From the IMG/VR virus record IMGVR_UViG_3300010149_000082, positions 1-31,048 of that record: 31,048 bases of DNA; one strand, written 5' to 3'. The translations under genes were made by a program, and so were the position numbers. Below are positions 1 to 31,048 of this stretch, in pieces. The stretch comes from a virus. Under the pieces are notes generated by a model. The model saw only the letters and a program-made list of their open reading frames with translations. It was not told where the DNA came from and ran no database searches. The first letter of the stretch is position 1, and every line of letters starts with the position of its first letter.

Positions 1-7
1 CGCAAGA

Positions 8-1078
8 ATGGATCGTGAAGTATCTACGTTTGAAGTAGCTAATATCGCGTCTACGATTATCCCTATTGCAATGCAAGCAGAAGAAAAACCTGAACTTTTA
101 ACTAACGCTGGCGCACTTCCTGGATTTTTTGACCAAGTTCGTAAAGAAATAAATTCTGTCTACAATATATTTAACGCTTCAGGAAATCCTGTTCGTAATG
201 TGATTTACGATAGTGCTGCAGATGCGCAATCCGCAGCGAGCATGAGTAACCTTTTACTCGCTGCAAATAACTTTAGTCAAATTCAAAGCAACTCTAATGC
301 GACACAGGCCGATATAGACGCGGCTAGAGATCAGTTAGTCTCTGCATTAAAAGTTGTTCAAGACAGAGCTAAAGAACAAGGGGCGACTGGTTCATTTATT
401 AATATGGATCTAGAGGGAGCAGGGTTCCAAGATCTTATTGAAAAGCGGGGATTACTAGCTGCAGGTCAATTACGGCTTGCTTACGCTGCTGCAGCGGCAG
501 ATGGCCAAACAGGTACTTCTTTATCCGATAGAGACGTTACAAACTTCCTCTCTCAGTTAGGTTTTGGCGATACTAACGCTAAACTTATTGGTAAAAAGAT
601 GACTAACTTCGTTGTTAATCGCTTTCAAATGTTCGATGAACGAGAGTTTAGAAATCTATCTAATAATGCTAGAAACCACTCAGAAATAGACGTTAGAGAA
701 ACTAATGATTATTTATCAGGCACGTTCGGAGTAAATCGTTCTGATTTAAACGCGCTCCGAGATCCTGAACGCTCTCAAGAAGATAAAGAAGACGTTGCTT
801 CTAAAATCCAAGAGCGCATTGCAATGGTTACTCGAGGTACAGCCGCACCTGACTTTGTATACGATAGGGAAAACCAGCGGATCCGCTATGTTCCGATTTT
901 AGAAAGATTAAAAGGCCGAGAACTTTTATATAACCGTTATATGCAAGATATTTTCCCACATTACGGTATTACTGAAGATCAGATTAACTTGGTTGGCGAA
1001 AGCGACATTGACCTTGGGTCAACTGGTCGTAGACCTAGACAGCCTCGTCAACAACTCAAACTCAGGATTCGTCCATGA
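8..1078 (+). CDS. Putative virion/internal structural protein, possibly 5'-truncated
   Basis: I do not recognise a precise family. The 356-residue product is Ala/Asn/Gln-rich and mostly helical in character, with an Ala-rich stretch around residues 155-165 and an Arg/Gln/Pro-rich basic tail. No signal peptide or catalytic motif is visible. The reading frame stays open to the window edge, with two sense codons before this ATG, so the true start may lie upstream. Its stop overlaps the next gene start in an ATGA at 1075-1078, which implies translational coupling to the 1133-residue protein. The position at the head of a run of large phage genes suggests a tail or internal virion component; that is inference from context only. 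Confidence 0.55.
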   Translation: MDREVSTFEVANIASTIIPIAMQAEEKPELLTNAGALPGFFDQVRKEINSVYNIFNASGNPVRNVIYDSAADAQSAASMSNLLLAANNFSQIQSNSNATQADIDAARDQLVSALKVVQDRAKEQGATGSFINMDLEGAGFQDLIEKRGLLAAGQLRLAYAAAAADGQTGTSLSDRDVTNFLSQLGFGDTNAKLIGKKMTNFVVNRFQMFDEREFRNLSNNARNHSEIDVRETNDYLSGTFGVNRSDLNALRDPERSQEDKEDVASKIQERIAMVTRGTAAPDFVYDRENQRIRYVPILERLKGRELLYNRYMQDIFPHYGITEDQINLVGESDIDLGSTGRRPRQPRQQLKLRIRP

Positions 1079-4000
1079 GCACTAATCCAAGTATTAAAGT
1101 TTTAGACGATTATTTAAAAACACCTGAGTTTGATGCGTTTAAGACAGGTGTTATTGAAGGGGGTGTGGGAGATTTTACGCTTGGTGAAATTTTCGAGAAC
1201 GACCCTATCCGTTTAAATGCATATTTAGAGGCAGAATATCTACAACAACAAGCGGAACGAGGAGACGAACAAGCTCTTGCACTTGTGGATGATCAAGATA
1301 GAGAAATAACTAATGCAGTAAATACTTATTTACGGCGTTATTTACCGCTGGACGATGTAGAACAAACTCGGTTAAGTTTGGATACCGAACCTTTAGAAAC
1401 GGTAGCCGAACCGCAACCCCGACGTAGACTGTTTCCTGCAAGAATGGGAGCAACAGCGCCTGTTCAACTTCCTGTTAAAGAAGATGCTACAGATTATTCT
1501 AGATTTACCGAATCTATACTTAACGAAGAAGAGCGTCAGAAACTTGCTTCGTTTGGTGTAGACCCAGATGTAATCTATCAAGGCGACCAGAACTTTTACG
1601 AAAAATATATGGAAGGCCAGTTCCCTACTGGCTCTATTGATAAAGACTCTCCTTGGCGTGTTAAAGCGTTTTTCTTCCCGATTAATATGACGCCGTTCGA
1701 AGCTGAAAAGTTATTAGAGCAAGAATCACCTAACGCTGAGTTTAGATATATCAATCCTCGCGATAAAGGTATGGGACTCGCGATCCGTGATGAATCTACT
1801 AACGGCAGGTTCGTACCTTTACGCCCTCAGTTTGGTTTAGAAGCTGGGACAGAAGGGCTGATTACAGGACTAGGGCAGGAGATGGGTGCTCTAGTTACTG
1901 AAGCTGTCGGATTAAAAGGTTTAGGTAAATTAATCGGTGAAGGTGTCGAACAAACGACGCTTAGTCGTAAAGCCGGACGTGGAGCAGGAACAGTTGCACT
2001 TGCCGGTCTTTCTGCCGGTATGGGAAGGTTTGCACAATTAGCTTACGGTAATGCCCAAGGTATTAACGATATTTCAATAGAACGAGCTTTCGAAGATGCA
2101 GGGTTAGCGGCTGTTTTAGGTGGGGCTGGTGCAGCTGTTGTTGGCACAGCGATGGCGACTGTAGGTCAGGTCTGGAAAACTATAACAGGCTCTAATATCC
2201 CGCAGCCAGTAATAGATAGATTACAAGCGTCTATCGCTAAACTTAAAACAAAAGGAACTGGTGAAGAATTTACATCTCAAGAATTAGCGGAAAGAACTCG
2301 GCAAGCGGCTCTTGCAGTAGGAGATTCAGTAGCACAGTACCGCCCAACAGCAGGGGAACTTACTCAAGACGATTTCTTAAAATCGTTAGAGATAGAATTA
2401 TTTTCACAGCTATCTACTACTGCTAAGGGCAGACAAGCCTACGAAGACATTGTTAATAATAACGCTAATGCTGCATTTAACTTTTGGCAGGAGCTTACTG
2501 AAAACGCCCCTGAACTAAAGGGTATTTCATATACAGATTTTCGTGAGTTTTTAAAGAAACAACAAGACGATTACGCAGCACAGGCTGCGGAAGCTGCGAA
2601 ACTCAAGATCCGCGATATCGAAGAAGGGGCAAAACTAGACGAAGTTTTACCTGAGCAACCTCCTGAACAGATGCTTACGATTGATGAGCTAGGTTCTACG
2701 TTTACGAGAGACCAAGAATCAGGAAGTTTGATTTTTAAACGTAACAGTCCTGAATTTTTAGCGCAGTCCGACGAAGCGTATAACGCTGCAAAAGATTCAG
2801 TAGCTAGGGAAATAGAAACCTTATCAGGTCTTAAATACGATCGTAAAACTGATTCAGCAACACAAATAATTCCCGCTTTCCGCGAAGCGTTTAACGCTGG
2901 CGAAGATAAAGACGCGATTATGCGTACTTTAGGCGAAGTTGAAGCGTCGGATGTAATTAAAAGTATGATCCCGATGCGAGACGGGGTCAGTATTCTTAAA
3001 CAGTTACTTGGCGTAACTGTCGATGACCAAGGTAAGTTTTTAAAGCAAGCTGATTTAGATTTCGGACAGTTAGCAGGAATGCAAAACGCATTAAATAGCT
3101 TGTTTATGGAAAGCTCTGACCGAGGAGTTAGAGAAGTAGCTATGAAATTGCGCGATGCAGTAGAAGCGCAAATAGATGATTTAATTACTTTTCAAGCGCG
3201 TAAGCAATTAGCTGCTGAAGGGGTCGAAGCGCCTACTCCTAAAGTGCTTGGAGAAAAAGTCCAGGAAATAGCTGGCCCATTAATTGAAGCTCAAGCTGGG
3301 TTACGTCAGGCTAACCAAGCGATTGAACGAAGATTTATTCGTGAGCTAGTAGATAAAGAACCTTCGGAAATAGCCGATTTCGTTTTATCGTCTAGCCCTA
3401 AGCAAATTACTCAGTTATTAGATCAGATCTATCAGCTACCTGATTCTATCGTCCGTATGCAAAACTTACGTCAACTAGTTGTTGAAAATATGCGTAAGTC
3501 TATGGGCGACTTACCGTTGGCAGAACAAAATAAAACCTATGCTAAATTTTTAGAAAAGAACGCTGATCAACTAGAGGCGTTATTCCCTGAAGCTCAGTTT
3601 TTAAAGCTAACTAATTTTCAAGAAGTTCAAGAGCAGGCTCTAAAAGATATTGCCGAAACAGCTGAAACATTAGCGGAACTAGAAAAGAAGTTAGGTAAGC
3701 CTCCCGCTGAATTTATTAGTGACTTTTTATTACAAGGCCGTAGCGCACGATTGACTGGTGCAGCAGAGATGTCTCGTCGGGAGTTTGGAGAATTAATCAA
3801 ACAAAACCCAGAACTACAGCCCTACGTTACGGCACTAACTAGAGACTTTTTCCAAAAGAACTTTGAAACGACTAGAACCACAGGAGACACGATGTTTTCT
3901 GGAGGGTTAGATGTAAACCGTTTTATTGATTTTGTTCAAAGTGGCGTAAGAAGTGGTCAAGAAGGTAGTTCAGAGTTAGGTCAAATCTTTAGTCCCCTAC

Positions 4001-4476
4001 TTGGTAAAGAAGAAGGACAGAAGTTTGCTAAAAACTTGCGGATGTTAGCGCAAATTTTAGATCGTGGGGTACGAAGAGGATCCAGAAGTCCTATGTCTCA
4101 AGGCCCAGCAGCTAACCAGACAATAGATGATTTTTTACAAGAAATGTCATTTTTGCAGAGAATTTTTATTGCTCCTCTGACGCAAACAGGTCGTCGAATT
4201 ACTGCCCTAAGTATGGGATATCGCGATCAAGCGAAAAGTGATCTATTAGAAGTTCTAGCTGATCCAACTAAACTTGACATACTTCTTAAAAACAGAGCAG
4301 ATCAAATTTCTCGTCGAGATTTTTACAAGTTTCTTGGCGCGTTAGCCGTAACGAGAGAAGTAGATATCGGCACTGAAACTAGTGAAGATACTTATGACAG
4401 AGCTATAAAAGGATTGCAAGGGCCAGTAGAAGGTATCGCTGACCTATTCTCAAGGATGTTTGACGATGAAGATTAA
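1075..4476 (+). CDS. Large putative internal virion/ejection protein (1133 aa)
   Basis: This is the largest gene in the window. The protein has an acidic N-terminal part, then a Gly/Ala-rich hydrophobic region at residues 256-372 with two candidate membrane-spanning stretches near 306-326 and 343-364, then about 700 residues rich in Glu, Gln, Lys and Leu that look helical or coiled. Long helical proteins with an internal membrane-active segment are typical of phage ejection or internal core proteins, but I see no lysozyme, peptidase or other enzyme motif. It is coupled to the gene before it by ATGA and overlaps the one after it by 11 bases. The virion role is inferred from size, composition and context. 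Confidence 0.55.
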   Translation: MSTNPSIKVLDDYLKTPEFDAFKTGVIEGGVGDFTLGEIFENDPIRLNAYLEAEYLQQQAERGDEQALALVDDQDREITNAVNTYLRRYLPLDDVEQTRLSLDTEPLETVAEPQPRRRLFPARMGATAPVQLPVKEDATDYSRFTESILNEEERQKLASFGVDPDVIYQGDQNFYEKYMEGQFPTGSIDKDSPWRVKAFFFPINMTPFEAEKLLEQESPNAEFRYINPRDKGMGLAIRDESTNGRFVPLRPQFGLEAGTEGLITGLGQEMGALVTEAVGLKGLGKLIGEGVEQTTLSRKAGRGAGTVALAGLSAGMGRFAQLAYGNAQGINDISIERAFEDAGLAAVLGGAGAAVVGTAMATVGQVWKTITGSNIPQPVIDRLQASIAKLKTKGTGEEFTSQELAERTRQAALAVGDSVAQYRPTAGELTQDDFLKSLEIELFSQLSTTAKGRQAYEDIVNNNANAAFNFWQELTENAPELKGISYTDFREFLKKQQDDYAAQAAEAAKLKIRDIEEGAKLDEVLPEQPPEQMLTIDELGSTFTRDQESGSLIFKRNSPEFLAQSDEAYNAAKDSVAREIETLSGLKYDRKTDSATQIIPAFREAFNAGEDKDAIMRTLGEVEASDVIKSMIPMRDGVSILKQLLGVTVDDQGKFLKQADLDFGQLAGMQNALNSLFMESSDRGVREVAMKLRDAVEAQIDDLITFQARKQLAAEGVEAPTPKVLGEKVQEIAGPLIEAQAGLRQANQAIERRFIRELVDKEPSEIADFVLSSSPKQITQLLDQIYQLPDSIVRMQNLRQLVVENMRKSMGDLPLAEQNKTYAKFLEKNADQLEALFPEAQFLKLTNFQEVQEQALKDIAETAETLAELEKKLGKPPAEFISDFLLQGRSARLTGAAEMSRREFGELIKQNPELQPYVTALTRDFFQKNFETTRTTGDTMFSGGLDVNRFIDFVQSGVRSGQEGSSELGQIFSPLLGKEEGQKFAKNLRMLAQILDRGVRRGSRSPMSQGPAANQTIDDFLQEMSFLQRIFIAPLTQTGRRITALSMGYRDQAKSDLLEVLADPTKLDILLKNRADQISRRDFYKFLGALAVTREVDIGTETSEDTYDRAIKGLQGPVEGIADLFSRMFDDED

Positions 4477-5899
4477 GATATTTGAGCCACCGTTACCTTC
4501 ATTAGACGTTGAGCAAATGTCCAACGGCGGCGAAGTCGAACCTGCTAAAATGTTCGGTGGCGGCAATATTGGTAATTTTAGTGTCAATATCGACCCTGAA
4601 CGTGTTGCGGAGTATATGGCGAACAATCCTGTAGTTGCCGATACAGTTGGTCAAGCTGCTCCGCAGCGAGTAGTTGCTTCTCCTACTCCGGAAGAAGTAG
4701 ATGCGTTTAATTATATGTACGGCCCTTCAGCTTCTGAGGCGATGGGCTTTAATGTTGAACAGGGTGCATACGGTAACGATTACGCTCAATACGATCGCGG
4801 GGATTACGTTCGTTCTACAGATCCGGCAGCTGCAGCAGAAAGAGCTGCAGAGGCAGAACGTCGACGCCAAGAACGCCAAGCGCAACGAGAAGCGGATGCA
4901 GCTGCAGAAGCAGAAGCAGAAGCTGCTAGAGTTGCTGCTGCAGAAGCTGAATTTGCTAGACGAATATCTGCAGGCGAGTTAACTGCTCAAGAAATTCAAG
5001 ATCTTATTGCAGGTGGGGTGCTTACCGAAGATCAAGTTCTTGCAATTATTCAAAACTATCAACTTAGCGAAGATCAATTAGCTCAGTTATATACTCAAGG
5101 GTTGCTTACTCAAGAACAGATTTTAGAACTCGTCGAAGGCGAAGTTGCTGATCAAATGTCAGAGTCAGAGGGTTCTGCAGACGGTATCGCATCTGGCTTA
5201 ACCGAAGATCAAATTAATGAGTTAATTGCCCAAGGGTTAGCTGACCAAGATATGACGGGGTATGCAACTACCGAAGATATTACTGGGCTAGAAAATCTTT
5301 TCCAAAACTACCTTACTGCTGACCAGCTAGAAGGTTACGTTACTGCTGATCAGTTAGCAGAAGCGACCGATTATGATACGACTATTCAAGCATTAACAGA
5401 TCAGCTAGGTGAGCTTGAAACAAAATACCAAGACGTTACTTCTCAGTACGAAGCTGACGCAGTTAACCAACAAATCTCTGATACAAAAGACGAGCTGAAT
5501 AACTATTTTGCAGCATCTGCGCCTAGCGGCCCACGAACAGGGTCTACGTCCCAGTTTAGTTCAGGCACTTCGTTCCTTCCAGGAGGTAGCCCGATGGCGA
5601 CCCTTATTGAAGGGCAGCGTGAAGGACAAGGCCAAGATCCATTTACATCGTATTTGAAAACATTTACACCAAGTTATAGCGAGTATAACGAACCGTTTAC
5701 TCCTGAAGAATATAACGAACGAAATCAACCCTTTACTGGCGGGATGTATAATAATCCGTTTACTGGCGGTATGTCGTATAACCCTGATAAAAAGAACATG
5801 GGCGGTCAAGTATCTAACGGTATAATGGATCTCACTAATTTCGATACGAACGTACAACCGTTTCAAAACGCCTTTCGGCCTAACGTACCAAGGAACTAA
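4466..5899 (+). CDS. Repeat-containing putative virion protein
   Basis: The ATG at 4466 is preferred over an in-frame TTG at 4460 because AAGGA ends about 9 bases upstream of it. The product is about 477 residues. After an acidic N-terminus with a GG motif (MSNGGEV), an Ala/Glu/Arg-rich helix covers roughly residues 120-170. Short imperfect repeats of the type G-x-L-T-E-D-Q-x-x follow (GVLTEDQVL, YQLSEDQLA, GLLTQEQIL, SGLTEDQIN, YLTADQLEG, YVTADQLAE), then a coiled-coil-like segment. The tail carries PFT repeats (EPFTPEEYN, QPFTGGMYN, NPFTGGMSY) and the sequence MGGQVSNGIMDL. Function is unknown; the repeats and neighbours suggest a tail-fibre-like, scaffold or internal virion role. Confidence 0.55.
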   Translation: MKIKIFEPPLPSLDVEQMSNGGEVEPAKMFGGGNIGNFSVNIDPERVAEYMANNPVVADTVGQAAPQRVVASPTPEEVDAFNYMYGPSASEAMGFNVEQGAYGNDYAQYDRGDYVRSTDPAAAAERAAEAERRRQERQAQREADAAAEAEAEAARVAAAEAEFARRISAGELTAQEIQDLIAGGVLTEDQVLAIIQNYQLSEDQLAQLYTQGLLTQEQILELVEGEVADQMSESEGSADGIASGLTEDQINELIAQGLADQDMTGYATTEDITGLENLFQNYLTADQLEGYVTADQLAEATDYDTTIQALTDQLGELETKYQDVTSQYEADAVNQQISDTKDELNNYFAASAPSGPRTGSTSQFSSGTSFLPGGSPMATLIEGQREGQGQDPFTSYLKTFTPSYSEYNEPFTPEEYNERNQPFTGGMYNNPFTGGMSYNPDKKNMGGQVSNGIMDLTNFDTNVQPFQNAFRPNVPRN

Positions 5900-5901
5900 T
5901 A

Positions 5902-6303
5902 ATGGCTATACCTATGAATGAAATGCCGAATCGCTTAGATCAAATGAGAGCTGATGCTGAAATGTCAGCTGCGCCCTTGCCCCCTGCCGGTGGTGCCCCA
6001 ACTCCATCTCCCGCCGGTAGGGGAGCACCTATGCCGCCGATGCCTCCCGCTGGTGGTGGTGCGCCTATGCCTCCACCTCCTATGGCTGATGCTCCTGCTC
6101 CAGAAGAAGATCGCCTAGCTGAACTAATGGGCGGTATGGGCGACGAGCCGATGATGCCCGAAGAAGACCCGATGGCAGATGTTCAACCTCAAGATCTTGC
6201 AGTAGGTATCGCGCAATCTGCGTTAGATATTTCTGCGTCACCTGAGGAAGCGTTAGCAGCTGTAGAGGCCGCTGCTGCAGAACTGCGAGCTTTGTTAGCT
6301 TAA
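5902..6303 (+). CDS. Pro/Ala/Met-rich small protein, last gene of the virion run
   Basis: The 133-residue product is dominated by Pro, Ala, Gly and Met in its first half, with repeats such as PPAGGGAPMPP, then an acidic linker and a short Ala/Glu-rich helix at the C-terminus. Most of it is probably disordered. AAGGA at 5891-5895 gives a well-spaced ribosome binding site. It starts two bases after the preceding stop and its last 9 bases overlap tail-to-tail with the minus-strand helicase gene. No family is recognised; a virion-associated or scaffolding role is only suggested by position. Confidence 0.55.
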   Translation: MAIPMNEMPNRLDQMRADAEMSAAPLPPAGGAPTPSPAGRGAPMPPMPPAGGGAPMPPPPMADAPAPEEDRLAELMGGMGDEPMMPEEDPMADVQPQDLAVGIAQSALDISASPEEALAAVEAAAAELRALLA

Positions 6304-7740
6304 CCAGTTTTCCCACTTTTCATCGCCTAAGACTTCTTGGGCGAGGTCAAGTTTGTTACGCAACGCTGTTACGATCTTTTCGTCTACCGTATCTTTGGCT
6401 ACGAGGTCAACGTAAGTTACGTTGTTCTTTTGGCCAATACGATGTGCTCTATCTTCTGATTGCAACCGTTTTTCTAAGTCGAAGTTGTTCGAGTAATAGA
6501 TTACGTTTTGCGCTTCGGTAAGCGTGATACCGTACCCTCCTGTTTGCGTATTACCTACGAAAAACCTGAGCGGTGAATCGGGGTTCTGGAAATCTTTAAT
6601 AACCCGTTCGCGTTCATCGGTACTTGTATCTCCGAAATAGGCAGCTACCGAATCCGATCCGAATAGACCTTGTAGTGTTTCAACGATCTCTAAGATATTT
6701 TGGCGGTAGTTTGCCCAGATAATCACCTTACCTTGCATCTCCCCGATAACTTCAATAAGTTCGTCGATACGGTTGCTATCTATAGGTGTTTCTACGCCGT
6801 CATCGCTTTTTACATGACCGCATATAATCTGGTGTAACCTCAGTAACTGAGTGAGTACATTCGTAACACTTACCATTTCTTGATTTTCTAGTTCTGTTAT
6901 CGCTAGTTCTTTTAATTCAGAGTACAGTTTCTTTTGTTGCGCGGTCAGGGTTACTTCTCTCCGGATATACAACTTTTCCGGTAGGTCGAGGCAGTCGTTT
7001 TTAAGTACCCTGTAAGAGAACGTATCTAGCTTAGACGTTAGTTCGTCTAGGTTCCTATACCCTACTACCTGTTTAACGGTACGGCCCCCGAAATAGCGAT
7101 TTACGACCTCTCCGAAGTGGTTTTGGAAAGAGTAGAACGAGCTGTACCCGAGCAGGCTTGTTCCGAGCACCTCAGTTTGACTGTACAAGTCCAGCGGCGA
7201 TTGGGTTATTGGTGAGCCGGTTAGGATTCTGCGGAACTTAGTATTCTTTGCCAGCTTCGTAATAGCCTTGGTTCGTGAGGCTTTCGGGTTTTTAATCGTC
7301 GTAGATTCGTCAACCGCGAATAGCACTTGATGACCGAGGATAAAGTTCTCAGTAAACTTGACCCCTTTAGCTGTACTGAACGCTTCGACGTTAATAACGA
7401 AGATTTTGAGTTTATCTTCGCCTACGTCGAATAGCTTCATCAGATCAGATTTTTCTTGTTTACGTGGCGCAGGCGACCATACCGCTACATGCCGGTCGAT
7501 ATACTCCGGCATATGGTCAGGTATCTCTTTCGTAGACCAGTTCTTATATACGCCTTTTGGCGCAACGATAACGGCAGCATTGATCGCGCCTTTACCGTAT
7601 AGGATACCTATAGTGTCGATAAGGACTTTCGATTTACCTGTTCCCATTTCCATAAAGAAACCGTATTCTGGCTTGTTCCATGAACGGGTTAACGCCGTCT
7701 TTTGATGCGCAAACGGTTGCGTTTTGAATTCGTACTTCAA
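6295..7740 (-). CDS. SNF2-family DEAD/DEAH helicase (superfamily 2 ATPase)
   Basis: The 481-residue product has the SF2/SNF2 motif series: Q-like AHQKTAL near residues 11-17, Walker A GTGKSK at 33-38, DEST (DExx box) at 144-147, motif III LTGSP at 173-177, and motif VI EDRAHRIGQ at 429-437. These ATP-dependent DNA translocases remodel protein-DNA or branched DNA complexes, and in phages they are usually placed with replication and recombination. The start is TTG at 7740, supported by GAAAGGA about 7 bases upstream. It is the only large minus-strand gene here and sits between the + strand virion genes and the replication module, so it is transcribed independently. Family assignment is firm; the exact role is not. 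Confidence 0.93.
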   Translation of the reverse strand: MKYEFKTQPFAHQKTALTRSWNKPEYGFFMEMGTGKSKVLIDTIGILYGKGAINAAVIVAPKGVYKNWSTKEIPDHMPEYIDRHVAVWSPAPRKQEKSDLMKLFDVGEDKLKIFVINVEAFSTAKGVKFTENFILGHQVLFAVDESTTIKNPKASRTKAITKLAKNTKFRRILTGSPITQSPLDLYSQTEVLGTSLLGYSSFYSFQNHFGEVVNRYFGGRTVKQVVGYRNLDELTSKLDTFSYRVLKNDCLDLPEKLYIRREVTLTAQQKKLYSELKELAITELENQEMVSVTNVLTQLLRLHQIICGHVKSDDGVETPIDSNRIDELIEVIGEMQGKVIIWANYRQNILEIVETLQGLFGSDSVAAYFGDTSTDERERVIKDFQNPDSPLRFFVGNTQTGGYGITLTEAQNVIYYSNNFDLEKRLQSEDRAHRIGQKNNVTYVDLVAKDTVDEKIVTALRNKLDLAQEVLGDEKWENWLS

Positions 7741-8050
7741 AGCTGTTCCTTTCTAAGTTCTATAAGTAAGTATATAGAAATAGAATAATAAAGAAATGAA
7801 TTTCTGAATTCGTAGGAAGCCTGTAATAGATATAATATATTCTATTAGTTTTACTCTCTCACAGTTTCCTATGTAGAACAGTAGTTTAGACTCTTATCTA
7901 TTACTTCTATTACTCTATTAGACGTTTCTGTTAATTTTTTTATAAAAAATTTTATTTTAGATATAGGTAATACGGGGAATACAGGAAATAGGGGTTTACT
8001 TACGAAAAGCCGCTAAGGTAAGGTATAGCCCTATAAAGGAGAAATTAGAA
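7741..8050. other. AT-rich divergent intergenic region with GTAATAGA-type repeats
   Basis: This 310-base region separates the minus-strand helicase from the replication genes and must carry both promoters. It is very AT-rich. It contains one GTAATAGA near 7832 and several reverse copies (TTCTATTAG near 7844, TCTATTAC at 7897 and 7907, CTCTATTAG near 7914). A TTTTTATAAA...ATTTTATTTT...AGATATAG block lies at 7937-7966. The 18-mer at 7897-7914 recurs inverted at 25821-25838. The region could be an origin, an operator array or both. The phage promoter for the + strand module lies at 7995-8024. Confidence 0.6.
7995..8024 (+). promoter_or_regulatory. Phage promoter P1 (divergent member)
   Basis: TTTACT at 7995-8000 and TAAGGT at 8019-8024 are separated by 18 bp, a weaker match to the element found at six other cassette heads. 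A short TATAG/CTATA stem and then AAGGAGAAA follow before the ATG at 8051. It would drive the 111-aa protein, coiled-coil protein, SSB-like, primase and UvrD-like genes. Confidence 0.5.
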
Positions 8051-8386
8051 ATGACAGTTTATATTGTCCAAGATGTTCCTGGAAGGAACTTCGTCCCTGC
8101 AGCTAAGTACGGGGAACTCGTTTCGCTACTCCCAGCGAAAACGAACCTGATGCTTACAACAGGGCCAGAGGTAGCACGCCTCAAACGAAAGCTCATTGAT
8201 TTCAATGACGACGATTACCTACTTCTAGTTGGCGACCCTGCCGCTATCGGTCTATGTTGCGCAGTAGCTGCGGCAATAAATGGCCGGTTTACGGTATTGA
8301 AATGGGATCGCCAAGAAATGACTTACTACCCCGTATCGTTCGATATTAGGGGCGGGTCACAAGAATTAGGAGAATTACATGTCTGA
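8051..8386 (+). CDS. Conserved phage protein of unknown function (111 aa)
   Basis: This is the first gene of the replication module, with a strong AAGGAG ribosome binding site. The product starts MTVYIVQDVPGRNFVPA and has an alternating hydrophobic core, including DYLLLVGDPAAIGLCCAVAAAI around residues 54-75, which looks like a small alpha/beta fold. I recall similar proteins at the start of replication modules in marine phages but know no function. Its last 8 bases overlap the next gene, so the two are probably translationally coupled. Confidence 0.7.
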   Translation: MTVYIVQDVPGRNFVPAAKYGELVSLLPAKTNLMLTTGPEVARLKRKLIDFNDDDYLLLVGDPAAIGLCCAVAAAINGRFTVLKWDRQEMTYYPVSFDIRGGSQELGELHV

Positions 8387-8960
8387 TGAAAAAGATACAC
8401 CGCTATCCTTCGAGGAGTTAACAGGTGCTTCTTCGCAAGAAGAATGGAACGAATCGACACTCGATAGCGAGTTCGCAAAGATCAGTGCTACTGCAACAAA
8501 AATGCAGGAACTGCAAAAAACGATAGCGTCTTTAGAAGATGACCTAAAGCAAGCCAAAGAAGTCCTCCGCGTTGTAGAAGAACAGGAGTTACCCGAGGCG
8601 ATGCAAGCAGCGAATCTGAAAGAGATCAAACTAACGAACGGTGCCAAAGTCACGATTAACGAGTTCTATAAAGGGTATATCTCCGAAAAGAACCGCGAAA
8701 AAGCGCACGCTTGGCTCCTACAAAACAACCATGGCGGCATAATTAAGCACGAAGTTAACCTGAAGTTCGGTAAGGACGAAGGGGATAAAGCTGCAGACGC
8801 CGTAGCAAGTCTTCAACAGAAGGGGTTAGACCCAGCTGTTAAAGAGAGTGTTCATCCACAGACGCTTAACGCTTTTGTGAAAGAACAAATGACGAGCGGG
8901 AAAGACCTTCCTGCAGACCTATTCGGGATATTCGTCGGATCCCGCGCCAAACTAAAATAG
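8379..8960 (+). CDS. Coiled-coil phage replication-module protein
   Basis: The 193-residue product has an acidic N-terminus, a coiled-coil-like helix at about residues 27-70 with heptad-like Leu, Ala and Glu, and a conserved C-terminal part (KLTNGAKVTINEFYKGYIS, HAWLLQNNHGGIIKHEV, VHPQTLNAFVKEQ). I recognise this pattern from proteins that often lie beside single-strand-binding proteins in phage genomes; they are normally annotated as hypothetical. AGGAG lies 7 bases before the ATG, inside the end of the preceding gene. A DNA-binding or replication accessory role is an inference from the neighbours. Confidence 0.7.
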   Translation: MSDEKDTPLSFEELTGASSQEEWNESTLDSEFAKISATATKMQELQKTIASLEDDLKQAKEVLRVVEEQELPEAMQAANLKEIKLTNGAKVTINEFYKGYISEKNREKAHAWLLQNNHGGIIKHEVNLKFGKDEGDKAADAVASLQQKGLDPAVKESVHPQTLNAFVKEQMTSGKDLPADLFGIFVGSRAKLK

Positions 8961-8971
8961 AGGTAACTCAA

Positions 8972-9769
8972 ATGGCTGATAAGAAAGTAGCTGAGGTTTC
9001 GTCCTCAGATTTAATTCCTTTCGATGACGATCTGTTATCGGCAGGTACTGGACTCGAAGAAGCGAGTGCAGATGACTATGCGATTCCGTTTTTGCGGATT
9101 CTACAATCAATGTCGCCACAGCTTAAAAAGAGCGACGGCAAGTATATCCAAGGTGCTGAGGAAGGAAACTTTTTCAATACCGTTACCGAATCGGTATACG
9201 ATGGTACTGAAGGCGTAATGATCATCCCTTGTGCATACAAGAAAAAGTATATTGAGTGGGTCACACGGGAAAACGGTGGGGGGTTTGTAGCTGATGACCA
9301 CGCCGCTTCGATCCTCAAAGAGTGTAAGAAAGACGATAACGGTCGGTTTATCTGGACAAACGGTAATCAAATCGCAGAAACTGCTGAGTATTACTGCATC
9401 TTAGCGCAGGACGAAAACGCGCCAGAGCAGGTTTTGTTAAGCCTTACATCTTCGCAGTTAGGTTTCTCTCGACGTTGGAATACGATGCTGAACAACGCAC
9501 GTGTAAATAACGCGAAAGGTGAAACAGTAGCAGCCCCGATGTTCTCTTATATGTACAACCTAACGACGATTGCTCAATCGAACGACCAGTACAGCTGGAT
9601 GGGACTATCTGTTGAAAAGAGCAGGCCCACCCCGATGCCGCTGGCGATGGCTGCACTTGAGTTTATGAAAGCCGCACGTTCTGGCGCGGTAGAAGTAAAG
9701 CAAGAGCAGGAAGGAGCAACAGCTTCCGCTGAGGCAGAAGTAGTCGACGGAGACGATGTCCCGTTTTAG
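8972..9769 (+). CDS. Putative single-stranded DNA-binding protein
   Basis: The 265-residue product ends in a disordered acidic stretch finishing DGDDVPF. This closely resembles the acidic tip of bacterial SSB (E. coli SSB ends DDDIPF), which recruits replication and repair partners. The body (residues 35-235) contains beta-rich aromatic segments such as AEYYCILAQ and APMFSYMYN, with no helicase or nuclease motif. It sits directly ahead of the primase and the SF1 helicase, the usual place for a phage SSB. I do not see a classical OB-fold signature by eye, so the call rests on the C-terminal tip and the context. GAGGT precedes the ATG. Confidence 0.65.
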   Translation: MADKKVAEVSSSDLIPFDDDLLSAGTGLEEASADDYAIPFLRILQSMSPQLKKSDGKYIQGAEEGNFFNTVTESVYDGTEGVMIIPCAYKKKYIEWVTRENGGGFVADDHAASILKECKKDDNGRFIWTNGNQIAETAEYYCILAQDENAPEQVLLSLTSSQLGFSRRWNTMLNNARVNNAKGETVAAPMFSYMYNLTTIAQSNDQYSWMGLSVEKSRPTPMPLAMAALEFMKAARSGAVEVKQEQEGATASAEAEVVDGDDVPF

Positions 9770-9786
9770 GTTTATAAGGGTGAGCA

Positions 9787-11310
9787 ATGTCAATACACGA
9801 GCAGTTTGCCACCCGTTTCGTGGGGTTGAGACACGGGTATAGTGTCTTTACCCCGACGAAAGAAACGCGGGAAGATGGCAAAGCGAAAGGGAAATATGTA
9901 ACGATTTCACAAACGCTCAACCAGAAAGAGTTATTCGCTATCTGGGCAGAGCATATAAGAGGGGAAAGAAGCCTCGGTATCGTACCGATTGATGAGAATA
10001 ATATGTGTTCTTGGGGGTCTATCGACATAGATGATTACCCGCTAGATCTCAAAGCGTTAGCTAAAAAGATCAAGAAGTTCAAGCTACCTATGGTCGTTAC
10101 GCGATCTAAAAGCGGTGGCGCACATATCTTTATGTTTGTATTTGACCCAGTTCCTTGCTCTACGATGCAACGTAAACTGAGACAGATATCTGCAGCAATA
10201 GGTTTTGGTCAGTCTGAGGTTTTTCCTAAACAGACTAAGCTATTGTTAGAACGAGGGGATAGAGGAAGTCCGTTACAGATGCCGTATTTTGGCGGCGAAG
10301 ACTCTACTAGCTACGGGTTCGGGGCCACTGGCAACGTCCTTACGCCAGCCGAGTTTTTGGATTACTGTGAAAGTATCGTCCTTACTGAAGAAGAACTGGA
10401 TAAGCTCGAAGTCACGCCTATCTTAGAAGATATGGAATGGCTCGACCACTCTCCTCCGTGTCTAGAACACTTGATCGCTCAAGGGTTCCCGAAAGGTATG
10501 CGTAACTCTGGGTTGTTTAACGTAGGTGTATTCCTGCGTAAAAAGTTTCCAGACGATTGGGAAGGTCGGTTAGAGCAGATAAACCACAAACACTTTAGCC
10601 CACCGCTGAGTGCGCAAGAAGTGTTATCGGTAGCAAAACAAGTTCAGAAAAAGGATTACTTCTATAAATGTAACGACCAGCCAATAGCCGGTCATTGCAA
10701 TAGCCCACTATGCCGTACCCGCAAGTTCGGTATCGGTGCGTCAGGTGGTACACCTTTATTCAGTAACTTGACTAAACAGAACAGTGATCCGCCAATCTGG
10801 TTCTTAGATGTCGAAGGCGGCAGGCTAGAGCTAGAGACGGAGGAGTTACTTAACCAGACTCGGTTCCAACGAAAGTGTATGGATAGCCTCAACATTATTC
10901 CGCCGAAAGTACGGGATAACGTATGGAGAACCATTATCCAGCAGCTTCTCGATACGCTGACAATTATCGAAGTACCAAAAGATGCTTCGACAGAAGGTCA
11001 CTTTAACGAGTTGTTAGAAACATTTTGTACCGAAAGACCGGCTAGGGAACGGGACGAGCTACTACTTGGTAAACCTTGGACAGATAAAAGCAGGACATAT
11101 TTCCGTTTAGCTGACCTGATGGATTTTTTACACCGTAAGAATTTCAGGGATTATCCTCGTAATAAGCTAACCGCCAAGCTCAAGAATATGGGCGGCGATT
11201 CGCATTTCTTTAACATCAAGGGCAAGGGCGCTAACGTCTGGCATATACCAGAGTTCCAAGCGCAAAGCGAATCACATTCGCTGCCTGAGTTTAACGACTC
11301 ACCGTTATAA
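9787..11310 (+). CDS. Archaeo-eukaryotic-type (AEP) DNA primase
   Basis: The 507-residue product has AEP catalytic signatures. The metal-binding motif is SIDIDDY at residues 78-84 (D80, D82), the second motif is RSKSGGAH at 106-113 (His113), and the third region is around EVFPKQTKL at 144-152. A cysteine cluster (C295, C304, C309 within CNDQPIAGHCNSPLCRTR) could bind zinc. The protein should synthesise primers for the family A polymerase encoded downstream. No helicase domain is fused to it; the next gene supplies a separate SF1 helicase, with its start codon overlapping this stop in TAATG. Family assignment is from motifs seen here. Confidence 0.85.
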   Translation: MSIHEQFATRFVGLRHGYSVFTPTKETREDGKAKGKYVTISQTLNQKELFAIWAEHIRGERSLGIVPIDENNMCSWGSIDIDDYPLDLKALAKKIKKFKLPMVVTRSKSGGAHIFMFVFDPVPCSTMQRKLRQISAAIGFGQSEVFPKQTKLLLERGDRGSPLQMPYFGGEDSTSYGFGATGNVLTPAEFLDYCESIVLTEEELDKLEVTPILEDMEWLDHSPPCLEHLIAQGFPKGMRNSGLFNVGVFLRKKFPDDWEGRLEQINHKHFSPPLSAQEVLSVAKQVQKKDYFYKCNDQPIAGHCNSPLCRTRKFGIGASGGTPLFSNLTKQNSDPPIWFLDVEGGRLELETEELLNQTRFQRKCMDSLNIIPPKVRDNVWRTIIQQLLDTLTIIEVPKDASTEGHFNELLETFCTERPARERDELLLGKPWTDKSRTYFRLADLMDFLHRKNFRDYPRNKLTAKLKNMGGDSHFFNIKGKGANVWHIPEFQAQSESHSLPEFNDSPL

Positions 11311-12803
11311 TGTTAAAGTCAGATGCACAAATAATCCTTGGGCCTCCAGGAACAGGGAAGACGAGCACACTACTAGGGCTATTAGAAGAAGAATTAGATC
11401 GGGGGACTTGCCCAGAAGACATTGGGTTCTTCACCTTTACCAAACAAGCGGTACAGGAAGGCAAGACTAGGGCGATGTCGAGGTTCGCGATAACGAATGG
11501 ACAGTTACCGTATTTTAGAACCTTACATTCTCTTTGCTTTTTCCAGTTAGGGCTGTCGAAAGATAGCGTCATGAGTTCGAGAGATATTGGTGATTTAAAC
11601 CAGAAGTTGAACTTGCGTCTAACTGGCTCTGTTAGTTCCGAAGAGGGACATATCTCGAGCATCTCTAAAGATGACCGATTATTGTTCATAGAAAACCTAG
11701 CTCGGATGAGGCAGGTAAATTTAGAAACCCAGTGGCACGACTCTGACGACGTTGTTGGCTGGTTTGAATTAGAGCGGTTTGCGAACGGCTTGCGACTGTT
11801 TAAAGACGACAGATTACTTATCGACTATACCGATATGTTGCAGTTGTTTTTAGATCGAGGACGCGCTCCGAAGTTAGATGTAATGTTCGTAGACGAAGCT
11901 CAAGACCTATCGCCATTACAGTGGGCGGTAGTTCGTAAGTTATGTGAATCAGCGGACCGTATTTATATCGCAGGCGATGACGATCAGGCGATCTATCGTT
12001 GGGCGGGTGCCGACGTTGATTACCTAATCCGTAATTCAAAAGACGCGATGATTTTAAAACAGTCTTATCGCGTTCCATCTTCGATACATAAGATTGCACA
12101 AAACTGTATCGGGCAGGTGGCATCGCGGGTACAGAAAAGCTGGAACCCTCGTAAAGAAGCTGGGCACGTTTCGTGGGAACCGTCTTACGAAACGATCGAC
12201 ATGGAAAGTGGTGAGTGGTTAGTGCTTGCTAGGACAAACTACTTACTAAACGGGATCGAAGAACATTGCCGGTCAGAAGGCTGGTTCTATAAAAGTAAAA
12301 ACCGCAACTCAGTTTCTGAGAAAAAGGTCAAAGCGGTGCGCGATTGGGAAACTCTACGGCAGGGCGGCGAAATACCAATCGTAGATCTTACCAAAGTCTT
12401 AAATTATATGAAGATCCGCGTACCTATCTCCCTAGAGAGAAACGACTTTGATACTAATATCTCATTCGATCAGGCGCAGCAGTTCGTACCTGACCTCAAA
12501 AAAGAATATTGGTACGACTTGTTCGACGGAATCTCAGTTTCGGAACGCAGCTACATTCGTGCGATGCTTAGACGAGGAGAAAAAATAACTAAAGAACCAC
12601 GGATCAAGCTATCGACCATCCATGCTGCCAAAGGAGGCGAAGCTGAAAACGTAATCTTGCTAACCGATATATCGAACAGGATTTATAAATCGTACCAATC
12701 AAACCCTGACGACGAGTCGCGAGTGTTTTATGTTGGACTAACCCGAGCAAAGGAGAACTTGTTTTTAATTGAGCCGCAAACTCAAAAATACTTCCCGCTT
12801 TAG
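11310..12803 (+). CDS. UvrD/PcrA-like superfamily 1 DNA helicase
   Basis: The 497-residue product shows the SF1A motif series: Walker A GPPGTGKT at residues 11-18, Ia-like FTFTKQAVQE at 41-50, Walker B VDEAQD at 194-199, motif III GDDDQAIY at 222-229, motif IV QSYR at 251-254, motif V STIHAAKGGEAENV, and motif VI VFYVGLTRAKE near the C-terminus. It is shorter than full UvrD, about 720 residues in E. coli, with reduced 1B/2B insertions. It should unwind DNA 3' to 5' during replication or recombination. It is coupled to the primase by TAATG. Its stop codon TAG is directly followed by the P2 promoter core. Confidence 0.93.
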   Translation: MLKSDAQIILGPPGTGKTSTLLGLLEEELDRGTCPEDIGFFTFTKQAVQEGKTRAMSRFAITNGQLPYFRTLHSLCFFQLGLSKDSVMSSRDIGDLNQKLNLRLTGSVSSEEGHISSISKDDRLLFIENLARMRQVNLETQWHDSDDVVGWFELERFANGLRLFKDDRLLIDYTDMLQLFLDRGRAPKLDVMFVDEAQDLSPLQWAVVRKLCESADRIYIAGDDDQAIYRWAGADVDYLIRNSKDAMILKQSYRVPSSIHKIAQNCIGQVASRVQKSWNPRKEAGHVSWEPSYETIDMESGEWLVLARTNYLLNGIEEHCRSEGWFYKSKNRNSVSEKKVKAVRDWETLRQGGEIPIVDLTKVLNYMKIRVPISLERNDFDTNISFDQAQQFVPDLKKEYWYDLFDGISVSERSYIRAMLRRGEKITKEPRIKLSTIHAAKGGEAENVILLTDISNRIYKSYQSNPDDESRVFYVGLTRAKENLFLIEPQTQKYFPL

Positions 12804-12806
12804 TGC

Positions 12807-12835
12807 TTTACTTTCAGGGGCGTCTAAGGTAAAGT
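12807..12835 (+). promoter_or_regulatory. Phage promoter P2
   Basis: TTTACT at 12807-12812, a 17-bp spacer and TAAAGT at 12830-12835. The extended -35 block TAGTGCTTTACTTTC starts with the stop codon of the helicase gene. The leader to the ATG at 12861 is short and contains the shared box CTTAGAAAGGAG. It drives the Pol A cassette. Confidence 0.75.
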
Positions 12836-12860
12836 AGTAAAACTTAGAAAGGAGAAATAA

Positions 12861-13361
12861 ATGAATATCTTTGTAACTGACCCGTGTCCTGTACAAAGTG
12901 CGCGTGAACAATGTGACAAACACTGTGTGAAGATGGTTCTAGAATCTGCTCAGATGTTATCTACTGCGTGGCGCGTGTTTGATAATGAACGTGCAGAAAG
13001 AGAGAACTTGTACAAACAAGCGCACCTAAACCACCCATGTAGTATCTGGGTTCGTGAATCACCAGAAAACTATATCTGGCTATACCGGCACTTTTCAGAA
13101 TTGTGTCAAGAGTATACGCACCGCTACGGTAAAGAACATAAGTCGTCGAGTCTTCTGTGGTCGCTGTTCTGGCTACCCTTCCCTGACTACCGAATACAAC
13201 GAGCAAATAAAAATCCAGAAGGCTTTGCACTAGCAATGCCTGATGAATATAAATCCGAAGATGTTTACGCTTCGTACCGCAACTATCTCATAGGCGAGAA
13301 ATCTTATTTCGCTAAATGGGTAAAAGACCCTTCAAGAAAACCAACATGGTGGATTAGTTAA
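12861..13361 (+). CDS. Conserved phage protein with CDKH...KM...E..Q motif
   Basis: The 166-residue product opens with MNIFVTDPCPVQSAREQCDK, followed by HCVKMVLESAQML, and includes the conserved-looking NHPCSIWVRES, FALAMPDEYK and SYFAKW segments. I recognise this family from many tailed-phage genomes, where it is left as hypothetical; I do not know a function. The many conserved Cys, His, Asp and Glu residues are compatible with an enzyme or metal-binding protein. It is the first gene after P2, with AAAGGAG before the ATG, and its stop overlaps the methyltransferase start in TAATG. Confidence 0.75.
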   Translation: MNIFVTDPCPVQSAREQCDKHCVKMVLESAQMLSTAWRVFDNERAERENLYKQAHLNHPCSIWVRESPENYIWLYRHFSELCQEYTHRYGKEHKSSSLLWSLFWLPFPDYRIQRANKNPEGFALAMPDEYKSEDVYASYRNYLIGEKSYFAKWVKDPSRKPTWWIS

Positions 13362-14224
13362 TGGCCTCTATTAGAAAGACCCTTCAAGAAAACGCTAACG
13401 ACAGCAAAAATACCCGCATGGATATTGCCAGCGGTAATATGCTAGGCAACTGGCGACCTGACGAAATTACACATATGACGCGCTTCGATAAGTGTTCGTC
13501 GCTATGTATCGGAGAAGCGAAGTATCGCGACAGACCTATCGACGTACTCGAAGCAGGGTGCGGAGAACTTTGGGTACTGCGTAATTTGTATAAAGCCTAC
13601 ACCGTAAAGAAGTCAGACGTGATCCGCTCTTATCGCGGCGTAGATATCGACCCCGCTGTCCTGAACGAAAAGGTTGGCTATAGCAGCCCTACTGGATTCG
13701 TTCAAGACTCAACATGGTTCGCTAACTTCAACGGACAGATTGATATTCAAGACCTTACGGTAAACCCCGTGTTTGACCTGCCGGATGAATCAATAGACTT
13801 TTTCTGGACTACCGAAGTTATTGAACATATGGGCCGCGAGTTTATTGCACCATGGCTTGATGACGCTAACCGAGTATTGCGTCCAGGAGGACTGATTTAC
13901 GTTTCAACGCCTAACCATGACGGCTCTAACGATAAGTTACCCGAAGACCACGTTTACGAATGGGGTTTCGAAGAACTAAAAGACGAGCTTACGAAAGAAT
14001 CACGAGGCTGGGAACTACAGTCGGTTGTCGGTACGTTTTGCCAAATGCCTAAACTAAAGAAGGCTATGCAGAAAGACGGCGAGGACGGCGAGTGGCGTTG
14101 GCTACCTGATCAGTTCGAGTTACTCGAAGAACGCTACGGTAAACAGTTCTTGCGAGTAGTTGCTGCGACGTTTTACCCAGAAGTTTCTAACAACTGCGCG
14201 TGGATATTGAGAAAGCCTGCATGA
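13361..14224 (+). CDS. SAM-dependent methyltransferase (class I)
   Basis: The 287-residue product has a Rossmann-type methyltransferase core: motif I VLEAGCGE at residues 62-69, the acidic loop GVDID at 93-97, the motif IV region FFWTTEVIEHMG at 147-158, and RVLRPGGLIYVSTPNHDG at 171-188, typical of the Methyltransf_11 type. It lacks DNA methylase signatures such as DPPY or PC-ENV, so the substrate cannot be read from the sequence; a small molecule, lipid, protein or modified base are all possible. The gene is coupled to both neighbours by TAATG and ATGA. Its place beside the HMUDK_hel-like and thymidylate synthase genes leaves nucleotide modification open. Confidence 0.82.
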   Translation: MASIRKTLQENANDSKNTRMDIASGNMLGNWRPDEITHMTRFDKCSSLCIGEAKYRDRPIDVLEAGCGELWVLRNLYKAYTVKKSDVIRSYRGVDIDPAVLNEKVGYSSPTGFVQDSTWFANFNGQIDIQDLTVNPVFDLPDESIDFFWTTEVIEHMGREFIAPWLDDANRVLRPGGLIYVSTPNHDGSNDKLPEDHVYEWGFEELKDELTKESRGWELQSVVGTFCQMPKLKKAMQKDGEDGEWRWLPDQFELLEERYGKQFLRVVAATFYPEVSNNCAWILRKPA

Positions 14225-15141
14225 CAAATTTTATACCCGCAGAGGTAGATCGGTACGTTTACTGGATCGAAGAACGTGAACGTATTCGTCATTTAAAAGA
14301 AGAGGTTCAACAAGAACCTCCTTGGACGCAAGACCCGATACTGCAAGAGTTTAAGTTTTGCCAAGTCTTCCGCGAGGACGATAGGACTACACGATGGTTC
14401 CGCGAGCATATTCGCGAGCCACTACGCAACGACCCTGACGTACTGATGGCGACGGTAATTTTTAGATTCTTCAACTTGATAGAAACAGGCAGAACGCTAC
14501 TCGACCATAACTTACTAACCGAGTGGGATCGAGAGAAGGCGATCGAAGAAGTGAGAAAACAGCCGAAGTGGATTACCGGCGCGTATATCGTCAAAACTCC
14601 TAACCGTATGGATAAGGTAACAGGCGTAGCTGAATGCGTCACTCATCTCTGGGTAGAGCGAGAGCGCATCTTAAAAGACTTCAAACACTTCAAGTCTTTA
14701 TGTGACGCGTGGCACTACCTGATGCGGTTTCCGTATATCGGCCCGTTTGTATCTTACGAACTAGTTTCTGATCTACGTCACACCTACCTGCTAGAAAACG
14801 CTGAGGATATTTGTTCTTGGGCGAATGCTGGGCCTGGAGCAATGAGAGGATTGAACAGGCTGACAGGTAGACCACTAGAGTTTTGTAAACGCAGCTGGGA
14901 TTGGAATGGAGAAATGCAGGCGCTATACCAGTGGTGTAGAGAACAACTAGACCTTAGTAAATTCCACAGACCTTTCGAGATGCGGGAGATTGAAGGAGGA
15001 CTATGTGAGTTTGATAAATACTCTCGCATATTGCACGGACAAGGACGTACCCGAAGCGTCTATAACTACTCAGAAAGAAACCGTCCTCTAATAGAGGATA
15101 TAGAGAATGGAGAAAGTAAATGGGGAAACTCAAACAGTTGA
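14221..15141 (+). CDS. HMUDK_hel-like helical protein (base-hypermodification family)
   Basis: ATG at 14221, overlapping the previous stop as ATGA, is preferred over an in-frame GTG at 14200. The product is 306 residues. The N-terminal block (WIEERERIRHLKEE, PPWTQDPILQEFKFCQVFRE, DDRTTRWFREHIREP) and the C-terminal block (PYIGPFVSYELVSDLRHTY, GPGAMRGLNRLTGRP) resemble, from memory, the all-helical domain named after 5-hydroxymethyl-dUMP DNA kinase. That domain relates to the alpha-glutamyl/putrescinyl-thymine pyrophosphorylase proteins predicted to act on hypermodified thymine. The kinase P-loop partner is not seen in the window. The family also occurs in phages without proven base modification, so function is uncertain. 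Confidence 0.6.
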   Translation: MTNFIPAEVDRYVYWIEERERIRHLKEEVQQEPPWTQDPILQEFKFCQVFREDDRTTRWFREHIREPLRNDPDVLMATVIFRFFNLIETGRTLLDHNLLTEWDREKAIEEVRKQPKWITGAYIVKTPNRMDKVTGVAECVTHLWVERERILKDFKHFKSLCDAWHYLMRFPYIGPFVSYELVSDLRHTYLLENAEDICSWANAGPGAMRGLNRLTGRPLEFCKRSWDWNGEMQALYQWCREQLDLSKFHRPFEMREIEGGLCEFDKYSRILHGQGRTRSVYNYSERNRPLIEDIENGESKWGNSNS

Positions 15142-15356
15142 TCGTAGATCTAGATAAAGATCAGGTTGCCTTTGCTATGGAGCATTACGGACTGTTCCTA
15201 CAAAAAGCGATGCAAGATAAGACGATGCCTAATACTTGGCAAGACGCTATCAACGCAATTCATTGGGCAGCGTATATTTCAGGTGTCGATCTAGGCCGCA
15301 TTCAGATCGAATACATTATTAACCAGCAGACGGAGAGTCTTTATGAAGGTGATTAG
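15120..15356 (+). CDS. Small phage protein of unknown function (78 aa)
   Basis: The start at 15120 lies 22 bases inside the end of the upstream gene, with GGAGAAAGTAA before it, and the stop lies 14 bases inside the thymidylate synthase homologue, so it is embedded in a coupled chain. The product is helical and mixed in charge, with a conserved-looking segment NTWQDAINAIHWAAYISGVD. No domain is recognised. Confidence 0.6.
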   Translation: MGKLKQLIVDLDKDQVAFAMEHYGLFLQKAMQDKTMPNTWQDAINAIHWAAYISGVDLGRIQIEYIINQQTESLYEGD

Positions 15357-16395
15357 CGCAGTCAATGTAAACGACGCCCTCCTACGGGGCATTGACTTAT
15401 TCCAGTCGTCAGTAAATTATCGAACACAGGCCAGCCGTAACGGAGATACGATGGAGTGCCACACTCCGGTTACTACGGTTTATAGCAAACCTTGGCAGAG
15501 GGTGCTGTTTAGCGAAGAACGAGACGCTAATCCATTCTTTCATCTATATGAAGCGATCTGGATGCTAGGCGGTTCTCGAGATCTACAAAAGCTCACCCAC
15601 TTTAATGCAGGGATGGCTAATTTCTCAGACGATAACGAAACCTTAAACGGTTCTTATGGCTATCGGTGGAGGCACCAGTTTCACTACGACCAACTAAAAG
15701 ACGTAGTTGAAATGCTAACGAAAGATCCTGACTCTCGTCGAGTTGTTTTACAGATGTGGGATCCAGTTCACGACCTCAACAGTCCGAGCAAAGATATCCC
15801 ATGCAATACGAACATCTACTTTAAGATCAGAGACAGCGCCTTACAGATGACTGTCTGTAACAGATCGAACGATATGATCTGGGGAGCTTACGGTGCTAAC
15901 GCAGTTCATATGTCGGTGTTGCAAGAATACGTTGCTGCGGCATTAGGCTGCTACATAGGGCCGTACTATCAAGTCAGTGACAGTTTCCATGTCTACCTCA
16001 ACAAAGAGTGGGATAAGGTAAAAGACCTCCGTATTACTCCATTCCTTCCGGTATCTGATACATACCCAGAAAAACATTATCCGCTCTGTTCTCACCCCGA
16101 GACGTTTTTAGAAGAATGTGGGGAACTACTGAGTAGTGTCCCGCCGAGACGAGTTTCAGGAAACCCTGAGCCGGTCGATAGCTGGCCGACGATATTCGGA
16201 GCAAGTAAATATAAAAACACTTTCTTCCCAGAGGTGATGATCCCGATGATCCACGCCTACATCTGCCATAAGGAGCGGCGATATGAAGATTGCTACAAAT
16301 ATCTCGGAGAAATTAAAGCGTTGGACTGGCAACAAGCCTGCTTCCAGTGGATTAAGCGACGTGAAAGAAACTGGAGAAATAAGAATGGGTCTTGA
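15343..16395 (+). CDS. Thymidylate synthase superfamily protein (TS or dUMP hydroxymethylase)
   Basis: The 350-residue product has the ThyA-type core: SYGYRWR at residues 104-110, phosphate-binding DPDSRR at 128-133, catalytic Cys154 in DIPCNTN, RSND at 174-177, an Asn at 186 in the position of the dUMP-discriminating Asn (E. coli Asn177), and SDSFHVYL around 212-219 matching the His/Tyr uracil-ribose contacts. The enzyme should act at C5 of a deoxyuridylate. The residue after the catalytic Cys is Asn where ThyA has His, and the region after RSND is one residue longer, so it may be a divergent TS or a nucleotide hydroxymethylase. Context with the HMUDK_hel-like gene makes the second option worth testing. 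Confidence 0.85.
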   Translation: MKVISAVNVNDALLRGIDLFQSSVNYRTQASRNGDTMECHTPVTTVYSKPWQRVLFSEERDANPFFHLYEAIWMLGGSRDLQKLTHFNAGMANFSDDNETLNGSYGYRWRHQFHYDQLKDVVEMLTKDPDSRRVVLQMWDPVHDLNSPSKDIPCNTNIYFKIRDSALQMTVCNRSNDMIWGAYGANAVHMSVLQEYVAAALGCYIGPYYQVSDSFHVYLNKEWDKVKDLRITPFLPVSDTYPEKHYPLCSHPETFLEECGELLSSVPPRRVSGNPEPVDSWPTIFGASKYKNTFFPEVMIPMIHAYICHKERRYEDCYKYLGEIKALDWQQACFQWIKRRERNWRNKNGS

Positions 16396-16717
16396 TCGCA
16401 AGTGGACGGATATGAAGAATATCGCTCAGGAAGACATAGTTAGCCTGATCGAATCAGAAAAATCTTACGGCGATTCGTGGAAGCGTCGAGGCGGTACGGG
16501 AGCGTTTATGATGTTGGCCCGTAAGTTCGACAGGATCGAACAGCAGGCCGAGCATTGTAATTACGATGTGTTCGAAGCAGGGCTAAAGTTCGACGGCGAG
16601 GATGGACTACTCGACGATATCGGAGACCTCAGACGGTATTTATTTTTAGTTGAGCAACATATTCGTTCGCTAGAATCAGGAGGACTCATAGATGCAGATA
16701 CCACTGATCCAGCCTGA
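16385..16717 (+). CDS. Nmad1/DUF1599-like small phage protein
   Basis: The internal ATG at 16385 is chosen because GGAG lies about 9 bases upstream; a longer frame opening at 16283 would run deep inside the preceding gene. The 110-residue product carries SYGDSWKRRGGTGAFMMLAR, KFDRIEQQAEH and a terminal DLRRYLFLVEQHI. This fits, from memory, the phage family called nucleotide modification associated domain 1 (DUF1599). Its biochemical role is unproven. It overlaps the thymidylate synthase homologue by 11 bases and the polymerase gene by 26, so it is co-translated with both. Confidence 0.65.
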   Translation: MGLDRKWTDMKNIAQEDIVSLIESEKSYGDSWKRRGGTGAFMMLARKFDRIEQQAEHCNYDVFEAGLKFDGEDGLLDDIGDLRRYLFLVEQHIRSLESGGLIDADTTDPA

Positions 16718-18554
16718 AAGCGATTGGATAGCTCCGCAAGTTCTACCTAAGTTCGACCCACACGAAACGCTCGCGGTCGATTTAGAAACTTACGACCCCA
16801 ACTTGATAAACCGTGGTCCAGGATGGGCAACGGGTGACGGCTACGTTGTCGGGATCGCTATCGCATCAGATTCATGGTCAGGGTATTTACCGATACGGCA
16901 CGAAAACGGTGGCAACTTAGAGGAAGAAGTTGTCCTACGCTGGCTCAAAAGAACCTTTGAAAATCATAAAGGTACGATGGTTTTCCATAACGCACTTTAT
17001 GATGTTGGCTGGCTAAAACGTGAAGGTGTGGAGCTAACTTGCAGGCTACGCGATACGATGTTTGCAGCGCCATTGTTAGATGAAAACCGCCGGTCATACT
17101 CGCTAAACAACTTAGGTAAAGATTTACTAGCTGAGGAAAAAGACGAAACGCTACTCGAGATGGCAGCGAAAGCGTGGGGCGTAAACGCAAAGAGCGGCAT
17201 GTGGTCGCTCCCAGCGAAGTATGTGGGGCCGTATGCGGAACAGGACGCAGTCCTAACGCTACGCCTGTGGAAGACGCTAGGGAAGCGTATAGAGGCCGAG
17301 GGGCTACAGAAGATATTCGACCTAGAGTGCGACCTTATACCGCTGCTGATCGAGATGCGATGGCGCGGCGTTCGGATCGACACGGCCCGAGCAGAACAAG
17401 CCTCGGAGCAAATGTCTAAGAAAGAACAGCAACTACTCGTAGAAATTAAGAGACGGTTCGGTATCAACGTAGATATTTGGGCGAGCGCGTCAATACAAAA
17501 AGCGTTCGACGCCAATGACTTATGGTATCCACACACTGAGAAAGGTGCACCTAGTTTCCAAGGCCCGTGGTTAGAAGCTCACGACCACGACCTTCCGAAG
17601 ATGATCGTCGAAGCTCGACGTATCAATAAAGCTCGGACTACGTTTATCGAAGGAGCGATCTTAGAATATTCGCACCACGGTCGGATACATGCCGAAGCGC
17701 ACCCGCTAAAGAATGACGGCGGCGGTACAGTAACAGGGCGGTTTAGTTACTCGAACCCAAACCTTCAGCAAGTTCCTGCGAGAGACCCAGAGATCGGTAA
17801 GCTGATTCGATCGCTCTTTATCCCCGAAGAAGGAGCAACGTGGGGAGTATTCGATTACTCTCAACAAGAGCCTCGGATTACCGTACATTATTCGTCGTTA
17901 CTTGGACTCGAAGGAGCAGCTGACGCTGTAAACGCATACTCTAACGAAGGCGCTGACTTTCACCAGATCGTAGCGGATATGGCTGGTATCCCCCGCAAAC
18001 AAGCTAAGAATATCAACCTTGGTCTAACGTATGGGATGGGCCGCGAAAAGCTCATTAAAGAACTAGGACTAGAGTCAGACGAAGCTGGGAAACTACTCGA
18101 CCTGTACCATAGTCGTGTTCCTTTTATTCGAGGCATACAAAACATGTGTACTCGGATGGCAGAGCAGCGAGGCTATATAACAACGCTCGGTGGTCGTAAA
18201 TGCCATTTCGATTTGTGGGAGCCGGTCGGATATCTACACGGTGAAAAACATGCGCCGTTACCCAGACAAGAAGCGGTAGATAAGCATGGCGATAATCTCA
18301 AGCGGTCGTTTACATATAAAGCACTAAACAAGCTGATCCAAGGATCGGCTGCGGATATGACGAAACTCGCTATGAGAGATTTGTGGAAAGAAGGATTAGT
18401 CCCACATATCGGTATACATGACGAACTCGATTATTCGATCTTTAATAAAGAACAATCAGACATGGTGATCGATCGAATGGTCAACTGCGTCGATTTAAAA
18501 GTTCCACTAGTAGTGGATTACGAAACCGGAATAAATTGGGGTGAAGCTAAATGA
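16692..18554 (+). CDS. polA-like: Family A (Pol I-type) DNA polymerase with 3'-5' exonuclease
   Basis: AGGAGG sits 8 bases before this ATG. The 620-residue product has proofreading motifs ExoI VDLETYD (D30, E32), ExoII FHNALYD (98-104) and ExoIII YAEQD (181-185). The polymerase motifs are motif A DYSQQEPR (388-395, D388), motif B RKQAKNINLGLTYG (435-448) and motif C HDE (576-578). No 5'-3' exonuclease domain is present, as is usual for phage replicative Pol A. The residue at the E. coli Phe762 position is Leu443, a known variant in aquatic phage polymerases. Motif A has Gln and Pro at the Ile709 and Leu711 positions. It should be the main replicative polymerase. Its stop overlaps the next start as ATGA. 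Confidence 0.97.
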   Translation: MQIPLIQPESDWIAPQVLPKFDPHETLAVDLETYDPNLINRGPGWATGDGYVVGIAIASDSWSGYLPIRHENGGNLEEEVVLRWLKRTFENHKGTMVFHNALYDVGWLKREGVELTCRLRDTMFAAPLLDENRRSYSLNNLGKDLLAEEKDETLLEMAAKAWGVNAKSGMWSLPAKYVGPYAEQDAVLTLRLWKTLGKRIEAEGLQKIFDLECDLIPLLIEMRWRGVRIDTARAEQASEQMSKKEQQLLVEIKRRFGINVDIWASASIQKAFDANDLWYPHTEKGAPSFQGPWLEAHDHDLPKMIVEARRINKARTTFIEGAILEYSHHGRIHAEAHPLKNDGGGTVTGRFSYSNPNLQQVPARDPEIGKLIRSLFIPEEGATWGVFDYSQQEPRITVHYSSLLGLEGAADAVNAYSNEGADFHQIVADMAGIPRKQAKNINLGLTYGMGREKLIKELGLESDEAGKLLDLYHSRVPFIRGIQNMCTRMAEQRGYITTLGGRKCHFDLWEPVGYLHGEKHAPLPRQEAVDKHGDNLKRSFTYKALNKLIQGSAADMTKLAMRDLWKEGLVPHIGIHDELDYSIFNKEQSDMVIDRMVNCVDLKVPLVVDYETGINWGEAK

Positions 18555-18763
18555 TGCGAATACAAAGTCTTTCGCAAGAAGATATCGCGAAAAACGAAGA
18601 AACCTATAAACAGATTTTTCAACTGTATGATAGCGGTACGATGACTCTTAAAGAGATCGGACAGATCTATAACGTAAGTAAGCAGCGGATCTGGCAGATC
18701 GTAACAAAAATTCAAAAGGGCAACGGAGACTACTATCATGAGCACCGGAATAAAGGAAGCTAA
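18551..18763 (+). CDS. Small helix-turn-helix protein, sigma region 4-like
   Basis: The 70-residue product contains MTLKEIGQIYNVSKQRIWQI at about residues 31-50. This matches the pattern of sigma-70 region 4.2 (L-x-E-I-G-x-x-x-x-V-S/T-x-x-R-I-x-Q-I), the part that reads the -35 element. The N-terminal half is a charged helix and the C-terminus is basic and short. It could bind promoters or act as an anti-sigma mimic, or it may simply be a small HTH regulator. The start overlaps the polymerase stop as ATGA, with a second in-frame ATG at 18554. Confidence 0.75.
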   Translation: MMRIQSLSQEDIAKNEETYKQIFQLYDSGTMTLKEIGQIYNVSKQRIWQIVTKIQKGNGDYYHEHRNKGS

Positions 18764-19067
18764 AATGTTTGGGAGCGGTGAATTTGAGATCCAATGCGAT
18801 GAAGAACAAGTAAAAGTCATTTTCGACACGATTAACGCGTGGTTAGAAGAGATGCGCGGAGACGGCGATGTCGATATGATGGACGTATACAAAGCTATGG
18901 TATTCGTCGGATCGGTAAACCTGATCCACCTTCTGGACTACACGATCGAAGAGGCAGATCAGCTTATGGAAGAAATTAGAGCTAACGCTTTTGAACTGCT
19001 AGAAATTTTCGGAGATCGAGAGAGTATTCTCGAAAAGATCTCTGAAGAAGGGATGATTAGGCACTAA
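18738..19067 (+). CDS. Acidic helical protein of unknown function (109 aa)
   Basis: The product is strongly acidic and helical, with segments such as EEQVKVIFDTINAWLEEMRG, MVFVGSVNLIHLLDYTI and QLMEEIRANAFELLEI. No domain is recognised. It overlaps the HTH gene by 26 bases and shares one base with the start of the 36-residue membrane peptide. An in-frame ATG lies near 18765, after AGGAAG, and could be the true start, giving about 100 residues beginning MFGSGEFEI. Confidence 0.6.
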   Translation: MSTGIKEAKMFGSGEFEIQCDEEQVKVIFDTINAWLEEMRGDGDVDMMDVYKAMVFVGSVNLIHLLDYTIEEADQLMEEIRANAFELLEIFGDRESILEKISEEGMIRH

Positions 19068-19177
19068 TGAAGCCCAAGCGCGATGACATAATCACGGGAA
19101 TACTAGTAGGTATCTCGATTATCATCGGGATATTTATTCTTAGTTTTGTATTGCAGATACTAGTAACACATGGCTAA
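19067..19177 (+). CDS. 36-residue single-pass membrane peptide
   Basis: This short frame fills the gap between two larger genes. Its ATG shares one base with the preceding stop (TAATG), and its stop lies 8 bases inside the following nuclease gene. The peptide starts MKPKRDD, then has an uninterrupted hydrophobic stretch of about 26 residues rich in Ile, Leu, Val and Phe (roughly residues 8-33), and ends THG. The positive N-terminus suggests an N-in topology. No strong ribosome binding site is visible, so expression would depend on coupling. It could be a small holin-like or inner-membrane modulator; that is speculation. Confidence 0.55.
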   Translation: MKPKRDDIITGILVGISIIIGIFILSFVLQILVTHG

Positions 19178-19559
19178 AGAATCACAGTTCTGGTCTCTAA
19201 TGAAACCGCATATCCCTAACGAAGCTCACGTTCAGCGGATCGAGACTGGCGGGACAGGGAAGGGAGTACCGGACGTAAACTACTGTCAGAACGGCAAAGA
19301 GATCTGGATCGAGCTTAAATCCATCAAAGGCAATAAGTCGGAGTTGAGTCCATTCCAGATCGCTTGGCTTTACAATCGAGCCAAAGCAGGCGGCAACTGT
19401 TTCGTACTGATTAGAAAGAATAGAGAGATTAAATTATTCCAGCCGACTGAGCTAAAAGAGATACAAGAGCTTAGTTGGAAAAGCGAGTCTGCCGTTACTC
19501 TGGAGGCTCCGTACGATTGGAAAACCCTGTTTACTTTTATCTTTAAGGCGTCGGCTTAG
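19170..19559 (+). CDS. VRR-NUC domain nuclease (PD-(D/E)XK type)
   Basis: The 129-residue product shows the VRR-NUC catalytic pattern: GVPD at residues 32-35 (Asp35) and IWIELK at 45-50 (Glu48, Lys50), followed by LSPFQIAWL, where the Gln is part of the family signature, and a strand NCFVLIRK. These nucleases cut branched or flapped DNA in replication and repair and can act as phage junction resolvases. It is the last gene of the P2 cassette, and its stop TAG merges with the P3 promoter core. Confidence 0.85.
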   Translation: MAKESQFWSLMKPHIPNEAHVQRIETGGTGKGVPDVNYCQNGKEIWIELKSIKGNKSELSPFQIAWLYNRAKAGGNCFVLIRKNREIKLFQPTELKEIQELSWKSESAVTLEAPYDWKTLFTFIFKASA

Positions 19560-19562
19560 TGC

Positions 19563-19591
19563 TTTACTTTCGTAACCCTCGCGGCTAAAGT
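19563..19591 (+). promoter_or_regulatory. Phage promoter P3 with leader hairpin
   Basis: TTTACT at 19563-19568, a 17-bp spacer and TAAAGT at 19586-19591. The block TAGTGCTTTACTTTCG begins with the stop of the nuclease gene. The leader has a hairpin GTAGCGC (19599-19605) / GCGTTAC (19613-19619) with one G-U pair, then TTAGAAAG and AAAGGAG before the DUF932 gene. Confidence 0.78.
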
Positions 19592-19657
19592 ATTAAAAGT
19601 AGCGCCGTGACAGCGTTACGAACATTTAGAAAGTAGAACTTACAAAGGAGACTACCC

Positions 19658-20674
19658 ATGGTAGCAGCAGTAGAAAGTATGGCGTGGACAGGCCAAGTGC
19701 CTTGGCACGGAGAAGGCGTGGAAGTTGACGGTACGTTAACACCACATGAGATGATGGTCGCCGCCGGTCTAGACTGGTCGGTAGACAAGCGTCCTTTATA
19801 TACGCTGGCGCGGCCCGTTAGCGAATACGAAAAAGACGCTGACGGTAATATCATTCTTGACGAGGTTATGGAACACCCTGACCGCTTTAGTATTATGCGC
19901 GATAGCGACAATACGATCCTCGGTACTTGTTCACAAGATTACCAACCTATCCAAAACGAACGCATCTTCGACTTCTTCCAGAAGTTCGCTAAACACGCCA
20001 ATATCTCTATGGAGACGGCGGGTAGCTTACGAGGCGGTAAGGATATCTTCGGACTTGCTAGGCTAAACGATAGCTTCGAACTTCCTGGAGGCGACGAGAT
20101 TAACGGCTTCGTACTATTTCGTCAGCCACACCAGCCAGGATATGCGATGTCTATACGCGATACCGAAGTGCGAGTCGTATGTAGCAATACGTTGCAACTA
20201 GCGTTAAAGCAAACAGCAACCGCTGAGTTTCGTATGTCGCACCGTACCGCGTTTGACGATATCCGAGAAGAGGAAGCTCTTAAAACTATGGGCGCTGTAT
20301 ACGAGCGGCGTGCAGAGTTTAAGGAAGCGGCTGAGTTCTTATCCAAGACGAAAGCTAAAGACGGTCAGGTTCTAGAGTTTATCTCTAACTTGTACCAACC
20401 GAAGCTGTTGGAAGATCACAAGCTCGAAGACGGCCCGTTACGCGATGCGCTAAATAATACCGCTAAGACGGTGTTCGAAGCGTTAGTCACCTCTCCAGGA
20501 GCCGACGCTAAATCAGCTAAGGGTACATGGTGGGGCGCGGTAAACGCTGTGACGTTTGTTGAAGACCATCAGCGTACCGGCGAAAACCGTGTATACAACT
20601 CGATGTTCGGTAACGCGTCAGCGGCTAAGACCAAAGCGTTTAATCTTGCACTTGAATATGCGAAGGCGGCGTAA
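19658..20674 (+). CDS. DUF932 phage/plasmid-like protein
   Basis: The 338-residue product begins with the characteristic DUF932 (TIGR03299-type) pattern: MAWTGQVPWHGEGVEVDG, then PHEMMVAAGLDWSVDKRPLY, and later segments such as DYQPIQNERIFDFF, VLFRQPHQPGYAMSI and VRVVCSNTLQLAL. Proteins of this family are frequent on phages and plasmids and of unknown function, sometimes near recombination or anti-restriction genes. AAAGGAG lies about 7 bases before the ATG. It is the first gene after P3, with its own long leader, which suggests high expression. Confidence 0.88.
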   Translation: MVAAVESMAWTGQVPWHGEGVEVDGTLTPHEMMVAAGLDWSVDKRPLYTLARPVSEYEKDADGNIILDEVMEHPDRFSIMRDSDNTILGTCSQDYQPIQNERIFDFFQKFAKHANISMETAGSLRGGKDIFGLARLNDSFELPGGDEINGFVLFRQPHQPGYAMSIRDTEVRVVCSNTLQLALKQTATAEFRMSHRTAFDDIREEEALKTMGAVYERRAEFKEAAEFLSKTKAKDGQVLEFISNLYQPKLLEDHKLEDGPLRDALNNTAKTVFEALVTSPGADAKSAKGTWWGAVNAVTFVEDHQRTGENRVYNSMFGNASAAKTKAFNLALEYAKAA

Positions 20675-20980
20675 ATGGGCGAAGTAGTTAGATTGCACAA
20701 TGCGGTAGTTATTGACCAAGAGTTTATTAGTCAGTTGTGGTACTACCTAAACACGCTATCTGATCCAGAAGTTATCAATGGAAATCTTTCAGATTTTACT
20801 TTGATACAACAAGGCGCAGCAGAACACTGTTGCGCACTTGCTATAAAGATGGCGGAACAAGATTGTGGGCTTGGGGACTCGGTTATTGATCAAGATCGTA
20901 AAGCTCTTGAAGAATGGCTGATCCCCGTTAAAGCGTACTTAGAAGAAAACGAAACCAGACAAGAAGGAATTGATTCGTGA
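20675..20980 (+). CDS. Small phage protein of unknown function (101 aa)
   Basis: The start follows the DUF932 stop directly with no gap. The product is acidic and includes HCCALAIKMAEQDCGLGDSV and a C-terminal helix. No domain is recognised. It overlaps the next gene by four bases (GTGA), so the three genes of this cassette are coupled. Confidence 0.65.
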   Translation: MGEVVRLHNAVVIDQEFISQLWYYLNTLSDPEVINGNLSDFTLIQQGAAEHCCALAIKMAEQDCGLGDSVIDQDRKALEEWLIPVKAYLEENETRQEGIDS

Positions 20981-21168
20981 AAGATAGAACCCTCACTTTG
21001 CCCGAAGATTTACTACAGCTACAAGCTGAACTAACGATTATGCGCAGCGAATGTTTGCGTATGGCAGACCGCTGCCAAAGGCTGATCAGATACTACTCGC
21101 CAGTTGAAGAACCTGAGATGTTCGATACAGGTGAGCCTACATCAGCGTATGTCAACCAAGATCGGTAA
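20977..21168 (+). CDS. Small coiled protein of unknown function (63 aa)
   Basis: It uses a GTG start overlapping the previous stop as GTGA, with AAGGA upstream. The product is a helix rich in Leu, Gln, Arg and Met (LQLQAELTIMRSECLRMADR), followed by an acidic tail. No family is recognised. It is the last gene before promoter P4. Confidence 0.6.
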   Translation: MKDRTLTLPEDLLQLQAELTIMRSECLRMADRCQRLIRYYSPVEEPEMFDTGEPTSAYVNQDR

Positions 21169-21181
21169 ACCTAAATACTGC

Positions 21182-21210
21182 TTTACTTTCGGTAGCGTCG
21201 GTAGTAAAGT
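21182..21210 (+). promoter_or_regulatory. Phage promoter P4 with leader hairpin
   Basis: TTTACT at 21182-21187, a 17-bp spacer and TAAAGT at 21205-21210. A leader hairpin follows, CTGGT (21221-21225) AAAA ACCAG (21230-21234), then TTAGAAAG and, further on, GAAAGGAG before the ATG at 21272. The dyad TACTTT...AAAGTA spans the promoter itself, as in P2 and P3. Confidence 0.78.
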
Positions 21211-21271
21211 AGTAAACAAGCTGGTAAAAACCAGTTAGAAAGTATAACGTCATCATAGAAAGGAGAATGAC

Positions 21272-21658
21272 ATGGCAACAGCCAAAAAAGAAGCAGCCCC
21301 AGCTGCGCCAAAGAAACCTGCCGTTAAGAAAGTAGCCAAGGTATCTGCGATTAAAGTGACGAAAGCACCAGCCGCGAGTCGTGGTCGTGCCGCACAGCAC
21401 TTTAAGTACACCGGCAAGCAACTCGGGGAGACTACTGTCAAAACCCCGCAGTTCCAAGCCTTGATTATTTCAATGCAAGACATTGAAGCTACAGAGTTTA
21501 ATCGTGACGATTTTACGATGCAGCAAGTTGCTGATCTAGGTGTTCAGGAAGGGCATATCAGTATGCCGAATACTAAAAACCCAGAAAAGCAGAAAAAGCG
21601 AATTATCGCTTGCTACAAAAAAGCCCTGATCGATGAAGGTTTTATCGTACAGCTTTAA
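21272..21658 (+). CDS. Protein with Lys/Ala/Pro-rich histone-like N-terminal tail
   Basis: The first 45 residues or so are a basic, disordered Lys/Ala/Pro tail (KKEAAPAAPKKPAVKKVAKV), like bacterial histone H1-type or HU-tail sequences. The C-terminal 80 residues form a compact mixed domain (FQALIISMQDIEATEFNRDD, ending DEGFIVQL). I recognise no named family for the domain. A DNA-binding or nucleoid-associated role is inferred from the tail. It is alone between P4 and a very stable hairpin, with a strong GAAAGGAG site, which suggests high output. Confidence 0.7.
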   Translation: MATAKKEAAPAAPKKPAVKKVAKVSAIKVTKAPAASRGRAAQHFKYTGKQLGETTVKTPQFQALIISMQDIEATEFNRDDFTMQQVADLGVQEGHISMPNTKNPEKQKKRIIACYKKALIDEGFIVQL

Positions 21659-21665
21659 TTTGATC

Positions 21666-21681
21666 GGGGGCTACGGCCCCC
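21666..21681 (+). promoter_or_regulatory. Stable UACG-tetraloop hairpin between genes
   Basis: GGGGGC, loop TACG, GCCCCC: a perfect 6-bp G/C stem closed by a C(UACG)G loop, a member of the exceptionally stable UNCG class. No T-run follows, so it is not a standard intrinsic terminator. It lies 8 bases after a stop codon and 22 before the next start, so it may protect the upstream mRNA from 3' decay or tune readthrough. Confidence 0.7.
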
Positions 21682-21703
21682 ATAACTCTCAGGAGAAAGT
21701 AGA

Positions 21704-22396
21704 ATGAAGATTGCACCGATACCAAGAAGGCTGCATTCCCGCTCCATGGTTATATATACCGCGATGGAGAACTTGAACGGTTCAGCGACTCGCTTAGAGT
21801 TGTACAAAGAATCTCGGAGGATTTGGGCTGAAATAGCTCAAGAGAAACCACCGTCAACGGTAGATCAGTTTCAAAAAATACTGACCGCCTCAGCAATATC
21901 CCAAGGGTACGTTATTCGACAGAGCAGTCGAAAAACTAAGAACCCTGTTTACACTTTTGCAGCGTATGAAGTCTTTAGAGGTAAAGCTGAACCCGCGCTG
22001 TTATCACGGACGATGTACACTCTTTCGAAGGTCGAAAATGGCGAGCAAGTTATAAGTCCACAGCGTGTCGAAAAACTTGAACGTATCCTCGAAGATCCGA
22101 GTTCAGAACTTCCCCCACCACGAGAGTGGTCACCAAAAAGAGATACGCCTAAGCATTCGCAACAGGCTGTAAAAGAAGCCGCTGAAAAAGCTGCAGAAAA
22201 GCTAGAGCCGCCGAGCGATATACAAGAGATGTTGCAAAATATCGACAAAATTATCGACCGGCAAAAACCATCGGAGATTACAGTAACCCCGTCAAAGTTA
22301 GAAGTACCAATTTGGCCAGCCGTTATTGGAGTTTCGATAGCAGGGATCGCTATACTCGTAGCGGTATCGTTAAGCGTCCTAGCTTTCGCAGGTTAG
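21704..22396 (+). CDS. Putative tail-anchored membrane protein (230 aa)
   Basis: The product has a basic N-terminal domain with a winged-helix feel (SMVIYTAMENLNGSATRLEL, TASAISQGYVIRQSSR, NPVYTFAAYEV), then a Pro/Glu/Lys-rich linker with Ala/Lys helices around residues 150-175, and finishes with one hydrophobic helix at about 202-228 (WPAVIGVSIAGIAILVAV). That layout fits a C-terminally anchored inner-membrane protein with a cytoplasmic head. No family is recognised. CAGGAGAAAG precedes the ATG. The stop TAG is merged with the P5 promoter. Confidence 0.7.
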   Translation: MKIAPIPRRLHSRSMVIYTAMENLNGSATRLELYKESRRIWAEIAQEKPPSTVDQFQKILTASAISQGYVIRQSSRKTKNPVYTFAAYEVFRGKAEPALLSRTMYTLSKVENGEQVISPQRVEKLERILEDPSSELPPPREWSPKRDTPKHSQQAVKEAAEKAAEKLEPPSDIQEMLQNIDKIIDRQKPSEITVTPSKLEVPIWPAVIGVSIAGIAILVAVSLSVLAFAG

Positions 22397-22399
22397 TGC

Positions 22400-22428
22400 T
22401 TTACTTTCGGGGTAGTCGCCGCTACGTT
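22400..22428 (+). promoter_or_regulatory. Phage promoter P5 overlapped by inverted repeats
   Basis: TTTACT at 22400-22405, a 17-bp spacer and TACGTT at 22423-22428. The -10 lies in a perfect palindrome, CGTTATTAATAACG (22425-22438), nested in a larger dyad GGGTAG-tc-GCCG / CGGC-g-CTACCC (22410-22421 and 22437-22447). The leader also folds as GGCGC TACCC GCGCC (22438-22452), then ATTAGAAAGGAG. Confidence 0.72.
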
Positions 22429-22472
22429 ATTAATAACGGCGCTACCCGCGCCCCGATTAGAAAGGAGAACGT

Positions 22473-22715
22473 ATGACATTTATCACACCAGTTAAAAAGC
22501 TAGAACAGCTTTCACCAACGCCTGAGCAAGACAAAGCACTTGTAAAGGTATTCGAACAACACGTGCTGGATAGCCAGCACCCAGACTTTGCGTATATCAC
22601 GTTTACCGACTGGGTCGTTAAAGACGTACATAAAGCAATGTACGACGATTGCATTATGGCCGCTGTACCAAATATGTGGCTAGGTATCGAAACAGACGGA
22701 TATACGCACTCATGA
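22473..22715 (+). CDS. Small phage protein of unknown function (80 aa)
   Basis: This is the first gene after P5, with GAAAGGAG 7 bases before the ATG. The product is acidic, with FTDWVVKDVHKAMYDDCIMA and an aromatic C-terminus. No domain is recognised. It overlaps the next gene as ATGA. Confidence 0.65.
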   Translation: MTFITPVKKLEQLSPTPEQDKALVKVFEQHVLDSQHPDFAYITFTDWVVKDVHKAMYDDCIMAAVPNMWLGIETDGYTHS

Positions 22716-23083
22716 GTGCGGTAATCGTAGACGACGGCACAGTAGATGTCGTCGTCGAATATGACGGTTGGCGCAAGAGATATACCCAATCATATCGAGC
22801 AATGTTCGGTAGCGAGGAGGAGTTTTTAGATGCAGCGTTTAAAGATTTTTATGACGACCAAACGGATCGGCTTGATGCAGCGTATGACTCGTTACCGCGA
22901 GATATCACGCTCTGCTACAACGACGATTGTCGTGGCTGGAAAACCCCCGACGAACATCTCGAGGGTTACGCAGTAGTTAAATGTTTGATGGGCTGTAGCG
23001 ATTACAAGGTACTCTATAAAGAGTTACCGAAAATTACGGATGCGATGTGGAGCAGGTTACAACTCGAAGCATCCGATACATGA
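22712..23083 (+). CDS. Acidic phage protein of unknown function (123 aa)
   Basis: The ATG at 22712 overlaps the preceding stop as ATGA and is preferred over an in-frame ATG 63 bases upstream, inside that gene. The product starts with a beta-like segment, MSAVIVDDGTVDVVVEYDGW, has many Asp, Tyr and Trp residues, and contains two Cys-containing segments (LCYNDDCRGW and VVKCLMGCS) that could form a metal site. No family is recognised. The structured element at 23113-23237 follows it. Confidence 0.65.
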   Translation: MSAVIVDDGTVDVVVEYDGWRKRYTQSYRAMFGSEEEFLDAAFKDFYDDQTDRLDAAYDSLPRDITLCYNDDCRGWKTPDEHLEGYAVVKCLMGCSDYKVLYKELPKITDAMWSRLQLEASDT

Positions 23084-23112
23084 TTTGTGTGGGGGACATA
23101 CGACTCAGGCGA

Positions 23113-23237
23113 CTGGTAGCGTCAGGGGGTTTTCCTCTCTCCTGCTGGAGAGTTTTACGAGAAATAGGTTCGATGAAGTGTAGACCCCCAAGGGTAGTGA
23201 TGACCTTTTGTAATCTACCAATCGAACCAACTACCAG
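23113..23237 (+). ncRNA. Candidate structured RNA element (nested stems) in a 5' leader
   Basis: This 125-base stretch inside a 181-base gap can fold as a closed multi-branch structure. The outer stem is CTGGTAG (23113-23119) with CTACCAG (23231-23237). Hairpin CTCTCC-TGCT-GGAGAG lies at 23137-23152. Stem GGTTCGAT (23167-23174) pairs with ATCGAACC (23221-23228) and encloses GTAGA/TCTAC or the alternative GGTAG/CTACC. All arms are perfect complements. It ends 27 bases before the zinc-finger start. It could be a cis-regulatory leader or a small RNA; no known class is recognised. Confidence 0.5.
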
Positions 23238-23264
23238 ATTTACTTATTTAGAAAGGAGAAATGT

Positions 23265-23438
23265 ATGAACGATTGTGTTCTATGTGGCGACGAGATCGAC
23301 GTTCAAGCGAACGGTTGGGCCGGTGGCCATAACGCGCAGCCTTTGGCTGACGGACAGTGTTGCAGTAGTTGCAACAGCCTAGTCATTATCGCTCGAATGC
23401 AGCAAGCACGAGAGTATGCAGAGGAGGCCGTATCGTGA
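23265..23438 (+). CDS. Small zinc-ribbon-like protein (57 aa)
   Basis: The ATG at 23265 has AAAGGAG upstream; an overlapping ATG at 23261 is in another frame. The product begins MNDCVLCGDEIDVQANGWAG and contains HNAQPLADGQCCSSC, so two CxxC pairs (Cys4/Cys7 and a CCxxC about 25 residues later) can bind one zinc. I recognise this as a common small phage family of unknown role. It overlaps the next gene as GTGA at 23435-23438. Confidence 0.75.
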   Translation: MNDCVLCGDEIDVQANGWAGGHNAQPLADGQCCSSCNSLVIIARMQQAREYAEEAVS

Positions 23439-23680
23439 TTGATATAGACCGCGCACGCGAGTTAAGTGACGCTGCCGAGATCGAACGTATCCATGGTGGC
23501 GAGGACGTCGAGCCGAAGTTATGGCAAGTCGAAGTAAAGTTTTATTTCAAAGCCTACGACGAAGACGATGCTCTTGACCGTCTGAAAGAAGAAATACTCC
23601 CAGAGCTTGCCGTTGATCGGTCAGACCCGAATCGTTTCGAATGGGAGTTTATACATTGGCAACAGGACGTGGAGGACTAA
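23435..23680 (+). CDS. Small phage protein of unknown function (81 aa)
   Basis: The GTG at 23435 overlaps the zinc-ribbon stop and has GAGGAGG about 8 bases upstream; the longer frame opening at 23369 has no such site and would overlap the finger gene deeply. The product is acidic, with a beta-alpha pattern LWQVEVKFYFKAYDEDDALD. No named family is recognised. It is coupled to the next gene by TAATG. Confidence 0.65.
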   Translation: MIDIDRARELSDAAEIERIHGGEDVEPKLWQVEVKFYFKAYDEDDALDRLKEEILPELAVDRSDPNRFEWEFIHWQQDVED

Positions 23681-23862
23681 TGGGAGAAACAAACGACAGG
23701 CTTTTGAATATAGTCCTCGAAGTAAACCGTAGACTTGCCGACGAAAAGGACTACGACGAGTATCTTGCACCGGAGCTGAGAGCACTGCTACAGTTTCTGA
23801 TAGATACTTACCACACCCACCCAGAGCTTAAAACGTATAAGGTGGTCGAGGAATCGCGTTAG
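23680..23862 (+). CDS. Small helical phage protein (60 aa)
   Basis: The ATG at 23680 shares a base with the preceding stop and has GGAGG just upstream. The product is a charged helical protein (RLLNIVLEVNRRLADEKDYD, LRALLQFLIDTYHTHPEL). No domain is recognised. Its stop TAG is the first triplet of the P6 promoter block. Confidence 0.62.
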   Translation: MGETNDRLLNIVLEVNRRLADEKDYDEYLAPELRALLQFLIDTYHTHPELKTYKVVEESR

Positions 23863-23865
23863 TGC

Positions 23866-23894
23866 TTTACTTTCGCGTTAGTCGTAAGTACCTT
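23866..23894 (+). promoter_or_regulatory. Phage promoter P6 with leader hairpin
   Basis: TTTACT at 23866-23871, a 17-bp spacer and TACCTT at 23889-23894, running into TTATATATA. The leader begins with a perfect 7-bp hairpin CCGCGCC (23902-23908) CTAACC GGCGCGG (23915-23921), then CTTAGAAAG and AAAGGAG before the ATG at 23951. Confidence 0.77.
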
Positions 23895-23950
23895 ATATAT
23901 ACCGCGCCCTAACCGGCGCGGATAACTTAGAAAGCAGAAAGGAGACAGAT

Positions 23951-24469
23951 ATGGCGATTAGCCAAGAAGATGTTCAGCGTGTTTTACGAGAGTACGTTGT
24001 AGACCATTGCGATTTGAATTCTAATACCGCGCACCACTTAGTTGCTTTAGCAGTATCCGCAGCGAGTGAAATAACGCTACGAGGTAATTTATTCCCCGAA
24101 GCAGCTGATGACGCTTTTCCAGAGGTGCGAGCGTTAGCGCATATGTATTCATGGCTCGACCCTACCGTTCAGATTGTCCAACGGCCTGACGGGTTTAACG
24201 CTTCCGAGAGACTTAGGTTTCGGTACTTTGTAAATTGGTTGATCGATATGGTCGACGCTAAGGAATACGGCTACCAGACGAAAGAGAAGTTGCTACACGA
24301 GCTGAAAGAATCAGAAGCGTACCGTATAGCTTTTTATTGGGAGTTCGAGTTTGAAAGAGATCTTAAAGAAAGAGCTAAGGCTCTGACGTATATCGACGCC
24401 GACCGCGATATCGTCGACGAGGATCGTATCGAGTCAGATTATGCAGATGAGTACGTTCGAGATGCCTAA
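23951..24469 (+). CDS. Phage protein of unknown function (172 aa)
   Basis: This is the first gene of the P6 cassette, with GAAAGGAG upstream. The product is acidic and largely helical: QEDVQRVLREYVVDHCDLNS, AHHLVALAVSAASEITLRG, a central FRYFVNWLIDMVDA, and a highly charged C-terminal third. No family is recognised. It overlaps the next gene by 8 bases at the preferred start. Confidence 0.65.
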   Translation: MAISQEDVQRVLREYVVDHCDLNSNTAHHLVALAVSAASEITLRGNLFPEAADDAFPEVRALAHMYSWLDPTVQIVQRPDGFNASERLRFRYFVNWLIDMVDAKEYGYQTKEKLLHELKESEAYRIAFYWEFEFERDLKERAKALTYIDADRDIVDEDRIESDYADEYVRDA

Positions 24470-24707
24470 GCGATACAAAATGCTCCGTAACACTAAACCC
24501 AAACAGCGGCCATTTACGCCGCTGAAACCACGGGAGCCTCGACCCGAGGCTTACCGTGAAATTAATTACCCATCTCGACTCGCGACTATGGATTGCACTA
24601 GCCGCCGTGACGATCTCCCAGTAACAAAAGCGACGATCGCCCCAGCGTATAACAAAGGTGCGTACCAAGTGATACCCGAGTCGGATATCGAACATATAGG
24701 AAGATGA
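24462..24707 (+). CDS. Small basic phage protein (81 aa)
   Basis: In-frame ATGs lie at 24441, 24447 and 24462. I choose 24462, which gives MPKRYKMLRNTKPKQRPFTP and a short overlap, but none has a strong ribosome binding site. The Pro/Arg/Lys-rich N-terminus is followed by NYPSRLATMDCTSRRDD and a tail VIPESDIEHIGR. It resembles, from memory, a small family of unknown function widespread in phages (YPSL...K...P..E..I pattern). Confidence 0.62.
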   Translation: MPKRYKMLRNTKPKQRPFTPLKPREPRPEAYREINYPSRLATMDCTSRRDDLPVTKATIAPAYNKGAYQVIPESDIEHIGR

Positions 24708-24708
24708 T

Positions 24709-24912
24709 ATGTATTGGATAAGCAAGAAAGATCAAGGGCTTGGTATATCCCTAGGAAAGAAACGTTTACGCGATTTCAAACCAGAGGAAGGGTGCGAGTA
24801 TTACGTTCGCACTAGCAGAAAGTCGCCAGACTTTTGTGATTTTGTACCTGTTTACATCGGCAAAAACGGCAAGCTCGTTAAGACCGATACAGCCTCGACG
24901 GGGTGGTTTTGA
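24709..24912 (+). CDS. Small basic phage protein (67 aa)
   Basis: It begins one base after the previous stop, with AGGAAG close upstream. The product is compact and beta-like, with aromatic and basic residues (MYWISKKDQGLGISLGKKRL, CEYYVRTSRKSPDFCDFVPV, TASTGWF). No family is recognised. Confidence 0.6.
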   Translation: MYWISKKDQGLGISLGKKRLRDFKPEEGCEYYVRTSRKSPDFCDFVPVYIGKNGKLVKTDTASTGWF

Positions 24913-24913
24913 T

Positions 24914-25105
24914 ATGACATACCGACAACTTAAATGGCGGCTGTCGACTCTCACTGAAGAGCAACTCGATACTGAAATAACTATTCGTCAAGATAACAAC
25001 GAGCTAGTACCTGCACGATTTTGTAGTAACGCTTGGAGTGCTCCGAGTATCGGTGATCGACTTGACGATGACCACCCTGTATTTTTAGTTAATTTGGAGG
25101 ACTAA
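24914..25105 (+). CDS. Small phage protein (63 aa)
   Basis: The ATG at 24914 is one base after the previous stop; the frame opens further upstream at 24836, but that would sit inside the neighbouring gene. The product starts MTYRQLKWRLSTLTEEQLDT and ends DDDHPVFLVNLED. It resembles, from memory, short proteins of unknown function shared by many phages (TL..L..LP..QL...V). It is coupled to the next gene by TAATG, with GGAGG just before. Confidence 0.62.
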   Translation: MTYRQLKWRLSTLTEEQLDTEITIRQDNNELVPARFCSNAWSAPSIGDRLDDDHPVFLVNLED

Positions 25106-25320
25106 TGAGAAACGAAACTAACGAAACGCCGCTCGACGTAGCGCGAAGCAAAGCCCTTGCGAATATGGCTTGGGATATCAAAGCGGATTACGCGGATCTT
25201 GATGAAAACACTAGCGCGTTTGATAAACAAGTGCTACGCCATCAGATTAAAGAATATGCCCGACTCGTTGACCGCTACCACCACGATAGCGACGGTACGA
25301 TTGAAAACCTAGTCGTTTAG
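25105..25320 (+). CDS. Small charged phage protein (71 aa)
   Basis: The start shares one base with the preceding stop and has GGAGGAC upstream. The product is acidic and helical (ARSKALANMAWDIKADYADL, FDKQVLRHQIKEYARLVDRY). No domain is recognised. Its stop TAG opens the P7 promoter block. Confidence 0.62.
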   Translation: MRNETNETPLDVARSKALANMAWDIKADYADLDENTSAFDKQVLRHQIKEYARLVDRYHHDSDGTIENLVV

Positions 25321-25323
25321 TGC

Positions 25324-25352
25324 TTTACTATCGGGGTACTCGTAAGTACCTT
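25324..25352 (+). promoter_or_regulatory. Phage promoter P7 with dyad spacer and leader hairpin
   Basis: TTTACT at 25324-25329, a 17-bp spacer and TACCTT at 25347-25352. The spacer holds the dyad GGTAC (25335-25339) / GTACC (25346-25350). The leader has GCGCGG (25361-25366) TATACG CCGCGC (25373-25378), then ATAGAAAGGAG. This promoter serves a single gene followed by a terminator. Confidence 0.76.
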
Positions 25353-25409
25353 ATATATACGCGCGGTATACGCCGCGCCGGATTACTAAACGATAGAAAG
25401 GAGAAAGGT

Positions 25410-25688
25410 ATGGAACCAAGAAATACAATCGCCGAGATGGACTTGAGTAACCTGACCGACGAGCAAGTTGAAGTGATGACCAAACTGGCACGGTTTGCTG
25501 AAGATGGCTTTGATCTTTCAGCAGAAAGAACTAGTAATAACAAAATGCGCGTTTTCCGAGAAAAGCAAGCAGGACAGTGCATGGTTCTTCGCCATCGACT
25601 ACGCCAAGAAAAAGAAACCCGCAGTGAATTGTGGAACCCAGTGCGCGATGCAGACCGAATAAACATTGACGGGCTGATTCGTTTTTAA
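25410..25688 (+). CDS. Phage protein of unknown function (92 aa)
   Basis: The ATG at 25410 has GAAAGGAG 7 bases upstream; the frame is open from 25320, but that part is promoter and leader. The product is charged and helical, with LTDEQVEVMTKLARFAEDGF and VFREKQAGQCMVLRHRLRQE. No domain is recognised. It is the last gene of the replication/accessory module and is monocistronic between P7 and the terminator. Confidence 0.68.
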   Translation: MEPRNTIAEMDLSNLTDEQVEVMTKLARFAEDGFDLSAERTSNNKMRVFREKQAGQCMVLRHRLRQEKETRSELWNPVRDADRINIDGLIRF

Positions 25689-25706
25689 CAAAGCCTCGAT
25701 TTGATT

Positions 25707-25731
25707 AAGCCCGCCTCGAGCGGGCTTTTTT
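25707..25731 (+). terminator. Intrinsic terminator closing the replication/accessory module
   Basis: AGCCCGC (25708-25714), loop CTCGA, GCGGGCT (25720-25726), followed by a run of Ts to 25731. The stem is perfect and GC-rich. It lies 19 bases after the last gene of the module. Confidence 0.92.
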
Positions 25732-26034
25732 GTGCCTATTAGAACGACCCGAGATATTGCGTATATTGTCTATTTAGAAAAAAAACTTTTTTTATTTTTT
25801 TCAACTAAAACGACTAATAAAGTAATAGAAGTAATAGAAAAGTGAAAGAAGCCTCTAGATACAAGGGATGGGGGCCGTGATGAGTGTGACGAGAAAGTAA
25901 TAGAAATCGTATAGGTTATTGAAACGAGAACAGTGAATAGTGGTGAGAGGCCATGAGGGAAATTTTTACTTTTTATAAATTATTTTATTTTCTAAGATAT
26001 AGTTCTACACGCTTACGACCCTCGGAAACACTGC
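25732..26034. other. AT-rich intergenic region with GTAATAGAA repeats upstream of terS
   Basis: This is a non-coding stretch of about 300 bases. It holds tandem GTAATAGAA copies at 25822-25830 and 25831-25839, a third at 25897-25905, and a TTTTTATAAAT...TATTTTATTTT...AGATATAG block at 25970-26002. Both elements also occur in the 7741-8050 region, the 9-mer there in reverse orientation. No copy of the phage promoter is visible here, so the terS promoter is unidentified. Confidence 0.6.
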
Positions 26035-26619
26035 ATGAAAGAACTACAGTACACTCCCCTGACACCTGCTGATGACGGAAACGGGTACATCGACGCCGAT
26101 GGTAAGAGATGGCAACCGCTAAATCCGAAACAAAAGAAGTTCGCTCGAGAGTATCTGAAAGGCCAAAACGCTACCGAAGCAGCGGTAAAAGCAGGCTATA
26201 CGAAGAATCGAGCCGCAGCTAAACGACAAGGCAGCGTCTTACTCAACCACAACCCACTTTTGCGAAATTACCTTATAGACCAGGAAATCAAGGAGGCAGA
26301 GAGGGATAGGGTTTCCATGGAGGGCCACCTCTCCGCCCTCCACGACTTGCGTGAGGAGGCACGGGAGTCGGGGCAGATTAACGCAGCGATCACGGCAGAG
26401 ATACACCGAGGGAAGGTCGGAGGGCTTTACATCGATCGACGCGAGGTACTGACCGCGAAGATCGACATGCTCTCTAAAGATCAGCTGATCGATCGACTCG
26501 GAGCACTGATCACGAAGCGCGTACCGCAAACGATCGAGGGAGAGATTACGAATCGGCTCGGATCGACAGACGGATCGACGGATCGATCGACTGTATTAAT
26601 TGAGCGAGGGAGCGATTGA
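26035..26619 (+). CDS. terS: Terminase small subunit
   Basis: The 194-residue product carries the Terminase_2-type DNA-binding block: LNPKQKKFAREYLKGQNATE and AAVKAGYTKNRAAAKRQGSV, then LLNHNPLLRNYLIDQEIKEA, an HTH region that recognises the packaging site. A helical oligomerisation region follows, and the C-terminal 30 residues are Ser/Thr/Asp-rich (LGSTDGSTDRST) because the gene end lies inside the GATC-repeat tract. No clear ribosome binding site precedes the ATG. It is separated from the large subunit gene by about 3.7 kb, which is unusual. Packaging recognition near its own gene is typical of the family. Confidence 0.88.
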   Translation: MKELQYTPLTPADDGNGYIDADGKRWQPLNPKQKKFAREYLKGQNATEAAVKAGYTKNRAAAKRQGSVLLNHNPLLRNYLIDQEIKEAERDRVSMEGHLSALHDLREEARESGQINAAITAEIHRGKVGGLYIDRREVLTAKIDMLSKDQLIDRLGALITKRVPQTIEGEITNRLGSTDGSTDRSTVLIERGSD

Positions 26620-26671
26620 CCCACCCACCCACCACGTTTGATCGATCGACGGATCGATCGATCGATCGATC
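26434..26671. repeat. GATC-dense tract across the terS 3' end
   Basis: I count 18 GATC sites in 238 bases, including five tandem copies at 26652-26671 and doublets at 26487, 26581 and 26640. One GATC per 256 bases is expected by chance. The left part lies in the terS coding end and the right part is non-coding. Confidence 0.9.
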
Positions 26672-26761
26672 GACTATAAAAAGATTGACGGAGCGCGAGC
26701 GCACCCACCCACCCACCACGATTCATTGACGGCGAGCGAAAGACGGATTGAGCGATTGACC
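26610..26761. repeat. Direct repeats with C-rich (G-quadruplex-prone) units after terS
   Basis: GAGCGATTGACC occurs at 26610-26621 and again at 26750-26761. The 17-mer CCCACCCACCCACCACG occurs at 26620-26636 and 26704-26720, and a near copy lies at 27376-27391. The complementary strand reads GGTGGGTGGGTGGG, suited to a G-quadruplex. This non-coding tract is a candidate packaging (pac/cos) region. Confidence 0.8.
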
Positions 26762-26775
26762 GAAAGCGTTGGTCA

Positions 26776-26802
26776 TAAAAAAGGGAGCCGAGTGGCTCCC
26801 TT
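26776..26802 (-). terminator. Intrinsic terminator for the minus-strand gene
   Basis: On the minus strand it reads GGGAGCC, loop ACTC, GGCTCCC, then a run of Ts (the complement of the A-run at 26777-26782). The perfect stem is 9 bp counting the flanking A-T pairs. It lies 18 bases beyond the stop of the minus-strand gene. Confidence 0.9.
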
Positions 26803-26811
26803 CGTGGGTAG

Positions 26812-26834
26812 GGATCCTTCTATTCGAAGGATCC
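26812..26834 (-). promoter_or_regulatory. Perfect hairpin straddling a stop codon
   Basis: GGATCCTTC, loop TATTC, GAAGGATCC: a perfect 9-bp stem. The stop codon of the minus-strand gene (26820-26822) falls at the stem-loop junction. Together with the terminator it gives the transcript two stacked 3' hairpins. A role in 3' stability or translation termination is an inference. Confidence 0.7.
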
Positions 26835-27152
26835 TAGTTTGACGATACCGGTCTGACCTTTCCACTCTTTGCGACCTTCGATCTGCATTTTGTAGTGAGT
26901 CATGACGACCGCCGCGTCCTGCTGGTATCCCCAGTCGGATAGCGCGTCGACGATATCTTGAATCGCGACCATTCGGTGCGCGTCTCCGGCCAGCGCGTAA
27001 TACGCGGTGATGATCTTGATCATCTGCTTGGGGAGTCGCACGCCAGACGGAACGCTGTCGAACATTACTGATCCGCTGGTGGACTTACCAGTGCCGACCA
27101 TAGTGGGAAGCTCCATTGGAGCTGCTGCTTGCTTTGTAGCTGAGTTAGCCAT
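26820..27152 (-). CDS. Monocistronic minus-strand phage protein (110 aa)
   Basis: The product has a low-complexity N-terminus (MANSATKQAAAPMELPTMVG), then a compact helical domain (MIKIITAYYALAGDAHRMVA, VDALSDWGYQQDAAVVMTHY), ending VKLGSFE. No family is recognised. GTGKST at about residues 20-25 resembles a Walker A loop but lacks the surrounding fold. It is alone on this strand, with a copy of the phage -35 element about 85 bases upstream, TTAGAAAG and AAAGG boxes in its leader, and a strong terminator. That suggests independent, probably high, expression with the early genes while lying among late genes. Confidence 0.72.
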   Translation of the reverse strand: MANSATKQAAAPMELPTMVGTGKSTSGSVMFDSVPSGVRLPKQMIKIITAYYALAGDAHRMVAIQDIVDALSDWGYQQDAAVVMTHYKMQIEGRKEWKGQTGIVKLGSFE

Positions 27153-27212
27153 AGTGTTTTCCTTTCTACTTTCTAAGTGTATGTGGCCACGCTACCGCCC
27201 GACCACAGACGT

Positions 27213-27241
27213 ATCCTCGCCTATACGCCTGCTAAAGTAAA
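27213..27241 (-). promoter_or_regulatory. Phage promoter P8 (minus strand)
   Basis: On the minus strand GCTTTACTTT is present, with TTTACT at 27241-27236, but the -10 at 17 bp is a poor GAGGAT. The leader contains CTTAGAAAG and GAAAGGAAA boxes like the plus-strand copies, which supports its assignment to the same family. Confidence 0.55.
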
Positions 27242-27562
27242 GCGAAAACGACCTACTAATTTGCTATATAGCCACGCTTGCTTATAACCTTTCCGCGCTA
27301 ACGGTTCGGTTTAGGGGCGCGACTTAGCGGATCCGTCTGAGAGACCCCCCATACCCCCAAAAATGCCGCAAGGCACCCGCCCACCCACCACTACCTAGTT
27401 CCCGCCTCTTTTTCCGAGATACTTTTGCTTTAGGTTCCCTATTCAAAAATTTCGCACATTTATATTTTTCGATGGGTCAAAATTTTTCGCGAAAATTTTT
27501 TAGGGGTAGCGAGAGTAGTGATTAGGGAGTTACGATTCGGCTATCTTTGATGAGGATACGTT
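27242..27562. other. Non-coding region between divergent genes
   Basis: With the P8 leader this makes a gap of about 410 bases. It contains the third C-rich near copy (27376-27391), an AT-rich stretch from about 27440, and the 12-base palindrome TTTTCGCGAAAA (27484-27495). It should hold the promoter for the late plus-strand genes starting at 27563, but I see no copy of the TTTACT/TAAAGT element here, so late genes may use another type of promoter. Confidence 0.5.
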
Positions 27563-28042
27563 ATGTACGGTCAGTCTCCTTATGGTTCGACGATGGGTCG
27601 CGGGATGTTTATGAATCCGCAGATGATGATGATGTTACAAATGCGCGATCAGATGAGGGCGCAATACGGGCCGATGCCTACGGCTGGAGATATGCAAGCA
27701 CAGGCAGAAGCAGCAGCGGGGGATGATTCAGAAGCTATGGCCGTTACGGAGCCGCAAGGCCCGACGAATAACCGTGAGCGGTTAGAGCAGCTTCAGGGTG
27801 ATTTAGACGAGCTTAGTCAGGGTACGCAGATGATTGCTGCAAATCAGGGGCAGTTATCTCGGCATTTAGGTGCGGGTGCTCAGATGATGGGCGGTGGTTT
27901 AGGTTCGTTATTAGGTGGTTCAGGGATGATGGTCGGTGGTTTAGGCCGGTTACAAACTCTAGGGCCGGAAAGTTTACGAACGGTATTTACAGCTAGTCCA
28001 TTTAGTCGACAAGACGCGCAAGAAGCAGCAGAAGATGCCTGA
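27563..28042 (+). CDS. Met/Gly-rich putative virion protein (159 aa)
   Basis: This is the first gene of the late block. The N-terminus is Met-rich (MNPQMMMMLQMRDQMRAQYG). A charged coiled region follows (RERLEQLQGDLDELSQ), then a Gly-rich hydrophobic stretch (MMGGGLGSLLGGSGMMVGGL) and a short tail. It could be membrane-active or virion-internal. No family is recognised. Its stop overlaps the next gene by 8 bases. Confidence 0.6.
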   Translation: MYGQSPYGSTMGRGMFMNPQMMMMLQMRDQMRAQYGPMPTAGDMQAQAEAAAGDDSEAMAVTEPQGPTNNRERLEQLQGDLDELSQGTQMIAANQGQLSRHLGAGAQMMGGGLGSLLGGSGMMVGGLGRLQTLGPESLRTVFTASPFSRQDAQEAAEDA

Positions 28043-28331
28043 GAAAAAGAAAAAAGATTCTCGGTTAGAACGCGCAGGGGTTAGCGGTTATAACAAACCG
28101 AAGCGTACCCCGTCCCATCCTAAAAAATCCCATATCGTTGTTGCTAAGGAAGGCGATAAAATTAAGACGATTCGATTTGGGCAGCAGGGTGTAAAAACTG
28201 CGGGTAAGCCTAAGAAGGGTGAGTCGGCGAAGCAAAAAGCGCGGCGTAAGAGTTTTAAGGCACGTCACGGAAAGAATATCAAAAAGGGCAAGATGAGCGC
28301 AGCTTATTGGGCCGATAAGGTGAAATGGTAA
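28035..28331 (+). CDS. Small Lys-rich marine-phage protein (98 aa)
   Basis: The product is very basic and starts with KKKKDSRLERAGVSGYNKPK, followed by PSHPKKSHIVVAKEGDKIKT, IRFGQQGVKTAGKPKKGE and SFKARHGKNIKKGKMSAAYW. I recognise this pattern from many marine phage genomes, where it is a protein of unknown function (I believe DUF6321, from memory). The strong positive charge and conserved layout fit a DNA-binding or capsid-interior protein, but no role is established. It is coupled to its neighbours by short overlaps. Confidence 0.75.
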   Translation: MPEKKKKDSRLERAGVSGYNKPKRTPSHPKKSHIVVAKEGDKIKTIRFGQQGVKTAGKPKKGESAKQKARRKSFKARHGKNIKKGKMSAAYWADKVKW

Positions 28332-29155
28332 TGGACGATATGCAAGCGGTTTACGATGAAGAACTTAGTCGCGGTCGTGGAGGCTTACTGTCGCTGTTAC
28401 GCGGTACGGGGGATATTACTCTCGGCGAAGAGGTAATGGATAGCTTGCCCGAAATTATGGCGATGTTACAAAATACCAATAAAGATACGTTGACGATGCG
28501 GCAAACGCAGGAGATGGGTCAGCCGAGCGAATTAGCTGTATCGTTAAGTGATCAACCTGCATTAAGTTCTATGGTTGGCCCAGAGATGGCATTATTAGCT
28601 GGAATGATGGGTGGGCCTGGAGGAAAGGCTAAGGGTTTAGCTTCGTTAAAAGATGAACTAGCGCAGTTTATTACAAAAGATAAAGCTGATACTGCGGATC
28701 GTATGCGCCGGTTAGACGAAGACGATATGTTAACGCGGTTAGCGGATCAAGATCGTATTGACCGTACCCGAGCGGAACAGTTAGAGGGGTTACGTGAGCG
28801 TAGTGATTTTAACACTCGTTTAGAAGGAGGCGAAATGTCGGAAGAATACGAAACGGCATTACGCGAATACCAAGATTTTATGAACCGCCAAGGTGAATCT
28901 GGAATCCAGAAGTTACGGAAAGATATTTTTAGCGATCCTGACCAGATGGCAGGTGGGGGACGTCCAGGGTTGTATGCAAATATCGCCGCAAAGCGTAAGC
29001 GGATAGCTTCGGGTTCTGGCGAAACGATGCGTAAGGCGGGATCTAAAGGTGCGCCGACGAAGGAAAATTTCCGACAGGCCGCAACTACTGCTAAAAAAGC
29101 TAACGGTGGTGGTTTAAGTTACGCGAAAGGTTATTACGGGAAGTCGTATAAATGA
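28331..29155 (+). CDS. Putative virion protein with GLYANI...AKRKRI C-terminal motif
   Basis: The ATG at 28331, sharing a base with the preceding stop and 8 bases after AAGGTG, is preferred over one at 28325. The 274-residue product is acidic and helical for its first 200 residues, with a Met/Gly-rich segment around 85-105. It then switches to a basic tail with GGRPGLYANIAAKRKRIAS, GSGETMRKAGSKGAPT and KANGGGLSYAKGYYGKSYK. The AKRKRI/SKGAPT block recurs in many marine phage virion-module proteins. The acidic body and basic tail suggest scaffold or assembly function; this is inference. It overlaps the next start as ATGA. Confidence 0.68.
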   Translation: MDDMQAVYDEELSRGRGGLLSLLRGTGDITLGEEVMDSLPEIMAMLQNTNKDTLTMRQTQEMGQPSELAVSLSDQPALSSMVGPEMALLAGMMGGPGGKAKGLASLKDELAQFITKDKADTADRMRRLDEDDMLTRLADQDRIDRTRAEQLEGLRERSDFNTRLEGGEMSEEYETALREYQDFMNRQGESGIQKLRKDIFSDPDQMAGGGRPGLYANIAAKRKRIASGSGETMRKAGSKGAPTKENFRQAATTAKKANGGGLSYAKGYYGKSYK

Positions 29156-29775
29156 GCCAGCTTACAATGGCCCAGATAGACGAGCAAATTAAAAACGCTC
29201 CTTTATCTAAAGAAGACGCTAAAAAGCACTTTATAGAAAAAACGGAAGAATGGGGGCTGCAGCATACGTTTCATTTCGATGAAGCGTGGGATTACGCGGT
29301 ATACCAAAGAAAACAAAAAGAATTCAGAGAAAAAATAACTGAGTTCGAACAAGCGGTTAACGCACATCCCGCTAAACTACAAACGGTTCATGAGATAAAC
29401 CCAACTAAACATAGTTTTGCAGACGGTCAGTATATTCGTGAGATTTTTAATCCAGCAGGATTATTTATCGTTACGAAAATACATAACAAAACGCATCCGT
29501 TTTTCTTAATGCAAGGTGAAATGTCTATTTTTTCACAAGACGGGGTAGAAAAAATATCCGCTCCCTACCACGGCATAACTCAAGCGGGAACTAAACGCGC
29601 GATATACACTCACACTGAGTGTGTGTTTGTTACAGTTCATGCAACAGACAAGTTAAACATTGAAGATATCGAAGAAGAAGTAATCGCTAAATCTTTTAAA
29701 GATGTTAAGTTACTTCCCCCTGATATTCAACAAGTAGAAAAACTTATCTGTCAGATCAAGGAGAAACAGCTATGA
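29152..29775 (+). CDS. Cupin-like (RmlC-fold) phage protein
   Basis: The 207-residue product has a helical N-terminus of about 85 residues and then a pattern typical of a small beta-barrel cupin: GQYIREIFNPAGLFIVTKIH, NKTHPFFLMQGEMSIFSQDG, and APYHGITQAGTKRAIYTH leading to VFVTVHAT, closing with EEEVIAKSF. His residues in KIHNKTHP and TVHAT could bind a metal. I recognise similar cupin proteins in phage structural modules, with unknown role. It is coupled by ATGA on both sides. Confidence 0.7.
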   Translation: MSQLTMAQIDEQIKNAPLSKEDAKKHFIEKTEEWGLQHTFHFDEAWDYAVYQRKQKEFREKITEFEQAVNAHPAKLQTVHEINPTKHSFADGQYIREIFNPAGLFIVTKIHNKTHPFFLMQGEMSIFSQDGVEKISAPYHGITQAGTKRAIYTHTECVFVTVHATDKLNIEDIEEEVIAKSFKDVKLLPPDIQQVEKLICQIKEKQL

Positions 29776-30368
29776 GCTTTATTGCAGCTGCAATTATAGG
29801 GGCGACAGCGACGGCTGCGGCTACGGCGTATTCTGCTCGTCAAGCCCGTAAAGCACAAAGAAAAGCTGAAGAAAACGCTCAAACTCGTGCGTTAATTGAA
29901 GGGTCCGCCCCGAATATCGCGATGGTTAAAGAAGTTGTTCCTGAAGAAGTACAGGGTAGCGACGTTTCTGGATTAGAAGAAGCGTTAAAAGCGATGGATT
30001 ACGAAGGAGGTCAGCCTCCGGTTCCAGGAGAAGACGACGCTATGGGCGCAATGCCTATGGAGCTATCTGAAGAAGATTTAGCGATGCTAATAGAATCAGG
30101 TGGTTTAGAAAGTGTATTTACTCAGATGGCCGCCGACGGTGGGCCGGTAGGTACACCGAACGACGTATATTATTTTGGCGTTCCGCAAATTATGGGGATG
30201 ATGCAAGACCCCGACCCACAAATCCAGCAAGTAGGTATGCAACTTGCGGATCAAATGGAAATGACTCCCGATGCGGGGATGGTGCCAGCTACGCAACAAC
30301 AAATACAAACGATGGCTAACGGTGGCCGAATATCTTCTGAAAGGTTAAACCAAGAAAGACTCCGTTGA
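29772..30368 (+). CDS. Putative virion protein with N-terminal hydrophobic helix
   Basis: The 198-residue product opens with a hydrophobic Ala-rich helix (MSFIAAAIIGATATAAATAY, residues 1-20), followed by a basic ARQARKAQRK segment, an acidic middle and GG motifs (MAADGGPVGTP, MANGGRISSERL). This layout is common in small phage proteins next to terminase. GGAG lies before the ATG. The hydrophobic helix could be a membrane anchor or a virion packing helix. Function is unknown. The stop is overlapped by the TTG start of the terminase gene. Confidence 0.62.
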   Translation: MSFIAAAIIGATATAAATAYSARQARKAQRKAEENAQTRALIEGSAPNIAMVKEVVPEEVQGSDVSGLEEALKAMDYEGGQPPVPGEDDAMGAMPMELSEEDLAMLIESGGLESVFTQMAADGGPVGTPNDVYYFGVPQIMGMMQDPDPQIQQVGMQLADQMEMTPDAGMVPATQQQIQTMANGGRISSERLNQERLR

Positions 30369-31048
30369 CCACCCCACTTGAACAGCTAAAGGAAGTAGAC
30401 CTTTCCCATCTATCGAAAGAAGAAGCGAAAGAGTTTACTCTTCTCCTAGAGGAATTAGAAAAGCGCGAAAAACGCGAAAGTTCTATGGCGTCGTTTTACG
30501 ATTTTGTTAAAACGATTTGGCCAGAGTTTATTGCGGGTGCGCACCACAAAAAGATGGCCGAGGCATTCGATAAAATCGCCAGCGGAGAATCAAAGCGCCT
30601 CATAATCAATATGCCGCCGCGACATACGAAGTCTGAATTTGCTTCGTATTTGTTCCCAGCTTACTTATTAGGTAAGCGTCCTAAATTAAAAATCATTGAA
30701 GCTACGCACACAGCTGACCTTGCGGTTAACTTTGGCCGTAGGGTTCGTGACTTAATTGAAAGCGAAGAATATGCGGAGATATTTCCAGCTACCGAACTAA
30801 AAGCTGACTCGCGAAGCGCGGGTAAATGGAATACATCGCAGGGCGGTCAGTATTATGCGGCGGGTATTGGTGGTGCACTCGCGGGTCGTGGTGCTGATTT
30901 GTTTATTATTGACGATCCGCACTCTGAGCAGGACGCATTTTCGGATAAGGCGTTAGAAGAAGCCTACGAATGGTATCAAACTGGGCCTCGTCAGCGTCTA
31001 CAGCCAGGAGGTGCGATCGTTATCGTAATGACTCGTTGGTCTAAAAAG
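30365..31048 (+). CDS. terL: Terminase large subunit, N-terminal ATPase part (runs off the window)
   Basis: The frame is open to the window end (228 codons). The ATPase signatures are the adenine/Walker A-like loop NMPPRHTKSE at residues 82-91, Walker B LFIIDDP at 179-185, and the coupling motif MTRWS at 222-226. This is the packaging motor; the nuclease domain lies beyond the window. I take the TTG at 30365, overlapping the previous stop as TTGA, because the conserved-looking helical N-terminus extends upstream of the first ATG at 30485. An ATG start at 30485 would give a shorter form. Confidence 0.93.
   Translation, partial: MTTPLEQLKEVDLSHLSKEEAKEFTLLLEELEKREKRESSMASFYDFVKTIWPEFIAGAHHKKMAEAFDKIASGESKRLIINMPPRHTKSEFASYLFPAYLLGKRPKLKIIEATHTADLAVNFGRRVRDLIESEEYAEIFPATELKADSRSAGKWNTSQGGQYYAAGIGGALAGRGADLFIIDDPHSEQDAFSDKALEEAYEWYQTGPRQRLQPGGAIVIVMTRWSKK

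Follow-up and report, generated by a model that had tools for sequence, protein, structure and literature searches.

A new family of pseudoknotted structured RNA elements at the ends of phage coding regions

One of the puzzling features of the virus genome analyzed here is a gap of 181 bases (23084-23264) that separates gene X from a small zinc-ribbon gene. What occupies it, and what does it do? The window, which is the whole stretch of DNA that was analyzed, is a 31,048-base IMG/VR virus record. A sequence-only reading had recognized this gap and placed within it, at 23113-23237, three nested sets of perfectly paired stems, proposed to be an undescribed structured RNA standing where a promoter would be expected and perhaps switching the zinc-ribbon gene. 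Our analysis indicates that the gap contains a structured RNA belonging to a phage RNA family that is new, and we regard the reality of this family as nearly certain. Its function is a matter of more graded judgment.

The window has phage-family matches for primase, helicase, thymidylate synthase and family A DNA polymerase. Among annotated DNA polymerases, the closest come from phage 023Pt_psg01 (52% identity), from DSL-LC04 and from the Pelagibacter phages HTVC027P and HTVC023P. Direct DNA similarity searches against cultured phages found nothing, and tblastn searches with the flanking proteins gave no match in cultured phages. The genes flanking the gap are as follows.

22712-23083, + strand: gene X, 123 aa, cysteine-rich; its stop codon abuts the RNA element
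23250-23258, + strand: Shine-Dalgarno sequence of the zinc-ribbon gene, AGAAAGGAG; outside the RNA element
23265-23438, + strand: zinc-ribbon gene, 57 aa; adjoins the RNA element only in clade I

The paired cysteines of gene X (CYNDDC ... CLMGC) resemble those of zinc-binding proteins, and no Pfam or PHROG family matched it. Approximately 2.5 kb downstream of the RNA element, a strong intrinsic terminator (AAGCCCGCCTCGAGCGGGCTT-TTTTG, 25707-25727) closes a run of small genes and precedes the gene for the terminase small subunit (26035-26619, Pfam Terminase_2).

Architecture of the RNA element

The window copy is roughly 150 bases on the + strand, within a family range of about 132-176 nt. A stem, P1, closes the structure; within it are the side hairpin P2 and the long arm P3-P4, to which a hairpin P5 is optionally added. 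The pseudoknot joins a strand immediately 5' of P1 to one that immediately follows P4. Its parts in the window, all on the + strand, are listed below.

23085-23237, + strand: whole structured RNA element; scores 155.8 bits with covariance model R1; about 70 viral contigs have homologues
23091-23095, + strand: pseudoknot 5' strand GGGGG, pairing with 23185-23189; compensatory changes GC/UA, GC/AU and GC/GU/AU
23106-23112, + strand: joining sequence CAGGCGA; CAGG invariant and CGA nearly so in 43 distinct sequences
GGCG of CAGGCGA with CGUC at 23120-23123, + strand: tentative stem P0; paired in 43 of 43, nearly invariant
23113-23119, + strand: P1 5' strand CTGGTAG (RNA, CUGGUAG); paired in 43 of 43 at every position, with ten different sequences
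23120-23125, + strand: joining sequence CGUCAG, nearly invariant in the 43 sequences
23130-23136, + strand: UUUUCCU with the conserved UUCC, in the segment joining P1 to P3; before P2 in some lineages and after it in others
23137-23152, + strand: P2 hairpin CUCUCC-UGCU-GGAGAG; a hairpin of unrelated sequence is found here in nearly every lineage
23159-23167, + strand: conserved joining sequence GAGAAAUAG, whose last G opens P3
23167-23174, + strand: P3 5' strand GGTTCGAT (RNA, GGUUCGAU); 8 bp, paired in 43 of 43, rich in compensatory change
23180-23184, + strand: P4 5' strand GUAGA; compensatory pairs in relatives
23185-23189, + strand: pseudoknot 3' strand CCCCC, pairing with 23091-23095; covariation and permutation test
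23190-23207, + strand: variable hairpin P5 (AAGG 23190-23193 with CCUU 23204-23207); differs in size and is missing in some lineages
23214-23218, + strand: P4 3' strand UCUAC; pairing conserved across the family
23221-23228, + strand: P3 3' strand ATCGAACC (RNA, AUCGAACC); pairing conserved across the family
23231-23237, + strand: P1 3' strand CTACCAG (RNA, CUACCAG); pairing conserved across the family

The family consensus runs, in its 5' part, [PK5']-about 10 nt-CAGGCGA-[P1]-CGUCAG-[P2 with UUCC beside it]-GAGAAAYA, and continues in its 3' part as [P3, G....(G/A)AU]-GAAGU-[P4]-[PK3']-[P5]-(U)UUCA-like-[P4']-CA-[P3']-RA-[P1'].

The three nested perfect stems of the sequence-only reading are present where it placed them, with the outer P3 strands (23167-23174 and 23221-23228) enclosing the GTAGA/TCTAC pairing, and a comparable arrangement arose in one of 3000 dinucleotide shuffles of 23113-23237 when the outer stem had to have 7 bp or more, with a span of 100 or more, and to enclose two perfect stems next to each other, one of at least 6 bp and the other of at least 8 bp. 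The proposed interval covered these stems but missed the 5' part of the element, namely CAGGCGA at 23106-23112 and the pseudoknot strand at 23091-23095. Two GGTAG units (23115-23119 and 23193-23197) and two CTACC units (23215-23219 and 23231-23235) do exist, as had been pointed out. The alternative pairing that they were thought to permit is not conserved: only the window and its near-twin L002 have the second GGTAG, and the CTACC at P4' is replaced elsewhere by CTTGCC and others.

Two features of the fold can be described more tentatively. The GGCG and CGUC segments around the 5' strand of P1 could form a 4-bp hairpin with that strand as its loop, which would make P1 itself a loop-tail pseudoknot. 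Changes compatible with this P0 pairing occur as U-G in L022 and as U-G with both sides changed in L100, and the columns are otherwise so nearly invariant that covariation cannot be judged there. The pseudoknot proper, as far as its sequences indicate, could equally form between two molecules, a distinction to which covariation is blind. A possible extra long-range pairing was observed in L043 (element at 4331-4501, minus strand), in which CTTGTATCC in the P2 loop region is perfectly complementary over 9 bases to GGATACAAG, located just ahead of P4'; the near relative L076 retains the first of these strands and lacks the second.

Homologues and comparative evidence for the fold

Searches with the zinc-ribbon protein recovered 37 viral loci, 12 of which have the element directly upstream, with compensatory change already visible. 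Searches with gene X reached more distant phages in which the element again directly follows the gene X stop codon and the next gene is different. Covariance model R1 was built solely from these zinc-ribbon- and gene X-anchored sequences, which comprise three clades of one phage group. Scans with R1 and with sequence patterns then retrieved further divergent members at E = 4e-24 to 1e-8, and a second model, R2, added one more. In total, 69 viral contigs in addition to the window, together with one contig of a metagenome-assembled genome (MAG), were counted as members, in about 13 gene backgrounds. The element occurs once per record in the seven records that were searched whole.

The search patterns demanded parts of the unpaired core (CAGGCKA, SGTCAG, GAGAAA), so that conservation of this core is in part a product of selection by the search. 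CAGGCGA was required in three pattern scans and was not used in another, and GAGAAA was a requirement in some scans and not in the gene X-anchored set. Pairing was never part of a pattern, the one exception being a scan in which the P1 sequence was set to that of the window group. Specificity was controlled with the motif CAGGCGA-N7-CGTCAGG, which newly fetched 66 loci, 65 of them devoid of the fold and one a true member.

A strict pattern found no element in bacterial and archaeal genomes. A loose pattern matched at least 118 stretches in them, and among the matches listed only L239 is real. L239 is CAJWIY010000067.1, an 8.7-kb contig of a Gammaproteobacteria MAG, belonging to the same lineage as L089 and L114. 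It is probably a phage contig binned with its host, since it shares the L089 lineage with phage loci, and its binning may hint at a marine gammaproteobacterial host. R2 detected no element in the nearest cultured relatives by DNA polymerase (023Pt_psg01 and parts of HTVC027P, HTVC023P and DSL-LC04) or in two relatives by primase.

The case for structure is based on comparison, because the single-sequence folding energy is in itself not unusual (z = -1.05 across 23100-23245; z = -0.51 across the entire gap). Across the first 22 distinct sequences, 97.3% of cells are paired in a 25-pair structure consisting of P1, P3, P4 and the pseudoknot; 12 of the 25 pairs have changed on both sides, no shuffle equaled the pairing or covariation scores, and shifting the partners by one to three columns abolishes the signal. 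P1, invariant in the first homologue set, has ten sequences in the wider family, each perfectly partnered. Among 43 distinct sequences P1 and P3 are paired in all and P4 in 29 to 43, with many compensatory changes, the P4 pairs of the window and its relatives including GUAGA/UCUAC, GCAAG/CUUGC, GCGCU/AGCGC and CGG/CCG. A tree-aware test was applied to the same 43 sequences, with the register fixed by anchors without fitting and a tree built from them. Its null, in which the changes of each column were scattered over the tree in 60 alignments, makes it a simplified relative of R-scape. Nine of 5050 column pairs reached E ≤ 0.05, and all nine lie within P1, P3 or P4. Covariation in homologues, which had been named as a check on the original proposal, has thus come out in its favor.

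The pseudoknot gave no significant pair in the single fixed register of this test, because the spacing shifts between lineages; a register-free permutation test was therefore used. When pseudoknot strands were swapped among 16 representatives, the true total of 97 matched bases compared with 66.6 ± 4.5 and was attained in none of 20,000 permutations. The pairs found in different lineages include GGUGAGG/CCUCACC, GGAGG/CCUCC, GUCCCU/AGGGAC, AGGCUUG/CAAGCCU and GGAUGGC/GCCAUCC; in some lineages the polarity of the strands is reversed, as in L118 (GUCCCU/AGGGAC). P2 and P5 are not alignable across lineages and were assessed by stem length alone; for P2 the summed longest stem was 119, compared with 88 in shuffles (maximum 100 among 300 shuffles). 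The conserved UUCC is found in 18 of 21 representatives against a shuffled mean of 6.6 and a maximum of 12, the representatives not being independent of one another. Finally, P3, P4 and the pseudoknot contain G-U pairs when the + strand is read, which would be A-C on the other strand, and these identify the + strand RNA as the folded molecule.

None of the 4227 models of Rfam 15 matched the window or 18 relatives drawn from all the main lineages at the gathering score, and the weak matches were at chance level, none of them credible. These 19 loci, together with the strong covariation, bear out the proposal of an undescribed structured RNA. ARAGORN found no tRNA or tmRNA gene in the window, so that a tRNA or tmRNA is ruled out, as the initial reading had also held for a tRNA. 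GOLLD and ROOL membership is rejected on the lack of an Rfam match and on a length of 132-176 nt, and the known classes of self-cleaving ribozyme on the lack of any match to an Rfam 15 ribozyme model. An intrinsic terminator is rejected because there is no stem with a U-run at the element, and an attC array because there is one copy per record in the seven records. The possibility that the region is coding in relatives has likewise been rejected: an invariant AUG/GUG opens unrelated reading frames of 1-44 codons (a single codon in L155), not a conserved coding sequence or leader peptide, and insertions and deletions in the element are not in multiples of three. A literature search found no description of this RNA, and an unnamed earlier listing in computational supplements is possible. 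The element is new in sequence and structure, having no Rfam relative and a topology that we could match to no known family; its function may be of a known kind.

Genomic context and candidate functions

A stop codon precedes the element in nearly all lineages, mostly by no more than about 15 nt. In most lineages the gene concerned is on the same strand and its stop codon lies about -4 to +13 nt from the element start, and in several the stop codon overlaps the 5' pseudoknot strand. The exception is the L089/L124/L239 group, in which the upstream gene ends about 120 nt away. The upstream gene is gene X in clades I-III and elsewhere an SNF2 helicase, a small 'M..MDDM..LADEIL' protein, a coiled-coil protein or others. 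What lies downstream also depends on lineage. Some lineages have the zinc-ribbon gene there, others a gene for a 173-aa protein or an integrase; in the L145 group a new promoter and operon follow, and still other lineages have a convergent gene. A convergent orientation of the next clear gene was seen in L107/L163, L126/L120 and L118/L155/L127/L133/L162, all of which retain the core and UUCC. In L107/L163 this gene comes directly after the element with no terminator between them, and in L163 its stop codon coincides exactly with the element end. Clades II and III (L013-L026, L043, L064, L076) have an extra gene between the RNA element and the zinc-ribbon gene, indicating gene gain or loss exactly at the 3' boundary of the element. 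In L124, L154, L089 and L239 a tyrosine-integrase-like gene begins 30-60 nt after the element, which is therefore situated where an attP site might be expected.

Promoter signals (sigma-70-like only) were not enriched over shuffles within 120 nt upstream or downstream of the element, and the idea that it takes the place of a promoter consequently finds no support. No intrinsic terminator was called at the element, the longest T-run in the 60 nt downstream being 2-5. Having no promoter or terminator of its own that we could find, the element is probably cotranscribed with the upstream operon.

The position directly before the zinc-ribbon gene holds for the window and clade I; elsewhere the next gene differs, and the proposed switch controlling the zinc-ribbon gene is not supported, given that the RNA of relatives precedes unrelated or convergent genes. 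A riboswitch or leader is disfavored as the general function for the same reason, the element not being bound to one regulated gene, and no conserved alternative pairing or expression platform was found. The reading as a leader or riboswitch for the next gene, with UUUUCCUCUCU acting as an anti-Shine-Dalgarno sequence, is very improbable. In the window clade the Shine-Dalgarno sequence does lie 12 nt after P1, and TTTTCCTCTCT, as read from the sequence, could pair with AGAAAGGAGAA at 10 of 11 positions; yet the next gene differs even among close relatives (zinc ribbon, 173-aa protein or other) or is convergent with core and UUCC kept, and the alternative GGTAG/CTACC pairing is not conserved. 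Processive antitermination by an RNA acting on its own polymerase, in the manner of HK022 put or EAR, would suit an intercistronic, sequence-conserved, pseudoknotted RNA devoid of its own promoter, as well as the strong intrinsic terminator 2.5 kb downstream in the window (25707-25727). The absence of a following same-strand gene in several lineages and the single copy per record searched make it a highly doubtful explanation.

All lineages agree in their fold, in the unpaired core, in the strand and in lying at the end of a coding region. The explanation that we prefer, with a confidence somewhat short of even, is that the element is transcribed in the operon of the upstream gene and then becomes an independent noncoding RNA at or from the 3' end of the message, probably acting in trans. 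The folded RNA would probably be released from the message 3' end by host nucleases and would then act through its conserved unpaired core (CAGGCGA, CGUCAG, UUCC, GAGAAAYAG), which might bind a protein or the ribosome. UUCC could, to judge from the motif count, contact a protein or pair with the AGGA of Shine-Dalgarno sequences. Action in trans is favored over action in cis because the next gene varies by lineage and the lineages share few proteins, although a strictly cis role on the upstream message would fit the position equally well.

Such a cis-acting 3'-end element, acting on the lifetime or the 3' end of the message upstream, comes closest as a rival to a trans-acting noncoding RNA, and we consider it unlikely while giving it appreciable weight. 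It might block 3' exonucleases, form a 3' end without a classical terminator or sense ribosomes at the stop codon. The only context shared by most lineages is indeed the same-strand upstream gene ending at about -4 to +13 nt, and in L107/L163 a convergent gene comes right after the element, with no intervening terminator. Against this, an element for stability or termination would not require some 30 conserved unpaired bases, no U-run follows it, the window clade has several same-strand genes after it with their own Shine-Dalgarno sites, and in L089/L124 some 120 nt separate the element from the end of the upstream gene.

Ribozymes of similar appearance occur in phages, and a three-way junction whose pseudoknot packs against P4, an unpaired core that is conserved, variable peripheral hairpins and a placement independent of particular genes would all be in keeping with a new class of self-cleaving ribozyme, one whose cut in the operon message would fall at the element or close to it. 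This candidate is improbable, since no Rfam 15 ribozyme model matches, the topology is unlike that of HDV in that the 3' pseudoknot strand is enclosed by P3/P4, and no cleavage site is apparent. A broader reading, also unlikely but deserving more credence, is that the element is a new catalytic or RNA-protein phage machine cut from operon messages, which would cleave itself or other RNA, or take over a host machine (ribosome, RNA polymerase or nuclease) during infection.

The least probable explanation, to which we give very little credence, is that the element is a folded DNA site such as an attC-like recombination site or a replication origin, and not an RNA. Its location after stop codons is that of attC sites, and an integrase lies within about 60 nt in L124/L154/L089/L239. 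However, the G-U pairs are on one strand only, there is a pseudoknot, each record has one copy without arrays, and no integrase is directly beside the element in the other lineages listed.

Most element-bearing lineages have few proteins in common, and the spread of the element among such phages suggests that it gives a general benefit in infection. Well-supported new classes of structured RNA are uncommon, and most phage examples are without known function. With a fold that can be tested, a pseudoknot, a conserved core and natural variants from about 13 gene backgrounds, this element is immediately accessible to in vitro probing, cleavage tests and pull-downs.

Comparison with known systems

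Integron attC sites are also folded elements directly after a stop codon. The phage element differs from them in its single copy, its RNA-type G-U pairs and its pseudoknot, and no gene-cassette array was seen. The antitermination RNAs EAR and HK022 put are intercistronic or leader RNAs of conserved sequence, as is the element, and EAR shares with it a pseudoknot; in contrast to both, the element often has no same-strand gene after it, and it has no sequence or Rfam match to them. The packaging RNA of phi29 is a phage RNA with a three-way junction and loop pairing between molecules. It resembles the element in size, in the three-way junction and in possible intermolecular loop pairing, whereas the element has no Rfam match and a different context.

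GOLLD and ROOL are likewise structured, pseudoknotted phage noncoding RNAs of unknown function, found mainly through comparative genomics and metagenomes; GOLLD members are often more than 800 nt, and both GOLLD and ROOL are located near tRNA islands and form RNA cages (PMC12286853, PMC2864571). The element, in contrast, is about 150 nt, follows a stop codon, has no tRNA in the window and has no Rfam match. A structured RNA directly downstream of a gene is in an unusual place for bacteria, and the nearest parallels in position are the L17 downstream element (RF01708), which follows genes for ribosomal protein L17, and other bacterial 3'-UTR RNAs (PMC2864571). Unlike the L17 downstream element, the new family follows unrelated genes, and it does so in phages.

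Follow-up and report, generated by a model that had tools for sequence, protein, structure and literature searches.

What does a dense cluster of GATC tetranucleotides at the end of a terminase small subunit gene (terS) do for a phage? The question is raised by a 31,048-base virus record, analysed here over its full length (hereafter the window). Its initial annotation described 18 GATC sites in 238 bases that run from the end of terS into non-coding DNA, and an exact listing of the sites confirms this: 18 GATC start within positions 26434–26671 (from 26434 to 26668), including an uninterrupted (GATC)5 at 26652–26671. The tract begins at terS codon 134 and ends 52 nt past the terS stop.

The relatives of this phage form a group with a circular map of ~58 kb and a gene order of replication genes, terS, a few-kilobase region with small genes, terL, a portal-like gene, and head genes. 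The phage is of a marine type, and its nearest isolates by DNA polymerase are 023Pt_psg01, DSL-LC04, HTVC027P, and HTVC023P (48–52% identity). A DNA-level search of isolated phages gave no match, and a search of bacterial genomes for the host returned only distant TerS fragments and no close relative. The relatives assemble as a ~58 kb circle with scattered contig ends, several of which lie near one repeat-rich region; intracellular DNA also gives circles, and HTVC023P-type genomes have been circularised by terminal overlaps (PMC9599517). The elements of the window on which the analysis bears are as follows.

26035–26619, + strand: terS, terminase small subunit, 194 amino acids (PF03592, E 2.2e-14; phrog_51, E 4.6e-18)
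26434, 26460, 26491 (region 26434–26497), + strand: conserved coding boxes GATCGAC, with GATC in 16–19 of 20 divergent terS
from 26487, + strand: GATCGATCGAC, spanning the third coding box
26532–26538, + strand: further coding box GATCGAG, with GATC in 17 of 20 divergent terS
26561, 26573, 26585 (26561–26591), + strand: GATCGAC boxes in the terS tail, an 8/12-bp tandem repeat
26619–26636, + strand: C-tract copy 1, ACCCACCCACCCACCACG, at the terS stop (G-rich on the − strand)
26640–26673, + strand: non-coding tetranucleotide array with (GATC)5 (TRF period 4, 8.5 copies)
26684–26763, + strand: degenerate continuation of the 4-bp array (GACG, GAGC, GATT, GACC, GAAA)
26703–26720, + strand: C-tract copy 2, ACCCACCCACCCACCACG
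26820–27152, − strand: accessory gene flanked by C-tract copies 2 and 3, without a family match
27375–27392, + strand: C-tract copy 3, a variant of ACCCACCCACCCACCACG, beyond the accessory gene
30365–31048, + strand: 5′ part of terL, the large terminase gene (ATG at 30485, frame open to the window end)

TerS scores 54.7 bits against Terminase_2 (PF03592), well above the curated cut-off of 26.1, and belongs to this family. Its profile matches with solved structures are the SF6 small terminase (3zqp/4zc3/2cmp) and that of Pam5 (21di). The AlphaFold pLDDT is about 90 for residues 11–80 and under 50 for residues 169–194; the protein is thus predicted to carry N-terminal helices typical of a helix-turn-helix domain and a disordered C-terminal tail, the part encoded by the repeats. 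The terL of the window is the same protein as an open reading frame of relative G002 (39721–41118) that matches Terminase_6C (PF17289, E 2.9e-13). Upstream of terS lie a terminator-like hairpin (25707–25727) and an AT-rich, non-coding stretch of 300 nt (25740–26030) with three copies of (A/G)AAGTAATAGAA. An Rfam search of the region found no known structured RNA, a sigma-70 promoter search of it found none, and the − strand of 26600–26760 holds no stable hairpin (z 0.23).

The cluster is far denser than base composition allows. The whole window contains 179 GATC compared to 113 (sd 10) in dinucleotide shuffles, and in 300 Markov genomes simulated with the same dinucleotide make-up no 238-nt stretch held more than 7. 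Outside 26380–26800, GATC occurs 160 times with 163 expected from trinucleotides, so that within the window only the 26434–26671 tract is unusual. This agreement led us to reject GATC avoidance, or restriction pressure, as an explanation, and it leaves no sign of selection by GATC-specific nucleases, an exposure to which had been suggested in the initial annotation.

A search with TerS returned 72 contigs (81–100% identity in the best segment), and every one of them that extends far enough has the GATC-rich terS end. Nowhere is GATC denser in the window, or in each of nine long relatives, than at this terS end, which in the latter holds 9 to 17 GATC versus no more than 7 in the second-densest stretch. 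Being common to the relatives and the densest stretch of the long ones, the cluster is real and maintained. An assembly artefact, which could be suspected because contig ends are about four times enriched at the tract (12 of 50 downstream ends fall into the bin 400–800 nt from the terS start, the other bins holding 1–7), is excluded as its cause, since dozens of contigs assembled independently, from different samples, contain the same tract. Enrichment of contig ends is expected at repeats and makes exact copy numbers uncertain. One related contig, IMGVR_UViG_3300037962_000140 (L098–L102, G007), extends over 81.9 kb, beyond a 58-kb circle, and holds two diverged copies (about 65–75% identical) of part of the structural region; two strains have probably been joined in a chimera, or two genomes lie in tandem.

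The cluster has two layers, one in the conserved part of terS (codons 117–177) and one in the terS tail together with the DNA that follows it. Within terS, permutation of the synonymous codons of the gene gives 5.7 ± 1.7 GATC in its last 80 codons compared to the 12 seen, which bears out the earlier statement that the cluster is not simply codon bias. We then summed the sites over codons 117–177 of 20 terS with pairwise identities below 95%, with the expectation derived from the protein and the window codon usage. GATC was found 163 times versus 50.7 expected (3.2 times), GATCGA 91 versus 10.7, and GATCGAC 57 versus 4.5; these counts are not independent, as the 20 genes share ancestry. The z value is 3 or more in 19 of the 20, and for each of the three words this 61-codon stretch stands out furthest among 347 coding windows in this genome. 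The 5′ two thirds of terS display no such excess (GATC without a following GA, 11 versus 48.5 expected), and GATC outside the GATCGA context is enriched 1.8-fold in the terS body. The initial annotation was therefore right about the density of GATC, but the over-represented unit is longer (GATCGA, GATCGAC) and strand-specific: over all relatives, GATCGAC occurs 217 times on the + (coding) strand and never on the − strand.

Codon choice at the boxes is equally skewed. Arginine at motif positions is encoded by CGA in 40 of 41 cases as opposed to 79 of 255 elsewhere in terS (p 4e-17), and aspartate by GAT in 37 of 40 as opposed to 77 of 194 (p 3e-10). Among the 20 divergent terS, the GATC sites at 26434 and 26460 are each conserved in 19, that at 26491 in 18, that at 26532 in 17, and that at 26487 in 16. 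As far as sequence comparison can tell, the GATCGAC excess is evidence of a DNA-level constraint inside terS. The boxes thin out in a sister clade (2 GATC in the terS body of L271/L279), and none was seen in the more distant relatives examined. A search of all viral contigs for three spaced GATCGAC returned mostly unrelated high-GC or repetitive coding matches, so this triplet alone does not diagnose the element. One unrelated contig (L230, 2040–2470) carries a long coding repeat rich in GATCGAC.

The second layer comprises the terS tail and the array that follows it. A 4-base period runs through the last terS codons and the next ~140 nt (lag-4 identity of 0.53–0.64 versus 0.25 on average), with a lag-4 autocorrelation of 0.59–0.64 at 26601–26760, and the highest lag-4 values of each genome tested fall at the terS tail or array. 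GATCGAC recurs within the array of the window, at 26644 and 26668. The array unit drifts (GATC, GACG, GACA, GACC, GAGC, CAGC), the terS tail is 7–21 codons long across relatives, and the comparison of repeat length that the initial annotation had proposed shows that the non-coding GATC run varies from 2 to 5 copies among close relatives. Of 69 relatives, 22 lack GATC altogether in the 220 nt past the terS stop, usually with the 4-bp periodicity kept, and in the sister clade, which has a shorter TerS, (TACTC)n replaces the array. This layer behaves as a microsatellite and lends no support to a GATC-specific role.

The C-tracts are a further component of the locus. CCNCCCNCCCNCC was found three times in the window with 0.01 expected, and all of 10 records examined carry 2–3 copies, on the + strand only and only from −19 to +1026 relative to the terS stop; most relatives have one copy at +670 to +1026. 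In the window, the first two C-tracts lie at or just past the terS stop, and the third, ~0.75 kb beyond them, precedes the conserved upstream region of the next gene. The complement of the C-tract is of a kind known to form G-quadruplexes. The GATCGAC boxes, the array, and the C-tracts share one strand, the one reading toward terL.

For the accessory gene that separates C-tract copies 2 and 3, a distant homologue was found in L009 (5952–6350, + strand, 27% identity, E 3e-12). As this homologue is on the opposite strand in a close relative, the accessory slot has been either inverted or refilled. In L060 the slot holds a different-looking gene. A repeated element, approximately CTAACNGTTNNNTTAAGGGGCGC, is present in up to six copies on both sides of the accessory gene (L063, 5681–5843 and 6609–6696; L009, 6361–6459). 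In places it contains TTAGGTT, reported as a weak preference of SF6 TerS (PMC4737164).

More distant phages carry other repeats in the same place. 023Pt_psg01 has an inverted terS and five copies of GGGCCCACCC in its terS–terL interval, all reading toward terL, with none in the rest of the 40 kb read; they are accompanied by an (AGCG)n-like array, which some 20 related contigs conserve. In HTVC027P, 7-bp arrays occupy 16502–16635 and 17394–17430. At 97 nt past terS, HTVC023P carries a 33-bp repeat in approximately three copies, the top-scoring tandem repeat of its first 50 kb. The most repeat-dense 400-nt segment lies within the terS–terL interval in 8 of 12 genomes; the interval ranks second in DSL-LC04, 023Pt, and G011, and falls outside the top three in G004. 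HTVC023P, HTVC027P, and 023Pt_psg01 thus share with the window genome-unique directional repeats between terS and terL, but their units (33, 7, or 4 bp, plus GGGCCCACCC) contain no GATC, and two of them have an inverted terS. At the level of these comparisons, the place of the repeats is conserved and their sequence is not. HTVC023P-type phages with inverted terS keep an (AGCG/AAGC)n array and a G-tract, apparently inside a small open frame (L122, 15334–15500; in L311–L340, about 540 nt before terS).

Considering (i) the position of the cluster at terS, (ii) its direction toward terL, (iii) its repeats, (iv) the relationship of TerS to those of SF6 and SPP1, and (v) published pac sites, we lean toward the cluster being the core of a packaging-initiation (pac) region. 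A packaging signal beside terS was among the initial proposals and is the one that best accommodates a repeat cluster which is conserved and directional and has analogues in isolated relatives. TerS, a relative of the SF6/SPP1 small terminases, would assemble on the repeated DNA, TerL would make the first cut nearby, and packaging would proceed in headful mode toward terL and the head genes. The GATCGAC boxes within terS would be the constrained part, and the adjacent array, made of GATC, GACG, TACTC, AGCG, or longer units depending on the lineage, would be prone to slippage, so that its unit and length change from lineage to lineage but some repeat always persists there. The abundance of GATC would then follow from the GATCGAC box and from one of the states that the array can take, and would not be a methylation mark.

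Known pac sites offer partial parallels. The strand-specific repeats have the asymmetry and the location, in or beside terS, of a headful pac site of the P22/SPP1 type, with their role as the site being putative. In P22, pac lies inside terS (PMC9611059) and is likewise asymmetric, but it is a single 22-bp site, whereas the window has many boxes. SPP1 pac holds direct repeats (PMC4737164), and here too several sets of direct repeats lie beside the gene of an SF6-related TerS. SPP1 pac, however, spans promoters and the terS start, whereas the repeats of the window are found at the terS 3′ end and beyond, and the sequences of the SPP1/SF6 pac and the window repeats are unrelated. Furthermore, the DNA-binding domain of SF6, taken in isolation, does not recognise the repeat boxes of the SF6 pac (PMC4737164), and repeats near a terminase gene thus need not be contact sites. 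As a counterpoint to the pac interpretation, the repeats could also persist as an origin, by recombination, or by slippage.

The closest parallel in terms of GATC is P1, in which pac lies inside pacA with repeated GATC hexamers: a 161-bp stretch has seven TGATC(A/G) boxes under Dam control (PMC10028697). If packaging of the window phage were gated in the same way, the host Dam would methylate the cluster and only methylated sites would be cut. In the window, too, boxes with GATC recur over about 160 bp of the small-terminase gene, and the 1.8-fold enrichment of GATC outside GATCGA in the terS body is in line with such a scheme. The box is, however, GATCGAC and not TGATC(A/G); this unit is non-palindromic and confined to one strand, and the GATC of the array is dispensable, being lost after terS in the 22 relatives mentioned above and replaced by (TACTC)n in sister phages. 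None of 12 phage records matched the methylase families MethyltransfD12, Dam, and N6_N4_Mtase (PF02086, PF05869, PF01555), but most of these records are incomplete, which makes this absence weak evidence; candidates for PF01555 did not score. We therefore consider methylation-gated packaging very unlikely. Dam/SeqA-type control, which would combine a conserved palindromic GATC with a methylase, was rejected as a lead on the same grounds, judged on phage records only. A role for host methylation is possible. GATC is also clustered in the E. coli oriC, and the GATC or GATCGAC repeats and C-tracts may be sites bound by an initiator at a replication origin or elsewhere. Their directionality and the AT-rich stretch upstream of terS would fit such a function, which we regard as improbable because the cumulative GC skew climbs steadily across the region and shows no switch, no initiator gene was identified nearby, and the repeats track the terS–terL interval even where terS is inverted (023Pt_psg01).

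It is also conceivable, if rather doubtful, that the cluster is mostly a neutral microsatellite, in which slippage after terS has spread into a disordered protein tail and the position is tolerated but not selected. The changes in array unit and length even between close relatives, and the variable length and predicted disorder of the tail, are what such a process would leave. It does not account for the irregularly spaced excess in the conserved, non-tandem part of terS, for genome-unique directional C-tracts in every one of the records examined for them, or for the repeats that other genera, with unrelated sequences, have at the corresponding place.

The pac interpretation can be taken one step further. 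Tentatively, the pac position, 3′ of terS and before terL, may be fixed while the repeats are replaced time and again, with TerS recognising repetition or DNA shape over a fixed word. This reading covers units of 4, 5, 7, and 33 bp as well as C-tracts that might form G-quadruplexes; if it is true, pac sites could diversify by simple slippage. The region is probably a variant of pac in which the place stays fixed and the repeat units turn over to an unusual degree.

The isolated small terminases of SF6 and P22 show weak binding to their own pac DNA or no preference for its sequence (PMC9611059, PMC4737164), which leaves pac recognition by small terminases unsettled. The locus also cautions against taking GATC clusters as Dam control by default. 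It gives an uncultured phage group a candidate packaging start from contigs alone, and its relatives, in which the same terminase family meets different repeats at the same place, provide a natural series in which to ask whether small terminases recognise repetition, DNA shape, or a word.
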